Made by a program: the position numbers and the translations under genes. The notes under the pieces are model-generated. The model worked only from the letters and a program-made list of their open reading frames with translations, was not told the origin of the DNA and made no database searches. From assembly GCA_001784175.1 (NCBI GenBank), contig MFPR01000017.1, positions 93,024-157,023 of the forward strand: a stretch of 64,000 nt of DNA, given 5' to 3'. Below are positions 1 through 64,000 of the stretch, piece by piece; position 1 is the stretch's first letter, and each line of letters begins with the position of its first letter. The DNA comes from Candidatus Lindowbacteria bacterium RIFCSPLOWO2_12_FULL_62_27 (lineage in GTDB: Bacteria; Lindowbacteria; 2-12-FULL-62-27).

Positions 1-1
1 C

Positions 2-1213
2 GACGCCAAGGACGCCGCGCGGCTCCAGTCCCTCCAGCAGGAGGCGGCCAAACTCATGCCCAAACTCCAGGAGCTGGCGAAAAACCCGGCGTTTCAGGAA
101 CTCAAAAAAGCCCTCGCCACATCGGCGGCCGACCTGCCCAAACAATTCGAGCAGGCGGCGAACGCCATGCGGTCTTCCGCCTCCGAGTCCAACCAGGAGG
201 CTGCGGCGAAAGCGGCGGAGGAAAAACTCAAGAACGCGCTCGCCCAGCTTCAATCCGCCCTTGAAAAAGGCCGCCAGCAGTCGGAATCGTCCGAAAAACA
301 GAACGCGGCCGAAAAAATAACCACCCTCGTCGACGTCCTCGTCTTCTCGCTCGGACAGATGCAGGACTATCACGACTATTTCCGTTCATCCCGCGTCCAG
401 CGCCAGGCCGACGAATATTCGCGGCTGCTCCAGAAGGCCGCCGCCATCGAGCCGATCCTCCGGCAGGCCGTCAACGACGTCGCGGCCACCGCCGAACAGC
501 TCATTCTCTTCGACCCCCGGCCCATGCAGACCCTCCAGCGGGCCGCCGCGTCGATCCGGTCGATCATGGACCAGGATGAAGACCCGGGCGCGATCGCGGC
601 CAAACTCAAGTTGGCCTACCGATACACCGCCACCGCCGCGCTCCAGCTCCTCGAAATCACGCGTGACCTGCAGAAACAGAAAGGCGGATCCAAAGGCGCG
701 CCCATGCAGGACCTCGCGGATCTTTTGCAGCAGCTCATCTCCGCGCAGTCCGGGCTCAATTCCCAAACCCAGATGAGCATGCAGCTCGGAATGTTCGGCC
801 AGAGCCTCGAACAGCTCGCCTTTCAGCAGGAGCTGATCCGGCGCAGCATGGAGGCCGAGGCCGGCCGGTTTTCGGACCTGCAGGACAAGCTCGGCCGGAT
901 CGACCAGCTCCTGCAGGAAATGCGGAAGACCGAGGAGGAACTGCGCAAGCTCGGCCCGACGCCGGACGTCCAGGAGCGGCAGCAGAAAATTCTCAACAAG
1001 CTCATGGAGCTTCAGCATTCCCTCACAGAAAAGGAGGAGAAGGAGGAGAAGTTCGAAGCCGAGCCGTTCTTCGGCCGGCCCTCCGACACGTCGGCCCTGC
1101 GGCTCGACCGGCCGAAGATCAACGAGAAGGAATTCCTCCGCGGCCTGCCGCCGCAATACCAGGAGGCGGGCAAAAAATACCTCCGCACCCTCCTCGGGGC
1201 CGAGCCGCAATGA
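2..1213 (+). CDS. coiled-coil protein, DUF4175-like C-terminal part (5' end outside window)
   Basis: The frame is open from base 2 with no stop, so the start lies upstream of the window; the first ATG at 56 is internal. About 400 residues are visible, almost all Gln/Glu/Lys/Ala-rich heptads predicted as long coiled coils. The tail has Met/Gln-rich text (residues around MSMQLGMFGQSLEQL) and ends with a Pro-Gly-like segment GLPPQYQEAGKKYLRTLL, which resembles the end of DUF4175 proteins found beside MoxR/Bat-type operons (family knowledge, not tested). Its stop overlaps the next gene's start (ATGA at 1210-1213), so the three genes up to 4321 are very likely one operon. Function unknown; a periplasmic or membrane-tethered scaffold is an inference. 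Confidence 0.6.
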   Translation, partial: DAKDAARLQSLQQEAAKLMPKLQELAKNPAFQELKKALATSAADLPKQFEQAANAMRSSASESNQEAAAKAAEEKLKNALAQLQSALEKGRQQSESSEKQNAAEKITTLVDVLVFSLGQMQDYHDYFRSSRVQRQADEYSRLLQKAAAIEPILRQAVNDVAATAEQLILFDPRPMQTLQRAAASIRSIMDQDEDPGAIAAKLKLAYRYTATAALQLLEITRDLQKQKGGSKGAPMQDLADLLQQLISAQSGLNSQTQMSMQLGMFGQSLEQLAFQQELIRRSMEAEAGRFSDLQDKLGRIDQLLQEMRKTEEELRKLGPTPDVQERQQKILNKLMELQHSLTEKEEKEEKFEAEPFFGRPSDTSALRLDRPKINEKEFLRGLPPQYQEAGKKYLRTLLGAEPQ

Positions 1214-3054
1214 TTCTGCCGCGCCTCGTCCTCGTGTCGGTCGCCTCGCTGATTCTGTCCGCCTCCGCGTCCGCCGCCGAGCGCGACCCCCAGATGTACT
1301 TGAAAGATGCCGGCCGGTTACTGCGCGCGTCCGATACGCCGTCGGCCCTGCTGAATCTCCGGCAGTGCATCCTCGATCCCCTGTCGAAGGACTGGATGAT
1401 CGACGAAGCGGTCAAAATGTTCGCCGCAAATTTTCGCGCGGCATCCGACAGTTCCGCCGCCCGCGGCATTTTTTCGCTCGCCCTCCGGTCCCCCCGCGCC
1501 GTGACGGTGGTGCCGTCCGTGCTGTCGATCCTCGTCGACTACGGGGGTCTTACCAGTGAGGAGAAGCTGTCTCTCCTGACCGGCGTTCAGCCGGGCGGCA
1601 AGGCGACGGAGGAGGTGCTGGCCGTCCAGATCCAGCTTTTGCGGCGCCTCGGCCGGCTTGACCCCGCGCTGGAGCTTTCCGCGAAGCTCGTGCAAAGTTC
1701 CAGCCGATTGGAGCACCGGGCCCTCATGCTCGATCTCCTGCTCGATCTTTCGCGCACGGTGGATGCCGTCGCATTGGCCAACGCGATCCTCAACGACCAC
1801 GCCGCCGACCCGGCCGCGTTTTCGCTCTTGTCCGAACGCTTCTACCGGCACGGCGATTACCGCAACACGCTGGACATTCATCGGCGCGCGCGCGGCGCGT
1901 TTTCCAACCCGATGCTGTTTTTCGACCAGTCGCTTTCGATCTGCCAGGGCCTTCAACTCGGCCGGGAGGGCGTCGAGCTTTACCTGCCGGTGCTGCTGGA
2001 CGCGTCGGGCCCGGCACCGGAGTATTACAGGGATTTTCTGTCGATGGTAACGGACACCTCGTTTTTCACGCGCGTCTATCCCTCCTGGATCGCGGCCGGG
2101 AGCAATCCGAATCTGTATCTGGCGGCGCTCTCGCGGTTCGCGGACCTCGCGCCGGAGAACGACTGCCTCGAGTTTGCGCGCGTCTATCGGAACCGGTTTC
2201 ACGACGCGTCGGCGCACCTCGCGCTGGCGGAACAACTCCTGGAGCGCGACCGCCGGCCGGCGTTCCTCAACACGCTCGCCGACCTGCCCGATACGCCGGT
2301 GGGCGTGACGGAATCGAAAAAACTTTTGTTGTTTAAAAACGCCCTTCGCGCCGAGGGGCCCGACCGGGCCCTCGAGCAGTATCCGCCGCAGTCGTTCACG
2401 TCTCCCGCCATCCGAGCGGGGGTTCATCGGCTGGTGTCGCCGATTTTTTTCCGGCAGGCGCGCCTGACCAACGCGATTTTCTCCCTCAAAATGGCGCAGA
2501 CGCTTGCCCCGGAGGCCCAGGATGATCTGGGGCTCGCACAGATGTATTTTTTCGCAGGCGCCGATTCGGAGGCGCTCGAGGCCGCCTACCGCGCGCACCG
2601 GCTGACGCCGCTGGAGGAAACCCTCTACTGGCTCGGCTGGCTCTCCTTTTTGCGCGGCGACACGGAAACGGCCCGCAAGGCCTTTCGCGACGTCATCCTG
2701 CGGTCGGAAAATTTCCTCGCGGACGAATCCCTGAGCTGGCTGATCGCGATGGGCCGGCCGGCCGACGCGGATCCCGACGAAGTCGGCCGGGCCGCGCGAC
2801 AGGCCGCGCGTGAAGGGACAGAGGCGTCGGAGCCGGTGAAAAAATTCCCCCTGGCCGCGCGCCTAGCCATCCGCCGCGAGGCCCTGCGGGCGGGTCTTCG
2901 GCCGAAGTCGCTGGCCGATGACGAGTCCCCGTTTTTGCGGTTCCTGCTCTGGGAGTCGATGCCGCCTGCCGGCCGGACCGCCGCGCAATATCAGAAACTG
3001 TTGCGCGATGCGCCGGAATTCCTGCGCCCGATGATCCGCGTCGATGAGCCTTGA
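1210..3054 (+). CDS. secreted tetratricopeptide-type repeat protein
   Basis: 614 residues. An N-terminal signal peptide (about residues 1-22, ending SASASAAE) indicates export. The remainder is all-helical with several TPR-like pairs, for example around residues 430-500 (LGLAQMYFFAGADSEALEAAYRAHRL and LYWLGWLSFLRGDTETARKAFRDV patterns). No catalytic motif is visible. It starts in an ATGA overlap with the upstream coiled-coil gene and its own stop overlaps the start of the next gene, so it belongs to the same operon as the DUF4175-like and GATase-like proteins. A role as a periplasmic protein-protein scaffold is inferred from fold and context only. Confidence 0.65.
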   Translation: MILPRLVLVSVASLILSASASAAERDPQMYLKDAGRLLRASDTPSALLNLRQCILDPLSKDWMIDEAVKMFAANFRAASDSSAARGIFSLALRSPRAVTVVPSVLSILVDYGGLTSEEKLSLLTGVQPGGKATEEVLAVQIQLLRRLGRLDPALELSAKLVQSSSRLEHRALMLDLLLDLSRTVDAVALANAILNDHAADPAAFSLLSERFYRHGDYRNTLDIHRRARGAFSNPMLFFDQSLSICQGLQLGREGVELYLPVLLDASGPAPEYYRDFLSMVTDTSFFTRVYPSWIAAGSNPNLYLAALSRFADLAPENDCLEFARVYRNRFHDASAHLALAEQLLERDRRPAFLNTLADLPDTPVGVTESKKLLLFKNALRAEGPDRALEQYPPQSFTSPAIRAGVHRLVSPIFFRQARLTNAIFSLKMAQTLAPEAQDDLGLAQMYFFAGADSEALEAAYRAHRLTPLEETLYWLGWLSFLRGDTETARKAFRDVILRSENFLADESLSWLIAMGRPADADPDEVGRAARQAAREGTEASEPVKKFPLAARLAIRREALRAGLRPKSLADDESPFLRFLLWESMPPAGRTAAQYQKLLRDAPEFLRPMIRVDEP

Positions 3055-4321
3055 GATGAGGAAGGCGCTGCCTGCCGCTCTCGCACTATGCCTTCTCTTG
3101 CCCCCCTCCTTCTCCGCCGCCGAACTGCTCATCCCGATGGACGCCGCACAGTCGGACCATCTGCGCGCGTACGGCCTCGTCTATGACTATCTCAAATCTT
3201 CAGGCAGCCGCGCCGGCAAGTCCTGGTGGCTTCTGAACATTCGCGGCGGCGCCTTCCTCCTGCCGGACGACGCCGCGGTGTCCGAACGCGCCGTCGACTG
3301 GGGCGTGACGGTGGAGGTCGCCACGCAGGCCGATATCGCGCAGATGGAACTTCAGGTCGAACGGTCCAACGCCGCCAAAATTCTGCTGGAAAAGGCGCCG
3401 AGGATCGGCGTCTACGCGCCGCCCTTCCAGGAAATGTGGGACGACGCCGTCATGCTGGTCCTCAATTACGCCAAGATCCCGTACGAGACGTTCTACGACA
3501 AGGAAGTCCTCGAAGGCCGGCTGGGCCGGTACGACTGGGTTCACATGCACCACGACGATTTCACAGGACAGTTCGGGAAATTCTACCGGTCCTACAAATC
3601 CTTCCCATGGTACATCCGCATGGTCGACGTCCAGACAAAAATCGCGCGCGACCTCGGATTCGCGACCGTCCCCAAACTCAAGGCCGAGGTGGCGCGGCGG
3701 ATCGCCGCCTACGTCGAAAACGGCGGCTTCCTCTTCGCCATGTGCGCCGCCATCGACAGCTTCGATATTGCGCTTGCCGCGCAGGGAATCGACATCGTGC
3801 CGGAACTCCTGGACGGCTCGCCCACCACGCCCGATCTCCAGAACAAGCTCGATTTTTCAAAGACGATGGCCTTTAAAAATTTCACCGTCAGCCTTGAGCC
3901 GAACGAGTACGAGTTTTCCGACATCGACATCTCCATCTACGAAAACTCGCCCGACCGCGAAGCCTTCGCGCTCTTTCCCTTTTCGGCCAAGTATGACCCC
4001 GTGCCCACGATGCTGACGCAGAGCCACGAGAGCCTCGTCGCCGGGTTTTTCGGCCAGACCACCTCCTTCAAGCGCCCGACGGTCAAACCCCACGTCATCC
4101 TCATGGCCACCGTCGTCGCGTCCGATCGCGCCAAATATATCTATGGAAGTTACGGCAAGGGTCTCTTCTCGTTCCTCGGCGGGCACGACCCCGAGGATTT
4201 CTCGCACATCGTCGGCGAGGCGCCGACCGACGTCTCGCTCTACAAGCATTCCCCGGGGTACCGGCTGATCTTGAACAACATCCTTTTTCCGGCGGCGAAA
4301 AAGCAGGAACGGAAGACCTGA
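3044..4321 (+). CDS. secreted GATase1-like protein ('asparagine synthetase B'-annotated family)
   Basis: 425 residues with a signal peptide (MRKALPAALALCLLLPPSFSA). The sequence matches the pattern of a family common in Bacteroidota and mis-annotated as asparagine synthetase B: LLIPMDAAQSDHLRAYGL at the mature N-terminus, YDWVHMHHDDFTGQ near the middle, GGFLFAMCAAIDSFDIALA at about residue 230, and a YGKGLFSFLGGHDPEDF motif near the C-terminus. The fold resembles class I glutamine amidotransferases, but no ATP-dependent synthetase domain is present, so the enzyme name should not be used. Start: ATG 3044 overlaps the previous gene; ATG 3056 (MRKAL) is an alternative. Last gene of the left-edge operon. 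Confidence 0.75.
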   Translation: MSLEMRKALPAALALCLLLPPSFSAAELLIPMDAAQSDHLRAYGLVYDYLKSSGSRAGKSWWLLNIRGGAFLLPDDAAVSERAVDWGVTVEVATQADIAQMELQVERSNAAKILLEKAPRIGVYAPPFQEMWDDAVMLVLNYAKIPYETFYDKEVLEGRLGRYDWVHMHHDDFTGQFGKFYRSYKSFPWYIRMVDVQTKIARDLGFATVPKLKAEVARRIAAYVENGGFLFAMCAAIDSFDIALAAQGIDIVPELLDGSPTTPDLQNKLDFSKTMAFKNFTVSLEPNEYEFSDIDISIYENSPDREAFALFPFSAKYDPVPTMLTQSHESLVAGFFGQTTSFKRPTVKPHVILMATVVASDRAKYIYGSYGKGLFSFLGGHDPEDFSHIVGEAPTDVSLYKHSPGYRLILNNILFPAAKKQERKT

Positions 4322-4329
4322 GGGCGGCG

Positions 4330-5244
4330 ATGACACCTCAGGCGACGATGTGGCTGATCTTCAATACGGCGGTCCCCGCCATCCTCCTCTTTGACGTGCT
4401 GGTCCTTCAGAAGGAGTCGAAACCGCCGGCGCTCAAGGAGTCGGCCGGCTGGGTGATCTTCTGGGTCGCGCTGGCGATGCTGTTCAACCTCTGCGTCTAC
4501 TCGCTCCTGGGCCGGCAGAAGGCGATGGAGTTTCTGACGGCCTACCTGATTGAGGAGTCATTGAGCCTCGACAACATGTTTGTCTTCATCATGATTTTCG
4601 AATATTTCGCCGTGCCCCAGGCGCACCGCCGGCGAATCCTCCACTGGGGGATCCTGATGGCGATCGTCCTGCGGCTCTTCTTCATCTTCGCCGGGGTGGC
4701 GCTGCTCGAGAAGTTCCACTGGATGATCTACGTGTTCGGCGCCGTCCTCGTTCTCACCGGCGTCCGCATGGCGGTCGAGCAGGAGCAGAAGATCGAGCCG
4801 GAAAAAAATATCCTGCTGCGCCTCTTCAAAAAGGTGATCCCGTTCGTGGATCGGCACGACGGCCCGGAGTTTTTTGCGCGCACGGGGGACAGGCTTGCCG
4901 CCACGCCGTATTTCGCCACCCTGCTCGTCATCGCCTTCAGCGACCTGGTCTTCGCCATCGATTCGATCCCGGCCGTGCTGGCGATCAGCGGCGATTTCTT
5001 CATCGTGGCGACCTCCAACGTCTTCGCGGTCCTCGGCCTGCGCGCGCTGTTTTTCCTGATCGCGGGCCTCGTGGGGATGTTCCGGTACTTGAGATTCGGG
5101 ATTGCCTTCATCCTGGTCTTCGTCGGCGTCAAAATGATGATCGCGGGATTTTACAAAATCTCCATCGGCGCCTCCCTGGGCGTCGTCGCGGGCATCCTCC
5201 TGCTCTCGATCATCGCGTCGGTCATCGCCGGATGGAAGAAATGA
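4330..5244 (+). CDS. TerC family integral membrane protein
   Basis: 304 residues with about nine hydrophobic helices. Family hallmarks are visible: EESLSLDNMFVFIMIF at about residues 74-90 and the repeat-related FSDLVFAIDSIPAVLAIS at about residues 204-221, both carrying the conserved acidic/Asn residues (SLDN, AIDS) thought to bind metal. TerC/Alx/YceF-type proteins are linked to tellurite resistance and manganese export; the substrate cannot be told from sequence. It follows the previous gene by 8 bases, leaving no room for a yybP-ykoY riboswitch, so it is probably co-transcribed. Length is typical for the short TerC form without a CBS or CorC tail. Confidence 0.9.
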   Translation: MTPQATMWLIFNTAVPAILLFDVLVLQKESKPPALKESAGWVIFWVALAMLFNLCVYSLLGRQKAMEFLTAYLIEESLSLDNMFVFIMIFEYFAVPQAHRRRILHWGILMAIVLRLFFIFAGVALLEKFHWMIYVFGAVLVLTGVRMAVEQEQKIEPEKNILLRLFKKVIPFVDRHDGPEFFARTGDRLAATPYFATLLVIAFSDLVFAIDSIPAVLAISGDFFIVATSNVFAVLGLRALFFLIAGLVGMFRYLRFGIAFILVFVGVKMMIAGFYKISIGASLGVVAGILLLSIIASVIAGWKK

Positions 5245-5245
5245 T

Positions 5246-6628
5246 CTAAAGCGGTTCGATTCTCTCCCGCGCCAGATTCAACAGCGCCTCCGGATTTTTC
5301 GCGTGCTCCGGAAAAATCGCCACGCCCACGCCGAACTCCGGTTTCGGCAGGCCCGCCGGCGCGCATCGGAAGAGATCCTCGATCTTCGTACGCACCCGCC
5401 GTCGAACCGACTGCGCGCCGTCCTGGCCGCTCTGAAGCAGAATGACGAACATCGACTGGTGCGGCCAGTAGTCGATCCGGTCGTCCTTCCACAAAACGCC
5501 GCTGCCGATCTCGTCCCGGAGGCGCGTCGTCACCTGCTCGAAGTCCTCCGGCGGCCATGCGTCGCGGACCGTGTCCGCGTTGAGGACGGCGAGGGCCATG
5601 AGGGACACGGGCGATCCTTGCGGCGCCGCCCGTGACACCGCCTCGTCGATCAGGGTCCGAACCTGGACCTGATTGTCGAATTCGGGCAGCACGAAATGGA
5701 ATCCGGCGCCCTTCCCCGGCCGGCTCTCGGCCCAGATTCTTCCCTGATGGAGTTCCACGATCTCCTTGCAGATCGTCAGGCCCAGCCCGCTGCCCCGGTG
5801 GCCCCGCGACTCCGACGGATGGTGGACCTGCATGAATTTCTGGAAGAGCCGTTTGAGGTTCCCCGCGTCGATGCCCGGCCCGTCATCCGTCACGGTGATC
5901 TGGACGCCGATCAGTTCCGGCAGGAGCGTCGCCTGCTCCACGCGGCGCACTTTCTGCTCGTCGGCGTGCCGCGCCTGAACGGTGATCCGGCCCCGCGCGA
6001 ATTTCATCGCGTTGGACAGGAGGTTCGTCACGACCCGGCGGATCATCTCCGGATCGGCGTGGGCCTTCGGCAGGTCCGGCGGAACGTCGCGCAGGATCTC
6101 GACGCCCAAACTTCCGGCCTCGATCTCGAAATCCTTCACCACCTGCTCGATCAGGTCCGGCACATGGAGCGGCCCGCGGCTCATCCGCGTCCGGCCCGAT
6201 TCCAGGCGGGAGAGGTCGAGCAAGTCGTCGATCATGTGGCAGAGCCGCTCGACGTGGCGGCTGGTCAGATCGAGGTAGGCCATCTGTTCCGGCGTGAATT
6301 CCCCGGCCACGCCGTCCCGCAAATTGTCCATTGCGCCCTTGATGACCGTCAGGGGCGTGCGAAGCTCGTGGGAGGCGGTGTTGAGGAAATTGTCCTTCAT
6401 CCGTTCCTGCCGTCGCCGCTCGTTGATCTCCGCCTGAAGTTCGCCCAGCATCTTCCGGGAAATCGATTCGCTTGCCCTGAGGTTCCGCTGGAGCCGATCG
6501 AGTTCCGACATGAGCCGCTCCCGCTCGAGGCCTGCGGCTTTGAGCATATGGCGAAACCGCCCGGCCTCCGGATCCGCCGGCATGCGATCCCGCACATTCG
6601 TCAAACGATCATCCAAAGTTGTCTTCAT
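5246..6628 (-). CDS. soluble sensor histidine kinase with degenerate GGDEF-like C-terminus
   Basis: 460 residues. A coiled-coil N-terminus (about 25-75) leads into an H-box with His87 (TASHELRTPLTVIKG), N-box (RRVVTNLLSNAMKFARG), G1 (VTDDGPGID) and G2 (GHRGSGLGLTICKE) of an HATPase_c domain ending near residue 318. The last 140 residues have the size and pattern of a GGDEF domain (FGVGVAIFPEHAKNPEALLNLARERI resembles the final GGDEF helix) but lack the GG[DE]EF active-site motif, so it is probably a non-cyclase regulatory module. No transmembrane segment or recognizable sensory domain is present, and no response regulator lies adjacent. It is tail-to-tail with terC, with one base between the stops. 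Confidence 0.88.
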   Translation of the reverse strand: MKTTLDDRLTNVRDRMPADPEAGRFRHMLKAAGLERERLMSELDRLQRNLRASESISRKMLGELQAEINERRRQERMKDNFLNTASHELRTPLTVIKGAMDNLRDGVAGEFTPEQMAYLDLTSRHVERLCHMIDDLLDLSRLESGRTRMSRGPLHVPDLIEQVVKDFEIEAGSLGVEILRDVPPDLPKAHADPEMIRRVVTNLLSNAMKFARGRITVQARHADEQKVRRVEQATLLPELIGVQITVTDDGPGIDAGNLKRLFQKFMQVHHPSESRGHRGSGLGLTICKEIVELHQGRIWAESRPGKGAGFHFVLPEFDNQVQVRTLIDEAVSRAAPQGSPVSLMALAVLNADTVRDAWPPEDFEQVTTRLRDEIGSGVLWKDDRIDYWPHQSMFVILLQSGQDGAQSVRRRVRTKIEDLFRCAPAGLPKPEFGVGVAIFPEHAKNPEALLNLARERIEPL

Positions 6629-6761
6629 CCCACATTCCCACCTTCGGCTTCATCCATCCCCTCAGCCGAAGCCGGCCGGCTCTCACCCCGACCGAACCGC
6701 GCGAGAATTTAGCTGTTTTTTCCCCCGGATGCAATCTTTTTTTTCAAATTCTCAGAAGTTC

Positions 6762-7958
6762 TCAGTCCTGCGCAATCGCCGCCTCCAAAATCTCCTGCCG
6801 CTTCCCGTGATCGCCCGTCAGGATCAGGCCGACCCAGTCGCCGTACAGGTTGACGCCCAGCGAACACTGGTACGCGATGTTGGAATAATATTTTTTCACA
6901 AGCTGTTTCGTGGAGGTCCTGTACCGGATCCTGTTGAACCGCCCGATCTGCATGCAGATCTTGTCGCACGTGGGCCGGAGGACGACCTTTTCGTTTTTCA
7001 TCACCTTCGCATACGCCGCCCAGATGTCGATGCCGGCGGCGTGGTTCATCATGTCGAGATGCACAAACCCCGGCGGCCGGGCGTTGATCTCGACGCAGTA
7101 GTAGTCCTCGCCGATCCTGAAGTACTCGATGTGGAAGAATCGCTTCCTCAGGCCGAAGCCCTTCACCGTGTTGAAGCCGATCTCCCTGAGTTTGGCAGGG
7201 ATCTCGGCCCGCTTCAGATTGTAGTAGTAAATGGTTTTGCCGGTGGTGGCGATCTCGAGGTCGCCGTCGTTGTAGACGTGCGCCGTGTAAAAAACGATGT
7301 CCCCCCACGGGTCGGTCAGGCCGTCGAACGACATGAACTGCCGGTGTTCGTCCTGAATGAATTTCTCCATGAAGTACGTCGTTCCCGGCTTCTTTTTCCT
7401 CCAAAACTGCTGGATGTCGGCCTCCGTCCTCAGCCGGTAGGTGTGCGCCGACCCGAGGCCCCGGTCGGGCTTCGCGATGATGTCGCCGCCGACCTCTTGC
7501 TTGAATGCCAGCATGTGGGCCACGTCCTGAATGATCTCCCCGCGGGCCGTCTGGGCGCCCGCGGCCTGAAACACCGGCTTCATTTTGGATTTTCGGATGA
7601 GCCTCTCAAGCTCGTCCGGCTTCAGGCCCTCGACGTCAAAATCCTGCCGGAGACGCGCATCGAGCGGCAGCCACCATTCATTGAACGATTCGACGGCCTG
7701 CGGCTTGCCATACTCTTTCGCCAGTCTCTCCACCTTCCGGCGGATGGGCAGATACTTCGACTCGATGACCCCGCCGTTCGGATCGTAGCAGTCCAGTTCC
7801 TGGCGGAGGTAACTGCGGAGCGATGACTTGAGATCCGCGTTCAGGCGCGCGTATGCCGCGTCGCCCATTCCGAGGACTTGAAAGCCGGCCGCCTTCAGCC
7901 GGGTCGCGAAATAATAGACGCGCGGGGGATAAGACGGGGACAGAATCAGGAAATTCAG
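6762..7958 (-). CDS. ATP-grasp superfamily protein (carboxylate-amine/thiol ligase-like), probable CTG start
   Basis: ATP-grasp fold: GDIIAKPDRGLGSAHTYRL (nucleotide-binding strand and loop), TYFMEKFIQDEHRQFMSFDG, and the metal-binding segment YCVEINARPPGFVHLDMMNHAAGID. The first ATG (7868) removes the first beta strand. Upstream in frame, with no stop, lies a segment reading LNFLILSPSYPPRVYYFATRLKAAGFQVLG. Relatives normally begin with MNFLILSPSYPP, so translation probably starts at the CTG at 7958-7956; no ATG, GTG or TTG exists in frame between it and the upstream stop. It lies 30 bases downstream of the B12-radical SAM gene on the same strand. The product of the pair is unknown; a ligation step in a peptide-, lipid- or cell-surface-modifying pathway is inferred. 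Confidence 0.78.
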   Translation of the reverse strand: MNFLILSPSYPPRVYYFATRLKAAGFQVLGMGDAAYARLNADLKSSLRSYLRQELDCYDPNGGVIESKYLPIRRKVERLAKEYGKPQAVESFNEWWLPLDARLRQDFDVEGLKPDELERLIRKSKMKPVFQAAGAQTARGEIIQDVAHMLAFKQEVGGDIIAKPDRGLGSAHTYRLRTEADIQQFWRKKKPGTTYFMEKFIQDEHRQFMSFDGLTDPWGDIVFYTAHVYNDGDLEIATTGKTIYYYNLKRAEIPAKLREIGFNTVKGFGLRKRFFHIEYFRIGEDYYCVEINARPPGFVHLDMMNHAAGIDIWAAYAKVMKNEKVVLRPTCDKICMQIGRFNRIRYRTSTKQLVKKYYSNIAYQCSLGVNLYGDWVGLILTGDHGKRQEILEAAIAQD

Positions 7959-7988
7959 AGGGAATGGGAACGGGTCTTGATTTGACTT

Positions 7989-10112
7989 CTAATACTGCTC
8001 AAGCTGATCTCCGCCGGTGGGTCCGGCGATCGCACGGGCTTTTTCCACGGGTTCGGCGATGCGGACTCTGTTCTCCCTCTCTGCAGTTCGCCCCGTATAC
8101 CGGGCGCTGCGGTGCATGGAGGCAATATGGGCGCGATTCAGAATGCGGCCCAATCCCACGAGACTGTCTCCGAACTGATCGATATACGCCATGATCGTTT
8201 TTTTCTGCTTTTCCGTGTGGTACACCTCGACTTCGATGCCTCGGGGGTCATGGTAATCAAAAGGCAGCGAGGCGAAATTGCCGTCCAGCAATTTCACAAA
8301 ATCGAAATGGAACTCGCCCCGGCTCAGGCCGTTCATGTCGAACAGTCCCTCCTTCCGCATCAGGCTGAACCGTTGCAACTCGTTCACATATTGTTCCGTC
8401 CGCTCATCCAACAGGCCCTTCTCCCTCAATAACTCACGGGCGGCGGCATAGGCGACCTCATGAAGCTCGGCCATGTGATAAAACACGGCAATGGCCCGGT
8501 ACTTGTAGATTTCATTGATGCCATATTCTCCCTTGATATATTTTTCAACAACGCCGGGCTCCAAAGTAAAAGCTCTGAGTTCATCTCCGCTTTCCCGCAA
8601 ATTGCTCTCCTCCTCCGGCGCAAAGTCCTTGTAGAATTTGGAAAGAATCTTGTTTTGATGCACCAGATCCAGAATTTTGAAGATAAAGTCGGACCGCAAA
8701 ATTCCCTGCTTGGACAAGAATTGCACGATGTCGAAGAAAATACCGTTGTTGTTGAACATCTCGACGGTCAGGCTCATTTCGCGGCAATCCCGGTAATCCT
8801 GGTAGGTCATGGTGCTGTTCGCGACGCAGATTTCCTCGATTTCGGCCGAAGGAAATCTTTCGCCCCTGAACTCGTAATATCCAAAGTTCATGGGTTTGAC
8901 CCGGAATCTTGTGATGTACTTGTACTTTCCCCGCGCCGCCTGGTCCGCCGCCTCCGTTCCCGCCAATAACTGGAATTGGTAGCTTCGAATCAAGGTAAAG
9001 CCGGTGTCGAGCACATCCTTGACGGATTTGAGATAGGCTCGCTTGCTGTCTCCGGGAAGACACAAAATAATTTCCGACACGCTGGCCGCGCCGTCCGTCT
9101 CCGCCGTTCTGGCCACCTCCAACAGCGCCTCCATGGGAAGATTGGTGCGCTTGATGGCTTTCAGCACTTCGGGATCCGTGCTCTGCACGGCGCCGCCGGG
9201 GTCGACCGACCCGCGGAGAATCCTGGAAATCTCCAATACGCGCTTTTTGTCGTTCTTGGAAGTGGCAATGATCACGAATTTGGGCCAGCCGACTTCCTCC
9301 TGCTTGGCCGCCAGATATTGGGCGGTCCGGATATCCTGCTCGTTGATCCCGAAGTTCAGGTCCGCAATGTACACGTCCGGCGCTCTGGCTCTCGCCGCGA
9401 TGTAATCGATTTCCCTTTTCACGCGCTCATCGGAAACCCGGCGAATTTTATTGAAATACGACGCGCCGTCATGACAAAACGTGCATTGATAGGGACAACC
9501 CCTCGACGTTTGAAAAATGGACATCAAATGCTCGTCGAAAAATTTGTCCATCAGGCCGGCTTCGAACACGGAGGGAACGCTTTCCAAGTCTTCGATCCGG
9601 GGCAGGATGGGACCCTTCACGTATTCGCCGTCTTTCGTCAAATAGGCGGTATTGGGAATCTTGATGCGATCCCGCTTGATCTTGTCGACGTTGAATTCAT
9701 TATCTTTGAGAATATTGTACAGCTCAACAAACGCCACCTCGCCCTCGCCTTCCACGCAAAAATCGGCCGCGTACCATTTTTTCAGAAAAGTTTTCTGTAC
9801 CGGCGGGTCATTCGGCCAGTTCGGCCCGCCAAACACCACGATCGTCTCGGGCGCGACGGCCTTTAAACGGCGGGCATATTCGTGGGAAAGGTGATTGTTC
9901 CAGGCAAACAGGGAAAAGCCGGCGATTCGGGGCGTGGTGTGACTGAGATACTGGTTGTAATCCTCCGGGTACTTGAAGAGCTGGAACTCCACTTCATCCC
10001 CCAGCGCCTTTTTGGCATAGGACGCCACCATGGCGATGCCGAGGGGAATGACATTGGCGGACACCAACTGCCCGGTATGAGTCAGATCGGCAAAACTGAT
10101 CTTGGTTGCCAT
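7989..10112 (-). CDS. B12-binding domain radical SAM protein
   Basis: 707 residues. The N-terminal 150 residues form a B12-binding-type Rossmann domain (VIPLGIAMVASYAKKALG; VVFGGPNWPNDP). The radical SAM core carries the cluster motif CPYQCTFC (CxxxCxxC) near residue 205. The long C-terminal region has no recognizable domain. Start chosen at ATG 10112 because CAGGAG sits 7 bases upstream; the in-frame ATG at 10148 lies in the leader and lacks a Shine-Dalgarno sequence. The lack of the DxHxxG B12 ligand is not unusual in this class. First gene of an operon with the ATP-grasp gene, driven by the promoter at 10160-10188. Likely a methyltransferase or rearrangement-type enzyme; substrate unknown. 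Confidence 0.88.
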   Translation of the reverse strand: MATKISFADLTHTGQLVSANVIPLGIAMVASYAKKALGDEVEFQLFKYPEDYNQYLSHTTPRIAGFSLFAWNNHLSHEYARRLKAVAPETIVVFGGPNWPNDPPVQKTFLKKWYAADFCVEGEGEVAFVELYNILKDNEFNVDKIKRDRIKIPNTAYLTKDGEYVKGPILPRIEDLESVPSVFEAGLMDKFFDEHLMSIFQTSRGCPYQCTFCHDGASYFNKIRRVSDERVKREIDYIAARARAPDVYIADLNFGINEQDIRTAQYLAAKQEEVGWPKFVIIATSKNDKKRVLEISRILRGSVDPGGAVQSTDPEVLKAIKRTNLPMEALLEVARTAETDGAASVSEIILCLPGDSKRAYLKSVKDVLDTGFTLIRSYQFQLLAGTEAADQAARGKYKYITRFRVKPMNFGYYEFRGERFPSAEIEEICVANSTMTYQDYRDCREMSLTVEMFNNNGIFFDIVQFLSKQGILRSDFIFKILDLVHQNKILSKFYKDFAPEEESNLRESGDELRAFTLEPGVVEKYIKGEYGINEIYKYRAIAVFYHMAELHEVAYAAARELLREKGLLDERTEQYVNELQRFSLMRKEGLFDMNGLSRGEFHFDFVKLLDGNFASLPFDYHDPRGIEVEVYHTEKQKKTIMAYIDQFGDSLVGLGRILNRAHIASMHRSARYTGRTAERENRVRIAEPVEKARAIAGPTGGDQLEQY

Positions 10113-10143
10113 GCGCAAACTCCTGATGACCTCCCCGTCACTC

Positions 10144-10188
10144 GACATTGAATGTCATAATGATATGGCGTGCGCCCTGGTTTGTCAA
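10144..10188 (-). promoter_or_regulatory. sigma70-type promoter with palindrome for the B12-radical SAM operon
   Basis: On the minus strand TTGACA (10188-10183), a 17-base spacer and TATCAT (10165-10160) make a near-consensus promoter. A perfect 13-base palindrome, GACATTGAATGTC (10144-10156), covers the expected transcription start and is an operator candidate. Confidence 0.72.
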
Positions 10189-10251
10189 GGACGGCAGCCC
10201 ATTTTCGGCCCTGCTCGACTCGCCCGTTGGGATAAGGTAAGAGAGGAGGCC

Positions 10252-12132
10252 ATGCGGATTCTGGAGGAACGAAAAGGGGTCATCTATTTTATCCTGATCG
10301 TGTTCACGGTCAGCGTCCTCTACTACCTGACCCACATGATGAATTTCTTCATGTACAAAGTCTCTTTCACGGATGTACTCGGGAAAATCTACTACGATGC
10401 CGGCGAATACGCGCCGGAAGGATTCAGCCTCCACCTGTTCAAGCACAGCCCGACGCTCTATTCGGTCATCCCGTCCTGGCTGTACCGGGCGTTTCATATC
10501 AACGTCAAGATTCTCATGGAGGCGACGGGCTTCCTGATGATCTTCTTGTCCCTGCTCGGCATGGCCTTCCTCGCCGATGTGGGCCGGTCGGCCGACAGGG
10601 TCACTGCGTTTCTGTGTTCGGCCTATTTGCTATTTTCGGACATCGGCTTTGTGCCGCTCGGCAATCACTGGGCGATCACCGGCCAGGTCCTGACGGCGAG
10701 CACGTACGGCATTGTGTGCATGATGTTCGTGCTGGCGGCGTTTCTCAAGGCGAGGTACGTTCTGGCCGCGTTTCTCCTCGGCGTGACGTTCACCATCCAC
10801 GCCGGCAATGCCGTGATGGCCGGCCCGCCGCTCGTCGTGGCGTTCATCGCACGCGAGTGGAGATCGCCGGGCTGGATCAAAACACTGCTCCTGTCCGCGG
10901 GCTGTTTTTTGATCGGCACCGCGCCCTACTGGATCTTCCTGGCCCGCGAGCACAGTTACGTCAACTGGGTCGCCGGCGACGAGTTGAAATATTTCGAGTA
11001 CCTGCGGCTCAGCATGCACTATCACAGCCATCCGAGCGAGTGGCATCCGGCGAAATACATCACGTTCCTGACATTCCTGGCGGTCGGCTGGCAGGGCCGT
11101 CGCCTGCTCCGGCCGGACATCCGCGGGCGGTTTTCGGTCATGGTCGGCGTGTATGTCGCGATGGCCCTCGTGTTCGCGTTCTTCACGGAAGTCGTTCCCG
11201 TGTGGGCGATCGCCAAATTGTCGCCGTTCCGGCTGTTCACGCACCTGACCCTGCTTTTTCTTCCCTGCTACTTCCTGTATCTCCGGGAACTTCTGGTGGA
11301 CCAGGACCGGCCCTGGATGGGCGTGCTGGCGGCATGGACGCTCGGCGCCACCTTTTTCTCCGTCGACGGCCCGCCCATTGTTCCCTGCCTCTTTTTGCTG
11401 GCCGCGCCTGCGCGGCGGCGGGTCGTGGTCTCGATGCTGCTTCTCTGCGTGTTGTTTTCAGCCGCGCTGGTCATTCTGATTCCCGGCGATGCGCGTTTGA
11501 GTTCCGGCCGGATGTTGTCTTTCCTGTATTACGGCTCCTACCTCGTGCCGACCCCGTGGAAAATCGGCGTCACGATCGCGGTCCTCGCGCCCTTCTCAGT
11601 CGCATGGTTCCGGTTTCGCGGTCCGGAGGAACGGGCGCGGTTGTTTCTGCTGTTCATGGTCGCGTTCTGCGCGGCGCGGGGCGTCTACAATGTCAACGAG
11701 CGCGCCGCGAAGAACCCGCGGTCCGTCGATTATTACGGGATGCAGGTGTGGGTCCTCGATCACATTCCCAAAGACGCCGGCGTGATCATCGATCCGGAAC
11801 TCGGCGGGTTCCGCGATTTTGCGCGACGCAACGTGTTCGTCACGTGGATGGATATGTATTCGGGCCGGCTTCTCCCGTTCGTCTATGAAGAGGTCCTCGG
11901 CCGGTTCAACGACCTGACGATCTCCTACGACGAACTGCGCGGCGTCCGCAATTCGGCCCGGTCGGCCCACATCTCCGAGCGGTTCGCCAAACTCGATCCG
12001 GAGGTGTTCCGCCGGATCCGCGAAAAATATCCGATGTACCGGTACGTCCTCTATGTGAACGCCCGCGATCCGGTCATCCGCCTGCCGGTGATCCATAAAA
12101 ATGCGAACTTCACGCTGTGCGAAATCGACTGA
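10252..12132 (+). CDS. polytopic membrane protein, GT-C/glycosyltransferase-like, unassigned
   Basis: 626 residues from ATG 10252, chosen for GAGAGGAGG 2-10 bases upstream; an in-frame ATG at 10102 would overlap the divergent gene. Around 11-12 hydrophobic helices cover residues 8-480, followed by a soluble C-terminal domain of about 140 residues (YYGMQVWVLDHIPKDAGVIIDPE onward). Large luminal loops after the first helix (SFTDVLGKIYYDAGEYAPEGFSLHLFKHSP) and the overall layout resemble GT-C membrane glycosyltransferases, but no family motif is decisive. It is divergent from the radical SAM/ATP-grasp operon and shares a 139-base intergenic region with it, so the three may act in one surface-modification pathway (inference). 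Confidence 0.7.
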   Translation: MRILEERKGVIYFILIVFTVSVLYYLTHMMNFFMYKVSFTDVLGKIYYDAGEYAPEGFSLHLFKHSPTLYSVIPSWLYRAFHINVKILMEATGFLMIFLSLLGMAFLADVGRSADRVTAFLCSAYLLFSDIGFVPLGNHWAITGQVLTASTYGIVCMMFVLAAFLKARYVLAAFLLGVTFTIHAGNAVMAGPPLVVAFIAREWRSPGWIKTLLLSAGCFLIGTAPYWIFLAREHSYVNWVAGDELKYFEYLRLSMHYHSHPSEWHPAKYITFLTFLAVGWQGRRLLRPDIRGRFSVMVGVYVAMALVFAFFTEVVPVWAIAKLSPFRLFTHLTLLFLPCYFLYLRELLVDQDRPWMGVLAAWTLGATFFSVDGPPIVPCLFLLAAPARRRVVVSMLLLCVLFSAALVILIPGDARLSSGRMLSFLYYGSYLVPTPWKIGVTIAVLAPFSVAWFRFRGPEERARLFLLFMVAFCAARGVYNVNERAAKNPRSVDYYGMQVWVLDHIPKDAGVIIDPELGGFRDFARRNVFVTWMDMYSGRLLPFVYEEVLGRFNDLTISYDELRGVRNSARSAHISERFAKLDPEVFRRIREKYPMYRYVLYVNARDPVIRLPVIHKNANFTLCEID

Positions 12133-12138
12133 GTGAAC

Positions 12139-12227
12139 TTGCGCGACAAGCCAAATACAGTAAAATGCACACATCCGTGTGTGCGCCCGCACCCTCCGTC
12201 GTCGGAATTACATCCATGTAATTCCGA
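12139..12227 (+). promoter_or_regulatory. probable ancestral tRNA-Arg promoter and two hairpins, now separated from the tRNA
   Basis: TTGCGC (12139-12144), a 16-base spacer and TAAAAT (12161-12166) form a promoter reading toward the truncated tRNA at 12258. Downstream are a hairpin with arms GCACACA/TGTGTGC (12167-12184) and a perfect 26-base palindrome (12202-12227; inner arms GGAATTACAT/ATGTAATTCC). The promoter would originally have transcribed the tRNA gene now lying 10.5 kb away. Confidence 0.45.
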
Positions 12228-12257
12228 AGTCCCGCCTTCGGGTACGGCCGCATCCAT

Positions 12258-12298
12258 GCGCCCGTAGCTCAGTTGGATAGAGCATCGGCCTTCTAAGC
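12258..12298 (+). repeat. att copy 1: truncated 5' half of tRNA-Arg (left end of island)
   Basis: These 41 bases are identical to positions 1-41 of the intact tRNA-Arg(UCU) at 22762: acceptor 5' strand, D arm, anticodon stem and loop including TCT, plus two more bases. Homology stops inside the 3' anticodon stem, so this copy cannot fold as a tRNA. It marks the left boundary of element 1. Confidence 0.9.
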
Positions 12299-12523
12299 TG
12301 ATCCACGCAAATTTCAATTTTTCAACGGCGTTCAGGATTATTCAGTAAGCGTCTGTTCCTTGTTGAATTATCTCCGCGTGTGATTTTCTGATTTCAGGAT
12401 TTTTCAGTTCGAGTAGGCGCAGTTCCGTCCCCTTTTGTCCCAAAAACCGGTACAAATCCGGTACAAGTTTGGAAGCGTGTTTCGTGGCGGATCATGGGCA
12501 GTCATCGCTGCTCCCCTTGCATT
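12299..12523. other. non-coding left end of element 1
   Basis: No gene is supported here. The stretch is more AT-rich than the chromosome, with short direct repeats (CCGGTACAA twice near 12449-12470; TTTTTCA-like repeats near 12318-12345), as expected for integrase arm sites or the left end of a mobile element. Confidence 0.4.
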
Positions 12524-12553
12524 TGTAACAAAAATTGTGTACTTTTTGTTACA
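12524..12553 (+). promoter_or_regulatory. operator-like inverted repeat upstream of AbiEi
   Basis: Perfect 11-base arms TGTAACAAAAA and TTTTTGTTACA separated by 8 bases, 20 bases before the antitoxin start. AbiEi antitoxins autoregulate by binding inverted repeats, so this is the likely operator and overlaps its promoter. Confidence 0.75.
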
Positions 12554-12573
12554 ACCATTGAGGCGGTGTGTTT

Positions 12574-13182
12574 ATGCGATCTGTTGAAAGCAAGATGACC
12601 GGCAGAATATGCGAAAATGACAGGGGTTGGTGCTTTACTCCAAAATCGTTTTTTGGCCTTGGAAGTTCCCAGGCCATACGCATTACCCTTCACCGGCTTG
12701 AAAAACGGGGGACCATTCGCCGCTTGGCCCATGGTCTGTACGATTATCCCAAAAAGCATCCATCCATAGGCATTCTGTCACCGGATCCGAACGAGATAGC
12801 AAGGGCGTTATCCGTTCGCGATTCCACGCGCATTCAACCGTCCGGCGCTTATGCGGCTAACCTGCTGGGCCTGACGGAACAGGTTCCGGCGAAGATCATA
12901 TTTCTAACGGACGGCCCGGAACGGAGGGTCAGAATTCGATCCCAAGAGATAATCCTGAAGCGGACAACCCCCCGATACATGGCGACCGCCGGGAAAATCA
13001 GCGGAACGGTCATTCAGGCGCTTCGGCACATCGGTGAGGCGAATATCGCGCAATCCGGAATCAAAAGGTTGAGGAAGATGCTGAAGGATAAAGACAGGGT
13101 TCAGCTAAAACGGGACAAGAGACACGCGCCGGCGTGGATGCACCACTTGATTGATTCGATCACGGGTTCCGCCGATGCGTGA
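12574..13182 (+). CDS. AbiEi-family (DUF6088) antitoxin, type IV toxin-antitoxin
   Basis: 202 residues. The N-terminal winged helix (SVESKM...GWCFTPKSFFGLGS.QAIRITLHRLEKRGTIRRLAHGLYDYPKKHP) and the following SPDPNEIARAL, QPSGAYAANLLGLTEQVPAKIIFLTDGP and TTPRYMATAGKISGTVIQALRHIG blocks are the DUF6088/AbiEi pattern end to end, so it looks full length. The family represses its own promoter and neutralizes an AbiEii nucleotidyltransferase toxin. Start: ATG 12574; a GTG two codons earlier (12568) is also possible. The toxin gene directly downstream starts 8 bases before this stop but is broken, so the antitoxin is now an orphan. Confidence 0.88.
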   Translation: MRSVESKMTGRICENDRGWCFTPKSFFGLGSSQAIRITLHRLEKRGTIRRLAHGLYDYPKKHPSIGILSPDPNEIARALSVRDSTRIQPSGAYAANLLGLTEQVPAKIIFLTDGPERRVRIRSQEIILKRTTPRYMATAGKISGTVIQALRHIGEANIAQSGIKRLRKMLKDKDRVQLKRDKRHAPAWMHHLIDSITGSADA

Positions 13183-13384
13183 ATTTGCGAAACTTCCGTC
13201 CTTGGAACGCGACACCATTTTCCTGGAGACGGCCAACCGGCGAGGGCTCTCCCGCCTGGTCGTGGAGAAGGACTTCTGGGTCTGTTTCACGCTGTCTCTG
13301 CTGTTCGAGTCAAAACAATTCGACTATCTGTTCGTCTTCAAAGCGGAGCAATGCGGAGGCTTACCAGATGATTTCCACGCCTGA
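13175..13384 (+). pseudogene. truncated AbiEii nucleotidyltransferase toxin
   Basis: The first about 55 residues (MREFAKLPSLERDTIFLETANRRGLSRLVVEKDFWVCFTLSLLF...LFVFK) match the start of AbiEii/AbiGii-type nucleotidyltransferases, where VEKDFWV and the following LFKGGTSLSK are hallmarks. Here homology stops right before the GGTSLSK nucleotidyltransferase motif at about 13340, and the frame continues only as antisense of the PIN gene (AEQCGGLPDDFHA) to a stop at 13384. The catalytic half (normally 200 or more residues) is gone, so no toxin activity is expected. The break point coincides with the end of the convergent PIN module, which suggests that insertion or recombination of that module replaced the rest. 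Confidence 0.8.
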
Positions 13385-13750
13385 TTTCTCCGAAATGTCG
13401 GCGTCTTTGGTGACGATGGCAACGGGTTCTTTGGTCAAGGCGGAGAAGGAGCGGGCGGTCGCAATAATGATGGCGTCATGCAATTCGAAGCCCGCGGGCA
13501 ACAGCGGAAAGAGCGCCACGTCCAAAGGAGCAAATTCAATATTTCGAATCCGGGACCATTTGCCGAGAAGGTCTTCAAAAATGGATGTCACTCGCCGGCG
13601 CTGGCAGAGGTGCCAGATTTCGCCGGCGACGATCGTCGGAACAACCAACCGGCCTGTCAGGTCGGCCATCGCCCCACGGGCCTTGGCCGTCAATCGGCGG
13701 TCATTTTCCAGAAACCATAACAGCGAGTGTGTATCGGCGATGCGGATCAT
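13361..13750 (-). CDS. PIN-domain ribonuclease toxin (VapC-like)
   Basis: 129 residues, typical PIN length. The conserved acidic residues are present: Asp6 (RIADTHSLLWF), Glu in VAGEIWHL (about 43), Asp in LHDAIIIATA (about 95) and the late Asp in IVTKDADI (about 117), so a metal-dependent RNase active site seems intact. PIN toxins cleave tRNA, rRNA or mRNA when released from the partner. The ATG overlaps the stop of the upstream small gene (13747-13750), the standard antitoxin-toxin arrangement. It lies opposite to, and its 3' end abuts, the broken AbiEii gene. Confidence 0.85.
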   Translation of the reverse strand: MIRIADTHSLLWFLENDRRLTAKARGAMADLTGRLVVPTIVAGEIWHLCQRRRVTSIFEDLLGKWSRIRNIEFAPLDVALFPLLPAGFELHDAIIIATARSFSALTKEPVAIVTKDADISEKSGVEIIW

Positions 13751-13956
13751 GCTGGAAACGGTTTTATCCAGCTCTTCTTCGCCTCGTCGATCTCCTGGTC
13801 CGAAAAATGGATCTTCTTCCGCCAGATGCCAAAAAGATCCCGCATTTCGAGGGATTTACCCTGTTTTTTGCTCCGCTGGTTTACCGCCAATCGCAGAAAT
13901 TCAATCTGCCGTTCCAAGCTGTGAAGTTGTAACAGCACATAATCCGGTGTTGCCAT
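13747..13956 (-). CDS. antitoxin partner of the PIN toxin
   Basis: 69 residues from ATG 13956, chosen because GAAAGGGGAA sits just upstream; the longer frame from 14043 has no ribosome site. The N-terminus is helical (DYVLLQLHSLERQIEFLRLAV) and the C-terminus RDLFGIWRKKIHFSDQEIDEAKKSW resembles the toxin-wrapping tail of antitoxins encoded next to PIN toxins (DLRGIWxGxVDFSEEEIxxAK pattern). It overlaps the toxin start by 4 bases. The DNA-binding family is not one I can name. Confidence 0.75.
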   Translation of the reverse strand: MATPDYVLLQLHSLERQIEFLRLAVNQRSKKQGKSLEMRDLFGIWRKKIHFSDQEIDEAKKSWIKPFPA

Positions 13957-14141
13957 GGCGTTCCCCTTTCCTTCGCGCAACGGCTCGGATCCCATCGGAA
14001 CCGAACCCTTTTCATGCCGCACACAGTATATCCGCCGTTCCACTCTCCGTCAACATTCGCAACCATGAGCCGTTTGCCCCACGAATTGCGGGACGAAAGC
14101 CTCATCGCTGCGTGGCAGGGATGATGTACGGGAAAAAGATT

Positions 14142-14220
14142 ATTTGTGATTGGTGATTCCTAATTTGTGATTTGTGATTGCGATAATCACAAATGGGAAA
14201 TCACAAATCACCAATCACAA
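14142..14220. repeat. intergenic inverted-repeat unit, copy 1
   Basis: A 79-base unit made of GATTGGTGATT/TTTGTGATT words on the left and their complement (AATCACAAAT...AATCACCAATCAC) on the right, able to form a long hairpin. Its left 38 bases are identical to the second copy at 16745. The two copies are in direct orientation around the S74 gene. Confidence 0.85.
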
Positions 14221-14278
14221 GTCGCTTTCGCCGCATCGCGGCGTCGAGGTATTACACGACCTGGGGAGGTCGACTGAC

Positions 14279-16674
14279 ATGAAAAAGTTCGTACTGGGTT
14301 TACTTTTCGCTTTCCACTTTGCACTTTTCACTTGGAACGCCGCATGGGCGGACGTTCCAAAATATATATCCTTCCAAGGCGAGCTGACGGACTCGCAAGG
14401 CACGCGCATCACCAGCTCCAAAAGCGTGACCTTCAAACTCCACAGCGCCGCGTCCGGCGGGGCGATTCTCTGGTCCGAAGCGCAGACCCTGACGCCCGCC
14501 AACGGCATCGTGAGCGCGAGCATCGGAAGCGCGACGGCCGGCGGCGTGAATCTGGCGTTTGACACCGGTTACTGGCTCGGCGTGACCGTCTCCCCGGACG
14601 CCGAGATGTCTCCCCGCATTCGACTGACGACCTCCCCCTATGCGTTCATCGCCAAGTTCCTCGACACGGGCGCGACCGCCTACGGCGCGCTGTCGGTTGC
14701 CGAAACGGTGACGGCGAACAAGTTCGTCGGAAACGGATCGCTCCTGACGGGCATCACGGCATCCGCCGCGTCGGACACGGATTGGACGATTGCGACGGCG
14801 AGCACGATCTACCGGCTCTCCGGGAATGTCGCCATCGGCACGACCAGCACGGCGGACAGCTTGCAGATCGAAGGCACGCTCAACGTCGATTCGCCGACGC
14901 TGTATGTGGATGCGGCGAATAATCGGGTCGGCATTGGGACGGCGAGCCCGAACGCGACATTTGAAGTTAACAACGGGCAGTCCATGTTTCACGACGGCGC
15001 TTTCACCGATCCCCATACAGGCACGGCATATGACGCCAAGTTCGGGGGCCCAAACCGGGGCATCGGGGTCAAAGGGATATCTATTTTCAACGACAACGTC
15101 GGCATCGGCACAACGTCTCCGGCGGATTCGTTGCACGTCGCAGGCCGCATTCAAATGGACACGAACGCGGCGACTTCCGCCGCGGACGGCGCGATTCGGT
15201 GGTCGGGATCGGATTTCGAGGGCCGGAAGGCCGGATCGTGGGCGTCGCTGACGGCGACGGGCGGCGCGACGCCGGATACGGACTGGACGATGGTCGGCGG
15301 CACGATCGGGAACATCTACAGGAGCGCCGGGAATGTGGGCATCGGGACATCGAGTCCGTCGGATTCGTTGCATGTGGCCGGAACGGTTCGCGTTTCGGAT
15401 TCGATGACGGTCGGCGATACGGTGTTCGTGGTCAATTCAAAGAGCGGCAACGTCGGCATCGGCACCACAGGGCCAGCAAGTACGTTACACTTATACCAAT
15501 CAGGAGCAGGGCTCGTTATTCAAAATTCAGCCACAGCCGGGGTGGGCAATTTAGCATCTATACATTTTCGGAACCTGCTCGCATCTGGCGCAACTCACTA
15601 TGCCGCTATTATTAGAGGGGCTCAAGATAGCACTACCCAGAATAGTGGGCATTTAGAGTTTGTCACGTACAATAATGGCAATGCCGATGAGAGAATGAGA
15701 TTAACAAAAGAAGGCAACGTCGGCATCGGGACGACGGCGCCAGGGGCGAAGATGCACGTTGCCGTTGATAACTACGAAAGCATCCTGTTTGATCGGAGTG
15801 TAAATGTGAACTCCCCGAATAAGTACTCGATAGGCGTAAGCTACTCTGGCGCTGGCGCTGACTATCTCAGATTGGGCAAGACGGGCGGAGATCCATTCGT
15901 CATCAATCCAAGCGGCAACGTCGGCATCGGGGATACGGCTCCGGGGAGCAGGTTGGATGTAACGGGAGCGGCGCATGTATCTGATTCTTTTGCAGTGGGT
16001 ACTGCGGCGGGCGACCGTCTGGTTGTTACAACATCGGGCAACGTCGGCATCGGCACAACGACGCCGGGGGATAGTCTGGTTGTCAAGGGCGGAGTTATGT
16101 CGGACACACTGACAGTGGGAGACACGTTTTTGGTTGTATTAAAGAGCGGCAATGTCGGCCCGGCACGACGAGCCCTGGCGCTAAATTGCACGTCGCCGGA
16201 AATGTTATCGTCAAAGACACCATAACCGTCGGGGATACGTTCTTGGTCGTCCTTGCCAGCGGCCGGGTCGGAATCGGCACCGCAAGCCCAGATACCGACT
16301 TCTCTGTCAACGGCGGGGCATCCAAAGTCGGCGGCGGGTCCTGGGCGACCTTCTCCGATGGCCGCCTCAAGAACATCGACGGCCAGTACAAAGCCGGCAC
16401 GGCGGAACTCATGAAACTCAATCCCGTCAAATACCGCTACCGCGCGGACAATCCGGTCGGCATCAAGGATGGCGCGCCTCATATCGGCCCTGTTGCTCAA
16501 GAAGTTAAGGAAGCCATCCCGGAGGCGGTTGAATCGAACAACCAAGGTTACCTCATGCTCAACAACGACCCCATCATCTTCGCGATGCTGAATGCCGTCA
16601 AGGAACAACAGGTGACGATTGAGAAGTTACAGGGGAGAATCGAGGAATTGGAGAGGAACCAAGCGGCGAAATAA
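14279..16674 (+). pseudogene. secreted repeat protein with C-terminal S74 intramolecular chaperone domain, one frameshift
   Basis: Start ATG 14279 has GGGAGG 9 bases upstream and begins a signal peptide (MKKFVLGLLFAFHFALFTWNAAWA), so this is an exported bacterial protein, not a phage virion gene. After an N-terminal domain of about 130 residues come about ten GNVGIGTxSPxDSLHVxG repeats, then DGRLKNIDG...LNPVKYRYR...IGPVAQEV.EAIPEAV and a trimeric coiled coil (VKEQQVTIEKLQGRIEELE) typical of peptidase S74 endosialidase chaperones. At 16158-16162 one base is missing within a repeat (GGCCCGGCACG where GGCATCGGCACG is expected), shifting frame 2 to frame 1; the upstream frame stops at 16225. Restored length would be about 798 residues. 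Could be decay, sequencing error or frameshift switching. Confidence 0.85.
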
Positions 16675-16744
16675 GATTACGGGCGGACCTCCCGCCAAAG
16701 ACCGGCCGGATGATGCATGCGCCATTTTAGATTGCCGTCGGGGG

Positions 16745-16820
16745 ATTTGTGATTGGTGATTCCTAATTTGTGATTTGTGATTTCAATCACAAATTGGAAA
16801 TCACAAATCACCACTCACAA
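16745..16820. repeat. intergenic inverted-repeat unit, copy 2
   Basis: Same hairpin-forming unit as at 14142, differing only in the loop and a few right-arm bases. It ends at the 3' end of the DUF2442 gene. Together the pair brackets 14221-16744. Confidence 0.85.
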
Positions 16821-17087
16821 CTATTTTTTCTTTGCGTTCGGGGCAGGAGCGCCTCGAAGAAGTCCCTCCGTACTCAAATCCTCATCAATTTCCGGCCAGT
16901 GAATGCCGTACCCCCCGCCGCCGACCTGCCATTTTTTCCTTTGCTTCGGCGTGGCGTTCGCGAGTTTCGGATACCAAGCCAGAGGAACCGTGATGGTGCG
17001 GCCATCCGACAGGCTGACGCTCAGGTCAACCTCTGTGATTTTAACGTCTCTTACCCGTTCATCCGCGCCCAGAGCCAAAATACCCAT
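16821..17087 (-). CDS. DUF2442 domain protein
   Basis: 88 residues from ATG 17087, chosen for TTGGAGG 6 bases upstream. The core VRDVKITEVDLSVSLSDGRTITVPLAWYPKLANATPKQRKKWQV.GGGYGIHWPEIDEDLSTEGLL matches DUF2442, a small basic protein family often next to a DUF4160 protein in predicted toxin-antitoxin pairs. No DUF4160 partner is present here, so it may be an orphan antitoxin. Found inside element 1. Confidence 0.85.
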   Translation of the reverse strand: MGILALGADERVRDVKITEVDLSVSLSDGRTITVPLAWYPKLANATPKQRKKWQVGGGGYGIHWPEIDEDLSTEGLLRGAPAPNAKKK

Positions 17088-17186
17088 GCCATGCCTCCAA
17101 GAATTCCAGTCGATGTTCCCTGACCAAGCGAACCGTCGGCATAACACGCACGAGTATACACGATTTCATGCATGAATTCAAAAAAA

Positions 17187-17444
17187 CGGGCAACGTCGGC
17201 ATCGGGACGGCGGAGCCGCGACACCGGGAACATGGGGCATAAAAATATTTCGACGACTCGCCGGTACGCGCATCTTGAGCGAAAACAAAAACAGGAGGCG
17301 GTTGACAGTATTTCTGATCAACTCAGCGATGAGGCCGGCGATCCCCAGAATTCGAAGGCCGCGAGAAAATTGGGTTGGACAATTGCCCCGACTATCGTAA
17401 TATTTCAAGAAAGTGGAGGAGGCATCCATGTACGCATGCGGTGA
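17187..17444 (+). pseudogene. recombination scar: S74 repeat fragment joined to the C-terminal tail of a tyrosine integrase
   Basis: From 17187 one frame reads GNVGIGTAEP, one S74-type repeat. About 35 bases later another frame reads MGHKNISTTRRYAHLERKQKQEAVDSI, the box with the conserved (G)HK and catalytic Tyr of a phage-type tyrosine recombinase, and continues to a stop at 17444. The entire upstream integrase is missing. It lies 103 bases from att copy 2, the usual position of an integrase, so it is the remnant of element 1's own integrase, a different family from that of element 2. Confidence 0.78.
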
Positions 17445-18994
17445 AAGGGCTGTTCCCGGATATGGTCGATGCGAAAATTTTGCACAAATTTTGCACAAGT
17501 CGATTTTGAATTGTCGCATTGTTTTGTAACTGTTTGATAATCCCAATGCGCCCGTAGCTCAGTTGGATAGAGCATCGGCCTTCTAATTCGTTGGAATGGT
17601 AAAGAAGATGCAGACCCATTTTCGCCATCTTCATCAACCATCTCATTCTGCGCCTGTAGCCACGCCTTCAACGTCTCCTCTGCACGCAACAATTCATCCC
17701 TCAACCCCGACGGCAACGCATCGGCGTAATCACGCTCCAATTCTGCAACCGTATGGCCAAAGTGTTTTGCGAGCCGTACCATGTCGAAGCTGATACGCGT
17801 TGCGGCGTGATACCAAACACTTGCCACAGTTTTCCGAAGGCAGTACGACGCAGCACCGAGCCTCTCTCCGATCAAGACACGAAACCTGTCAGACATTTCC
17901 GACGATATAGTATTCTCGCTACATTTTCGCTCCGCGAATTGTGGCAACAGCGCAACGACAGCGACGTCGCCAGAGCTATCAACAAACCTATCCCGAGCGG
18001 CATCATACTGTAATCCGCAATGTGTTGCATATGCACGCAACCCCGCAATCAAACGATTCGAGAGCATCATCACACGCCCGCGCCCGCGTTTTAACTTTTT
18101 CGATTTTTCATTTTTCGGTGGTACAAAAATTCCACGACGGGACAAGCGCACATGATCCCAACGGATACGACGCACCTGCGCGGCACGGTTGCCGGTCTCG
18201 CGTTCGACGAGCAACCAAAAATCTGTATCATCTACACTCGACAAGACATCATCAACCACACGTAACTCTTGACCTGTCAGGACACGCCAAATTTCTTGGC
18301 GCGTCGGCGATTGTGCTTCAAACCCGAGCGACCGCATACGCAACACCAAACGAATATTATTTTCCGTGACAAGTTTTTCCAGAATTCCTGCATCCACCAC
18401 ACGCGCCAACAACTCAATTTCTTTCTTGATCGTATTATCCTTTGAAAACGGCTGCGCACGCCGATATTCAACGTATTGCGTAAGGCGAGCCTGCGACACA
18501 ACAGAAATCTTGTCATTGCCAAAAAAACGCAACAACTTATTCAGGTCTGTTGCGTGGCGTTTACGTTGACCTCCGCTCTTAACCACTCTGAAACAATAAC
18601 CGTTTTCCTCGACGAATTTTTTTGCGAATCGGCCATTCGACGATGGAACATACCGTCCGACCTGCAATTTTGACAAAATACCGCATTGAGATGTTGCCAA
18701 ATGTTCTACAATTTCCTGCACCGTTAAATCCTGACAAACAGGATCGACAGCAACACCACGATGAACGATTGACAGCGCACGCTCAAGCGTTGACACTTCC
18801 ACATCACGCCGGGACAAGAGATTTTCTGTAGTCCCTTCCTCCGATACCTCACGCCGACGAATGCCGTCAAAGTCATAGTCTTCGACAACATCGGCTTGAC
18901 GACACATCAACGCCGTGGGAACATCTGGACGAGATCGATTTTCAGTTTCAACGGCCTGCGGCTGGCCCCGCAGGCTTTGTTTTTCCTCAAGCAT
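17405..18994 (-). CDS. tyrosine recombinase (integrase) of element 2, reading through the att site
   Basis: 529 residues. SAM-like core-binding domain about 130-240; catalytic domain about 240-430 with Arg270 (ETGNRAAQVRRIRW), a KNEKSKK beta-hairpin Lys near 298, Tyr384-x-x-Arg387 in place of HxxR, His414 (FGHT) and nucleophile Tyr423 (RDYAD). ATG 18994 has GGGAGG upstream and overlaps the previous gene by 8 bases. After about residue 468 the frame enters att copy 2 (RRPMLYPTELRAH is the antisense of the tRNA half), and the last 46 residues are coded by element 1 DNA. In an excised circle the tail would instead come from 22761-22571. The N-terminal about 100 residues are unusual and unassigned. 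Last gene of the element 2 operon. Confidence 0.88.
   Translation of the reverse strand: MLEEKQSLRGQPQAVETENRSRPDVPTALMCRQADVVEDYDFDGIRRREVSEEGTTENLLSRRDVEVSTLERALSIVHRGVAVDPVCQDLTVQEIVEHLATSQCGILSKLQVGRYVPSSNGRFAKKFVEENGYCFRVVKSGGQRKRHATDLNKLLRFFGNDKISVVSQARLTQYVEYRRAQPFSKDNTIKKEIELLARVVDAGILEKLVTENNIRLVLRMRSLGFEAQSPTRQEIWRVLTGQELRVVDDVLSSVDDTDFWLLVERETGNRAAQVRRIRWDHVRLSRRGIFVPPKNEKSKKLKRGRGRVMMLSNRLIAGLRAYATHCGLQYDAARDRFVDSSGDVAVVALLPQFAERKCSENTISSEMSDRFRVLIGERLGAASYCLRKTVASVWYHAATRISFDMVRLAKHFGHTVAELERDYADALPSGLRDELLRAEETLKAWLQAQNEMVDEDGENGSASSLPFQRIRRPMLYPTELRAHWDYQTVTKQCDNSKSTCAKFVQNFRIDHIREQPFHRMRTWMPPPLS
17548..17586 (+). repeat. att copy 2: truncated 5' half of tRNA-Arg (junction of elements 1 and 2)
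   Basis: 39 bases identical to the first 39 of tRNA-Arg(UCU), ending in the anticodon loop (TTCTAA), after which the sequence is element 2. The spacing to copy 1 (5290) and to the intact tRNA (5214) defines two tandem elements. Confidence 0.9.
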
Positions 18995-19352
18995 GAAAAT
19001 CCCTCCCCACTCGTGATTTTTGCATCATCCTAAAATCCAACCGCAACCCAAATCGCTTCGAAAATTTTTCCATGACCTCTATCTCCGTAATTGACAACAT
19101 ATGAAAATCCAACAACCGCCTAATCACACTTTCAACAACACGTTTATTTTTCATAATATCGTCAGCGGTCATAACGACACACCCACTGTACACAATAACC
19201 GCTCCTGTAATTGGATCAAAAATCACCCACACTTCATCTTTTTGAATGCGACGCAACAATAAATCAAAATACCCAGCATCTCGAAAATGCAATTTTAAAC
19301 AATCAATCAGTTTCCTTAACTGGCGATTCTCTAATTTTCTTTTTTCGACCAT
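18987..19352 (-). CDS. hypothetical protein of element 2
   Basis: 121 residues from ATG 19352 (AAGGTGTTGCG upstream). I do not recognise the family. The middle part (DEVWVIFDPITGAVIVYSGCVVMTADDIM) looks like a beta-meander and the flanks are basic helices. The gene overlaps the end of the ribbon-helix-helix gene and the start of the integrase gene, so it is translated within the same operon. By position between a regulator and the integrase it may be an excisionase or recombination directionality factor, but no xis-like helix-turn-helix is evident. Confidence 0.6.
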   Translation of the reverse strand: MVEKRKLENRQLRKLIDCLKLHFRDAGYFDLLLRRIQKDEVWVIFDPITGAVIVYSGCVVMTADDIMKNKRVVESVIRRLLDFHMLSITEIEVMEKFSKRFGLRLDFRMMQKSRVGRDFHA

Positions 19353-19549
19353 CGCAACACCTTGCCTTTCTCGGTTGTCCGGCATCTGGACAAATATTCA
19401 CGGATCGCACGCCGGATCAAATATGAAATTGCGCGACCTTCGCGACGACCAAGAACACGAAGTCGCTCACGGTCGATCACAGGCATATACACGGTGACCG
19501 CCGCGCAACCTAATCCCTTCACATCCAGAAAATCCATTACCTTACTCAC
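19331..19549 (-). CDS. ribbon-helix-helix (CopG/Arc-like) DNA-binding protein
   Basis: 72 residues. The N-terminal strand (GCAAVTVYMPVIDRERL) followed by GRREGRAISYLIRRAIREYLSRC fits a ribbon-helix-helix fold, in which the strand reads DNA as a dimer. GTG 19549 is preceded by GGAGGT at 8 bases; the in-frame ATG at 19537 is the alternative. It is the first gene after the 225-base gap and overlaps the next gene. Likely the transcriptional regulator or relaxosome accessory of element 2. Confidence 0.7.
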   Translation of the reverse strand: MSKVMDFLDVKGLGCAAVTVYMPVIDRERLRVLGRREGRAISYLIRRAIREYLSRCRTTEKGKVLRWSKKEN

Positions 19550-19774
19550 CTCTCACCACCTCCTATTTTTCCTCCCACGATGTCTATTGTCAACTCCTTG
19601 AGCTACAAACGGTAATGTATTATTTTTGTTGACAAATTAACTCCCATCAACACAAGCAATTACATCCAACTAACATCTGCTACTCTCCGCAATTATTTTT
19701 TCAAAGTCCCCATCTACACCCTATGTTATTAGGTTCAGCTCTCTTTTTCTTCGGGAGACCCCTTCTCCCGACCT
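19550..19774. other. intergenic region of element 2 with hairpin; candidate promoter/origin
   Basis: No gene seen. Right after the ftsK stop (minus strand) is a perfect 7-base stem (CGGGAGA/TCTCCCG, 19752-19770) without a U-tract, so it is not a classic terminator. The rest is AT-rich; on the minus strand there are TTGACA near 19585-19590 and TTGTCA near 19630, which could drive the regulator-integrase genes. It is the only sizeable non-coding gap inside element 2 and therefore a candidate for the transfer or replication origin. Confidence 0.4.
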
Positions 19775-21121
19775 CTACCCACTTTCCCCCTCTGACAAAA
19801 TCAAAGGAACCTGAACTTGTAACTCATCAAGTCCCCGACTCCATATGAACCGGCCGGGCGTCGCCGGCAATTTTGCAGATGCACCCGACCCGATTAACTT
19901 GACTGACATATCCAGATTTTTTAAGCGTCCGATCAGGCGGCACGGCAGATTATCCCGCAACTGACCATCCAGCACTCTTACATCTGGACGCTGCGTCGCA
20001 AGAATCAAATGGATCCGCGCTGCGCGACCCTTCATTGCAATGCGCTCAAGTCCCAACTGAATTTCCTTTCCATCTTTCCCGGACACAACGTCCGCAAGCT
20101 CGTCCACGACAAGCACCAGCGGCACGAAATCATCCGATCCGGTACGCGCCTGCTGGTATCGCTCGTCCATCTTCGACACAAGCGCAGTTATCAGCGACAA
20201 GAATTTTTCGGACTCAAACACGTATGCTTTCAATTTCGACTCGATACCTTTGTAGTCCGTCCCTTTCGCATCGATCAGCACAATATCAACACACTGAGCA
20301 ATCAGTTGCCGTATCAATCCCAACAGCACCGTTGTTTTTCCACATCCTGTTTCACCACCAATCAGCAAATGCACCATTTCGGTCAACGTGATCACCACGG
20401 ACCGAGAAAAACTCTCTCCAATGTACAATTGCCCCCTACCGGGGGCCGCGTCCGCATGCGCGGCCGCCTGCGCCCGATTCACCGCTTCTTTCACAGTCAA
20501 CTCAAACCGCCCCGGCAATGTTCCGGTTCCATAGTCATATTGGTAGCTACCTGCCCCGCACTCATGGAAGCTTTCAAAATGTCCGTTGTATTCATTCGCC
20601 AACCGTTCTGTTTCCATCCTCTCCCGGTCTGTACCGCGTGGCCGGAAATATAGTGTCACCGCGCGACCCCGCGAAAACTCCGCAATGAAGTCCGGCGGCT
20701 CACCCGAGCCACTGACAACTCCGGCACTCCGACAATGTTGCTCAAATTTTGTCGCTGAAATTCGCCATCGCAAATTGAACGCACAGCCGAACGAAAACAC
20801 CATCAACAGAAATGCAAGCAGAACCAACACGATCAACGGAAACGATCCGATATACTCGACAGGTTGCAGAAGTCCAACACCCAAAAGCAAAGTTCCAGAT
20901 ATGTATAAGTCAACCGGACGGAAGTACCACCGATCCGTCCGTAATTTCACCGAACAAAATCTTACCCAGCCATCAAGACCGCCGACCATCAACAAAAACA
21001 GAGACACAACAGATAACGTTCTCCTGAACGCCTCCAGCAGCGGAACATGACCGAACGCCTTCAACAGCCCGGCTACGATAATCGCCAGCCCAGCCGACAA
21101 GCAGACAATGAAACGCATCAC
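19775..21121 (-). CDS. FtsK/SpoIIIE-type DNA translocase of element 2
   Basis: 448 residues. Four hydrophobic helices occupy about residues 5-118. The motor domain has Walker A GGETGCGKT (255-263), a DAKGTDY motif (about 284), Walker B LVLVVDELADV (about 336-346), and GRAARIHLILATQRPDV with NLPCRLIGR, the sensor region diagnostic of FtsK/HerA motors. The size and single-gene transfer logic fit the FtsK-like translocases of actinomycete integrative elements (AICE) or the TcpA coupling proteins of small mobilizable elements; a Zot-type inovirus ATPase fits less well because the FtsK motifs are complete. No gamma (KOPS-reading) domain is present. It starts in an ATGA overlap with the 133-residue gene. 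Confidence 0.88.
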   Translation of the reverse strand: MMRFIVCLSAGLAIIVAGLLKAFGHVPLLEAFRRTLSVVSLFLLMVGGLDGWVRFCSVKLRTDRWYFRPVDLYISGTLLLGVGLLQPVEYIGSFPLIVLVLLAFLLMVFSFGCAFNLRWRISATKFEQHCRSAGVVSGSGEPPDFIAEFSRGRAVTLYFRPRGTDRERMETERLANEYNGHFESFHECGAGSYQYDYGTGTLPGRFELTVKEAVNRAQAAAHADAAPGRGQLYIGESFSRSVVITLTEMVHLLIGGETGCGKTTVLLGLIRQLIAQCVDIVLIDAKGTDYKGIESKLKAYVFESEKFLSLITALVSKMDERYQQARTGSDDFVPLVLVVDELADVVSGKDGKEIQLGLERIAMKGRAARIHLILATQRPDVRVLDGQLRDNLPCRLIGRLKNLDMSVKLIGSGASAKLPATPGRFIWSRGLDELQVQVPLILSEGESG

Positions 21122-21519
21122 AGCCGGGAGAACTCCGATACATCTTCCGCACCTCGAACCGCCGTAGCCTTCAGCTTGCGCGGAGCCTTGTCGTCAGCCG
21201 AGATCGGCGACACAGCGTCAGGCAACTTCACATCATCCCGACGTTTTCTGCCCGAGTACTCCAATATCACCGCAGGATTAGGAAACTCCCTACAGCGATA
21301 GAACCTCTGACCTTTCCATTCGCGAACCCGGAACACATCCAAAACCATCTGCTTGCCGTCTGGCAGATCGATATGACCCGGAGAAGTCATATCGCAGCGG
21401 TAAAACTCCCGCGTACCCCGATCAACAAGCTCAAACGAGTACGCAAAAAATTTCTCTCCGGACTGTTTTGCTGTTACCTCACGCTCCCGAACATTTAGTA
21501 CAGGACCGGCTAAAATCAT
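21118..21519 (-). CDS. small beta-rich protein of element 2, possible single-strand DNA-binding protein
   Basis: 133 residues from ATG 21519, which overlaps the rep stop as ATGA. The first 95 residues alternate strands (MILAGPVLNVREREVTAKQSG, FFAYSFELVDRG, FYRCDMT, GKQMVLDVFRVREWKGQRFYRCREF) in a pattern compatible with an OB fold. The tail is charged and disordered. Lying between a Rep_trans gene and an FtsK gene, it occupies the slot of the ssDNA-binding protein in rolling-circle phages and elements. No family is recognised with certainty; the function is inferred. Confidence 0.55.
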   Translation of the reverse strand: MILAGPVLNVREREVTAKQSGEKFFAYSFELVDRGTREFYRCDMTSPGHIDLPDGKQMVLDVFRVREWKGQRFYRCREFPNPAVILEYSGRKRRDDVKLPDAVSPISADDKAPRKLKATAVRGAEDVSEFSRL

Positions 21520-22574
21520 TTGCAACCACCGCCCTCTCGTTGAAATTTTATCAGGTCAGCAACACTGCCAACCCAGTTCATTGACTCCGCGCGACGCAGA
21601 AAATTGCGCCACTTCTGGACGGAATCTATGCGGTACCACCACCCAATGCGTGCAAACTCCCGCGCAATCTCTCTATATTTTTTTGTATCTTCCTTGGGAC
21701 AGACGACACGACGACGCAACTCAAGAGTTTCCGTATCAGGGCGACGAAACGCGGACCACTCCGGAACAGGAACATCGTTCAAGACCGGAACGCACCGATC
21801 CAGCGACCAGTTCCAAATTCCCGAAAACTTTTGCTGGAAATCTGCGAACGTGTCAACTTTCAGATCATGCAAAACTGAACGACGCAATTCCACCTCGTAG
21901 CGTAAAACCTGAGACTTGCCGTCCCAGCCGGACCGCATCCAACGCTCAAACCAATCCTGTCGCGCCGGATTCTTTGTGACGTTGAGTTCATAGGGTTTGT
22001 CATACAAACGTGTCACCATATCCCCCGACCTGAACCAGTACCCGCTAAACCGCGAAGGTGTTCCATATTCCTTCGATTCGTATTTCCCGCCTTTCATTCT
22101 GCAAGACCAACCCCTCAACCCCAGAGACGCAAAATCTGTCTCCGGCACAAAATCCACGCAAACATCTACGCGCGATAAAATTTCACTTTCAATATCAGCG
22201 TGAGAACGTGCCAACTCCAATACGACACGCTCAACATATTCCAAATTTTCCGAGAGATTCGGACACGCACGTGATCTGAAAATGACATACAACTCTGGTA
22301 CGCCAACACTGTAACGCTGATGCGATGACAACCACCCCTCAACTTTTTTTATCTGTATCTCAATGCCCCTCGACTCATTCACCAGAGTAAAAGCGTAAGG
22401 ACCGCGACCCTTGCGGCGAACTTCCGAGTTTTCACCACCCAAGTCAAACCGCGCCGATCCGGTCTCCTGCGCTTGGAGCTTCAGCTTTTCCAAATCAGAA
22501 TTGAGACCTTCGCGCAGTACGACGCGCCGAGATACCATAAGCGTGTCGATGGCCGGACCGTGTAGAATCTTCAC
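21516..22574 (-). CDS. Rep_trans/MobT-type replication initiation or relaxase protein
   Basis: 352 residues from GTG 22574 (GAGAGGT 8 bases upstream); GTG 22583 three codons earlier is the alternative. Motifs of the Rep_trans superfamily (pT181-type Rep, Tn916 Orf20/MobT, RstA): EILSRVDVCVDFVPETDF near residue 140, MVTRLYDKPYEL near 190 and VLRYEVELRRSVL near 225. These proteins nick and initiate rolling-circle replication or conjugative transfer at an origin. First gene of the element 2 operon; it overlaps the next gene by ATGA. In the circular form it would overlap the integrase stop as GTGA. Confidence 0.8.
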   Translation of the reverse strand: MKILHGPAIDTLMVSRRVVLREGLNSDLEKLKLQAQETGSARFDLGGENSEVRRKGRGPYAFTLVNESRGIEIQIKKVEGWLSSHQRYSVGVPELYVIFRSRACPNLSENLEYVERVVLELARSHADIESEILSRVDVCVDFVPETDFASLGLRGWSCRMKGGKYESKEYGTPSRFSGYWFRSGDMVTRLYDKPYELNVTKNPARQDWFERWMRSGWDGKSQVLRYEVELRRSVLHDLKVDTFADFQQKFSGIWNWSLDRCVPVLNDVPVPEWSAFRRPDTETLELRRRVVCPKEDTKKYREIAREFARIGWWYRIDSVQKWRNFLRRAESMNWVGSVADLIKFQREGGGCK

Positions 22575-22761
22575 GGACGCCACCTCTCGACAGTAGGCTC
22601 AACAGACGATACACGCAGACCATCCCTCGAAAGTTCAATTTTCAAATTGATTGTGATGTTGACGTGAGCTTCGGCCGACACGTTCAGGCCGTTGCTCACA
22701 GCCGATGGTCGCGTTAGACTTTGCTTTTCTCCGCTACCGTTTGTATCATCATTACTTGTGT
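22571..22761 (-). other. in-frame alternative integrase tail used only after excision
   Basis: Reading minus from the att core of the intact tRNA, the integrase frame (RRPMLYPTELRAH) continues as TSNDDTNGSGEKQSLTRPSA and on to VERWRP with a TGA at 22573-22571. No ribosome site or start is present here in the integrated state, so it is not a gene by itself. It becomes the 3' end of int when the element circularizes. Confidence 0.65.
22721..22749 (+). promoter_or_regulatory. element-supplied promoter for tRNA-Arg
   Basis: TTGCTT (22721-22726), exactly 17 bases, then TATCAT (22744-22749), ending 12 bases before the tRNA. It lies inside element 2 and replaces the native promoter left behind at 12139. 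Confidence 0.7.
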
Positions 22762-22835
22762 GCGCCCGTAGCTCAGTTGGATAGAGCATCGGCCTTCTAA
22801 GCCGAGGGTCCCCGGTTCGATTCCGGGCGGGCGCG
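22762..22835 (+). tRNA. tRNA-Arg (anticodon UCU)
   Basis: 74 bases including discriminator G. Perfect 7-base-pair acceptor stem (GCGCCCG/CGGGCGC), D arm GCTC...GAGC, anticodon stem TCGGC/GCCGA with loop CTTCTAA (anticodon TCT, reads AGA), a variable loop GGGTC, and T arm CCCGG-TTCGATT-CCGGG. CCA is not encoded. It is the only intact copy; its first 39 to 41 bases are repeated at 17548 and 12258, making it attR of the island. Confidence 0.97.
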
Positions 22836-22836
22836 T

Positions 22837-23517
22837 TTATTTGTCCGGCAGGCTCCATTTATTCCGGTATTTGTCCAGGGCCGCGCGCCAGGCCGGGCTG
22901 CCGAAGGCGCCGCCGCTGGCGTGCGTGACGGCAATCGGCCAGGTGCCGATGCGGAGGCCCGCCGTTACGGCGGTCCGGCAGAAATCCATGTCGTAGAGAT
23001 GGAATTCGAATTGTTCGTCGAATCGGACCGATCGATCGAGCAGCGTCGCGCACTTGGCTGCGATCAGCAGGCCATCCACCGTTTTCACCTCCGCCGGGCA
23101 GTCGCCGTACCATGTGACCGGGCCGAAGGGCCGGCTTCCGTGCGCGACCGCGCCGGAGAGATTATCCGCGAGGTCCCATTCGAAGCGGTCGTTGGCAAAC
23201 GCCCATGCCGGCGTCGCCGGCGCCGGTGATTTGTTTCCGGCGAGGCCGATCACGTCGAATCTCTCCAGGCCCTCCCGGATCCGGTCGGCGAAATGGTAAT
23301 CGTCGATCCAGACGTCGTCATGCATGAACACCATGACATCGGCCCGGTTTGCCTCGGTGATCAACTGATTGTAGACCCGCGGCAGTGTCTCCGCGTTTTC
23401 AAACGCGATCCATGCCGAAAGCCGCGCGTCGCGGGCCAGCCGGCCCAGGCTGGCGCCGAGCGGAGAATCTTTGAATAGGGATTCAGACAGCCGCGTGGCG
23501 GAAACGATCTTGATCAA
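22837..23517 (-). CDS. glycosyltransferase-like family 2 protein
   Basis: 226 residues from TTG 23517. It has the GT-A pattern: an N-terminal strand (IKIVSATR), VMVFMHDDVWIDDYHF with an aspartate pair in place of DxD at about residue 67, and KTVDGLLIAAKCATL...FDEQFEFHLYDMDFCRTA near the acceptor site. This matches short glycosyltransferases that handle one sugar transfer; donor and acceptor are unknown. It is 14 bases downstream of the Nfu gene on the same strand, and its stop lies 2 bases from the tRNA end. The start is weakly supported because no strong ribosome site is seen. Confidence 0.75.
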   Translation of the reverse strand: MIKIVSATRLSESLFKDSPLGASLGRLARDARLSAWIAFENAETLPRVYNQLITEANRADVMVFMHDDVWIDDYHFADRIREGLERFDVIGLAGNKSPAPATPAWAFANDRFEWDLADNLSGAVAHGSRPFGPVTWYGDCPAEVKTVDGLLIAAKCATLLDRSVRFDEQFEFHLYDMDFCRTAVTAGLRIGTWPIAVTHASGGAFGSPAWRAALDKYRNKWSLPDK

Positions 23518-23531
23518 AGGACCGCCGCCGA

Positions 23532-24113
23532 TTACTCGGCGACCAGTGCCAGGTTTCCGCTGAGCCGCTCTCGAAGAAGGGATTCGATCGCCCGGAGCGT
23601 GCCTGCCGTGGAAGTCGGGCAGCTTCCGCAGGCGCCCTCGTAATGGACCCGCAGAAGGTTGCCGTCCAGGCCGAGCACCTGCAGGCCGCCGCCGTCGCCC
23701 GCGAGGTACGACCGGATTTCTTCATCCAGAAGCCGGTTGATGACCGCGAGCCGCTCGTCGGGCGGAAGTTTCTCAAATTCGGCCGCGTCCGCCGGCGCCG
23801 GCGCGGCCGGCCCGGCCGCCGCGGGCTGGACCGGCACGTCGATCACCGGCGCGGTCGAGCTGATGGTCGATTCGGCCTCCTCGACGATGTCCTCCCACGG
23901 CACCTCGTCGGATTTGGTGACGGTGACGAAATCGTGCATGTAATACACGGATTGCACGCCGCGGATCCGGAAGAGCGCCGCGCCCAGCGGGTCCACGCCG
24001 GTTTCGGCGGGGCCGCCATACGTGACGGAACCGGACGGCACGAAAGGCTGGTTCACGACGAACTTGATCGCGTTCGGATTCGGTGTCGGTTCAATATTGA
24101 CAACGGTCAGCAT
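23532..24113 (-). CDS. Nfu-type iron-sulfur cluster scaffold/carrier
   Basis: 193 residues. The N-terminal Nfu_N domain (about 1-88: NIEPTPNPNAIKFVVNQPF...ALFRIRGVQSVYYMHDFVTVTK) is followed by an Ala/Pro linker (about 92-112) and a NifU C-terminal domain with the CxxC motif GACGSCPTS near residue 167 that holds a 4Fe-4S cluster between two protomers. This is the eukaryote-like Nfu1 layout rather than E. coli NfuA (degenerate HesB-like domain plus NifU). It delivers clusters to apo-enzymes; possible clients here include MiaB and the radical SAM protein, both elsewhere in the window. Confidence 0.93.
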   Translation of the reverse strand: MLTVVNIEPTPNPNAIKFVVNQPFVPSGSVTYGGPAETGVDPLGAALFRIRGVQSVYYMHDFVTVTKSDEVPWEDIVEEAESTISSTAPVIDVPVQPAAAGPAAPAPADAAEFEKLPPDERLAVINRLLDEEIRSYLAGDGGGLQVLGLDGNLLRVHYEGACGSCPTSTAGTLRAIESLLRERLSGNLALVAE

Positions 24114-24144
24114 GACACAATTATCGCACGATCAAAAACGCCCG

Positions 24145-24933
24145 TCAAACACGCGACAGCAGGACCCGGTCGAGCAGCGACGGGAAAAACCGGTTGACGA
24201 AAATCCCGAGCTTGCCGATCCCCGTCAGGATCGTGTCCCGCCGGTTCTTGTTCAACGCCTTTACCAGGAGCCGCGCGCAGGTGTCGACCGTCATCGGCGT
24301 GGTCGGCACGCCCCTGCGGTGCGTCACGCCGAACCGTTTCTGGTGCGCGAGAAACTCGGTCTGGGTGTGCCCGGGGCTGGCGTACATGACCTGCACGCCT
24401 TTTTTGGCGTACTCGACCCGCAGCGACTCCGTGTAGGCCTTGAGGGCCGACTTGGTGGCGCAGTAGGACGACATGAGCGGCATCGCGCGGTGTCCGACCA
24501 CCGACCCGATGTTCATGATCTTGCCGCCGCCCTGCCGTTCCATGATCGGGAGGACTTTTTTCATGAGATACAGCGACGCAAAGAGATTGGTTTCAAAGAT
24601 CTCCCGTTCCGCCGCCATCGGCGTGTCGACGAAGAGGCTGTCGATGCCGTAGGCCGCGTTGTTGATCAGCACGTCGATCCGGTTGAACCGCCGGACCACG
24701 TCGTCGATCATCCGGTCGACGGCCGGGGCGTTGGTGATGTCGAGCGGATACGACGTCATGGTGATTTGGGCGCGGGTCTTCGAGATTTCGTCCCTGAGCG
24801 CCGTCAGGAGTCCATCCCGGCGCGCGATGAGCACCAGCGTCGCGCCGGTCTTCGCCATTTCCCGGGCCAGCGCCGCGCCGATTCCGCCTGACGCGCCCGT
24901 GATCAGTGTGACTGTGCCGTTCCAAGATTGCAT
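24145..24933 (-). CDS. short-chain dehydrogenase/reductase
   Basis: 262 residues, classical SDR. NAD(P)-binding TGASGGIG at about 13-20, NNAAYG at about 92, catalytic Ser/Tyr/Lys with YCATKSALKAY at about 157-167. It resembles DltE-type or sterol/fatty-acid SDRs with the EMAKTGATLVLIARR cofactor region (an Arg pair suggesting NADPH). The substrate cannot be told. GGGAGC precedes the ATG. Divergent from the PLP-enzyme operon; 31 bases downstream is the end of intergenic space to nfu. Confidence 0.88.
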   Translation of the reverse strand: MQSWNGTVTLITGASGGIGAALAREMAKTGATLVLIARRDGLLTALRDEISKTRAQITMTSYPLDITNAPAVDRMIDDVVRRFNRIDVLINNAAYGIDSLFVDTPMAAEREIFETNLFASLYLMKKVLPIMERQGGGKIMNIGSVVGHRAMPLMSSYCATKSALKAYTESLRVEYAKKGVQVMYASPGHTQTEFLAHQKRFGVTHRRGVPTTPMTVDTCARLLVKALNKNRRDTILTGIGKLGIFVNRFFPSLLDRVLLSRV

Positions 24934-25025
24934 CCGCTTTCACGCTCCCTTATTCGAATTATGAATCACAGAACTTGCCGGCATCATATCAGACTGCGGC
25001 GCTTTCGCAATGGCGCGCGCGGCGG

Positions 25026-25053
25026 TTGACGCCCCGCCCGGCGATGGTAGACT
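25026..25053 (+). promoter_or_regulatory. promoter of the PLP enzyme-panB-panC operon
   Basis: TTGACG (25026-25031), 16 bases, TAGACT (25048-25053). The ATG at 25087 has its own AAGGAGAG, so the leader is about 27 bases. Confidence 0.55.
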
Positions 25054-25086
25054 CCACGATTACAATCTTATGAAGGAGAGCGACCC

Positions 25087-26532
25087 ATGCCCAACACAGC
25101 AGTATTGAAAAAAACCATCGCCCGGTGCCGCGAGCGCGGCGTGATCATCCCGACCTTTGAACAGATGCGCCATCCGGAAAAAATTCCGGGCGCGATCCAA
25201 CGGAGGCTCCGCAAGATCGGGCTGTGGGATGTCAGCCCGCTCAATTTGTTCCGCATCACCTGGAAAAATGACATCTCCAGTGGGCTCTTCGGCCCGGTCA
25301 ACGCGCTTGAAATCCCGCGCGTGATCACCCGCGTCCGAGCGCGGATCGTGGGGCTGCTCGGCAAATTTTATCCGACGGGCGCGCACAAGGTCGGCGCGGC
25401 CTTTGGGTGTCTCGTGCCGAGGCTGATCAACGGCGAGTTCGATCCGACGGCCCAGAAGGCCGTCTGGCCGTCGACCGGCAACTACTGCCGGGGCGGCGCC
25501 TTCGATTCGGTTCTGCTCGACTGCGTGCCCGTGGCGATTCTGCCGGAGGGCATGAGCAAGGAGCGGTTCGAATGGCTGAAGGGCATCGGCGCCGAAGTAA
25601 TCGCGACGCCGGGAACGGAATCGAACGTCAAGGAAATTTACGACAAGTGCTGGGAAATCCGCCGGACCCGGCCCGAATGCGTCATCTTCAACCAGTTCGA
25701 GGAATTCGGCAACCCGGTCTGGCATTACGAAGTCACCGGCCCGGCGGTGGAAGAGGCGTTCCGGAATCTCGGACCCGGACTGAACCTCGCCGCGTACATT
25801 TCGGCCACCGGGTCGGCCGGCACCATCGCGGCCGGCGATTATCTGCGCGGGCGGTTTCCGCACATCCGCGTGACCGCCTCCGAGGCCCTCCAGTGCCCGA
25901 CCCTGCTCTACAACGGATTCGGCGCGCACCGGATCGAGGGCATCGGTGACAAGCACGTGCCGTGGATTCACAACGTGCGGAACACCGACGCGGCCGTCGC
26001 CATCGACGACGAGTCCTGCATGCAGATCCTCCGGCTCTTCAATGAAAAGGCGGGCCATGCGCTCCTGAAGGACCAGGGCGTGCCGGCGTCCTTCATCCGC
26101 AAGCTTCCGCTCCTCGGCATTTCCGGGATTTCGAATATGCTGAGCGCGATCAAAATCGCCAAGTATTTCGAGCTGACAGAAAACGACGTCGTCATGACGA
26201 TCTTCACCGATTCGACCGCCCTCTACGGATCGCGGGTCGAGGAACTCCGCGCGCAGTACGGCGAGTACAAACCCAAGAACGCCCTCTACGACCGCACCCG
26301 GTATCTGGACGGGATCGGCCCGGACCATGTGATGGACCTCGGCTACTACGATCGCAAGCGGCTCCACAACCTGAAATACTTCACCTGGGTCGAGCAGCAG
26401 GGCAAAACGTCCGAGGACCTGAACCGTCTCTGGGCGCCGTCTTTCTGGGAGGAGGTCTTTCGCCAGGGTCCGGTGTGGAACCGGCAGATCGACGAGTTCA
26501 ATCGGGCGACGGGCGTTCTCAAGCGGCTCTGA
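25087..26532 (+). CDS. PLP-dependent enzyme, tryptophan synthase beta/cysteine synthase fold
   Basis: 481 residues. Fold type II PLP enzyme: Schiff-base Lys101 in FYPTGAHKVGAAFG, STGNYCRGGAFDSV (asparagine loop) and SATGSAGTIAAGDYLRGRFP (phosphate-binding Gly-rich loop) near residue 240. It is longer than cysteine synthase (about 310) because of a long C-terminal part with NLKYFTWVEQQGKTSEDL. Similar proteins are annotated as pyridoxal-5'-phosphate-dependent protein subunit beta of unknown reaction; a beta-replacement or beta-elimination on Ser/Cys/Thr is likely. AAGGAGAG lies 7 bases before the ATG. Its stop overlaps panB (TGATG). Confidence 0.85.
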   Translation: MPNTAVLKKTIARCRERGVIIPTFEQMRHPEKIPGAIQRRLRKIGLWDVSPLNLFRITWKNDISSGLFGPVNALEIPRVITRVRARIVGLLGKFYPTGAHKVGAAFGCLVPRLINGEFDPTAQKAVWPSTGNYCRGGAFDSVLLDCVPVAILPEGMSKERFEWLKGIGAEVIATPGTESNVKEIYDKCWEIRRTRPECVIFNQFEEFGNPVWHYEVTGPAVEEAFRNLGPGLNLAAYISATGSAGTIAAGDYLRGRFPHIRVTASEALQCPTLLYNGFGAHRIEGIGDKHVPWIHNVRNTDAAVAIDDESCMQILRLFNEKAGHALLKDQGVPASFIRKLPLLGISGISNMLSAIKIAKYFELTENDVVMTIFTDSTALYGSRVEELRAQYGEYKPKNALYDRTRYLDGIGPDHVMDLGYYDRKRLHNLKYFTWVEQQGKTSEDLNRLWAPSFWEEVFRQGPVWNRQIDEFNRATGVLKRL

Positions 26533-27344
26533 TGGCCTCCGCGCCGGTTTCAATCACGTATTTTGCTGAGGCGAAGAAGAAGCGCGAGCGGTTCGTCGTG
26601 TTATCGCTCTACGAAGCCTGGTCGGCGCGGCTCGCGGAAGCCGCCGGCGTGCGCGTTCTTCTCGTGGGCGACAGCCTCGCCACGTCGGTCCAGGGCCATG
26701 AGACGACGCTGTCCGTGACGATGGACCAGATGATCTATCACACGCAGTGCGTCCGTCGCGCCGTGCCCCGCGCGTTCGTGATCGGCGACATGCCGTTTCT
26801 GTCCCACACGGTGTCCGAATCCGACGCGATCCGGAACGCCGGCCGGTTTCTCTCCGAGGGCGGCGCGTCGGCGGTGAAGGTCGAAGGCGGGGCCGAGATT
26901 GCCGACGTCGTTGCCGGCATGGTTCGCCGCGGCATTCCGGTCCTCGGACATATCGGCATGACGCCTCAGCACCATCTGCGGTTCGGCGGGTACAAGGTTC
27001 AGGGCCGGGGGGCGCCGGACGCCAAGCGCATCGTGGCCGACGCGAAGGCTCTCGAAAAGGCCGGAGTGTTCGCGATCGTGCTTGAACTGGTCACCGAGGA
27101 AACCGCGGCCCAAGTCACCGCCGCCGCCGGCGTCCCGACCATCGGGATCGGCGCCGGACGCAAGGTCGACGCGCAGGTGCTGGTGTTCCACGACCTTCTG
27201 GGACTCAATCCGCATTTCTCGCCCCGGTTCCTCAAGCGATACGCCGAAGTCGGGGACGAGGCGGTGGCCGCCATCCGGAAATTCGCGGCCGACGTTTCCG
27301 GCGGCTCGTTCCCCGGCGAGGCCAACGTCTTTCACAACCAGTAG
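26532..27344 (+). CDS. panB: 3-methyl-2-oxobutanoate hydroxymethyltransferase
   Basis: 270 residues. First committed step of pantothenate synthesis: ketoisovalerate plus methylene-tetrahydrofolate gives ketopantoate, in the cytosol. Magnesium and substrate motifs are present: VGDSLATSVQGHETTLSVTMDQMIYH (Asp about 41), FVIGDMPFLS (Asp about 80), VKVEGG, HIGMTPQ, and PTIGIGAG near residue 202. Start ATG 26532 overlaps the upstream stop; the upstream in-frame extension belongs to the PLP gene. Followed 4 bases later by panC, the classic pair. Confidence 0.96.
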   Translation: MASAPVSITYFAEAKKKRERFVVLSLYEAWSARLAEAAGVRVLLVGDSLATSVQGHETTLSVTMDQMIYHTQCVRRAVPRAFVIGDMPFLSHTVSESDAIRNAGRFLSEGGASAVKVEGGAEIADVVAGMVRRGIPVLGHIGMTPQHHLRFGGYKVQGRGAPDAKRIVADAKALEKAGVFAIVLELVTEETAAQVTAAAGVPTIGIGAGRKVDAQVLVFHDLLGLNPHFSPRFLKRYAEVGDEAVAAIRKFAADVSGGSFPGEANVFHNQ

Positions 27345-27348
27345 GCCC

Positions 27349-28191
27349 GTGTTCCTCGCGCGCGACCCCGCGTCGCTCGACCGCGCGCTGGCCGGCGCCC
27401 GGCGCAGGAGGCGGCGTGTGGGATTAGTGCCGACCATGGGCGCGCTTCACGCGGGACACGAAACGCTGATTCGCGAGAGCCTGCATCGGTGCGACCGGAC
27501 GGTCGTCAGCATTTATGTCAATCCTCTGCAATTCGATTCCGCGGCCGATTTCGGCCGATACCCGCGGCCTCTTCGCCGGGACCTGGCGGTGTTGCGCCGG
27601 CTGGGCGTGGACGTCGCGTATTGCCCGAAGCCGTCCGTTTTTCCGGCCGGCTGCGCTCTCCGGGTGACGGAACCCCGTGTCTCCGAAATTCTCGAAGGCC
27701 GGGTCCGTCCGGGACATTTCGAAGGAGTCCTGACGATCGTCGCGAAATTATTTCTTCAGGTGCGGCCGACCCATGTGTTCTTCGGGGAAAAAGATTTCCA
27801 GCAGCTCTGGCTGATCCGGCGGCTCCTCCGGGAGTTCCGGTTCGGAATTGAACTTGTCGCGGTTCCCACCGTCCGCGAGCCTTCGGGCCTCGCCTGCTCG
27901 TCCCGCAACGAACTTTTGAGCGCCCGCGGCCGCCGGCGCGCGGCGGAGATTTATCATGCGCTGTCGTCGGCCGCGCGGCGCGCCGGTTCGGGAGGCCGGC
28001 CTGTTTCGATCGTCGCGCAGGTCCGCCGGCGACTGATGGAAAAAAAGATTCGGCCTGAATACATCGTGCTGGTCGATCCGGTCGATTTTACGCCGGCGAG
28101 GCGGCTGATCCGGCCCGGCGCCCGGCCGCGGCTCCTCGCGGGATGCCGCATCGACGGAATTCATCTGATCGACAACATTTCCATTCCGTAA
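27349..28191 (+). CDS. panC: pantothenate synthetase
   Basis: 280 residues from GTG 27349, 4 bases after panB. It condenses pantoate and beta-alanine with ATP to pantothenate. Signature GLVPTMGALHAGHETLI (HxGH), VNPLQFDSAADFGRYPR, ILEGRVRPGHFEGVLTIVAKLF, THVFFGEKDFQQLWLI and CSSRNELLS are all present, so it is functional by sequence. The longer in-frame ORF from 27082 is the panB coding region in another frame. No panD follows; the next gene is a HEAT-cyclase. Confidence 0.96.
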   Translation: MFLARDPASLDRALAGARRRRRRVGLVPTMGALHAGHETLIRESLHRCDRTVVSIYVNPLQFDSAADFGRYPRPLRRDLAVLRRLGVDVAYCPKPSVFPAGCALRVTEPRVSEILEGRVRPGHFEGVLTIVAKLFLQVRPTHVFFGEKDFQQLWLIRRLLREFRFGIELVAVPTVREPSGLACSSRNELLSARGRRRAAEIYHALSSAARRAGSGGRPVSIVAQVRRRLMEKKIRPEYIVLVDPVDFTPARRLIRPGARPRLLAGCRIDGIHLIDNISIP

Positions 28192-28197
28192 CCCGGC

Positions 28198-31143
28198 ATG
28201 GCCCTTATCACCGTCGACGCGCGATTCCGGCTGGGCCTCCAGCGCGTCCTTGCGCGGCTGGGCGACCGCGAATCGTTCAGCGTCGTGCAGGCGGACCTTG
28301 GGGAGGCCGACCCGGAGATCCGTGCGGGCGCGATCCGGCTCATCGGCGAGCTGGGCCTTCGGGAATTTCTCCCGAACATTCAGGAACGGCTGCAGAAACT
28401 CTACGGCCGGCAGCACGCGCCGGAGGAACTGCCGTTCACCATCGCGGTGTTCAATGCGCTCAAAAAAATCGGGACGCGCGAAATCTCCGAGGAGCTGGCC
28501 CGCCGCTTCGAACAGCTGGCCGGCCGGCTCAAGCCCGCGGCCATTCACGTCATCGCGGCCCACGGGGCCGGCAGCGCCGAGATCGACGGTTTTTTCCAGG
28601 GACTCATCCGGCTCGACACGCCGTATCCGCATCTGAGGGCGCAGGCCGTCGAACTCTACGGGACGCTGGCCGCGGGCCATCCCGACAAGAAGGCGCTGGT
28701 GGCGACGATCCGGAAATGTCTGAAGGACGAGTCGACCGAAATGGCGCGCGCCGCGGCCGAGACGATCGCGAAACTTCTCGGCGAGCGGCTCTTCGAGCTG
28801 CCCGAATGGGGAACGCTTGCGCCGGCCATCCGGGCGGAACTCATCCTCGCGGCGCCCGCGATCCCCGCCGCGCGGCTCGAGGAGGCATTCAAGGATCCGG
28901 AGGCGGATGTCCGGCGGGCGGCGGTGCAGAGGATCCTGTCGGCGGTCGAGCCGCCACAGTCCATCCGCGACGTGATCCGCATGTACAGCCAGGACGCGTC
29001 GGAGGAAACCGTCGTGACCGACCGCCTGATGGCGAGTCTCGGCGGCTGGAACGATTCGGGCCATGGCCGGCTGGTTCTGATCCAGTCGTTCCTGTACATG
29101 CTCAAACGCCAGGCCGGCGTGCTTGAAAAGTTTTTGCCGACGCCCGGCGCCATGCTCGGCGACATGGACAAGCTCATCGCGCGGCTCCGCCGGGCGCTCC
29201 TTCGCACGGGAACGGAACAACTGTCCGAGTCGCTCTTCCTCGCGATGTCCGGCCGGGGCGACAGCCGAAGCGTCTTCAGCGAGGTGGAGGCGCAGCTCAA
29301 GATTTATCCGAAGGAAGGGGAACTCAAGGCCACCGTACAAGAACTTATGGCCGTGCAGGACGATCGAATCCGCAAGCGCATCGCCGCCGAGGTCAAATCC
29401 GTGCCGGCCGGCGCGTTCATCCCGATCAAGCGCATTCTTAAAATCATGCCGCCGCTCAAGGAATCCGCCCTGGTTCCGACCCTGCGCGTCATCAAGGACC
29501 TCGCGCGGTTTCACGGCGATCAGGAGCTGGAGTGGCTGGCCGTCGTCCACCTCGCGGGCTGCCGCGACGGGCCGTCCCTCGCCGCCGTGTCCGACGCCGT
29601 TCTCGGATCGGACAAGGCCGCCGGCCCCCGGTCGCCGGTATCGGCCGCGCGGCGGCAGGTGGACGTTGCGCTCTGGATCCGGTCTCTTTCGGTCGACACC
29701 GCCAACGCACGCGTCCGCGAAACGCTCCTCACCCTCATTCGCTCCTCCACCCATCCCGACACTTTTCGCGCCGCGGTCGACGCAATGACGGCCAAGGTCG
29801 ATACGGAAGTATCCAGCATTCTCATGCTGAGGCTTCCGAGCCTCAAGGGCGCGATGCGGTTCATCGTGATCCAGTCGATCGGCCGGATGGGCGACCGCGT
29901 GCATCTGCCCGTTTTCCTCGGAGACCTCAAGGCGGCGGAGGAAGACCGCAAGCTTGCGGGCCTGCTCGGGCTGGAGAAACTGCTCGACCGCAATCCCGAT
30001 CTGCCGCCGGACACGGTGACGGGGCCGCTCTACGAGTTGAAAAATCATTCGAGCGCGCTCGTCCGCGCCTCCGCGATCGCGCTCCTCGTGCGGCTCAAGG
30101 ATCCCAACCGCGTTGAACTTGTGTCGGAGCTGATCGCTTCGGACCGGCCCATTCCGGTCGGTTCCTACCGGCTTGTGCCGGAACTGGTGCGGGAGGGCCT
30201 TTCAGACGATGGCCGGCAGAAACTCTATCAGGCGCTTCTGTCGCGGGTCGGCCGGCTGTCGGAGGACGAGGAGGCCGTCTGCGAAGCCTTTCGGTCGGTG
30301 CTGGACGGGCGGCCCTTTGCGGAATTGTTGAACCCCCGCCGGCAGCGCGCCGAGTCCGTGGAGGATTTGCGGGACTTGCTGAGAACCCGGTCCGCCGCGC
30401 AGGCCACCACCGATTTCAAAATCTCCAAGGCCATTCAGCGCCGCGCCATCGCATTCCTCGACATCACCGGGTTCACCCCGCGCGCGGCCAAGATGACCGC
30501 GATCGAACTCGGATTTTTTCTCGTGCAGGTCGAGGACGAAATCCTGCCGTTCGTGACCGGCCACCAGGGCCTCCTGGTCAAGCGGCTCGGCGACGGGTTT
30601 CTCCTTTCCTTTCCGGGCTCCGCCGAGGCCCTGTCGGCGTCTCTTGAAATGCTGATGCATCTGGCCAAAAAAAACCAGTTGATTCAGGAGGACGACCGCA
30701 TCCGCCTGCGCGTCGGCATTCACGTCGGCGACGTCCTCGTCGACCGCGACGACGTCTTCGGCGACACCGTCAACGTCGCCGCAAGGGTCGAGGCGCAGGC
30801 CAAACCGATGTGCATCTGCCTTACCGAGGACGTCTTTCGCGATCTGCCCACGCGCAACGAGTCGATCGAGTCGATGGGCCCGGTCCGGCTCAAGGGGAAG
30901 GACGAGCCCGTCACCCTCTACCGCGTCCGGCTTGACGTCATCTACGAGGCGCAGACGGAAGCCCTGCAGAAGCTGATGGCGACCCCGGACTGGCTGCCCA
31001 AAATTCGCCGCTTTGAACTCGTGCTGGACGAAAAGTACCGGATCATCAAGGAAAAAATCGAGGAGGCCAGGCACATGGTCGCGCACGGCGACTACACCCA
31101 CGCCGAATCGCTGGTCGAGGAAATCGAAAAAATGCTGCTCTAA
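28198..31143 (+). CDS. HEAT-repeat protein with C-terminal class III adenylate/guanylate cyclase domain
   Basis: 981 residues, no signal peptide or membrane helix. Residues about 1-740 are helical HEAT-like repeats (RAGAIRLIGELGLREFLPNI, VRRAAVQRILSAVEPPQ, RASAIALLVRLKDPNRVELV). Residues about 748-925 are a class III cyclase: metal Asp in AFLDITGFTPRA, second Asp in KRLGDGFLLSFPG, then GIHVGDVLVDRDDVFGDTVNVAARVEAQAKP with the Asn and Arg of the transition state, so activity is plausible. The last 70 residues are a helical tail (MVAHGDYTHAESLVEEIEKML). Starting 7 bases after panC, probably co-transcribed. Its stop overlaps the stop of the convergent gene by 4 bases. Confidence 0.88.
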   Translation: MALITVDARFRLGLQRVLARLGDRESFSVVQADLGEADPEIRAGAIRLIGELGLREFLPNIQERLQKLYGRQHAPEELPFTIAVFNALKKIGTREISEELARRFEQLAGRLKPAAIHVIAAHGAGSAEIDGFFQGLIRLDTPYPHLRAQAVELYGTLAAGHPDKKALVATIRKCLKDESTEMARAAAETIAKLLGERLFELPEWGTLAPAIRAELILAAPAIPAARLEEAFKDPEADVRRAAVQRILSAVEPPQSIRDVIRMYSQDASEETVVTDRLMASLGGWNDSGHGRLVLIQSFLYMLKRQAGVLEKFLPTPGAMLGDMDKLIARLRRALLRTGTEQLSESLFLAMSGRGDSRSVFSEVEAQLKIYPKEGELKATVQELMAVQDDRIRKRIAAEVKSVPAGAFIPIKRILKIMPPLKESALVPTLRVIKDLARFHGDQELEWLAVVHLAGCRDGPSLAAVSDAVLGSDKAAGPRSPVSAARRQVDVALWIRSLSVDTANARVRETLLTLIRSSTHPDTFRAAVDAMTAKVDTEVSSILMLRLPSLKGAMRFIVIQSIGRMGDRVHLPVFLGDLKAAEEDRKLAGLLGLEKLLDRNPDLPPDTVTGPLYELKNHSSALVRASAIALLVRLKDPNRVELVSELIASDRPIPVGSYRLVPELVREGLSDDGRQKLYQALLSRVGRLSEDEEAVCEAFRSVLDGRPFAELLNPRRQRAESVEDLRDLLRTRSAAQATTDFKISKAIQRRAIAFLDITGFTPRAAKMTAIELGFFLVQVEDEILPFVTGHQGLLVKRLGDGFLLSFPGSAEALSASLEMLMHLAKKNQLIQEDDRIRLRVGIHVGDVLVDRDDVFGDTVNVAARVEAQAKPMCICLTEDVFRDLPTRNESIESMGPVRLKGKDEPVTLYRVRLDVIYEAQTEALQKLMATPDWLPKIRRFELVLDEKYRIIKEKIEEARHMVAHGDYTHAESLVEEIEKMLL

Positions 31144-31886
31144 GGCTCCGCGGGCGGCTTGGCGCCTTCCGGAATCGGCGCCGGTTCCTCCTCCGACAGG
31201 TTTCTCAGATCCCTTTTCACGTAATGTTTCGGCGGAAGAAATTCCTCTTCGCTGAATTTCACCCGCTCGATCTTCCGGGCCTCGAGGACGTCCCGGCCGT
31301 AGGGATAATATTGAATGTCGTTCAGCGGCAGGCCGTGGACCTTGCGGAACAGCATCGAGAGCGGCTCGTAATCGTCCGACGGCGCAAATGCCTGAAACGC
31401 GCGTTCGAGTCCCTCCATGGCCCGCATGAAATCGAATCCGGGCGTGATCTCCTGGGTCGTCGTGATCTCCCGGATGAGCGCCGAGTCCTCATAAATGCGG
31501 TATCGCCGGGCCGCGAATCCCAGCACCGGCGCGGCCGTCTCGTCCTCTTCGATCAGGAAAATCCCTTCGGCGGGCTCCGTCTCTGCCGGGATCGCCGGCG
31601 GAAATTCAATCATCGAATACGCCTGGGTCTTCGCGTCCAGAACGTAGATCGTGCGGGCGTTCAAGTCCGCGATGAGGTCGTAGCCCGACACGTCGCCATT
31701 CACGGTCCGCAGTTTCCCCTTGTCGATCCACATCGCGTTCTTCTGCCGGCTCACCACCTCCGGGGTGTCGCCTTCCTCGGAATACGACACGGCCTCGTAG
31801 GCCACACGGTAGCCGCCCCACGCGCCGCCGGCCTGCAGGAGGGCCGCCAGCGCCAACAAGATCCCGCACCTCCGAATGCTGTTCAC
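31140..31886 (-). CDS. secreted protein of unknown function (DUF4412-like)
   Basis: 248 residues from GTG 31886, which begins a signal peptide (VNSIRRCGILLALAALLQAGGAWG). The upstream part of the open frame (to 32987) is antisense to the flippase and should be ignored. The mature protein is beta-rich: YRVAYEAVSYSEEGDTPEVVSRQKNAMWIDKGKLRTVNGDVSGYDLIADLNARTIYVLDAKTQAYSMIEF resembles DUF4412/LolA-like outer-membrane-associated proteins that sense or bind lipophilic ligands (family resemblance, unproven). The C-terminus is Glu/Pro rich. Divergent from the flippase and tail-to-tail with the HEAT-cyclase. Confidence 0.65.
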   Translation of the reverse strand: MNSIRRCGILLALAALLQAGGAWGGYRVAYEAVSYSEEGDTPEVVSRQKNAMWIDKGKLRTVNGDVSGYDLIADLNARTIYVLDAKTQAYSMIEFPPAIPAETEPAEGIFLIEEDETAAPVLGFAARRYRIYEDSALIREITTTQEITPGFDFMRAMEGLERAFQAFAPSDDYEPLSMLFRKVHGLPLNDIQYYPYGRDVLEARKIERVKFSEEEFLPPKHYVKRDLRNLSEEEPAPIPEGAKPPAEP

Positions 31887-31928
31887 AACTTGTATTGTCG
31901 GCGATCCGCATATAAAAATCAAGGAGAG

Positions 31929-33344
31929 ATGATCCGCATGTTCGCGACGGTTGCAGCGCTGAATGCGATGTCCGGCGGCTTGGGCGCGGCCCTCCTCCTC
32001 GCGCTCGGCGCCATCCTGCCGCCCGAGGAATACGGCACGTTCGTCCTGATCCAGATGGCCGGCCAGGCCCTGTTCTGTTTCGGCGCCGACTGGAGCAACC
32101 ATCTGCTGCAGCGGTACGGCCACGAGGAATTTCTGAAAACCGGCTCGCTCCAAAGCGCCATTCGCGGCCGGTACGGGATTCTGGCCGTGTCGCTCCCGGC
32201 GGCGTCGCTCGTCTTGTGGCTGGCCCGCCCCTGGGTCCTGCCTAGGGAGGGCGCCGGTCCGGTGACGCTGGCCGCGCTCTATGCCGGCTCCCTCATCCTC
32301 ATGGCGCACGTCCAGTATCTTCTGCAGGCCATCGACAAAATCACCGTCAGCGTGTGGCTGCCGGGCCTGTCGCGGATCGTCGCCCTCGTCTGCCTCGGCG
32401 GCCTCTGGGCGTCGGGCCGCCTCAGCGGCTCGACGGCGCTCGCCATTCTGATCGCCGGCGGCGCGCTGGCGGCGCTCGCCGGATTTTGGCGCCTGCGGCC
32501 GGTCCTGGCGGTTCCGGCGTCGATGCGGTTTGAACGGAGCGTGCTCTGGAAGTATTCGATCCCGATCGCCGCGGTCACGGGGCTGGGATTCGTTCAGAAC
32601 TGGATCTCGATCCTGCTCGTCAACAAATTCTGTTCCGCGCGCGACACGGGCGTCTTTGCGCTGGCCCAGCAGATGGTTCTCTTTACGAGCATCGGCCTCG
32701 CCTCCACGACGCCGATCCTCATCAATCACTTCGTTGGCCGACTCGTCGACGGCTTCGACGCCGCGGCCTTCAGAAATTTCTCGATGAATTACCTTCACCG
32801 AATGGTCTTCGCCTGGAACTTCCTCCTCATGGCCGTCCTCGGCGTCGCGCGCTCTCTCTTCGCCACGATCCTCGACACCTACGCGCCCGGCGCCCGGGTC
32901 GTGGAGATCCTCCTGCCGGCCTTCGGGATCCTGGCGATTTCCACGTTCCTCATCCCGGTCATCCACGTCTACGGCCTCACCCAGCACATCATGTGGATGA
33001 GCTTCGTCTCCATCGCCGGCAACGTGACCGTCAGTTTCTGGCTCGCGCCCAAACTCGGCATGACGGGCCTCGCCTGGGGCATGGCCGCCGGCATTCTCCT
33101 CTCGTCCACGCTCTATGCCGCCATCGCCGTCCGCAAGATCGGCACCGGTCTCGCCGCGCTTCTCCGATCGCTCCTCGCCGCATGCCCCCTCGCCTTCGTG
33201 TGTCTCGCCTCCGCCGGCGCCGCCTCGCGCGTCTGGCCGTGGCTCGCGCTGGCCGTGGCCGCGGCGGGCCTGTACCTCCGCCTTGTCCCGCCCAGCCGCG
33301 CCGAACTCAACGACTGGGCCAATCGCTTCAGGCGTTCGTCATAG
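31929..33344 (+). CDS. oligosaccharide flippase family protein (MOP superfamily)
   Basis: 471 residues with 12-14 hydrophobic helices. N-terminal MIRMFATVAALNAMSGGLGAALLLALGAILPPEEYGTFVLIQMAGQALF is typical of Wzx/RfbX polysaccharide exporters, which flip lipid-linked oligosaccharides across the inner membrane. ATG 31929 follows AAGGAG closely; ATG 31938 is a better-spaced alternative. The longer frame from 31224 is antisense to the secreted protein. No glycosyltransferases are adjacent, so its substrate is unknown. Confidence 0.85.
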   Translation: MIRMFATVAALNAMSGGLGAALLLALGAILPPEEYGTFVLIQMAGQALFCFGADWSNHLLQRYGHEEFLKTGSLQSAIRGRYGILAVSLPAASLVLWLARPWVLPREGAGPVTLAALYAGSLILMAHVQYLLQAIDKITVSVWLPGLSRIVALVCLGGLWASGRLSGSTALAILIAGGALAALAGFWRLRPVLAVPASMRFERSVLWKYSIPIAAVTGLGFVQNWISILLVNKFCSARDTGVFALAQQMVLFTSIGLASTTPILINHFVGRLVDGFDAAAFRNFSMNYLHRMVFAWNFLLMAVLGVARSLFATILDTYAPGARVVEILLPAFGILAISTFLIPVIHVYGLTQHIMWMSFVSIAGNVTVSFWLAPKLGMTGLAWGMAAGILLSSTLYAAIAVRKIGTGLAALLRSLLAACPLAFVCLASAGAASRVWPWLALAVAAAGLYLRLVPPSRAELNDWANRFRRSS

Positions 33345-33392
33345 CAGCCGCGCCGCCTTGCATGGCGCCGCCGGATCAGATTGAATGACCGC

Positions 33393-34685
33393 ATGACGGT
33401 GAGCGCGGTTGTGAAACGGTTGTGCGGCCTCGTAGCCGCTCTTGCGATGGCGGCGGCGCCGGCCGGCGCGGCCGGGTTTTCCGAGATCGTTCCCACGGTC
33501 GGCGTTCTCTATTTCGATAATGCCACCGGCGCCGACCACCTCTCTTGGCTCCCCAAGGGATTCGCCGAGTTGCTCATCCGCGACCTTGCCCGGACCGGCC
33601 GCGTCGAGACCATTCCCCGCGAACAGGTCGAATCCGCGTGGTCGACCTACGCTGAGAGCAAGTCGACCGCGTTCGCCAACAAGATGCTGGCCCAGCGACT
33701 CGGCAAAATCCTCAAGGCCACCCACCTTCTGGCCGGCCGCTTCACCCGGCGGGACACCGACCTTGTGATCGAGATCAAACTCTACGACATTCAACACGCC
33801 CGGTTCTCCGGCTGGCGCCAGATCGAGGGGCCGTCCGACGGCGTCATGTACCTGCTCAAGCAGGTCGGGCTCAAAACATTCGAGATGCTGAAAATGGAGC
33901 TGGCCGACCGCGAGCTCATCGATTTCCTCCAGATCCCGTCCCACAACCTCAAGGCCCTCGCGTTTTATTCCCTCGGCCTCGACGCGCTGGACCGCGGAGA
34001 CAAAAACCTCGCGCATTCGCATTTCCGCACGGCGGTCGACGCCGACCGGTTTTTCAAGCCCGCCGTCGAGGCGATTTCCGGCATGGCCTTTGTCCTCGCA
34101 GGCAAGGCCATTCTGCGGAGCGAATTTCACGAAACCACCGTCATCGGCGCGTCCGCCATCACCTCCGTCCATGACCTCATTGAACTTGCCCGCACCAACG
34201 CATTCGATTTCTCCATCGGCGATCCCGTCGCCACGCCCATTGAGGGCGACACCTACCTCGCCGACGTCAAGCTTCCGCTGGAAGTGACCGTGCGGCCGGA
34301 TTACGTCAATCTGTGGCTTTATTCCATCCGCCGGATCGGCCGGGAATGGCCCGACACCATGTCCTCGACCCGGCAGATCGAGTTCGCGCGGAAGGATCTC
34401 TTCGATCAGCCCGTGGTTCTGTCCCTGCCCGACCCGCTCGCCCGGCAGTGGCTGGACGCGTGGAAAACCCTGACCATGCGCCTCGTGTTTCAGGGGCCGG
34501 AGGGCCAGGCGCTCTTTGAGACCCAGAAGGTTCCGGTCCTGCCGCTTTATATCGGCAACGCCGAAGGGCAATTCGCCGGCCAATCCTCGGTCCACTGGCG
34601 GCTGGCGACCTCCTTTGAGGTCGCGCGGGTACCCAAACACTTTTTTGAAGGCCCGATTCAGGTCAGCCTTGAAATCGACCGATAG
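33393..34685 (+). CDS. secreted CsgG/FlgO-like outer-membrane-associated protein
   Basis: 430 residues from ATG 33393 (TTG 33381 possible). Signal peptide about 1-27 (CGLVAALAMAAAPAGAAG). The next 150 residues (VGVLYFDNATGADHLSWLPKGFAELLIRDLARTGRVETIPREQVESAW...LAQRLGKILKATHLLAGRFTRRDTDLVIEIKLYDI) fit the TolB-N/CsgG/FlgO-type domain found in periplasmic proteins that scan for others' stress or assemble outer-membrane structures. The C-terminal half is TPR-like plus beta. The next gene begins 83 bases later across an AT-rich tract. Confidence 0.68.
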   Translation: MTVSAVVKRLCGLVAALAMAAAPAGAAGFSEIVPTVGVLYFDNATGADHLSWLPKGFAELLIRDLARTGRVETIPREQVESAWSTYAESKSTAFANKMLAQRLGKILKATHLLAGRFTRRDTDLVIEIKLYDIQHARFSGWRQIEGPSDGVMYLLKQVGLKTFEMLKMELADRELIDFLQIPSHNLKALAFYSLGLDALDRGDKNLAHSHFRTAVDADRFFKPAVEAISGMAFVLAGKAILRSEFHETTVIGASAITSVHDLIELARTNAFDFSIGDPVATPIEGDTYLADVKLPLEVTVRPDYVNLWLYSIRRIGREWPDTMSSTRQIEFARKDLFDQPVVLSLPDPLARQWLDAWKTLTMRLVFQGPEGQALFETQKVPVLPLYIGNAEGQFAGQSSVHWRLATSFEVARVPKHFFEGPIQVSLEIDR

Positions 34686-34718
34686 CTCTATATATATATA
34701 TACAAATATTATATAGGC
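34686..34718. other. AT-rich tract with TA dinucleotide repeat
   Basis: CTCTATATATATATATAC followed by AAATATTATATAGG, striking in a GC-rich window. It sits between two plus-strand genes, 51 bases before the next ATG. It could hold several -10-like elements (TATATA, TATTAT) but no clear -35. Confidence 0.5.
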
Positions 34719-34768
34719 TGTTCCGGAGCCTCTGGGCAACCGGAAACTCGATCAGGAGGTGGTCGGTC

Positions 34769-35407
34769 ATGAGAGGGAAGATTTGGGTCATCGTCAGCGC
34801 ACTCGCGGTCCTGCTGGGCGCCGTCCGGCCGGCGGCGGCGGATTTGTTCAAGGACGTTTTTTCCGGCAGCGGCAAGAAGAAGGCCGAGGAGAAGGCGCAG
34901 TCGATCGCGCGGAAATTCAAGTTCGTCCTTTACCTCACCACGGGCGATGTGCTGAAGGCCGTGGAGTACAAGGGCGGCGGGACGAGCGTGAAAAAGGGCA
35001 CGATCCGGTTCATCAGCAATTTCGAGTCGGACATCGAGGTCAAAACCGGTTTCATCAAATACATCGACATGGACATGATCGGCGAGCAGATCCTGGAGGA
35101 GGAATACGCGTCCTCCAAGTCCGACCGCGTCTATCTGCGGAACCAGGATTTCGTCACAGGCAAGGTCACGGGCTTTACGGCCAAGGACGTTCTCGTTGCG
35201 ACCACCTACGGCGATCTCAAGGTCTCCGCGATGCAGGTCAAATATGTCATATTCCGAAATCCGATGGCGGGACCCGAAGCGCCGGCGAAAAGTTCCGGCC
35301 TGTCCTCCCCCCGCGCCCCGGCGCGGCCCCAAGCGGCGCCGCCCGCGCCCGAGCCTGAGCCGGAAGCTTCCAAACCGGCGCCGGCCCCGGAAGAGGACGA
35401 AAAATAG
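34769..35407 (+). CDS. secreted beta-rich protein, unknown function
   Basis: 212 residues, signal peptide about 1-25 (VIVSALAVLLGAVRPAAA). Core (KFKFVLYLTTGDVLKAVEYKGGGTSVKKGTIRFISNFESDIEVKTGFIKYIDM...RVYLRNQDFVTGKVTGFTAKDVLVATTYGDLKVSAMQVKYVIF) looks like two SH3/Sm-like beta barrels. The last 45 residues are Pro/Ala/Glu rich and disordered. CAGGAGG lies 14 bases upstream. Family not recognised. It is 32 bases before miaB on the same strand. Confidence 0.6.
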   Translation: MRGKIWVIVSALAVLLGAVRPAAADLFKDVFSGSGKKKAEEKAQSIARKFKFVLYLTTGDVLKAVEYKGGGTSVKKGTIRFISNFESDIEVKTGFIKYIDMDMIGEQILEEEYASSKSDRVYLRNQDFVTGKVTGFTAKDVLVATTYGDLKVSAMQVKYVIFRNPMAGPEAPAKSSGLSSPRAPARPQAAPPAPEPEPEASKPAPAPEEDEK

Positions 35408-35439
35408 CCGGCGGGCCGCCGACCGCCGGAAATTCCGCC

Positions 35440-36768
35440 ATGCCCCGGGCCTGCATCCTGACCTACGGATGCCAGATGAATGTCCACGATTCCGAAATCG
35501 TCGCGGGCCAGCTCGCGCGGCTCGGGTATGAGATGACGCCCGACCCGGCGGCGGCCGACGCGATCTTCGTCAACACCTGCACGGTCCGCGAGCACGCGAA
35601 GCTGCGCGGCCTCGCGCGTATCGCGTCTCTTTCGACCTTCAAACGCCGCCGGCCCGGCGTTTTCCTGGCCGCGATGGGATGCGTCGCCTCGGAGGAACGC
35701 GGCCGGCTCTTTGAACGCTTTCCGTTTCTCGATGCCGTCATTCCGACCGACCAGGTGACGGAGGTCGCGCGGTACGTATCGGACGCGGCGGCGGATTTCG
35801 GCGGCCACATTTCCGCCGACACACCGAGGCTGCGGTTCTCCGGGTTCAAGGCCTACGTCACGATCATTACCGGATGCAACATGGATTGCACCTACTGCAT
35901 CGTCCCGAAGACCCGCGGCCGGGAGCGGTCCCGGCCGATGGCGGACGTCCTGCGCGAGGTGGCGGCGCTCGTGGCGCAGGGATACCGCGAGATCGTTTTT
36001 CTCGGCCAGACCGTCAACGCCTACGGCGACGATCTGCCGGACCCGGCGGAAAACTTTACCGCGCTCCTGCGCGAAACGGACCGTCTCTTCCCGAACGGCC
36101 GCGTCCGGTTTCTTTCGCCGCACCCCCAACAAATCACCGACGGCCTCATCTCGGCCTGGCCCGGCCTATCCAGCCTCTGCGGGCACATTCACCTGCCGGT
36201 GCAATCGGGTTCGGACCGGATCCTTCGGCGGATGAAACGCCTCTACACACGGGACGAATTTCTGCGCAAGATCGACGCGCTGCGCCGGAACGTCCCGGAC
36301 ATCGTGATCACGACGGACCTCATTGTGGGATTCCCGGGCGAAACGGAGGAGGATTTTCAGGAGACGCTGTCGCTATGCGAATCCGTGCGGTTTGATTCCG
36401 CATACATGTACATCTACAGCCCCCGGCAAAACACCGCGGCCACGCGCCTGAAGGACCCTGTGCCGTCCCGCGAGGCCGCGCTCGACCGGCACGGCCGGCT
36501 CGTGGAGCTCCAGACGCGGCACACGCATGACTCCTTCGACCGGCAGGTCGGCCGCACGGTCGAGGTCCTGATCGAGTCGGCCGCGAAAGAGGGCGGACTT
36601 TTGGGCAAGTCCCGCGCTACGCACGATGTCGTGATCGACGCGGAACCGGGGCCGGCCGGCGCGGCGCCGGCGCCGCGGATCGGCGATGTTGTGCGGATCG
36701 AGGTCGAGTCGGTGGTGGGAAAAACGCTGCGAGGCCGGGTAGTGGCGGAAGTTGCGGCAGGCGCATGA
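35440..36768 (+). CDS. miaB: tRNA-2-methylthio-N6-dimethylallyladenosine synthase
   Basis: 442 residues, standard for MiaB. It thiomethylates i6A37 of tRNAs reading UNN codons, the step after MiaA (encoded at 42252). N-terminal UPF0004 cysteines in TYGCQMN, VNTCTVRE and AMGCVA hold the auxiliary cluster; ITGCNMDCTYCIVPKTRGRERSR holds the radical SAM CxxxCxxC; the C-terminus (about 375-440) is a TRAM domain. YCIVPKTRGRE is diagnostic of MiaB. It overlaps the next small gene (ATGA, 36765-36768). Confidence 0.96.
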   Translation: MPRACILTYGCQMNVHDSEIVAGQLARLGYEMTPDPAAADAIFVNTCTVREHAKLRGLARIASLSTFKRRRPGVFLAAMGCVASEERGRLFERFPFLDAVIPTDQVTEVARYVSDAAADFGGHISADTPRLRFSGFKAYVTIITGCNMDCTYCIVPKTRGRERSRPMADVLREVAALVAQGYREIVFLGQTVNAYGDDLPDPAENFTALLRETDRLFPNGRVRFLSPHPQQITDGLISAWPGLSSLCGHIHLPVQSGSDRILRRMKRLYTRDEFLRKIDALRRNVPDIVITTDLIVGFPGETEEDFQETLSLCESVRFDSAYMYIYSPRQNTAATRLKDPVPSREAALDRHGRLVELQTRHTHDSFDRQVGRTVEVLIESAAKEGGLLGKSRATHDVVIDAEPGPAGAAPAPRIGDVVRIEVESVVGKTLRGRVVAEVAAGA

Positions 36769-37055
36769 AACGGATCGCGTTTCTCGTCGCGCTTCTCATC
36801 CTGCTCTTTCTCGGCCTCGTGATCGCCAACCTCCTGTCGCCGGCGCGGATCGCAATCTTGAACGTCGAGCTCAAGCAGGACGTCTTCTACATGTTCCTCT
36901 TCGGTGTCGGCGCGGTCGGCCTCCTCGCCATCTATGACGTCTTTGCCGCGTTCGGTTCCTTCCGCCGCCAGCGTGAGCAGCAGAAGACGATCGAGCGGCT
37001 TGAAACGGAACTCCTGGAGTCCAAGCACAAACCGCCGCCTCCGGCGACGTACTGA
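36765..37055 (+). CDS. LapA-like inner-membrane protein
   Basis: 96 residues, two hydrophobic helices (about 4-24 and 44-63) separated by a short loop, then a coiled-coil cytoplasmic tail (RRQREQQKTIERLETELLESK). This is the layout of LapA/DUF1049 proteins, which help assemble lipopolysaccharide or act as small membrane scaffolds in other bacteria; the assignment rests on topology. Start overlaps the miaB stop. Confidence 0.65.
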   Translation: MKRIAFLVALLILLFLGLVIANLLSPARIAILNVELKQDVFYMFLFGVGAVGLLAIYDVFAAFGSFRRQREQQKTIERLETELLESKHKPPPPATY

Positions 37056-37057
37056 TC

Positions 37058-37846
37058 GTGCATCGGTTGCGAATTGTTCATTGCTGCATTGTTTCATTGT
37101 TCATTTATCAGTTCTTGTTTTCTGCGTTGCCGGCCGCCGCCGACTACGACCGCGCCCTCGAATCGTACTTGAAGGAGGATTACATCCAGGCCGCGCTGCG
37201 GTTTGACCGGTACGTCCGACAATCGCCCGGCGATCCCAAGGTCGCACTCGGACTCTATTACGCGGCGATCTGCCGCCTCCGGCTCGAGCAGCCCAAACCT
37301 GCGCTTGAGCGTCTCGAGTCCCTCCTCGCGGTCCTCCCCGAAGGCGCGCCGGACTCGACGGCGGACGCGCCGTCCGCCGCCATGGTCCGGCTGGCGATCG
37401 GCTCGGCCCACGCGATGCTCGGCAACGACACCACGGCACTCGCCTATTTCGAATCCTCATGGCTTAGTGCCGCCAACGTGTTCGAACGCGAGGCCGCCAA
37501 GGAAAAAATCCGGGAACGGCGCGAACCGCGCTTGGCGACGCCCAAAGTGTCTCCGGCCGAATCGTTGCGCCCGCTCGCAGGTGTGGTCACACCTCCGGCC
37601 CGGCGCCCCTCCCGCGGCGCGTTCGTCGTCCAGGTCGCGTCGACGCCGGACCGCCCCCAGGCCGACTCGATCCGCGACCTCGTCGCGCGCGACGGCTGGC
37701 CGGCCTACATCGAATCGGCGTCTCTCCGGGGCCAGACCTACCACCGGGTCCGCGTCGGTCCCTTCGCGGACGAATCCGACGCCCTCGACGCCAAGGGCCG
37801 CCTGCAGACGCAGTACGGGCTCGAAGCGTGGGTCACGCGGAAATAA
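37058..37846 (+). CDS. secreted TPR/SPOR-domain protein
   Basis: 262 residues from GTG 37058. The signal peptide (MHRLRIVHCCIVSLFIYQFLFSALPAAA) is encoded by a run of TTCATTG-like repeats. TPR-like helices at about 30-140. The C-terminal 80 residues (GAFVVQVASTPDRPQADSIRDLVARDGWPAYIESASLRGQTYHRVRVGPFADESDAL) are a SPOR domain, which binds denuded septal peptidoglycan glycans. So it is probably a periplasmic division-site protein. It follows the LapA-like gene by 2 bases. Confidence 0.82.
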   Translation: MHRLRIVHCCIVSLFIYQFLFSALPAAADYDRALESYLKEDYIQAALRFDRYVRQSPGDPKVALGLYYAAICRLRLEQPKPALERLESLLAVLPEGAPDSTADAPSAAMVRLAIGSAHAMLGNDTTALAYFESSWLSAANVFEREAAKEKIRERREPRLATPKVSPAESLRPLAGVVTPPARRPSRGAFVVQVASTPDRPQADSIRDLVARDGWPAYIESASLRGQTYHRVRVGPFADESDALDAKGRLQTQYGLEAWVTRK

Positions 37847-37885
37847 TCTGAAGGGACACTGTCAGATCCAGCCGATCAAATCCTG

Positions 37886-37914
37886 TTGACATCTCACCGG
37901 CCGTAGCCTACCCT
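37886..37914 (+). promoter_or_regulatory. promoter of the mutS operon
   Basis: TTGACA (37886-37891), 17 bases, TACCCT (37909-37914). The ATG of mutS follows 10 bases after the -10 and has no Shine-Dalgarno sequence, suggesting a nearly leaderless mRNA. Confidence 0.55.
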
Positions 37915-37924
37915 TGCCCCCGTC

Positions 37925-40510
37925 ATGGAGACTACGGGGGAAATACGGCTTCATAAATTAACGCCCCTCATCCGCCAGTACCAGTCGATCAAACGCGGCG
38001 TGGGCGACGCCATCCTCTTTTTCCGGCTCGGCGATTTCTACGAGATGTTTAACGAGGACGCCGTCGCCGCTTCCCAACTCCTCGGACTTTATCTCACCAA
38101 AAAAAGCGCCGGGGCCGGAAACTCCGTGCCCCTCGCCGGCGTGCCCGTCCATTCGGCCGATTCCTACATCGCGCGGCTCGTCAAGGCCGGCCGCAAAGTC
38201 GCCATCTGCGAACAGGTCGACGCCGGCCGGGGCAAGGGACTCATGGACCGCGCTGTCATCCGGATCGTCACGCCCGGAACGCTCGTCGAGGAAAATCTCC
38301 TCGCGCCCAACCTCGACAACCGGCTTGCCGCCCTCGCATGGGCCGATGACCGCGTTGGGCTGGCGTGTGTCGACGTGTCCACCGGCGATTTCGAAGTCGG
38401 CGAGTGGCGCGCCGATTCCGACGCGCTGAAAAACGCCTTCGAGGCCCTCAGTCTCCGCGAACTCGTCCTGCCCGACGCCCCCGCGCCCGCCGGCGTCGAG
38501 GCGCTCGCGAACGCGGGCGTTCCGGCATGCCGCCGCCGCGCGGCCGGCCCCGACGAAGTCATCGAGACCCTGAACGCGCGGTTCGGGGCGGGCGTGGTAG
38601 AAGCCTCGGGCCTGCGGCGGCAGCCCGCGGCGATCCTCGCGGTTGGACTTGTTCTGCGTTATCTTGCGGAAACCAAAAGCGACCATCTCCCGTTGCGGTT
38701 TCCGAGAACTCTCTCGCGCGCTGGCGTCATGGACCTGGACGCGGCGACCGTTCGGAACCTCGAAATTCTCGCCGGTCTTTCCGGCGACGCGCAGGCGGGC
38801 CTCTGGCCGGTCATCGACCGCACCCGCACCGCGATGGGATCGCGGCTTCTCCGCCGCTGGCTCCTGGCGCCGCTCCGCGCGCCCGCCGGCATCCTCGCGC
38901 GGCAGGAGGTCGTGTCGGCGCTCGTCGATCAGCCCGACATTCTGGATCGCCTTCGCGAGGCGCTCGCCGGCATCGGCGACATGGAACGGATTCTCGCGCG
39001 GCTCGCCCGCCCGGCCACCGCTCGTGTCACGGACCTCCTCATGCTTCGAAGTTCCCTCGAATCCGCTCCATTAGCTGTGACGGAGCTGGGCCGTCTGCCG
39101 GAAACCGCTCAACAGATCCTGAGCCTCGACGATTTCCCCGACCCATCGCCCATCCGGCGCATCCTTGCGGACCGGCTGGCCGAAGCGCCCGGCGCGGTGC
39201 TGGGAGAGGGCAAGGTCATCAAGGCCGGCGTGCATCCGGAACTGGACGAGCTGCGCGACATCGTCGAAAACCAGAGACTGCACCTCCTCAAATTCCAGGA
39301 CACCGAACGCACCCGTTCCAACATTGCGTCCCTCAAGGTCAGCTACAACCGGATTTACGGCTATTACATCGAAATCTCCAAGTCGAACCTCGACTCGGTC
39401 CCGGCCGACTACATCCGAAAACAAACGCTCGTCAATGCCGAACGCTTCGTCACGCCCGACCTCAAGCGCTTCGAGGAAAAACTCCTCGCCGCCTCCGATC
39501 GCATCTCCCACATCGAACGCGAACTCTTCTCACAGCTCCTCTCCGACATCCTCCTGCAGGCCGAGCCGGTCCGAAAGGCGGCCGAGCTTCTGGCCCGCGC
39601 CGATGCGCTGGCGGCCCTCGCCGAAACCGCGCGCCGCGAGCGCTTCGTCCGGCCGCAACTCACGGAAGACGACGTGCTCGAGATTCACGAAGGCCGTCAT
39701 CCGGTCGTCGAACGGTTCTGTCCGGACGGATTCGTCCCCAACGACACGCTCCTCACGCCTGACCGACGGCTCGCCATCGTCACCGGCCCCAACATGGCCG
39801 GCAAATCCACCTTTATCCGCCAGACCGCCGTCCTCACGCTCCTCGCGCAGATCGGCTCCTTCGTCCCCGCCAAAGCCATGCGATGGCGGCCCGTCGACCG
39901 CATCTTCACCCGCATCGGCGCTTCGGACGACCTCTCCCGCGGCCAGAGCACCTTCTTCGTTGAAATGTCCGAAACCGCCGCCATCCTCCGCCAGGCCACC
40001 CGCGACTCCCTCATCCTTCTCGACGAAATCGGGCGCGGCACCAGCACCTACGACGGCCTCTCCATCGCATGGGCCGTCGCCGAACACATCGCGACCTCGC
40101 TCCAGGCCAAGACCCTCTTCGCGACGCACTACCACGAACTCGCCGACATCGCCGGACAACAGGGCGTCCACACGCTTACGGTTCTCGTCCGCGAATGGGA
40201 GGGCCGCGTGGTTTTCCTGCGCAAGGTAACCGACGGCGCCTCCGACCGCAGTTTCGGGATTGCCGTCGCGGACCTCGCGGGCCTGCCGCGGTCCGTCCTC
40301 GAGCGCGCGCGCGCGCTTCTCACGCAACTGGAGTCCGCCTCGCAGACCCGCCGGCCGGCCGCGCCGGGCCAGGAGGATCTGTTCACCGCCCCGGCCGCGC
40401 CCGACCCGCATTCCGAATGGAAATCGCGGATCCGACAAATGCCGCTCGACCGCATGACCCCGATCGAAGTTGTGTCCGAGATCGCCCGGTGGCAGAAGGA
40501 AATCCAGTGA
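37925..40510 (+). CDS. mutS: DNA mismatch repair ATPase MutS
   Basis: 861 residues. Mismatch-binding domain with the Phe-x-Glu wedge in FFRLGDFYEMF (about 32-43); connector and lever domains; clamp around 430-540; ATPase with Walker A ITGPNMAGKSTFIRQT (about 620), TRIGASDDLSRGQSTFFVEM and Walker B LILLDEIGRGTSTYDGLS; C-terminal FGIAVADLAGLP dimerization helix-turn-helix. Recognizes mismatches and recruits MutL. Stop overlaps mutL (GTGA, 40507-40510). First gene of a mutS-mutL-miaA-SPFH-hflX-accB-degP run. Confidence 0.98.
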   Translation: METTGEIRLHKLTPLIRQYQSIKRGVGDAILFFRLGDFYEMFNEDAVAASQLLGLYLTKKSAGAGNSVPLAGVPVHSADSYIARLVKAGRKVAICEQVDAGRGKGLMDRAVIRIVTPGTLVEENLLAPNLDNRLAALAWADDRVGLACVDVSTGDFEVGEWRADSDALKNAFEALSLRELVLPDAPAPAGVEALANAGVPACRRRAAGPDEVIETLNARFGAGVVEASGLRRQPAAILAVGLVLRYLAETKSDHLPLRFPRTLSRAGVMDLDAATVRNLEILAGLSGDAQAGLWPVIDRTRTAMGSRLLRRWLLAPLRAPAGILARQEVVSALVDQPDILDRLREALAGIGDMERILARLARPATARVTDLLMLRSSLESAPLAVTELGRLPETAQQILSLDDFPDPSPIRRILADRLAEAPGAVLGEGKVIKAGVHPELDELRDIVENQRLHLLKFQDTERTRSNIASLKVSYNRIYGYYIEISKSNLDSVPADYIRKQTLVNAERFVTPDLKRFEEKLLAASDRISHIERELFSQLLSDILLQAEPVRKAAELLARADALAALAETARRERFVRPQLTEDDVLEIHEGRHPVVERFCPDGFVPNDTLLTPDRRLAIVTGPNMAGKSTFIRQTAVLTLLAQIGSFVPAKAMRWRPVDRIFTRIGASDDLSRGQSTFFVEMSETAAILRQATRDSLILLDEIGRGTSTYDGLSIAWAVAEHIATSLQAKTLFATHYHELADIAGQQGVHTLTVLVREWEGRVVFLRKVTDGASDRSFGIAVADLAGLPRSVLERARALLTQLESASQTRRPAAPGQEDLFTAPAAPDPHSEWKSRIRQMPLDRMTPIEVVSEIARWQKEIQ

Positions 40511-42267
40511 GTACACGGCCCGGCATCGCGGTCCTTCCGCCCGAGGTTGTCAACCAGATCGCCGCGGGCGAAGTCGTCACCCGGCCGGCGGCGGTCGTCC
40601 GGGAACTGATGGACAACGCCATCGACGCCGGCGCGGACGAGATCGCGGTCGAAATCGAAAAGGGCGGAAAGAAAAAGATCGCCGTCCGCGACAACGGCTG
40701 CGGCATGGACGCCGCCTCGCTCAAGCTTGCCGTCCTCCCCCACGCCACCAGCAAAATCCGATCGGTCGACGACCTCCAGACGATTCGGTCCCTCGGATTT
40801 CGCGGCGAGGCCCTTTCGAGCATCCACGCCGTCAGCCGTCTCGAAATTCTCTCGAGTGTTTCGCCCGACTGCGGCGGATCGAGACTCCTGTCGGACGGCA
40901 AATCCGTCCGCGTCTCGCCGGCGGCCGCCCCGACCGGCACCGCGGTCAGCGTTCGGGATCTCTTCTGGAACGTCCCGGCCCGCCGGAAATTCCTGCGCTC
41001 GGATGCCTCGGAAACCCGCGCCGTCGGCGAAACCGTGATCGAAAAGGCGCTCGCCTTTCCCGACAGGTCCTTTCGCTACGTCCGCGACGGCCAGGAGGTG
41101 TTCGTGCTGCCGGTCCGCGACACGCTCAGGGGCCGCCTCTCCGCGCTCTTCGGGCGCGATCTCAGTGACGCCTGCATTCCGTTCGACCGCTCGACCACCT
41201 CCAGCCGCGCGTTCGGGCTGGCGTCGGATCCGAGCATCGTGAAATCCACGCGTGGATCGATCTATCTCTTCGTCAACGGCCGCCGCGTTCAGGAACCGGC
41301 GCTTCAGCATGCGGTCCTCACCGTCTATCGAGAAATTCTCGACGAGGGTTTCCCGGCGGTCTTTCTGTTTCTTGAAATCGATCCCCATCTCGTCGACGTC
41401 AACGTCCATCCCGCCAAGTCCGAAGTCCGGTTCGCCGACGCATCCATCGTCTGCCGGTTCGTGGCCGGCGCCGTGTCGGACGCGGTCCACCGGTTTTCTC
41501 AGAAAGCGCCGGTGGCGGCGGTCCGGGAGGAATCTCTCCAGGCGGCGCCGCCCAACTCCGACCTCGGCGTCGCCGACCGGACAGAGATCGATCCCGCACA
41601 AGCGCTTTCCGACCCTCTCCCGCCCGAGCCCCTCTTCCAGACCGCCCAGCAGGGACGCTTTCGGATCCTCGGCCAGATTTATCGGACTTTTTTGCTCGTT
41701 GAAGAAATACCGGCCGCTTCAGGCGGCCCTTCGGAGGAACCCGAACTCTGGGTCGTCGATCAGCACGTCGCCTCCGAACGCGTGATCCTCTCGCGCATGA
41801 CCGAACGAATCGAACAGCGCGGCCCCCTCTCCCAGTCGCTCCTCGTGCCGATCGTGCTGGAACTCGGCCTCAAGGACTCGATCCTCTTCGAGCGCGTGGC
41901 CGCGTCCCTGCGGCGCATGGGATTTGAGACGGAACCGTTCGGCCCCCGCGGCGTCTGGATCGTCCGCGCCGTCCCGGTCATCCTGGGCCGGAGGGTCGCC
42001 GACCGGAAAATATTTCTGAAATTCGTCGAGGAACTCTCCTCCTTCGATTCCACCCGCCGCTCGGAGGAGGAACTCTTCCATGACGTCCTCGCGCATTTCG
42101 CCTGCCGGTCCGCCGTCAAGGCCGGCGATGCGCTGATGCCCGAGGAGCAGGCGCAGCTTTTGACGGACCTTCTGTCCGCCGAGCATTTCCGCATCTGCCC
42201 CCACGGCCGGCCTTCCATGATCAAAATCGCGCGGGACGAACTCGAAAAAAGATTCCTGAGAAAATAA
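40507..42267 (+). CDS. mutL: DNA mismatch repair protein MutL
   Basis: 586 residues from GTG 40507, overlapping mutS; the longer frame from 40069 lies within mutS. GHKL ATPase: VVRELMDNAIDAGA keeps the catalytic Glu four residues before the Asn, VRDNGCGMD and SLGFRGEALSSI follow. The C-terminal domain has DQHVASERVILS, ACRSAVKAGD and CPHGRPS. Compared with the metal-dependent nicking motif DQHA(X)2E(X)4E, the last Glu is Ser and the Ala is Val, so endonuclease activity is doubtful although CPHGRP is kept. Confidence 0.97.
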   Translation: MSTRPGIAVLPPEVVNQIAAGEVVTRPAAVVRELMDNAIDAGADEIAVEIEKGGKKKIAVRDNGCGMDAASLKLAVLPHATSKIRSVDDLQTIRSLGFRGEALSSIHAVSRLEILSSVSPDCGGSRLLSDGKSVRVSPAAAPTGTAVSVRDLFWNVPARRKFLRSDASETRAVGETVIEKALAFPDRSFRYVRDGQEVFVLPVRDTLRGRLSALFGRDLSDACIPFDRSTTSSRAFGLASDPSIVKSTRGSIYLFVNGRRVQEPALQHAVLTVYREILDEGFPAVFLFLEIDPHLVDVNVHPAKSEVRFADASIVCRFVAGAVSDAVHRFSQKAPVAAVREESLQAAPPNSDLGVADRTEIDPAQALSDPLPPEPLFQTAQQGRFRILGQIYRTFLLVEEIPAASGGPSEEPELWVVDQHVASERVILSRMTERIEQRGPLSQSLLVPIVLELGLKDSILFERVAASLRRMGFETEPFGPRGVWIVRAVPVILGRRVADRKIFLKFVEELSSFDSTRRSEEELFHDVLAHFACRSAVKAGDALMPEEQAQLLTDLLSAEHFRICPHGRPSMIKIARDELEKRFLRK

Positions 42268-43208
42268 CCGCCCGCACCGGGATCGTCCTCACCGGGCCCA
42301 CCGGCGCCGGCAAAACCGATCGGTCGATCCGCCTCGCCGACCGCCTGCTCGCGCTTGGCCGGACCTGCGAGATCGTTTCGGCCGACGCCGTCAGCATCTA
42401 CCGCGAACTCGAAATCGGCACGGCGAAACCGCCGCCAGATGTCCGCGCGCGCATCCGCCATCACCTGATCGACATCCGGTCCATCGCGCAAACCGCCGAG
42501 CCCGGCCCGGCCTACAGCGCGGGCGAGTTCGCCCGGGATTTCGCCGCGCTTTTGCCCGCGCTGTCCGACCCGCCCCTGGTCGTGGGTGGCACCGGCTTCT
42601 ACATCGACGCCATCGTCCGGGGCTTGGCCGACCTTCCGGCCGCGCATCCCGAGATTCGCGACCGGCTGGCGGCGGAAGAAAGAGCGGCGCCGGGTGCGCT
42701 CCATCGACGTCTTGAACGCTTGGACGCCACAGCGGCGCAGCGCATCGGTCCGGCCAACATCCAGCGACTTATCCGCGCGGTCGAGGTTCGCGAACTGACG
42801 GGCGGACCCTTTTCGGCGGCCGCGCGCACACCCACGAGTTTTCGGCCGATCATCCTGGTGATCGCGCCCGACCGCACGGACCTCCACCGGCGGATCGACG
42901 AGCGCTGCCGGTGGATGTTTGACCACGGCCTTCCGGAGGAGGTCGAGTCCCTGCTGAAACGCTTTCCGCCGAATCTGCCGGCCTTCTCGATCATCGGCTA
43001 CACCGAAGCCTTCCGGCTCGTGCGCGGCCTCTGTTCCCGCGTGGAGGCCGTCGCCCAAACCGCCGCCCGCACGCGGCAGCTCGCCAAACGCCAGTTGACC
43101 TGGTGGCGTCATTTCAGGTATGAACAGGTGAGGTTCGTGCCGGCGGGGGTTTCGCCGGACGGCATTCTGGCCGTATGGAAGGAGAGTGACGCTTGCGGGG
43201 ATTCCTGA
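42252..43208 (+). CDS. miaA: tRNA dimethylallyltransferase, non-canonical start
   Basis: About 318 residues. P-loop TGIVLTGPTGAGKTDRS, VSADAVSIYRELEIGTAKP, HHLIDI, LVVGGTGFYIDAIVRGL, and late FSIIGYTEAF.. and RTRQLAKRQLTWWRH match MiaA throughout. It adds dimethylallyl to A37, providing the substrate for MiaB. The open frame contains no ATG, GTG or TTG between the P-loop and well inside mutL; the best candidates are ATT 42252 or ATA 42264, the former giving MPEKITARTGIVLTG. It overlaps the mutL 3' end by 16 bases, so translational coupling is likely. Beginning at the first ATG inside the gene would delete the catalytic P-loop. Confidence 0.93.
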   Translation: MPEKITARTGIVLTGPTGAGKTDRSIRLADRLLALGRTCEIVSADAVSIYRELEIGTAKPPPDVRARIRHHLIDIRSIAQTAEPGPAYSAGEFARDFAALLPALSDPPLVVGGTGFYIDAIVRGLADLPAAHPEIRDRLAAEERAAPGALHRRLERLDATAAQRIGPANIQRLIRAVEVRELTGGPFSAAARTPTSFRPIILVIAPDRTDLHRRIDERCRWMFDHGLPEEVESLLKRFPPNLPAFSIIGYTEAFRLVRGLCSRVEAVAQTAARTRQLAKRQLTWWRHFRYEQVRFVPAGVSPDGILAVWKESDACGDS

Positions 43209-43759
43209 TTCTGTTGACCCTGATCAGCATATTCTGTGTCGTGGTCTATGATTCGGTCGTCGCCGTTCCCGACGGATATGTCGGTGTGACCACCTGCCGG
43301 CTGCGGCGTTTCGGACCCATCGCCACGGCCCCGCGGACGCTGGACCCGGGCCTCCATCTTTCGCTTCCGCTCCTGACTCGGCTCAGTCTCTACAACACGC
43401 GCATCCAGATGCTCGTCCTCCAGGTGCCGGTCGGGGAAGGAAAGATCGTGCAGATGACCGGACAGGTCCGGATCGAGCCGGACTCGGCGGTGATTCTCCA
43501 CCAAAAGCGCGGCCCCAACTACCTTGCGGAGGTCCGGCCGTGGCTCACGGAGATTTTCAAGGGGAAAATCTCCGAAGCCCACGGGCGTCTCGGATCTCCG
43601 GAAATCCGGCAGGACATCCTCGACACGGTCGAACAGGCCCTCGCCGCCGACGGCATCGCCTTTGACCGGCCGCCCTTCCTGACCCTTCTTGAGCATCTCT
43701 CTCTCAACCTCGACCCGCCAACCGAAGAGGAGTCGGATACCGACGAAGACGCGGATTGA
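43193..43759 (+). CDS. short SPFH/band 7-like membrane-anchored protein
   Basis: 188 residues from TTG 43193, with AAGGAGAG about 9 bases upstream, overlapping miaA by 16. One N-terminal membrane helix (about 3-20) is followed by a band 7 beta domain (VPDGYVGVTTCRLRRFGPIATAPRTLDPGLHLSLPLLTRLSLYNTRIQML) and a helical part, then an acidic tail (PPTEEESDTDEDAD). It lacks the long coiled coil of flotillins and HflK/HflC. Lying between miaA and hflX where HflK/HflC-related genes occur in other bacteria, it may fill a similar FtsH-modulating role (inference). Confidence 0.72.
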   Translation: MRGFLILLTLISIFCVVVYDSVVAVPDGYVGVTTCRLRRFGPIATAPRTLDPGLHLSLPLLTRLSLYNTRIQMLVLQVPVGEGKIVQMTGQVRIEPDSAVILHQKRGPNYLAEVRPWLTEIFKGKISEAHGRLGSPEIRQDILDTVEQALAADGIAFDRPPFLTLLEHLSLNLDPPTEEESDTDEDAD

Positions 43760-44876
43760 GGCCCTGCGGAACAGCCGGCAGGCGCCCAAGACTCTCATCG
43801 TCGCCTTGGCCCTGCGCGGAAAACCCGTCGACGCCGAACTCGTGGAGCTCACGGAACTCGCCCGGACCGCCGGCGCCGCCGTCGCGGATACGGTGGTGCA
43901 GAAGGCCGACCGGATCGACCCCGCGGTCTGGATCGGCCGCGGCAAATCGGAGGCGGTGGCCGAACGCGTCCGCTCGGAGCAATTTCAGCTCATCATCTTT
44001 AACGGCCTTCTGTCGCCCACCCAGCTCCGCAACCTCCAGGACATGGTCGGCAGTGATGTCAAGATTCTCGACCGCCCCGGACTTATCCTCGACATCTTCG
44101 CCATGCATGCCCGCAGCCGTGACGCAAAATTGCGGGTGGAACTCGCGCAGCTCCAGTATCTCCTCCCGCGGCTGGCCGGCCTTTGGCGCCATCTCGAACG
44201 GCAGCAGGGCGGCATCGGCACGCGGGGCCCGGGCGAAACCCAGATCGAGGTCGACCGCCGCATGGCGCGAAAACGCATCGGCGCCCTGCAGGAACAGATC
44301 GGCCGACTCGGCCGCGCCCGGTCCGTGCAGCGGTCCGGCCGGGAGTCCCTCCCGCGCGTTGCGCTCGTCGGGTACACCAACGCCGGCAAATCCACGCTTC
44401 TCAACGCGCTCACGCACGCCGACGTCTTCGCCGACGATCATCTCTTCTCGACGCTCGACACCAAAACCGCCGCCCTCGTCTTCCCCTCGGCGGACGGCCT
44501 CCAGGGTCCGCCCCCCCGGGTCCTGGTCAGCGATACGGTCGGATTCATCCGCAGCCTCCCGGACCATCTCTTTGACGCCTTTCTTTCGACGCTCGACGAA
44601 GTCCGCGAAGCGGATCTCCTCCTGCACGTGATCGACGCCTCGAACGCGGAATTTCGGACGCAGGCCGCGACCGTGTCCGATGTCCTCTCCAAGATTTCCG
44701 TCGACCGGCCGGTCCTCACCGTGTTCAACAAGGCCGACCGGCTGGATGCCCGGCCCGACCATCTGCTCCGCGAATATCCGGACTCTTTGTTCATCTCCGC
44801 CAGAACCGGACTGGGCCTCGCGGGACTTAGGGAGACCGTCCGGCAGAAAACCGTTGCGCCGGCGGCGGCCCGGTGA
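43755..44876 (+). CDS. hflX: ribosome-splitting GTPase HflX, non-canonical start
   Basis: About 373 residues. HflX N-domain begins at KTLIVALALRGKPVDAELVELTELARTAGAAVADTVVQ; GIGTRGPGETQIEVDRR is the HflX signature; G1 VGYTNAGKSTL, G2/G3 switch TLDTKT and DTVGFIRSLPDHL, G4 NKAD, G5 SART. No ATG or GTG precedes the first strand. TTG 43689 would overlap the previous gene by 71 bases; ATT 43755 lies next to its stop. I place the start at ATT 43755, with TTG 43689 as alternative. Its stop overlaps the accB region (GTGA at 44873). Confidence 0.92.
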   Translation: MEALRNSRQAPKTLIVALALRGKPVDAELVELTELARTAGAAVADTVVQKADRIDPAVWIGRGKSEAVAERVRSEQFQLIIFNGLLSPTQLRNLQDMVGSDVKILDRPGLILDIFAMHARSRDAKLRVELAQLQYLLPRLAGLWRHLERQQGGIGTRGPGETQIEVDRRMARKRIGALQEQIGRLGRARSVQRSGRESLPRVALVGYTNAGKSTLLNALTHADVFADDHLFSTLDTKTAALVFPSADGLQGPPPRVLVSDTVGFIRSLPDHLFDAFLSTLDEVREADLLLHVIDASNAEFRTQAATVSDVLSKISVDRPVLTVFNKADRLDARPDHLLREYPDSLFISARTGLGLAGLRETVRQKTVAPAAAR

Positions 44877-44884
44877 GAAAAAAA

Positions 44885-45349
44885 ATGGCGTCGCCGAAAA
44901 AATCACCGGCGGCGACGGGAGGCGGGATCGCAAAAGACATCCGCGACTTCATGCACCGGCACCGGCTGGACGAGCTCGTGATTGAAAAGGATCGGGAAAA
45001 AATCGAAGTCCGGCTCGGGCCGGCCGTTCCGCTTGCGCCGGCGCACCCGGCCGCCGAATCGCGCGCGCCGGCGCCGGCCGCGCTCGCCCCGACCCCTGCG
45101 CCTTCCACCAACCTCCAGATCCGCGCGCCCATGGCCGGAACCTTCTATCGCTCCTCGTCGCCGAACGCCGACCCCTACGTCAAGGAGGGCGACGCGGTCA
45201 CGCCGGCGACCACCGTCTGTGTGATCGAGGCGATGAAGGTCATGAACGAAATCAAGGCGGATGTCGCCGGCAAGGTCGTCAAAATTTGCGTCGAAAACGC
45301 CGCTCAGATCGAGTCCGGCGCCCTGCTCTTCGAACTTTCTCCGGCCTGA
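44885..45349 (+). CDS. accB: acetyl-CoA carboxylase biotin carboxyl carrier protein
   Basis: 154 residues from ATG 44885; GTG 44873 four codons earlier overlaps the hflX stop and is a credible alternative. N-terminal IAKDIRDFMHRHRLDELVIEKDREKIEVRLG, an Ala/Pro hinge (about 50-75) and a biotinyl domain with the acceptor Lys in VIEAMKVMNEI and the protruding thumb YRSSSPNADPYV. It carries the carboxyl group for malonyl-CoA synthesis. accC is not adjacent, which is unusual; the next gene is a DegP-like protease. Confidence 0.95.
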   Translation: MASPKKSPAATGGGIAKDIRDFMHRHRLDELVIEKDREKIEVRLGPAVPLAPAHPAAESRAPAPAALAPTPAPSTNLQIRAPMAGTFYRSSSPNADPYVKEGDAVTPATTVCVIEAMKVMNEIKADVAGKVVKICVENAAQIESGALLFELSPA

Positions 45350-45363
45350 CGCGACCAAATCCG

Positions 45364-46746
45364 TTGAGAATTGCTCATTGGTTCATTGGTTCATTGGTTT
45401 ATTCTCAGTTAATCCTTTGTGCCCTCTTCACCGCGCCGGCCTTCGCCGATCTCTCCGAATCCCGCCGAACCGCGATTGTCACGGCGGTCGAGGCGGTCCT
45501 GCCGGCGACCGTGACCATCGGCGCCGAAAAGGTCGCGGTTCAGCAGGTCAATCCCTTTCGCAGTCTCCATGACGATTTCTTCTCCGACTGGTTTTCCGAT
45601 CCGTTCTTCGGCGGGTATCGCAGGGCCGTCCGCGTCAAGAGCCTGGGCAGCGGAATCCTCGTCGACCGCCGGGGTCTCATCCTCACCAACGACCACGTCG
45701 TCGCCGGCGCCGAGGAAATTCATGTGACGCTCTCCGACGGGCGCGCCTTTCAGGCCCGCGTGAAGGGACGCGGCCTGCCGCTGGATCTTGCGCTCCTCGA
45801 AATCATGCCGCCCAAGGGCCACCCGCCGGATGAGGAACTCGATCTTCCGTTTGTGACCCCCGGCGCCTCCGACGATCTGGCGCTTGGCGAGTGGGCCGTC
45901 GCCATCGGCGCGCCGTCCAACCTCGAAGCCAGCGTCACCGCCGGCATCATCAGCGCCGTCGGCCGGCGGCTGCCGGCCAAGCAGGACTACAAGTATCTCG
46001 GCATGATCCAGACCGACGCCGCCATCAATCCCGGAAATTCCGGCGGCCCCTTGGTCAACGCCGACGGCAAAGTCGTCGGCATCAACACCGTCATCATCTC
46101 CCAGAGCGGCGGGTCCGAGGGACTGGGCTTTGCCATCCCCGCCGAGCAGGCCCGCAAGGTCATCGGCGACATTACGGAGGCCGGGGAACTTCGGCCGGCA
46201 TGGTTTGGCTGGGAACTGGCCGAGGATGAATCCGCGGGAAGGCTGGTAGTCCGGAAAGTCCACAGCCCCAGCGACGCCGCGTCGGCGGGCATTCGGCCCG
46301 GCGCCGCCCTCGTCGCGCTCAACGGCAAACCCACCCGATCGGCCGACGATTACGATCAGATGCTCCTCTCGATCCGCATCGGCCAGGCCGTCGCGGCCCG
46401 CGTGCAGGAAAACAGCGCGGAACGCGTCGTCCGCCTGATCGGCCGCGCCATCCCCGAATCGCTCCTGCGAGTCGACCTCGGGCTCGTCGTTCAAAATGTC
46501 TCTTCCCGGTATCGCCGCCTCGGCGGCTCCGGCGTCCTCGTCGCCGAAGTCCGGCCGGACGGGATCATCGCGCGCCTCAAATCGGCGCCCATCCAGCCCG
46601 GCGACATCCTCGTGGCCGTCAACGAGGAGGCGGTCGATGCCGTCGAAGCCTACGACGCGGTTGTCAGGCGCCTCAAGAAAGGCGCCACCGTCGAAATCAC
46701 CGTCCGCCGCCGCAACTTGCTTTTCAGTTTTTCGTTCTCGCTTTAG
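45364..46746 (+). CDS. DegP/HtrA-type periplasmic serine protease
   Basis: 460 residues from TTG 45364. The signal peptide (MRIAHWFIGSLVYSQLILCALFTAPAFA) is encoded largely by an 8-base repeat GTTCATTG. Trypsin-like domain with catalytic His in LTNDHVVAGA, Asp in LPLDLALLEI and Ser in NPGNSGGPLV, then two PDZ domains (about 250-350 and 365-450; GIRPGAALVALNGKP and SAPIQPGDILVAVNEEAV). Functions as envelope quality-control protease. It is the end of the mutS-run on the plus strand, 14 bases after accB. Confidence 0.92.
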   Translation: MRIAHWFIGSLVYSQLILCALFTAPAFADLSESRRTAIVTAVEAVLPATVTIGAEKVAVQQVNPFRSLHDDFFSDWFSDPFFGGYRRAVRVKSLGSGILVDRRGLILTNDHVVAGAEEIHVTLSDGRAFQARVKGRGLPLDLALLEIMPPKGHPPDEELDLPFVTPGASDDLALGEWAVAIGAPSNLEASVTAGIISAVGRRLPAKQDYKYLGMIQTDAAINPGNSGGPLVNADGKVVGINTVIISQSGGSEGLGFAIPAEQARKVIGDITEAGELRPAWFGWELAEDESAGRLVVRKVHSPSDAASAGIRPGAALVALNGKPTRSADDYDQMLLSIRIGQAVAARVQENSAERVVRLIGRAIPESLLRVDLGLVVQNVSSRYRRLGGSGVLVAEVRPDGIIARLKSAPIQPGDILVAVNEEAVDAVEAYDAVVRRLKKGATVEITVRRRNLLFSFSFSL

Positions 46747-46783
46747 AATGCGCGCAGACCAAAATTCAAGGAGGCAATACCAC

Positions 46784-47368
46784 ATGAATAGGCACCTGAT
46801 GACCCTGCTGACCCTGAGCCTGCTGACACACACAACGGCGTGGGCGACGGAAAAAGACGCCGAACAATTACTGCAGGAATACACAAAAATACTCGGAGAT
46901 GAAATTCGGGCAGTGACCAGGGGCGCCAAAGTCATCATCGACCCCGACAAGGGAATCGATGGATTGCCTTTCGGGTCAACAACGGATTCGGCCTACGAGC
47001 TATTGGGATATCCAACGGGCGTCGTGAAATTGGGTGAGACCAAAGTGGCCTTGATCTATGGGAAGGCGCATTCCTTGATATTCAGAAAGAATAAGCTCGT
47101 CGCGGCCTATGGCACACCCCTATTGCTGAATACATCCTTACCCGGGATGGGGAGCAATCCTGAAATATCCATGGTGATCGCGCCTGGGATTGAGTTGGGC
47201 ATGGAGAAAGAAACGGTGGAAAAATTGTTGAATAAAAAGATAGTCGAGTCACCCCTGGGTTTTGATTTCAATTACGAAACGGAAAATTCCGACGTCACCA
47301 TAAAATTTGTAAAATCTCAGGGAAGAATCCAGGTATTTTCCTACAGCATTACAAATTATGGAAAATAA
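46784..47368 (+). CDS. secreted protein of unknown function, AT-shifted
   Basis: 194 residues from ATG 46784 with AAGGAGG 9 bases upstream. A signal peptide (MNRHLMTLLTLSLLTHTTAWA) is followed by a mature region with no family I recognise; LPFGSTTDSAYELLGYPTGVVKLGETKVALIYGKAHSLIFRKNKLVAAYG looks like an SmpA/OmlA-type BamE-like beta motif repeated twice (second copy after GIELGMEKETVEKLLNKKIVE). Base composition is clearly more AT-rich than its neighbours, suggesting recent acquisition. It is monocistronic by appearance and followed by a large inverted repeat. Confidence 0.6.
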   Translation: MNRHLMTLLTLSLLTHTTAWATEKDAEQLLQEYTKILGDEIRAVTRGAKVIIDPDKGIDGLPFGSTTDSAYELLGYPTGVVKLGETKVALIYGKAHSLIFRKNKLVAAYGTPLLLNTSLPGMGSNPEISMVIAPGIELGMEKETVEKLLNKKIVESPLGFDFNYETENSDVTIKFVKSQGRIQVFSYSITNYGK

Positions 47369-47410
47369 AAAAAGAAAGAATTTGGGAAATGGGTCGGTAA
47401 ACAGGGGAAA

Positions 47411-47526
47411 ACATATTCCACGAACGGACGCGAACGATCACGAACAGACACTAAAAAACATTCTTCCTATGTAAAAATGTTCGAGTTCGTTCGTGTTCCA
47501 AGTTCGTGTTCGTTCGTGGAACATGT
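47411..47526. repeat. large imperfect inverted repeat of CGAACACGAA-type words
   Basis: Left arm about 47414-47450 (ATTCCACGAACGGACGCG and further CACGAACAGACAC), right arm about 47478-47526 (GTTCGTTCGTGTTCC... GTTCGTTCGTGGAACAT), with an AT-rich loop. It lies between convergent genes and could act as a bidirectional terminator or be a dispersed repeat. Confidence 0.75.
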
Positions 47527-47578
47527 TGAATGGTTTCTCCGCTGCCTGCGAACGCATTCGAGAAACAGGTACGGTGCT

Positions 47579-49324
47579 TTACTGCGCCAGCAGCCGGACC
47601 GCCTGCGCGACCACCTCGAAGGGGAGCCATGAATCGGAGCCTTCCAGATTGATGAAGGTCCTCGGCGATTTCGCCAGGGCCGCCGCAAGCGGGTCCCACG
47701 AAAGCGGGCCCTGGGTGCCGGAGTCCTTGGTCGAATAGAACCACAGGCTGCCCGCGTCTCCGCTGCGGCCGGCCCACTCCAGCACGACGCGCACGCATTC
47801 CTCCAGCTCGCCAAAATCGATTTTCGCATCCTTGTTCTTGTCGAAGGACGTCAGGAGGTCGTGGTTCCGGTTGAGCCATTTCCGGATCTCTTCGGCCGCA
47901 CGGTTGCGCTTCGCGGCCTCGTGTTTGAGTTGATCGCCCAACTCCGCAAGCCGCTGCGGATCGCTCATGAGTTTCCCCAGATAGTCCGGCAGGCGCAGGC
48001 CCGCGTTCCGGGTCAGCTCATGCAGCGGCGGAAGAACGCCGACCAGGCCCGACACGAAGTCGGACGTGCTGGTTTTTCCGTCTGCGCGCTTGCCGCCTTC
48101 CCACACCGTCACCGAATCGATCTTCAGGTTCGAGATTGCCTTCACCTGCTCCGCCACCAGTTGCGGGAGCTGCTCGGTGATCATGAGGAGCGCCGCCAGC
48201 TCCGGGCTGCCGCCGCTGGCGCGCACGACTTCCCGCAGGCCCGTGGCCTTCCGCGTCAGGATCGCCATCAGTCCCTCGGCTTCGCCCTCCATCACGGACC
48301 GGATCCCGTCGGCCTCGCCCTTCTTTGTCCGCCGCGTCTGTTCGGCCTGCGCCTCAGCCAGAATCTCGATGCGTTTCTTTTCGATCTCCGTCGGCACGAT
48401 CACGTTCGCGACCTGCGTCGCCTCCTCGCGCTTCGCGCGCTGCCGTTCCGCCGACTCTTCTGCAACGTATGACTCCCTCAACGCGTCGGCGGCCTTCACC
48501 TTCTCGGCCGCCGTCCCCAGACGCTCCGACTCGGCCTCCTTCTCGCGGCGATTCGCGTTGGACTGCGCGATCGTGATCGCCGCCAGGTTCTCGCCCTGCA
48601 CGGCCGCCGCGTGCGCGCTGGCGACCTGGATCCGCTGTTCCTTATTGGCCGTCGCCTTGCCGATCTCACCGTCGCGTTCCTGCTGCGCGACCTTGATCTT
48701 CGCCTCGTTGATCGCGCGCGCGGCCGCCTCCTTGCCGAGGGCCTCGATGTAGCCCGATTCGTCCGTGATGTCCTGGACGTTGACGTTGATGAGGCGCAAC
48801 CCGACTTTCTTGAGTTCAACCTCCACGCCCTTGGATATGTTGTCAATCAGCCGGTCGCGGTCCGCGTTGATCGCCTCGATCGGCATCGTCGCGATCACCA
48901 CGCGCATCTGGCCGAAAATGATGTCCTTCGCGACCTCCTGGATCGTTTTCATGTCCAGACCCAGCAGCCGCTCCGCTGCGTTCTCCATGATGCCGGGCTC
49001 GGTCGAGATGCCGATCGTGAAGGTCGACGGCGTGTTGACGCGGATGTTTTGCTGGGACAAGGCGCCCCGCAGGTTGATGTCGATCGGAATCGGCGTCAGG
49101 TCCAGATACTGGTAGTCCTGAATCACCGGCCACACAAAAGACGCGCCGCCGTGATAACACTTGGCGTGCAGGCCCCCGACGCCTCCCCCGCTGATCTTCC
49201 CATACACCACCAATATCTTGTCCGACGGGCAGCGCTTGTAGCGCGACGCAAAACTGATGAGGGTGACAAACAACGCCAGGATCCCGCCGCCGATCAAAAA
49301 TAAATACGCGACTGAAAATTGCAT
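47579..49324 (-). CDS. flotillin-family protein with C-terminal EF-hand and GYF_2-like domain
   Basis: 581 residues. Membrane-anchoring helix 5-25, SPFH/band 7 domain about 40-200 (VYGKISGGGVGGLHAKCYHGGASFVWPVIQDYQYLDLTPIPIDINL), then the long AQAEA-rich flotillin coiled coil (200-360) and the flotillin C-domain. Unusually, residues 495-506 (DKNKDAKIDFGE) form a canonical EF-hand calcium loop and 527-570 (SLWFYSTKDSGTQGPLSWDPL...DSWLPFEVV) resemble GYF_2. Flotillins scaffold membrane microdomains; here calcium binding may control it (inference). The NfeD-like partner lies directly upstream. Confidence 0.92.
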   Translation of the reverse strand: MQFSVAYLFLIGGGILALFVTLISFASRYKRCPSDKILVVYGKISGGGVGGLHAKCYHGGASFVWPVIQDYQYLDLTPIPIDINLRGALSQQNIRVNTPSTFTIGISTEPGIMENAAERLLGLDMKTIQEVAKDIIFGQMRVVIATMPIEAINADRDRLIDNISKGVEVELKKVGLRLINVNVQDITDESGYIEALGKEAAARAINEAKIKVAQQERDGEIGKATANKEQRIQVASAHAAAVQGENLAAITIAQSNANRREKEAESERLGTAAEKVKAADALRESYVAEESAERQRAKREEATQVANVIVPTEIEKKRIEILAEAQAEQTRRTKKGEADGIRSVMEGEAEGLMAILTRKATGLREVVRASGGSPELAALLMITEQLPQLVAEQVKAISNLKIDSVTVWEGGKRADGKTSTSDFVSGLVGVLPPLHELTRNAGLRLPDYLGKLMSDPQRLAELGDQLKHEAAKRNRAAEEIRKWLNRNHDLLTSFDKNKDAKIDFGELEECVRVVLEWAGRSGDAGSLWFYSTKDSGTQGPLSWDPLAAALAKSPRTFINLEGSDSWLPFEVVAQAVRLLAQ

Positions 49325-49335
49325 GAGGTTCCTCC

Positions 49336-49911
49336 TTAGCCGAGCGGCTCGACCAGCAGCGTCTGCGGGTCGACCAGGTCCACGACGCGGACCTTTGCTT
49401 GATTTTCAATTCGTTGGCCGGCGTTCGTGAACGCCTGCACCACCGTGAGCCGGCCCTGCACCAAAATCTCGATCTGGCCGGGGCCCGCGCGGTTGGCCGG
49501 GATCGGCAGATACACGCTGCCGACTTTGCCGACCGCGTTCCGGTAATTGAGCGTGCCGCTGTCGCGCAGGCGGTGAAGGGATCGCATCACGGAAAAAACG
49601 AAAAAGAGAAAAACGCTCCCGACCAGCGCCGCCAGAATCACCGTGCCGTACAGCGGCAGCTTGTTCTCGATGGCAATCACGCCGGTCCATCCAAAGCCCA
49701 CAAAAAACGCAACCACCGTCCGGACCGACAGGATGTGCAGCCCGCCCGGATGGTCCGTCGGGCCCTCCATGTCGACGTCGCCGACCGTGGCGTCATGGTC
49801 AAGACCGAAGAGCATGAGAATGAGTTGTGCGACGAGGATGAGCGTGGAAAGAATCCCGATCGCGTAGAAGATTTGCAGTTCCGTCGACATCGCGCCCCAC
49901 CAAGTTGCCAT
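49336..49911 (-). CDS. NfeD/YuaF/YqiJ-like membrane protein, flotillin partner
   Basis: 191 residues with helices at about 13-34, 62-80 and 86-108, then a cytosolic OB-fold of about 75 residues (GTLNYRNAVGKVGSVYLPIPANRAGPGQIEILVQGRLTVVQAFTNAGQRIENQAKVRVVDLVDPQTLLVEPL). The helix-plus-OB layout next to a flotillin gene is the hallmark of the YuaF-YuaG and YqiJ-YqiK pairs in B. subtilis and E. coli. An in-frame ATG at 49890 (MSTEL) is an alternative start. Separated from the flotillin gene by 11 bases, so co-transcribed. Confidence 0.85.
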   Translation of the reverse strand: MATWWGAMSTELQIFYAIGILSTLILVAQLILMLFGLDHDATVGDVDMEGPTDHPGGLHILSVRTVVAFFVGFGWTGVIAIENKLPLYGTVILAALVGSVFLFFVFSVMRSLHRLRDSGTLNYRNAVGKVGSVYLPIPANRAGPGQIEILVQGRLTVVQAFTNAGQRIENQAKVRVVDLVDPQTLLVEPLG

Positions 49912-49979
49912 TCGTGACCCCCGATCAGATTGCGGTTCTCACCCCGCTCGACTCCTTATATCTATATCCCCCCGCCGCG

Positions 49980-51425
49980 TCAAAACCCGACTTTCGCGCG
50001 GAATACCACCTTCTCCGTCGCGCCCGCTTTGACGCCGGCGACAAATTCGTAGACCTGCGCCGACCGCCGGACCGGCTCGTGCGAATTCTTGAGCAGCTTG
50101 ACCTCAGCCGCCGGCGGAAACCGCTCCACCACGCGCACCTCGACATCCGTGTCTTTTCGATTGGTGAGCTCGATCTCGAACTCCGATTCGATGATCTGCG
50201 GATGTTCCCGCCGCAGAATTTGATGGTCCGTCTGGCGGCGCTCCGCCACCACGTCGAACGACCGCCCCAGCCGCAGCCGCACCGGCTCGTTTTTGGGCGT
50301 GTGGTCCACGTTGTCCTCCCCGATGAACACCCACTGGCCGTCCGCGTCCTCCTTGTTCACCCGCACGCGCCCGGCGGGAAGCGGCGCTCCGAGATGCGAC
50401 GTGTCGTCGTTTTGAAATTCGAGCGTCACGGTCACGTCCTGTTTCTGAGGGTCGGGCTGCGGGCCGGACCACCCCGACCAGAGATCGTGCGGAGGCCGCT
50501 CCACCGACAGGATCTTTTTCACGGGAATGTCGCCGGCCGTGGTCAACTCCAGTTGCTTCGATGCCTGGTCCTTCAGCGTCGTCCGGCGCTGGAATGTGTA
50601 GAGATGATATTCGGAAAAGGATTTCTGCGAGGCGGGCGCCCGCTGCTCCTTGAACTCCTCGTCGGCCGCCACACGGGCATACAAGGGAGCCGGCGCCGCC
50701 GGCGCCTCCGCCCGTTGAACGTCGCCCGCCAGAAGCTTGAGCGCGGCGTTCTCGAACGTCGCGCCGCTCTGGTTGTCGATCGTCACCCACGCCGTCAGAA
50801 TGTTCAGCCGCGTCTCCGCAGGATTCAACACCGCCACATAATCGCAGTGCCACGACATCCCCGCCGTCAAATACGTCACCGCCGCGTCCCGCGGTCCTTC
50901 CCGGTCCGACTGCAGCCGCAACGTGAGCGTCGGGCGCGTCCGCAGGTCCGACGGAACCTCCGGCAGGACCACCCGCCCGGGAAACCCCAGATGAATCTGG
51001 TGGTCGATCAGATAAATCGGCCCCTGGTTGTTCGCCAGTAGCCGCGCCTTGACGATCCGCTCCCGCGGCTCGTTCTGCACGGTCTCGGCAACGCGCAACT
51101 CAACCTCCCGACCGACGTACTTGTCCAGCAGGCTCGCCGGCGACAGGAGGTCATACTCGAAATTCTGCTCCAGCACGCGCGCCCCCTCCGCGCGAAACGA
51201 CACCGACGTCGGGTCCATCGCGGCCGGCACGCCCTCCAGCTCCAGCGTCGATTCGCCCACCGGCAGCGCGATGGTGCGTACCTCGTGAACGAGACCTAAA
51301 TTCTCATTGTAAACCGTGACCGTCACGTCCTTCCGGTCCCCGTCCGCGCTCCGAGCGGTCGTCTCCGACGCTGCTGACTCGCCGAGGAGGGCGGAGAACA
51401 ATAATGCAAGCAGGAGCGGCTTCAC
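49980..51425 (-). CDS. DUF4139/DUF4140 domain secreted protein
   Basis: 481 residues from GTG 51425, which overlaps the SDR stop (GTGA). Signal peptide (VKPLLLALLFSALLGESAAS). N-terminal DUF4140-like part (VTVTVYNENLGLVHEVRTIALPVGESTLELEGVPAAMDPTSV) followed by the DUF4139 beta-sandwich (SWHCDYVAVLNPAETRLNILTAWVTIDNQSGATFENAALKLLAGDV). This matches a widespread family of unknown function usually secreted. It is translationally linked to the SDR/glutamine-amidotransferase/GS operon, although its role there is unclear. Confidence 0.85.
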   Translation of the reverse strand: MKPLLLALLFSALLGESAASETTARSADGDRKDVTVTVYNENLGLVHEVRTIALPVGESTLELEGVPAAMDPTSVSFRAEGARVLEQNFEYDLLSPASLLDKYVGREVELRVAETVQNEPRERIVKARLLANNQGPIYLIDHQIHLGFPGRVVLPEVPSDLRTRPTLTLRLQSDREGPRDAAVTYLTAGMSWHCDYVAVLNPAETRLNILTAWVTIDNQSGATFENAALKLLAGDVQRAEAPAAPAPLYARVAADEEFKEQRAPASQKSFSEYHLYTFQRRTTLKDQASKQLELTTAGDIPVKKILSVERPPHDLWSGWSGPQPDPQKQDVTVTLEFQNDDTSHLGAPLPAGRVRVNKEDADGQWVFIGEDNVDHTPKNEPVRLRLGRSFDVVAERRQTDHQILRREHPQIIESEFEIELTNRKDTDVEVRVVERFPPAAEVKLLKNSHEPVRRSAQVYEFVAGVKAGATEKVVFRAKVGF

Positions 51426-52195
51426 AGCGGCGTCACATACGCGGCCGTGATGCCGCCGTCTACCATGAGCGCCGAGCCCGTGATGAACGACGAATCGTCT
51501 GACGCCAGAAACAGCGCGGCCCCGGCCACCTCCCGCGGCTCGCCGAACCGGCCCATCGGGATATGGATCAGGCGGCGCCGGCGTTTCTCCTCGGTATCGA
51601 GAATTTTCATCAGAAGCTCGGTGCGAAGCGGCCCCGGGCAGATGGCGTTCACTCGGATGTTCTCCTTGGCGTGGACCACCGCCAGCTCCCGCGTCAGCGA
51701 TACGACCCCGCCTTTGCTCGCCGTGTACGCGACCTGCGGCGTCGCCGCGCCCATCATCGCCACAAACGACGCGGTGTTGATGATCGACCCGCCCCCGGCC
51801 CGCCGCAGCGCCGGAATGCCGTGCTTGCAGCCGAGATAAACGCTCTTGAGGTTGATCGCCATCGTCCGGTCCCACACCGCCTCCTCCGTCCCGATCGCGT
51901 CGTCGTCTCCGCTCAGAAGCACACCCGCGTTGTTGAAGAGGATGTTCAAGCGCCCGAAGGCCTCCTCGGCGCGCGCGATCATTTTCGCGCAGTCTTCGGC
52001 CTTCGAAACGTCCGCGCGCACGAATATCGCCTCCCCGCCCTGCGCGCGGATCTCCGAAACGGTTTGCTCCCCATCGGATTCATTCAGGTCCACGGCCACG
52101 ACCTTTGCGCCCTCGGCCGCAAAGACCAGTGCCGACGCCCGGCCGATCCCGCTCGCGGCCCCCGTGATCAGGGCCGACTTGCCGTTGAGTCTCAT
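51422..52195 (-). CDS. short-chain dehydrogenase/reductase
   Basis: 257 residues from ATG 52195 (GGAGGGG upstream, and ATGA overlap with the previous gene); the ORF up to 52309 is antisense extension. Classical SDR: TGAASGIGRAS (11-21), NNAG (about 88), YTASKGGVVSL (about 157) catalytic Tyr/Lys, ICPGP. Cofactor Asp in VVAVDLNES suggests NAD. In this operon it could oxidize or reduce a gamma-glutamyl-amine product, a step that fits an aldehyde dehydrogenase-like role only loosely; substrate unknown. Confidence 0.9.
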   Translation of the reverse strand: MRLNGKSALITGAASGIGRASALVFAAEGAKVVAVDLNESDGEQTVSEIRAQGGEAIFVRADVSKAEDCAKMIARAEEAFGRLNILFNNAGVLLSGDDDAIGTEEAVWDRTMAINLKSVYLGCKHGIPALRRAGGGSIINTASFVAMMGAATPQVAYTASKGGVVSLTRELAVVHAKENIRVNAICPGPLRTELLMKILDTEEKRRRRLIHIPMGRFGEPREVAGAALFLASDDSSFITGSALMVDGGITAAYVTPL

Positions 52196-52920
52196 GAGGA
52201 ATGCCCCCTCCTCCCGGCGGACGCCGCCACGAACGAGTCGAACAATCGCTGCTGAATCGGGTCCTCCGCCGCCGTCAGCTCCGGATGCCACTGCACGCCG
52301 ATCAGCCACGGATGATCCGCTGACGGCATCTCAACGGCTTCGATGGCGCCGTCCGGCGCGAAGGCCGAAACGCTTAGTCCCTCCGCCGCGCGCCGGATGC
52401 CCTGATGGTGCCACGACGCGACTTCTATTTTTTCCTGCCCGACAATCTCCGCCAGTCGCGTCCCCGCCCGCACACGGATTTCATGCGGGATCGGCCGGCG
52501 CGGCGGCGCGCGGTGCGCGACCGCCTCGCCCAGCTCGTCCGGCAAATGCTCGATGAGCGTGCCGCCCAGCGCCACGTTCACCACCTGCGCGCCGCGGCAA
52601 ATTCCAAAAATCGGCATTCGGATGGACACCGCGCTCCGCACAAGCGCCAGTTCCGTTTCGTCACGTTCCGCGTCGACCATGTAGTTCTCCTCGTGGGCGT
52701 CGCCCCCGTACCGCGCCGGCTCGATGTCCCCGCCGCCGCTCAACATGAGCCCGTCGAGCCGCGCGACCAGCTCGTCCACGCGCGTCTCACCGTGCGGCAG
52801 AAGCGCCGCCATGCCGCCGGCCCGGCGGACCGCTTCGACATAGCCGGCGTACAGCGCGTATTTGTTGTCCGCGTCCCGCCCGTACGTTGTGATGCCGATG
52901 AGGGGGCGCGCCGTCGTCAA
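52192..52920 (-). CDS. class I glutamine amidotransferase-like gamma-glutamyl-GABA hydrolase (peptidase C26)
   Basis: 242 residues from TTG 52920. The catalytic triad is readable: Cys in IFGICRGAQVVNVALGG (about 110), His and Glu in IGVQWHPE (about 216). PLIGITTYGR and LMLSGGGDIEPARY match the PuuD family, which releases GABA from gamma-glutamyl-GABA in putrescine breakdown. It sits 8 bases after the glutamine synthetase-like gene and overlaps the SDR start, so the gene pair points to polyamine or other gamma-glutamylated amine catabolism. Confidence 0.9.
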   Translation of the reverse strand: MTTARPLIGITTYGRDADNKYALYAGYVEAVRRAGGMAALLPHGETRVDELVARLDGLMLSGGGDIEPARYGGDAHEENYMVDAERDETELALVRSAVSIRMPIFGICRGAQVVNVALGGTLIEHLPDELGEAVAHRAPPRRPIPHEIRVRAGTRLAEIVGQEKIEVASWHHQGIRRAAEGLSVSAFAPDGAIEAVEMPSADHPWLIGVQWHPELTAAEDPIQQRLFDSFVAASAGRRGHSS

Positions 52921-52928
52921 CGGAAAGT

Positions 52929-54311
52929 TCAGATCCGCTCAAAGTATCGCTTCCGCTCCCAGTCGGTCACCGCCCGATCGTAGGCGTCCTGTTCCGTGCG
53001 GAAGAAATGAAGGTAATGCTCCACGACGTCGGCGCCGAACGCTTTTCGCGCGAACTGGCTCGCCTCGAAAAGGTCCGTGGCCTCTCGCAGACTTTTCGGT
53101 ACATGCGGGATTTTCGTCGCGCCGTACGCGTCCCCCTCAAACATCGCCGGCGGCTCCGTCCGGCGCGCGATCCCGTCCAGACCCGATGCCAGCGCCGCGG
53201 CGTACGTCAGATAGGGATTGCAGTCGGCGCCGGGAATGCGGCATTCGATCCGCAGGCTGTCTCCGTCCCGGCCGACCACTCGAAACCCCGCCGTCCGGTT
53301 GTCGTAACTCCACGCCAGCCGCGTCGGCGCCCACGAGGCCGCCTGATAGCGCTTGTAGGCATTGACGGTCGAAGCGTAAAACACCATCATCTCCGGCGCG
53401 TGCGCCATCCAGCCGCCCAGAAACCACCGGAACGCGTCCGATCCCTGCACCGGCCCGAGGCTCCGATGGCCGACGAACGCGTTCCTGCGGCCCTTCCACA
53501 AACTCAAATGTACATGGCAACTCGACCCGGCCTGGGCCGACGACCATTTCGACATGAACGTCACACTGATCCCCTGCGATTCGGCCACTTCCTTCAAACA
53601 CTGCTTGAACACAACATGCCGGTCGGCCATCGTCAGAATGTCGGCGTATCGGATGTTCAACTCGTGCTGCCCCAGCCCCCACTCGCCTTTGGAGTTTTCG
53701 ACCGGAATCCCCGACCGCCGCAGATGCCGCCGCGCCGCGCCATTGAACGATTCCTCCCGCGTGCCCTGCAGCACGTGGTAGTCCTCCAGATACCAGCCGG
53801 CCGGCTCAAGCGTTGCGTAGCCTTTTGCGGCAGCGTCGCGGTAGGAATTTTGAAAGAGATAATATTCGAGTTCGGAAGCAGCCATGGCCGTGTATCCCAT
53901 CGACGCCGCACGCGCGACCTGCCGCTTGAGCATCGACCGCGGCGCGACCGCGACCGGCGCGTGACGCCGATCGTCCTCCACGTCGCAAATCACAAACGCC
54001 GTCCGGTCCTGCCAGCTCGCCCGTCGCAGGGTCGACAGGTCGGGCACGAGATGAACGTCGCCGTACCCCTTTGACCAGTTCGCAAACCGGTACCCGGGCA
54101 CCGGATCCATTTCCATGTCGACCGTCAAGAGATAATCGCAGGCGTGCGTCCCGCCGCGAGCGCCCTCGGAAAGGAAAAAATCCGCATCCAGTCGCTTGCC
54201 CATGAACCGGCCGTACAGATCGGTAAACGCCAGCACGACGGTATCGACCGCGCCCTTCCGCGTCAGCGCCTTCAGGTCATTCAGGCTCAACACTCCCTCA
54301 GTCTTCGTCAC
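52929..54311 (-). CDS. glutamine synthetase-fold ligase, PuuA-like gamma-glutamylamine synthetase
   Basis: 460 residues from GTG 54311 (GAGG 5 bases upstream); upstream in-frame ATG 54413 lies in the divergent promoter region. Glutamine synthetase catalytic domain: ASELEYYLF, GEWGLGQHELNIRYAD, SCHVHLSLW, RIECRIPGADCNPYLTYAAALASG. It is shorter in the N-terminus than GlnA and lacks the adenylylation Tyr motif, which fits PuuA/GlnA3-type enzymes ligating glutamate to amines. The following PuuD-like hydrolase supports that. First gene of the operon; divergent from the cyclase gene. Confidence 0.88.
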   Translation of the reverse strand: MTKTEGVLSLNDLKALTRKGAVDTVVLAFTDLYGRFMGKRLDADFFLSEGARGGTHACDYLLTVDMEMDPVPGYRFANWSKGYGDVHLVPDLSTLRRASWQDRTAFVICDVEDDRRHAPVAVAPRSMLKRQVARAASMGYTAMAASELEYYLFQNSYRDAAAKGYATLEPAGWYLEDYHVLQGTREESFNGAARRHLRRSGIPVENSKGEWGLGQHELNIRYADILTMADRHVVFKQCLKEVAESQGISVTFMSKWSSAQAGSSCHVHLSLWKGRRNAFVGHRSLGPVQGSDAFRWFLGGWMAHAPEMMVFYASTVNAYKRYQAASWAPTRLAWSYDNRTAGFRVVGRDGDSLRIECRIPGADCNPYLTYAAALASGLDGIARRTEPPAMFEGDAYGATKIPHVPKSLREATDLFEASQFARKAFGADVVEHYLHFFRTEQDAYDRAVTDWERKRYFERI

Positions 54312-54411
54312 GAGGCCCTCGCTCCCTGCCACGCATGCCCAAAACGTTATCATCCCGACAGCCCCATGAACAGCTTGTCCGCGTCTCTCCGGATATGGCA
54401 CAGTCGCGGTC

Positions 54412-56871
54412 ATGGATAATCAGCAGATCCGGAAGCTGTCCGCCATCATGTTCACGGACATTGTCGGCTACAGCAAAATGATGGGCGCCGACGAGCGGGG
54501 AACGCTCGAATTCCTCGGAATCCATAATCAGATGGTCAAGGAGGAAGTGGCGGACAAGCACGGCAAGATCATCAAGACCATCGGCGACGCCTTCCTGGTT
54601 GATTTCGATTCCGCCGTCAATGCCGTCCGCGCGGCCGTGGCGATCCAGAACCGGATGACCGAATACAACCGCGACAGGAAGGACACCGAGAAAAGGTATC
54701 TGCGCATCGGCATCCATCTCGGGGATGTCGTCATCTCGGAGAACGACATCTTCGGCGACGGCGTCAACATCGCCTCGCGCATACAGCCCATCGCCGAGCC
54801 GGGCGGCATCTGCATTTCGCACGATGTCTATAATCAGATCAAAAACAAAATCGACGTCAGAGTCATCAATCTGGGACCGCAGGAATTGAAGAACATCGCG
54901 GAGAAGATGGACATCTACGCGATCGTCCTGGGCGAAATGGAGGGCCGGGCCGCCGGCCCCGGAAGACGGCGGACGCCGAGACGGGTGGCGCTGTTCGCCG
55001 GCTTGGCGGTTCTCGCGGCGATGACGGCGGCGGTCCTCGTCAAAGGCGGCCTTCATCCTTTTTCGTCCGGTTCCTCTGAAGATCAGGACTGGCAGCTCTG
55101 GTATTCGGACGATTTTGACGATCAGTCCAAGTTCGAACAGAACTGGCGGGACATTCGGCTCGACCAATACATCAAAGACGGATATCTCAACAGCGCAGTC
55201 CCCCTCAATCTCAAGGCCACCCTTCCGATTCAGCCCGTCCGGATAAGAATGCGGTGCAGACCCGAATCGGATGCGCGCGATCGTGGCGTGAGCACCCAAA
55301 TTGCTTTTGATATCGAGTACGGACCCGGCCCGTGGTTCTTTTTTCGGGGGTTATTCTACTGGATCTGGATCGGAAATGACCATGTTTTCAACAAGATGGG
55401 ATACTCCGGTATCGCCCGAAAGACTGAACATGAATTCAAGGCACCGTTCAAGGCTGATGCGAAGCCATACGAGATCGATTTTACGTTTGATAACGACCTC
55501 ATGGCCATGACCACGCTGAATGGCGTGCGGCGGGAGACGCTCATTCGCGACATCACGACGCAGGACACGGAGATGACCTTTGTCGTCGTGGGTCAGGGTG
55601 TCTTGATCGATCGGTTGGAGATTTATGTCCGAAAATCATCCGAAAACATGGATCTCGTTCAGGCCGCAGACAAATACAGGCTTGATGGGAAATACTCCCT
55701 GGCCATCAACCTGTATGACGACCTGATTCGAATGTCCAAAAACGATCTCGCGCGATGCCGGTATCTGTATAAGAAGGCGCTTGCCTGCGCGTCGCTGGGC
55801 GACACGCCGGCCGAGATGGCGGCCTATCAAACGATCATCGACGACTACCCGGACAACGTCTACACCGGTTATGCGCGATTCGATCTGGGTGTGAAGTATT
55901 ATCAGCTCAAGAAGGGCCGCGAGGCCGTGGATGTCCTCAGGGAACTTGCCAACAAGCAGCCCGATCATCCCGAAGCGTCCAAGGCGCATGTTTACGTTGT
56001 GAGCGGCATGTTCCATGTGCTCGGAGATACGCCCGGGGCTGAACGCTATGCGAGGCAAGTCATCGAGCGCATGAATCCGACGGACCCGAAGTGGTCCGAG
56101 TTGGTAGACTTCCTCGTGACCCAGATCATGTTGACGGACACGAACCCTGAGACCGTCAATCGGGCCCTTGCCTTCGTGGATGAGCGGGCGGAAAAAGGCG
56201 GGTTTCAGTCAGAGTATCTCAGCTTGGAAAGTTTGCGCATGACCATTTATGTAAGAGCGAATCAGATCGGCCGCTTTTTTGATGACGCGGAAGCGATCCT
56301 TCGCAAACCGGACAAGCCGTACCTTCATTCCCGGATAGTTTATGCCGTAATGAATTACGAGCAGAAGTTCGGATTTGACGACCGGGCCTCGAAACTCGTT
56401 CGTCTCATGAAAGAGAACAAGATCGCGTCGGACGAGGCTCTTTATCTGTATGCGATCAAGGCCGTTCGGGACGGAGACACGCCATCGGCGGTCGAGTACT
56501 TCAAGCAGTACCGGCAAAAAGTGCAGATGGGAACCTGGGCCGAATCCGCCAAGGCGTTTCTGGACACATACTCCGCGCCCGCGCCGCAGGGTTCCTACGT
56601 CCGCTGGACGGTCGGCGAGTCGACGGCTGTCGTGACGTATGAGATTGGACCCAAATCCGTGATCCAATCCAAGGATCGGATGATCCTGCACCTCGGCGTG
56701 AACGGCTGGCAGCAGGTCCGCGATTATAAAATGGAACGGAAAGACAACAGATGGTCGTACGGCGTGCCGCTGGACAACAGCCTTCAAACATTGAACTTCG
56801 TCTTCTACGACGGCAAGGGCAAATGGGACAATAACAGCGGGTTGAATTGGGATGTGACGCTGAAAAGATAA
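54412..56871 (+). CDS. class III adenylate/guanylate cyclase with membrane helix, TPR repeats and CBM-like C-terminus
   Basis: 819 residues. N-terminal cyclase domain (1-175) with metal Asp16 (MFTDIVGYSKMM), second metal Asp in IGDAFLVDF (about 59), GVNIASRIQPIAEPGG carrying the Asn/Arg, so it looks active. One membrane helix near 190-206 (RVALFAGLAVLAAMTAAVLV), placing the rest outside: a beta-sandwich (about 225-400) then TPR repeats (about 410-720) and a terminal Ig/CBM20-like domain (YVRWTVGESTAVVTYEIG...NGWQQVRDYKMERKDN). Interpreted as a receptor cyclase. Divergent from the GS-like gene. Confidence 0.88.
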   Translation: MDNQQIRKLSAIMFTDIVGYSKMMGADERGTLEFLGIHNQMVKEEVADKHGKIIKTIGDAFLVDFDSAVNAVRAAVAIQNRMTEYNRDRKDTEKRYLRIGIHLGDVVISENDIFGDGVNIASRIQPIAEPGGICISHDVYNQIKNKIDVRVINLGPQELKNIAEKMDIYAIVLGEMEGRAAGPGRRRTPRRVALFAGLAVLAAMTAAVLVKGGLHPFSSGSSEDQDWQLWYSDDFDDQSKFEQNWRDIRLDQYIKDGYLNSAVPLNLKATLPIQPVRIRMRCRPESDARDRGVSTQIAFDIEYGPGPWFFFRGLFYWIWIGNDHVFNKMGYSGIARKTEHEFKAPFKADAKPYEIDFTFDNDLMAMTTLNGVRRETLIRDITTQDTEMTFVVVGQGVLIDRLEIYVRKSSENMDLVQAADKYRLDGKYSLAINLYDDLIRMSKNDLARCRYLYKKALACASLGDTPAEMAAYQTIIDDYPDNVYTGYARFDLGVKYYQLKKGREAVDVLRELANKQPDHPEASKAHVYVVSGMFHVLGDTPGAERYARQVIERMNPTDPKWSELVDFLVTQIMLTDTNPETVNRALAFVDERAEKGGFQSEYLSLESLRMTIYVRANQIGRFFDDAEAILRKPDKPYLHSRIVYAVMNYEQKFGFDDRASKLVRLMKENKIASDEALYLYAIKAVRDGDTPSAVEYFKQYRQKVQMGTWAESAKAFLDTYSAPAPQGSYVRWTVGESTAVVTYEIGPKSVIQSKDRMILHLGVNGWQQVRDYKMERKDNRWSYGVPLDNSLQTLNFVFYDGKGKWDNNSGLNWDVTLKR

Positions 56872-56898
56872 CCCAAGGTCGGTGACGAGTGACTACTC

Positions 56899-58878
56899 TT
56901 ACTTCCCCCTCATCCCCCGCACCGCGTCCAGATTGGCCCGCGCGTCCGCGTGGTCCGGCTTGAGGCGGATCGCCTCCGAATAATGCCGGGCTGCCTCCTT
57001 CAGACGGCCATCGCGCGCGAAGACATTGCCCAGATTGTAATGCGCCGTCGCGTATTCCGAATCCAGCCGCAGCGCTTCCTGATACTGCGCGATCGCCTCG
57101 GCCGTCCGGTCCAGCCCCGCCAGCGCCATCCCCAGATTGTTGTGATGGGTCGGCGACCCCGGCTGAAGCTCGACGGCCGTGGCCAGATACCGCGCCGCCT
57201 CATCGTAGCGGCCATTTCTCATCAGCGCCGTCCCCAGCTCCGACAGCGCCGCCGGATGGCCTGAATCGGTTTCGAGCGCCCGGCGCAAGCGCGCAATCGC
57301 CTCGTCCAGACGGCCTTCGCGCTTGTAAAGTCTCGCCAGGTTTACGTTGGCCTCCAGACGCCCTGGATCGATCTCCAGCACGGCGGCATACTGCGCCTCG
57401 GCATTCCGGCCGTCACCGGCTTTCAGATACGCGTTGCCCAGCATCTCAATCAGTCCGACGTTCCCCGGATCTTTTTCGAGTTCCTTCCGGAGAAACTCGA
57501 TCGCGCGGTCGGTCCGACCCTGTCGGATCAGCGCGATGGACAGGTTCTTCGCCGCATCGGGATAATACGCCGGCGCGATCCGCCGCGCCGCGCTGTAATG
57601 CTCGACCGCCTCGTCGTGCCGGCCCCGGTTCAGCATCAGGTTGGCCAGATTGTGATGCGCGAGATGATTGTCCGCCGTCACGCAAATCGCGCGTTCATAG
57701 AGCGCGAAGCTGTCGTGCCAGAAGCCCATCTGCGACCGCGTGGCGGTCACAAGACCGGCGATCGACACGCACGCGCACACCCAGAGAGCCGGCCGGATCC
57801 TGCGGAACACCGCGCCGAGTTCTGCGAGCGCCCACACGATCATGAGGGACAGCCCGATCTGCGGCACGTACATGTACCGGTCGGCCATCGCCTGCCGGCC
57901 CACCTGCACAAGGCCGATGACGGGGATCAGCGTGATCACGTACCAGAGCCAACCCGTCACGAGGTACCGGCGCCCGCGGAAAACGAAGACCAGCGCCGAA
58001 ATGAGGATCAGCATGAAAGCGCAGCCCGTGACTTTCCAAACTGGCGGCGGCGCGGCGGCCAGCGGATAAAAAAACGCCAGATCCACAGGATACAGCATCA
58101 TCCATACGTATTTCACGTAACTCACAACCATGTTTGACAGGCGCACCGAAAGCGGAAACGTTTCAGATGTCATGATCGACCGCCCCCCGTGCTGGGCGAG
58201 GACGGTCAAGAGGGAGGAAAGGCCGGACAAAACCAGCAATGGAATTTTTTCAAGGATCACCCGTCTCAGGGATCGCCCGCGCATGCCGAGCGGCCAGTAA
58301 TCGAGCAGAAGCAGCACGAGCGGCACCGTGACCAGCATCGGTTTCGCCATCAAGCCCACGGCGAAAAGGGCGGCCACGCCCGCGTATCGCGCGGCGTTTG
58401 GCCGGTCGACATATCGGGCGTAGGCCCACAGCGTCAACAGCCAGAAGAACGTGCTCAGGACGTTCTTGCGTTCCGCCACCCATGCCACCGATTCGAGCGC
58501 CAGCGGATGAACCGCGAATACGGCCGCGACAAACGCGCTCGGCCGGACCGCGCCGGTCAGCCGTCGAAGCACGAGAAACACGAGAAGCGCGTTTGCCGCG
58601 TGAATCCACAGGCTCGTCAGATGGTGCCGGCCCGCGTCCATCCCGTACATCTCCACGTCTGCAAGATGCGACAGCCACGTCACCGGATGCCAGTTGCTCG
58701 CCTTGTACGTCGTGAAGGCCCACGCGATGGTTTCCCGCTCCAGCCCCCGCTGAACCTGCGGGTTGGTCCTCACGTAGCTGTCATCGTCGATGTCCAGAAA
58801 CTCGAATCCGCGAATCGGCCAAAAAACGCCAACCGTCAGGACCAGGAGAAGGACACAGATCATCCAAGTTCGGCGCAT
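56899..58878 (-). CDS. TMTC-like membrane glycosyltransferase with C-terminal TPR repeats
   Basis: 659 residues from ATG 58878 (MRRTWM); ATG 58914 would add 12 residues. A GT-C membrane part of about 10-11 helices: FEFLDIDDDSYVRTNPQV (acidic motif in the first loop), ASNWHPVTWLSHLADVEMYG and HHLTSLWIHAANALLVFLVLRRL are typical of the TMTC/DUF1736-like family. Residues about 430-655 hold seven TPR units. TMTC proteins O-mannosylate cadherins in animals; bacterial relatives are numerous but unstudied. Stands alone, divergent from cca. Confidence 0.85.
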   Translation of the reverse strand: MRRTWMICVLLLVLTVGVFWPIRGFEFLDIDDDSYVRTNPQVQRGLERETIAWAFTTYKASNWHPVTWLSHLADVEMYGMDAGRHHLTSLWIHAANALLVFLVLRRLTGAVRPSAFVAAVFAVHPLALESVAWVAERKNVLSTFFWLLTLWAYARYVDRPNAARYAGVAALFAVGLMAKPMLVTVPLVLLLLDYWPLGMRGRSLRRVILEKIPLLVLSGLSSLLTVLAQHGGRSIMTSETFPLSVRLSNMVVSYVKYVWMMLYPVDLAFFYPLAAAPPPVWKVTGCAFMLILISALVFVFRGRRYLVTGWLWYVITLIPVIGLVQVGRQAMADRYMYVPQIGLSLMIVWALAELGAVFRRIRPALWVCACVSIAGLVTATRSQMGFWHDSFALYERAICVTADNHLAHHNLANLMLNRGRHDEAVEHYSAARRIAPAYYPDAAKNLSIALIRQGRTDRAIEFLRKELEKDPGNVGLIEMLGNAYLKAGDGRNAEAQYAAVLEIDPGRLEANVNLARLYKREGRLDEAIARLRRALETDSGHPAALSELGTALMRNGRYDEAARYLATAVELQPGSPTHHNNLGMALAGLDRTAEAIAQYQEALRLDSEYATAHYNLGNVFARDGRLKEAARHYSEAIRLKPDHADARANLDAVRGMRGK

Positions 58879-58936
58879 GTATGGAAATAAACAAAAAATC
58901 CCCCGCGTGTCCATGTGCCCCGCATCGAGGCACAGG

Positions 58937-58966
58937 TTGACAAGTCTTTCGCCGCCGTCTTAGGCT
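58937..58966 (+). promoter_or_regulatory. promoter of cca
   Basis: TTGACA (58937-58942), 18 bases, TAGGCT (58961-58966). Only 9 bases separate the -10 from the ATG at 58976 and no Shine-Dalgarno is visible, so the transcript is probably leaderless or nearly so. Confidence 0.5.
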
Positions 58967-58975
58967 CTCTTAGAT

Positions 58976-60376
58976 ATGGAAGCGAACAAACTGCTGGACT
59001 GTCTGAAACCGCTTTTGCCTCCCGGAAGTTTTCTCGCGGGGGGCGCCGTGCGTGACATGCTGCTGGGCGTCGAACCGAGGGACGTCGATGTCCTTGTCCC
59101 GGCCGATCCGATGGTCCTCGGCCGTACGATCGCGGAGCGCCTCGACGGGTTCTTCGTCCCGCTGGACGAATCGCGGCGGATCGCCCGCGTGGTCCTTCGC
59201 GGCGGCGACGACGTGGATCTTCTGCCCATCCCCTCGGGCGGCGTTCCCGAAAGCCTCGCGGAACGGGACTTCACCATGAACGCGATCGCGCAGTCGCTCG
59301 ACACAGGCGCGCTCGTGGATCCCTTCAATGGCCGGGAGGATTTGAAGAACAAAACGATCCGGCACGTCGCCGAAAAGAACCTGGAGGACGACCCGCTCCG
59401 GATCCTCCGCGCATGGCGGTTTCACGCCACCCTCGGATTTTCCATCGATCCGGCGCTTCTTGCGGCCATTCGACAAAAACACAACCGCATCTGGTCCGTC
59501 GCCCCGGAACGGATTGCCGAGGAGTGGTTTATCATCCTCGCCGCGCCCGCCGCCGGGCGAGCCGTCCGCGCCATGGCCGACGCCGGCACGCTGACCGCGC
59601 TCCTGCCGGAACTCCTGCCGATGCGTGGGTGTACCCAGAACGAGTTCCACCACCTCGACGTGTTCGATCACTCCCTCGCGGCAATCGATGTGGTCGATGA
59701 CATCGCCGGCCGGCCGGAGCGGCAGTTCCCGCCGGAGGCGGCGCCGGTGGTCGCCGAGTACCTTGCGCGGACCCTCGTGGGCCGCCGGCCGCGCGTGGCG
59801 TACCTTCGATTCGCGGCCCTCCTCCACGACATCGAAAAACCGTCGGCCCGGTCGGTCGACCCGGACGGCCGGGTGCATTTCTACGGACACGAAAAAACGG
59901 GAAGGGCGTCCGCCTCCGCGATCTGCGGGAAACTTCGACTCGCCAGGGACGAAAGCGATCTCGTCGCCCGGCTGGTCGCGCAGCACATGATCTTCGGGCC
60001 GGAACTCTTCGACGCGACGGCCGACCGCGACCGGTTTTTTTATAGAATCTTCCGCGACTTCGGAGGCGACGACGGCATCGGCCTTCTGATCCTCTCCCTC
60101 GCCGACCGCATGGCCAGCCTGGGCCCGGCGGTGACGGGCGACTTCAACGAGAGCCACCGCCGGCTGGTCGTCGACGGCGTCGTCCGATACATTCAGGAAA
60201 AGGAGCGGGTGGTGCCGCCCAAGCTGCTGTCAGGCAATGACGTCATGACCGCCCTGAACCTTCCCCCCGGCCCGGCCGTCGGCGTGATCCTCGAACGCGT
60301 CCGGGAACTCCAGGCCGAAGGCAAAATCCGCAGCCGCGACGACGCCCTCCGCGCCCTGCCCTCGCTCCGCCCGTGA
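58976..60376 (+). CDS. cca: CCA tRNA nucleotidyltransferase/poly(A) polymerase family with HD domain
   Basis: 466 residues. Nucleotidyltransferase head: FLAGGAVRDMLLGVEPRDVDVLV (GGxxRD and DVDV metal Asps), SLAERDFTMNAIA and DPLRILRAWRFHATLGF (class II template region). An HD domain follows (HLDVFDHSLAAID; LLHDIEKPSA; GHEKTG), as in E. coli-type Cca. Since the tRNA-Arg here lacks an encoded CCA, a CCA-adding enzyme is required. Overlaps putA at its stop. Confidence 0.92.
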   Translation: MEANKLLDCLKPLLPPGSFLAGGAVRDMLLGVEPRDVDVLVPADPMVLGRTIAERLDGFFVPLDESRRIARVVLRGGDDVDLLPIPSGGVPESLAERDFTMNAIAQSLDTGALVDPFNGREDLKNKTIRHVAEKNLEDDPLRILRAWRFHATLGFSIDPALLAAIRQKHNRIWSVAPERIAEEWFIILAAPAAGRAVRAMADAGTLTALLPELLPMRGCTQNEFHHLDVFDHSLAAIDVVDDIAGRPERQFPPEAAPVVAEYLARTLVGRRPRVAYLRFAALLHDIEKPSARSVDPDGRVHFYGHEKTGRASASAICGKLRLARDESDLVARLVAQHMIFGPELFDATADRDRFFYRIFRDFGGDDGIGLLILSLADRMASLGPAVTGDFNESHRRLVVDGVVRYIQEKERVVPPKLLSGNDVMTALNLPPGPAVGVILERVRELQAEGKIRSRDDALRALPSLRP

Positions 60377-63303
60377 TGCGCACCTTCGAGCCGGCGATTG
60401 CCGGCCGCGCCCGCGGCCTGCTCGAGGCCGTTGACCGCCGGGAACGGGAACTGTCGGTCGGTGAAACGCTCGAGGACCGGATCTTGGACTGGAGCATGGC
60501 CGATCCCGACCGCAAGACCCGAATCCTGCGGTTCATCGACGTATTCCCCGCCCTCAAGACCGACGCCGAGATCGTGGACCATCTCAAACAGTACTTTCCT
60601 CATTCGGACCAGCGTCTCCCTCTCACGCTTCGGGCCGGCCTCCGCGTCACCGGGGGGCTCTTGACCGGCCGGCTGGTGGCGGGCACGGCCCGGATGGTCA
60701 TGAAAAACATGGCCTCGCGATTCATCGGCGGAGAAACAGAAGCGGAGGCGGCGGAGTCGATCCGGCGGCTCCGCGCGCAGAAACTCGAATACACCCTCGA
60801 CTTCCTCGGCGAAGCCACCTTGTCCGAACCGGAGGCCGACCTCAATCTGGAATCGATCCTTTCGATGCTCGCGTACCTGTCCCGCGATGGCGCGCGCGCG
60901 CACTTCTCCGTCAAATGCTCATCCCTCACCTCCTTTCTCGATCCCGTCGACCCGGACGAGGTGGCCCGGCGGCTCGCCCCCAGACTTCGCGCACTCTTTC
61001 GGCAGGCGGCGGAAAAAAACGCGTTCCTTCATTTTGACGCCGAACACTACGAAACCTGCGATCTCGTCCTCGACCTCGTACTGAAACTTCTCGACGAGCC
61101 CGACGGCTGCGCCCTGCCGGACGCCGGCATCGTGATCCAGTCGTATCTTCACGACGCGGCTGCTCGCGTCGATCGTGTCCTCGACTGGTGCCGCCGTCAC
61201 CGGCGATCCATGACGGTCCGGCTGGTCAAAGGGGCGTACTGGGATTCCGAAGTCATCCGCGCCCGGCGGCTGGGACATGCCGAGCCTGTCTATCTGAACA
61301 AATGGGAAACCGACGCCGCGTTCGAACGGATCCTTCTCACGCTCCTCGATGCTCACGCGGTCGTCCGCACGGCCGTCGCGAGCCACAATCTCCGAAGCAT
61401 CGCCGCCGCGCAGGCGCTCGCGGAAGAACTCAAAGCGCCGCCCGGACAGCTCGAATTCCAGTTCCTCCACGGCATGGCCCGCGCCACACGGTCGGTCCTC
61501 GTCGATCAGGGTCACACCGTCCGCGTCTACATGCCCTACGGCCGCTTGATTCCGGGTATGGCGTATCTCGTCCGCCGGCTCCTGGAGAACAGCTCAAACG
61601 TGTCCTTCCTCCGGCGCCGCCGAATCGGCGATCAGCCGGCGGAGGAACTGCTGAACCCTCCTCGTGTGAGCCCGCCCGCCGAACCGGAGAGGGTCGACCG
61701 CCCGCCGGATTCCGCCGGCGATACATTTCATAATGTCCCCTTGATCGAATTTTTCAGGAAGGGTGTTCGCGAGGCCATGCACGAAGCGCTCCAACACAGG
61801 TTGATGGCCAACCCCGAGCGGATCGGACCGATCATCGATGGTCAGCCGGTCGGCGGGAAAACGGAAATCCTCTCACTCAATCCCTCCCACCCCGATCGCG
61901 TGGTCGCCGAAACCGATCTCGCCGACGCACAGATGGCCAAAGACGCCGTCTGCGCCGCCCGTCGGGCATGGCCGAAGTGGCGGAACACAAGCGCCGCCGG
62001 CCGCGCCAGAATTCTGCGTGCGGCGGCCAGCCTGATGACGGCGAAACGCCACGAGCTTGCGGCCCTGGAAGTTTGCGAGGCGGGGAAACCCTGGGAAGAG
62101 GCACAGGCAGACGTCGCCGAGGCCATCGATTATCTGCGTTACTACGCGACCGAAGCCGAGCGTCTCGAAGCGGGCCGGCGATACCAGCCACACGTGCCCG
62201 GAGAACTCAACCTCGGAATGTTCCGCCCGCGCGGGGTCGCCGCCGTCATCAGTCCTTGGAATTTCCCGCTGGCCATCCCCGCCGGCCAGACCGCCGCGGC
62301 CCTGGCGGCCGGCAACTGCGTCGTCTTCAAACCGGCCGAGCAGACGCCGCTGGTCGCGCACCATCTCGCGCGGATTTATTTCGAAGCCGGTCTGCCCGCG
62401 GGCGTCCTCCAGTTTCTGCCGGGCATCGGCGAGTGGGTCGGCCCGGCCCTCGTCGAACATCCGGACGTCGATGTGATCGCATTCACCGGCTCGAGAGCCA
62501 TCGGCGAGGAGATTATCAAACGCGCAGCCGCCGCGGGCCCGGCGCCGTCAGGCGCAAAAAAAGTGATCGCAGAAATGGGCGGGAAAAATGCAGTGATCGT
62601 CGATTCCGGCGCCGATGTTGACCTTGCCGTCCAGGAATGCGTCCGGTCAGCCTTCGACTACGCTGGCCAGAAATGCTCCGCGGCCGGCCGGCTCATCCTG
62701 CTCAAGGATATTTATGAGGCCTTCTTGAAGCGCTTCGCCGCCGCCGTCCAAAGCCATCCGCTCGGCTACGCCGAAATACCTTCGACGCGCATCTCGCCGC
62801 TCATCGACGCCGCCGCGCTCACTCGCGTGAATGAGCGAATCGACCTCGCCGTCCGCGAAGGCCGCTGGGTCCTGCCGCCCGACCCCGGGCGTATTCCAAA
62901 AGAAGGTTACTTCGTCCCCCCCGCCATCGTCTCCCTCACGTCCGTGAGCGCGCGAACGGCCCAGGAGGAAATCTTCGGCCCTCTCCTCGCCGTCCTCGAA
63001 GCCCGCTCGATCGACGAGGCCATCGAGATCGCCAACAGCGTGCCCTACGCGCTCACCGGCGGGATTTTCTCCCGCCACCCCGGCCACATCGAACGCGTGC
63101 GCCGCCATCTCGACGTCGGCAACCTCTACATCAACCGCGCCATCACGGGCGCGGTCGTCGGCCGGCAGCCGTTCGGAGGACACCGCGCGTCGGGCGTGGG
63201 CTCCAAGGCCGGCGGCCCCGACTACCTCGCGCAGTTCTGCGTTCCGGTCACCATCTCCGAAAATCTCACGCGTCACGGGTTCTCGCCGGACGTCTCGCGC
63301 TAG
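60376..63303 (+). CDS. putA: bifunctional proline dehydrogenase/L-glutamate gamma-semialdehyde dehydrogenase
   Basis: 975 residues from ATG 60376 (GTG 60373 overlaps the cca stop and is an alternative). Proline dehydrogenase barrel about 60-430: VRLVKGAYWDSEVIRA, YLNKWETDAAFERIL, FLHGMARATR, RVYMPYGRLIPGMAYLVRRLLENSSN. P5C dehydrogenase about 480-960: SPWNFPLAIPAGQ, VFKPAEQTP, EMGGKNAVIVDSGAD with catalytic Glu, FDYAGQKCSAAGR with catalytic Cys, EEIFGPLLAV. It lacks the N-terminal ribbon-helix-helix repressor domain of enteric PutA (family knowledge), so it is a short type A-like enzyme converting proline to glutamate in the membrane-associated cytosol. Confidence 0.96.
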   Translation: MRTFEPAIAGRARGLLEAVDRRERELSVGETLEDRILDWSMADPDRKTRILRFIDVFPALKTDAEIVDHLKQYFPHSDQRLPLTLRAGLRVTGGLLTGRLVAGTARMVMKNMASRFIGGETEAEAAESIRRLRAQKLEYTLDFLGEATLSEPEADLNLESILSMLAYLSRDGARAHFSVKCSSLTSFLDPVDPDEVARRLAPRLRALFRQAAEKNAFLHFDAEHYETCDLVLDLVLKLLDEPDGCALPDAGIVIQSYLHDAAARVDRVLDWCRRHRRSMTVRLVKGAYWDSEVIRARRLGHAEPVYLNKWETDAAFERILLTLLDAHAVVRTAVASHNLRSIAAAQALAEELKAPPGQLEFQFLHGMARATRSVLVDQGHTVRVYMPYGRLIPGMAYLVRRLLENSSNVSFLRRRRIGDQPAEELLNPPRVSPPAEPERVDRPPDSAGDTFHNVPLIEFFRKGVREAMHEALQHRLMANPERIGPIIDGQPVGGKTEILSLNPSHPDRVVAETDLADAQMAKDAVCAARRAWPKWRNTSAAGRARILRAAASLMTAKRHELAALEVCEAGKPWEEAQADVAEAIDYLRYYATEAERLEAGRRYQPHVPGELNLGMFRPRGVAAVISPWNFPLAIPAGQTAAALAAGNCVVFKPAEQTPLVAHHLARIYFEAGLPAGVLQFLPGIGEWVGPALVEHPDVDVIAFTGSRAIGEEIIKRAAAAGPAPSGAKKVIAEMGGKNAVIVDSGADVDLAVQECVRSAFDYAGQKCSAAGRLILLKDIYEAFLKRFAAAVQSHPLGYAEIPSTRISPLIDAAALTRVNERIDLAVREGRWVLPPDPGRIPKEGYFVPPAIVSLTSVSARTAQEEIFGPLLAVLEARSIDEAIEIANSVPYALTGGIFSRHPGHIERVRRHLDVGNLYINRAITGAVVGRQPFGGHRASGVGSKAGGPDYLAQFCVPVTISENLTRHGFSPDVSR

Positions 63304-63311
63304 CCGCCGCG

Positions 63312-63618
63312 TCACCACCGCGGGCGAAAGCCCCCGCTCATCTTCGCCGCCACCGCCGTCGCCAGCATGTAGGCCACGACCGCCACCAGCACGTTAAAGA
63401 TACCCCCGGCTGGACTCGTGCACCACCAAACCGATCGAGGCCCAGTACAGCAGATCTTCCACCCCGGCCAGCAGAGTCGCGGATTTCACGCGGCCCCACA
63501 CGACCATCACCGTCTGCACTTCCGTCAGCAGACTCGATGTAAACCGGACGACAAAAATCAGCGGAACGGCAAACCAGCTCGACAGAGCGGTCGTCAACGC
63601 CGTCTCCAGGTCCATCAT
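63312..63618 (-). pseudogene. UPF0316/DUF5698-like membrane protein with a +1 base in a G run
   Basis: ATG 63618 has GGGAGG 8 bases upstream. The first frame (MMDLETALTTALSSWFAVPLIFVVRFTSSLLTEVQTVMVVWGRVKSATLLAGVEDLLYWASIGLVV) matches the N-terminus of UPF0316/YebE-like proteins, which carry LIFLARxxDVSLGTxRxxFVxRG. It stops at 63394, but dropping one G from the five at 63403-63407 (minus strand GGGGG) continues as GIFNVLVAVVAYMLATAVAAKMSGG to a stop at 63312. So either a real frameshift or a homopolymer sequencing error. Confidence 0.72.
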
Positions 63619-63830
63619 GATACTCACCTCCCACACTCACACCGCTGGATATTCAAGCACGCCTCGGGTTCCCATCTCAGGGGGTGTCGTGTTCCTATGC
63701 CCGATTGTCCCGCTCCCCGGCCCCCCGAATCAAGACACCCCGCCGAAAAGATTTTATCCCCCACCGCCTCTAAGGTACCCAACTCCTTAGAGCCGTTAAG
63801 TCCCTAACCCGTTGTTCCGCCGGAAACAAA

Positions 63831-63859
63831 TTGACGCGGCCGGGGTTTTGAGGTCAAAT
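63831..63859 (+). promoter_or_regulatory. promoter of moxR
   Basis: TTGACG (63831-63836), 17 bases, TCAAAT (63854-63859); 13 bases remain to the ATG. The rest of 63637-63872 contains no supported gene. Confidence 0.55.
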
Positions 63860-63872
63860 CATTTAACCGGCC

Positions 63873-64000
63873 ATGACCTTGGATGCGATTTCAACGTTTG
63901 AGCAAAATGTGAATGCTGTGCTTCTCGGAAAACGCGAGATTGTCCGGCGGGCCCTGATCGTTCTCATCTGCCGCGGCCATATGCTTCTGGAGGATGTCCC
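63873..64000 (+). CDS. MoxR-family AAA+ ATPase, N-terminal fragment (3' end outside window)
   Basis: 42 residues visible: MTLDAISTFEQNVNAVLLGKREIVRRALIVLICRGHMLLEDVP. The phrase VLLGKREIVRRALIVLICRGHMLLEDVP is the MoxR/RavA pattern that leads straight into the Walker A (PGxGKT) just beyond the edge. MoxR chaperones help mature periplasmic or membrane complexes together with VWA proteins. The left-edge DUF4175-like/GATase-like genes belong to the same functional neighbourhood in other bacteria, but lie 60 kb away here. Confidence 0.85.
   Translation, partial: MTLDAISTFEQNVNAVLLGKREIVRRALIVLICRGHMLLEDV

Follow-up and report, generated by a model that had tools for sequence, protein, structure and literature searches.

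The window, by which we mean the whole 64,000-nucleotide stretch of a Candidatus Lindowbacteria contig analysed here, contains a 5.2-kb segment, element 2, that on balance we take to be an excisable element whose integrase gene (int) spans attP, so that the C-terminal tail of the enzyme would be exchanged upon integration and the replication gene (rep) would be expressed mainly from the excised circle. The tail swap itself is plausible, its occurrence being more probable than its absence, though it is unproven. The features on which this reading depends are the following.

12257–12296, plus strand: 5' half of tRNA-Arg(TCT), copy 1, marking the upstream boundary of element 1 and matching the other two copies over all 40 bp
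17547–17586, plus strand: tRNA-Arg 5' half, copy 2, 40 bp identical; the att core dividing element 1 from element 2
22761–22800, plus strand: copy 3 of the att core (core identity), forming the 5' half of an entire tRNA-Arg gene at 22761–22836 (ARAGORN)
22721–22749, plus strand: promoter-like TTGCTT-17-TATCAT (consensus match alone, 8 of 12)
17405–18994, minus strand: tyrosine integrase int, integrated form, 529 aa (phrog_1, 4e-12; phrog_216, 4e-10; PF00589, 3.7e-4, below the Pfam cut-off)
22571–22760, minus strand: circle-only continuation of int, 62 codons and TGA, with a GTGA overlap with the rep start (frame reconstruction)

The copies of the tRNA-Arg(TCT) 5' half end in the anticodon loop. 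All three share 40 bp and copies 1 and 3 share 42 bp; ARAGORN recognises a complete tRNA gene at the 22761 copy only, and copy 1, at 12257, is probably the original chromosomal tRNA half. Together the cores delimit two tandem segments, element 1 (12297–17546) and element 2 (17587–22800), the latter forming a circle of 5214 bp when its ends are joined in a reconstruction. Element 2 has six genes, all on the minus strand and all with intact reading frames; element 1 encodes a DUF6088 (AbiEi-like) protein, a PIN-domain protein and a repeat-rich, fibre-like protein with NVGIGT repeats. The 5' end of the tRNA half at copy 1 is interrupted by a 67-bp insertion (12190–12256) with the 8-bp repeat TGCGCCCG on both sides (12182–12264); contig 4 of this genome carries a 67-bp copy with 73% similarity, and the insertion may be a small dispersed repeat. 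Elements that insert into the 5' half of a tRNA gene need to bring the promoter of that tRNA. The promoter-like site at 22721–22749, supplied by element 2 and placed to drive the restored tRNA, is a candidate for this role judging from its sequence, and in the integrated state the right arm of the element would thus provide the plus-strand tRNA promoter.

The int gene starts at ATG 18994, and the portion preceding the core (17588–18994) encodes 469 aa, including the catalytic box KHFGHT...ERDYADAL at about residue 420, that is, upstream of the core. The protein thus combines a family profile match with box II and its catalytic Tyr, as expected of a tyrosine recombinase. From residue 470 the core at 17547–17586 is translated as RRPMLYPTELRAH, the antisense of the tRNA half, and the integrated frame terminates at 17405, to the left of the core in element 1 DNA; the sequence-only reading that we followed up had described this run through att copy 2, and its coordinates and frame are correct. 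The same reading had traced the frame beyond the core at the other end of the element, and reconstruction bears this out: past the 22761 core the frame reads TSNDDTNGSGEK...VERWRP up to a TGA at 22573–22571 that overlaps GTG 22574, with GAGAGGT 7 nt upstream of that start. A frame-continuous tail therefore exists in the circle, its length being 62 codons past the core and not about 63 residues as first proposed. The circle reads without a break from int through the core and the tail into rep, the last step by way of the GTGA overlap, and its int frame amounts to 545 aa as compared with 529 aa in the integrated state, which leads to the prediction of two int isoforms.

The remaining genes of element 2 and a second promoter-like site are arranged as follows.

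21516–22574, minus strand: rep, putative replication initiator/relaxase of the rolling-circle type, with GTG 22574 as its best start (related proteins in pTHEBA.01 and at 22 GTDB loci)
21118–21519, minus strand: 133-aa protein of unknown fold, overlapping rep (ATGA) and ftsK
19775–21121, minus strand: FtsK/SpoIIIE-like ATPase, candidate coupling protein (PF01580, 1.6e-17)
19331–19549, minus strand: ribbon-helix-helix (CopG-type) regulator, rhh (PF01402, 1.9e-5, over the cut-off)
18987–19385, minus strand: 132-aa protein with an 8-nt overlap with int (ORF and junction check)
19565–19593, minus strand: promoter-like TTGACA-17-AAAAAT upstream of rhh-132-int (consensus match alone)

Rep of the window has no Pfam match; its relatives, among them a 446-aa protein of the Mesotoga plasmid pTHEBA.01, match replication-initiation PHROGs, and one of them matches Rep_trans at 1.1e-5, under the curated cut-off. 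The family shares the motifs RxD...D, YxK..E and RxE, and an Asp at residue 10, numbered from GTG 22574, is invariant in 14 relatives, which indicates that this start is well placed. Family profile searches gave no match for the 133-aa protein. Structure models of Rep and of the 133-aa protein were discarded (mean pLDDT 36 and 38), and a fold search with the poor model of the latter returned nothing significant. The other gene overlaps claimed for element 2 hold in part: rep and the 133-aa gene overlap as ATGA (ATG 21519), and the 132-aa gene overlaps int by 8 nt, but the junction of the 133-aa gene with ftsK is not ATGA, its letters GTGATG allowing GTGA or TGATG. A consensus scan of the minus strand from 22900 to 22574 detected no sigma-70-like promoter, such scans being weak evidence in an uncharacterised host phylum.

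A broad sample of 386 genomes, plasmids and phages contained no homologue of int, and single-sequence pattern searches of viral and genome contigs yielded no close relative of int, rep or ftsK. An exact-core scan of the viral contigs retrieved four, of which three carry complete tRNA genes and the fourth (L031) has an integrase on the tRNA strand that ends before the core. At several loci with related Reps the integration target is a tRNA gene; rep and int share a strand, int adjoins the tRNA, and circularisation would place attP after int. Some of these loci have extra genes between attP and rep, on the opposite strand in L041 and L033. In L041, L048, L059 and L033 the integrase ends 8–26 nt before att, and in L058 a tyrosine integrase beside the Rep relative crosses the whole of a tRNA-Ser gene. 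A serine recombinase frame adjoining a Rep relative (L057, 9338–10555) terminates inside tRNA-Met, showing that antisense-tRNA endings are not confined to tyrosine integrases. Two Rep relatives (L039, L048) lie next to genes resembling those for filamentous-phage Zot and minor coat proteins, and the Rep family may be common to inovirus-like and IME-like elements.

Of 170 genomes from the Planctomycete family to which L058 belongs, 87 contain relatives of its integrase. At 35 loci a tRNA or tmRNA gene lies next to int, and 34 of the integrated frames run into or across that gene, 15 crossing it entirely and 19 stopping inside, and the remaining frame stops short of it; the frame ends are not conserved. 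Circles were reconstructed for the ten loci at which both att copies were found, and in none of them is the frame of the circle the same as the integrated one. Nine circles (L094, L099, L102, L108, L114, L125, L128, L133 and L134) extend the frame 185–274 nt beyond the core to a stop, encoding a homologous C-terminal tail with a helix of the VVxxWxxLPxxIRxxILxLV type, and the tenth (L103) encodes a cut version of it. The tail lies just past the distal att, about 4–12 kb from int, and the targets include tRNA-Ser, -Asp, -Met, -Cys and -Arg. Leave-one-out profiles recovered each omitted member at E-values of 4e-4 to 7e-15, with the best match within its own locus. The conserved circle-joined tail also occurs at L132, outside the training set, where the match is likewise upstream of int (E = 1.3e-10), and at L137, where it lies in frame with an integrase that is intact. 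The tail has no Pfam model, and a search for a plasmid copy of the integrase found none. One locus (L138, G479 contig 23) was considered as an unintegrated attP and rejected, because its tRNA-Ser core at 49212, which follows the integrase and precedes a tail that is not in frame, has two further copies, at 11826 and 77791; this suggests a tandem array, with 49212 a junction of tandem elements. From the reconstructed frames, integration in this family removes a conserved integrase tail, which excision would restore.

The comparison of relatives' C-termini, proposed as a check of the native tail, gives a divided answer for element 2: no relative of this int was detected in the collections searched, the conserved circle tails of the Planctomycete integrases speak for the idea, and most Rep-linked integrases, ending shortly before att, speak against it. 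The claim that the circle gives int a native tail fares similarly, being favoured by the geometry, the frame, the GTGA junction and the principle, which nine of ten Planctomycete circles support, but its own tail has neither a homologue (in single-sequence pattern searches of viral and genome contigs) nor codon support, and the Planctomycete tail profile scores it at -0.6, that is, no match. It is conceivable, although we regard it as less likely than not, that the tail is not usefully coding: 22574–22760 would be tRNA-promoter and arm-site DNA, the open frame and GTGA overlap would be coincidental, int would be complete at its catalytic domain, and rep would use an unrecognised promoter of its own, together with its own start. 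In codon score the circle tail ranks below every coding window of element 2 and is no better than off-frame DNA, the integrated tail likewise finding no support in codon usage, and the plus-strand promoter-like site of the tRNA falls within the same arm. Furthermore, two of the three antisense frames of the core contain no stop, which makes the crossing of the core by itself weak evidence, and the non-conserved integrated tails of the Planctomycete enzymes show that these proteins tolerate additional residues at the C-terminus. On the other hand, only 5.6% of dinucleotide shuffles leave the 187-nt tail open in the int frame (P = 0.056; the remaining two minus frames contain six and four stops), and an open frame together with a stop at the exact 4-nt overlap has, by our estimate from the shuffle result, a joint chance of about 0.003; other gene junctions in element 2 overlap as well. 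Codon usage was dropped as proof of a non-coding tail, since homology-validated tails can score equally low: among the nine Planctomycete tails used for calibration, three fell at the 0th and at about the 4th and 6th percentiles, respectively.

A different explanation, which we consider improbable, is that element 2 has lost the ability to excise and persists as a stranded remnant, the circle frame merely recording an ancestral arrangement. This would agree with the finding of no free copy or close relative of the element in two same-family genomes or any searched collection, and with the neighbouring element 1, in which ORF and family profile checks revealed no recognisable integrase; it is at odds with the intact frames of element 2 and with cores that are identical over 40 bp.

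We return to an active, excisable element as the favoured reading, under which the crossover would take place in the anticodon loop. Integration would replace the int tail with whatever DNA adjoins the target, in this case element 1, and would sever rep-133-ftsK from the rhh-132-int unit, while excision would bring back the native tail and make rep the gene that immediately follows int. Transcription started in the circle at the promoter-like site upstream of rhh-132-int (19593–19565) would continue into rep-133-ftsK, as in Tn916, and the replication and transfer genes would thus be expressed mainly from the circle. For element 2 we infer excision, transcription, translation of the tail and any effect on the direction of recombination; the proposed coupling of rep expression to excision draws on the anatomy of the element, the missing minus-strand promoter between 22900 and 22574, and the Tn916 analogy. 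A tail swap could provide integration and excision with distinct forms of the enzyme without a separate directionality factor, and element 2 may in addition tie excision directly to replication.

Somewhat tentatively, we propose that bacteria have att-spanning tyrosine integrases, as a class, that lose a functional C-terminal tail on integration and regain it on excision. This would be a built-in directionality switch, the enzyme itself signalling whether its element is integrated or circular, and element 2 would be a further, independent instance in which the restored int frame is also translationally coupled to rep. We found no published account of a bacterial integrase tail removed by integration and restored in the circle in the literature searched, which covered only a minor part of the subscription journals. 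Like the Planctomycete integrases (L094–L134), int of element 2 consists of a catalytic part, a linker, an antisense-tRNA peptide and a circle-restored tail of about 60–90 residues, its frame being continuous through att in the circle; the Planctomycete enzymes differ in targeting the 3' end of tRNA or tmRNA genes, in their conserved tail helix and in having no overlap with rep.

The combination of a putative RCR-type Rep, an FtsK-type ATPase, a ribbon-helix-helix protein and an integrase makes element 2 resemble a non-canonical IME or an integrated rolling-circle plasmid. Non-canonical IMEs with an RCR-type relaxase and a TcpA coupling protein have been described in Firmicutes (PMC5704250); they share with element 2 a small integrated element with a tyrosine integrase and an FtsK-like ATPase, and the absence of conjugation pore genes, and the putative RCR-initiator-like Rep of element 2 would be a further point in common. 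Element 2 shows site-specific integration between flanking att copies (the 40-bp cores at 17547 and 22761), and its coupling protein is assigned at the level of FtsK rather than of the TcpA subfamily. It differs in phylum, in its target, a tRNA 5' half, and in the int frame that runs through att into rep.

In Tn916 (PMC6540685), transfer functions require transcripts across the joined ends (Celli and Trieu-Cuot 1998, cited therein); there, as in element 2, int lies at one end and the rep/FtsK genes at the other, and excision puts these downstream of the int side. Tn916 joins transcription across its ends, whereas element 2 continues the int reading frame itself to the rep start. In mycobacteriophage BPs, attP also lies inside a gene and integration switches the C-terminus of the protein (PMC4557955), but that protein, gp33, is a repressor rather than an integrase, and its viral tail is a degradation tag. 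Self-disrupting integrases have been regarded as exclusive to archaea (review PMC8371274). The archaeal suicidal integrases of SSV1, pTN3 and pT26-2 resemble that of element 2 in having att within the integrase gene, which is altered by integration, and their domain Phage_integr_3 (PF16795) had no match in element 2 at E 0.1. In the archaeal enzymes the catalytic part is split from the N-terminus, whereas int of element 2 has its Tyr box ahead of the core, which begins at residue 470; its catalytic part is left whole and the C-terminal tail alone changes. The conserved tails restored in the circle point to a similar device in bacteria, operating at the opposite end of the protein.

Follow-up and report, generated by a model that had tools for sequence, protein, structure and literature searches.

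The window analysed here is a 64,000-nucleotide stretch (G000:C17:93024-157023) of a Candidatus Lindowbacteria genome, G000, which comprises 4.39 Mb in 44 contigs and is 94% complete. It contains three genes that appear to begin at a codon other than ATG, GTG or TTG, the start codons that we treat as canonical throughout. Two of them, miaA and hflX, follow mutL on the forward strand with a small open reading frame between them, and the third, an ATP-grasp-like gene, lies on the reverse strand. The family of G000 includes two further genera, represented by genomes G001 and G002. The features concerned are as follows.

6762-7958, reverse strand: ATP-grasp-like gene, with CUG 7958 as the proposed start, aligned with ATG in G001 (L167) and G002 (L168)
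42245-42251, forward strand: A6G run at the end of mutL, a candidate -1 frameshift site under a rival explanation
42252-42254, forward strand: ATT, an alternative miaA start, away from the stop overlap and less favoured
42264-43208, forward strand: miaA (tRNA A37 dimethylallyltransferase), proposed AUA start at 42264 in an ATAA overlap with the mutL stop
42265-42267, forward strand: TAA stop of mutL (open reading frame 40069-42267), overlapping the miaA start
43193-43759, forward strand: small open reading frame separating miaA from hflX, with a TTG start and a TGA stop (43757-43759) that shares one base with ATT 43755
43728-43732, forward strand: AGGAG, Shine-Dalgarno-like, 4 nt ahead of ATA 43737
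43737-44876, forward strand: hflX, proposed AUA start at 43737, with TTG 43689 and ATT 43755 as alternatives

In the miaA frame there is no ATG, GTG or TTG upstream of ATA 42264 back to an in-frame stop 61 codons away, and the first canonical codon downstream is TTG 42552, 96 codons past the ATA. An earlier sequence-only reading of this DNA had claimed that no canonical codon exists between the P-loop and a point deep inside mutL, and this is borne out. The predicted protein scores 198.7 bits against the TIGR00174 equivalog model (cut-off 148.65), with residues 7-284 on profile positions 2-277, and the alignment of residue 7 to profile position 2 fixes the position of the start. Both ATT 42252 and ATA 42264 had been offered as starts; the ATT, with neither a Shine-Dalgarno (SD) motif nor a stop overlap, is possible but less favoured, and the likeliest start is ATA 42264, within the ATAA shared with the mutL stop, from which the predicted N-terminal peptide would be (f)MTARTGIVLTGPTGAGK. 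Orthologues of miaA are missing from G001 and G002, leaving no start comparison within the family; among 20 miaA genes of other genomes with a recognised P-loop, only that of G029 also lacks a canonical start, and it has an ATA 4 nt past AGGAG.

The ATP-grasp-like protein is 72% and 70% identical to its G001 and G002 orthologues respectively, and both of these have ATG in exactly the column of CTG 7958, as the sequence-only reading had said of relatives; the CTG occurs in G000 only. The frame is closed by a stop 11 codons upstream of CTG 7958, and ATG 7868, the next canonical codon, lies 30 codons into the gene; judged from the reading frame, the CTG is the sole plausible start. The protein matches no Pfam-A family at E 0.001, and the ATP-grasp name comes from the earlier reading.

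The weakest of the three cases is hflX, because TTG 43689, 16 codons upstream of ATA 43737, is a legal canonical start. HflX scores 405.3 bits against the TIGR03156 equivalog model (cut-off 216.75), with residue 19 at profile position 2. ATT 43755 and a distant TTG had been named as its options and the ATT exists, but ATA 43737 behind AGGAG was overlooked; it is a better fit than ATT 43755. Its nearest relative is 73% identical (JAHFCY010000232.1, annotated Candidatus Lindowbacteria, a match that fits the G001 copy) and all other matches in that scan are at most 50% identical; the 5′ end of hflX is covered by no relative within the family.

A genome-wide tally had also been proposed, and we ran one on 1.22 of the 4.39 Mb of G000 plus 0.47 Mb of G001/G002, with genes called ab initio by a dicodon model built on sequence from G000 and G001/G002, and with four genomes including E. 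coli K-12 as controls (484 genes). The scan picks up the known AUU start of E. coli infC, and in a control genome it also flags a prfB-like gene with its known programmed frameshift. When the 776 G000 genes are ranked by canonical-start deficit, miaA comes second and the ATP-grasp-like gene eighth. Two other approaches were set aside: unsupervised EM estimation of start-codon frequencies, in which the weight was taken up by rare codons, and an orthologue-pair scan that was noisy because of shadow ORFs and whose korB candidate turned out to have ATG.

About 15 further genes similar to the window cases were found in the 1.2 Mb of G000. Those with homology support have candidate starts at CTG (queA, tgt, infC, livH, rnhA and an RND pump), ATA (pgsA at L189 14753, birA, and a reverse-transcriptase gene at L209 9430 whose next canonical codon lies 102 codons inside), ATC (an M50 peptidase, ispE and two glycosyltransferases) and ATT (an Atg22-like MFS transporter). 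To these G002 adds queA with ATT, a thiE-like gene with CTG, a TauE-like gene with CTGA and a gene at L305 with ATAA. Four of the G000 cases are less strict, since a canonical codon lies 19 to 145 codons upstream: the RND pump, rnhA, one glycosyltransferase and the MFS transporter. Curated cut-offs are passed, with the profile match beginning at position 1-4, by miaA, queA, tgt, ispE, pgsA, infC and the RND pump. Each of the listed starts, all of them codons with which bacterial genes rarely begin, departs from AUG in its first or third base, which is no unbiased test since the list was partly hand-picked.

Some of these codons overlap the stop of the preceding gene. The ATAA form is found at miaA, pgsA, the reverse-transcriptase gene and L305 of G002, and overlaps of the ATAA or CTGA type are found at miaA, pgsA, the reverse-transcriptase gene, queA, infC, rnhA and the RND gene. 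Coupling-driven reinitiation, one of the interpretations offered earlier, suits these genes, but such an overlap does not explain tgt, birA, livH, the M50 gene or the ATP-grasp-like gene. Inspection of infC had been suggested as a further check: in G000, G001 and G002 alike, infC itself starts at a CTG, part of a CTGA that it shares with the thrS stop, and G002 has an additional GTG nine codons further on. In all three genera the M50 gene opens with ATC-GAA, preceded at 7-8 nt by GGAGG. In both genomes that hold queA no canonical codon lies nearby, the start being CTGA in G000 and ATT following AGGTGAGG in G002. At tgt, the CTG is found in G000 alone and the G001 and G002 orthologues both have ATG.

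Gene by gene, then, the suggestion of relaxed start selection holds up, through the other genes alike and the conservation of infC and the M50 gene in three genera; the excess in rate is another matter, and here the tally is marginal. A handful of near-cognate starts, masked by gene finders, may be present in every bacterium, in which case G000 would not be special even if individual starts were real, and to this account we give a probability only somewhat below even. At the loosest cut-off, orphan starts in the mechanical scan are hardly distinct from controls (20 of 776 G000 genes versus 14 of 484, p = 0.72). At cut-offs that were picked after the data were seen, the family has 20 of 1069 against 3 of 484 in controls (loss of at least 7, one-sided p = 0.04) and 14 of 1069 against 2 of 484 (loss of at least 10, p = 0.08); the control hits at these stricter settings are the known AUU infC, the prfB-like recoding and one false positive, whereas the family retains several homology-supported cases. 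Of 10 ATAA junctions, 4 have no alternative canonical codon, compared with 3 of 41 among the remaining NTAA/NTAG junctions of that phase (p = 0.02). Taken together, CTGA junctions are not significantly enriched in genes without other starts (11/53 versus 32/198, p = 0.27), and SD-anchored counts in G000 give no excess of near-cognates in frame (21) over those out of frame (20 and 18). Near-cognate starts occur beyond Lindowbacteria, with single comparable cases in G029 and G053 (ATC after AGGAGG in the latter), and in S. aureus infC, ccpN, cvfC1 and citZ begin with AUA or AUU (PMC13009471). Against the background account stand two AUG-to-CUG switches, at the ATP-grasp-like gene and tgt, in approximately 100 orthologue pairs, both deliberately looked up, when reconstructed switches of this kind are very rare in other genome triplets (~3e-5; PMC5622118), a count that annotation pipelines may have biased downward. 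The individual non-AUG starts are thus credible, while the evidence for a lineage-wide excess over other bacteria is marginal.

Other explanations would remove the non-AUG starts altogether. If ribosomes shifted by -1 at the A6G run, MutL and MiaA would be joined in a fusion protein and miaA could do without a start; miaA is indeed in the -1 frame of mutL, the 61 codons ahead of it in its frame contain neither a stop nor a start, and the run lies ahead of the mutL stop. However, the zero frame reads GAA AAA AGA, unlike the efficient A AAA AAG phase, and frameshifting leaves tgt, birA and the ATP-grasp-like gene unexplained because each has an in-frame stop shortly upstream of its start; we consider such a fusion very unlikely. 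Alternatively, the genes might be pseudogenes, or might start at the first internal canonical codon. A neighbouring GAF/kinase pair at L195 does look broken, interrupted by a TAG in frame and by a switch of frame, but the frames of the genes in question are intact with near full-length matches to curated families, and internal starts would cost miaA its P-loop (from TTG 42552) and tgt, queA and pgsA their conserved N-termini, which makes this explanation very unlikely indeed. It is extremely unlikely that assembly or base-calling errors changed ATG to ATA, CTG, ATC and the like: two of the three window cases are one base away from ATG, but infC and the M50 gene each keep one non-AUG start across three distinct genomes, every one from a different genus, and errors frequent enough to hit about 15 starts in 776 genes should have left stops and frameshifts across genes averaging 375 codons, none of which is seen.

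The third interpretation offered earlier, a different use of initiation factor IF3, finds no support. IF3 is present in G000 and ordinary, with the fidelity residues Y75, R99, K110, R131, R133 and R147 retained; changes at 112 and 129 (R112, R129) were rejected as a cause, these positions being variable in other lineages as well. The 16S has a canonical 3′ end (GGATCACCTCC) with a normal anti-SD, and strong SD motifs are scarce in front of genes (127 of 812, with a canonical codon at proper spacing). The initiator tRNA is less usual. The common stem GGGCTCATAACCC, with its three G-C pairs (29-41, 30-40, 31-39), is absent from G000, G001 and G002, whose identical tRNA-fMet has AGGCTCATAACCT, that is A29-U41 instead of the usual G29-C41, together with a U1/U72 mismatch. 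Of 78 genomes inspected, 5 have a confirmed, true tRNA-fMet gene with the A29-U41 stem; a match to the variant in G029 is not a tRNA, and a correlation with that genome was dropped. Position 793 of 16S is G in G000, as it is in 7 of 64 genomes in which the motif was found, G029 included. The G29-C41 pair contacts 16S G1338, and altering the adjacent pair reduces discrimination against CUG in vitro (PMC11497404); the 790 loop is an IF3 binding site (PMC3130014). We offer A29-U41 and G793, speculatively, as leads to a cause of permissiveness.

Because canonical starts are absent, because family and orthologue alignments place the proposed codons, because these codons sit in stop overlaps or behind well-spaced SD motifs, and because infC and the M50 gene are conserved, we think it quite likely that the near-cognate starts are real, at AUA 42264 for miaA, CUG 7958 for the ATP-grasp-like gene and probably AUA 43737 for hflX. 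Overall we read them as real near-cognate starts, in part translation-coupled, with sequencing error largely refuted and altered IF3 unsupported. Initiation would proceed by pairing of fMet-tRNA(CAU) with two of the three codon positions. At overlaps, the ribosome finishing the upstream gene would re-initiate at the near-cognate codon; in E. coli, excess IF3 lowers re-initiation and loss of ribosome recycling leads to initiation at non-canonical codons past a stop (PMC2268962). At genes without an overlap, the SD or other context may compensate for the weak codon. Output per mRNA would be low, suited to low-abundance enzymes, and such genes may be sensitive to IF3, with infC at CUG setting the level for the others much as the AUU start does in E. 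coli infC. The weakened initiator anticodon stem and G793 might further make the lineage more permissive. A full relaxed start code in this family, in which A29-U41 (plus G793 in at least G000) lowers discrimination, AUA, CUG, AUC and AUU serve regularly for a few per cent of genes, and infC at CUG acts as regulator, is an unlikely extension of this proposal.

On a practical level, gene finders take only ATG, GTG and TTG, so that genes of this sort are shortened or missed, and miaA would lose its P-loop. The genes infC, miaA, queA, tgt and hflX are suggested candidates for regulation through the level of IF3. Should the lineage prove truly permissive, the variants in its initiator tRNA and 16S would constitute a natural experiment on the anticodon stem and 790 loop in start fidelity, effects studied so far mainly in E. 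coli mutants.

The closest precedents are the autoregulatory AUU start of E. coli infC and that of pcnB, where near-cognate starts limit synthesis and are IF3-sensitive; a canonical start is missing from infC here too, but its CUG lies inside the thrS stop overlap and about 15 other G000 genes are alike. The S. aureus starts, which give approximately 10-30% of AUG output, resemble ours in being conserved near-cognates, but infC, ccpN and cvfC1 there have an extended SD (PMC13009471), whereas here only some genes do (M50, hflX, queA of G002), the rest having stop overlaps or no visible SD. ATGA-type coupling (PMC2268962) shares the 4-nt stop/start overlap in the -1 frame, and ATGA is the commonest such junction here also (93 cases), but the starts described here are AUA (ATAA) or CUG (CTGA) instead of AUG. 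Finally, the E. coli tRNA-fMet mutant M1 likewise has an altered pair within the three anticodon-stem G-C pairs that contact 16S A1339/G1338, and its A-minor contacts are weakened and its discrimination against CUG reduced in vitro (PMC11497404); M1 flips G30-C40, whereas the Lindowbacteria variant replaces G29-C41 with A29-U41, is natural and is identical in three genera.

The initiator tRNA has the same sequence, without differences, in the Lindowbacteria genome under study and in two other genera of its family (L279, L295 and L296), and in all three U1/U72 replaces C1/A72 and A29-U41 replaces G29-C41. Five further features are listed here, the last of them in a control genome from outside the family:

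L209:7561-9430, minus strand, reverse transcriptase (RVT_1, YVDD) with HEAT repeats
L195:6587-8400, minus strand, GAF/cyclase-like gene with an in-frame TAG, then a kinase frame without a start
L126:18826, L216:9202, L241:1706 and other sites, intergenic palindromic repeats with core TATCATGATA
G000:C27:1563-5297 (L277), array of 28 tRNA genes (~3.7 kb) at the contig end
L160:5483 (G053), minus strand, ABC transporter ATPase with AGGAGG and an apparent ATC start

The reverse transcriptase, possibly a retroelement or defence gene, apparently starts at AUA, with the next canonical codon lying 102 codons into the gene. The interrupted GAF/cyclase-like gene is probably decaying.

Over the 1.22 Mb scanned, the 10-mer TATCATGATA occurred in 20 copies, versus 0 for four control palindromes, and repeats based on it are also found upstream of tgt in one of the related genera (G001). 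The tRNA array, many of whose isoacceptors duplicate the chromosomal set, looks like one carried by a phage or mobile element.

In the unrelated genome G029 (L010), miaA has AGGAG, a 4 nt gap and then AUA; 16S G793 is present in this genome.
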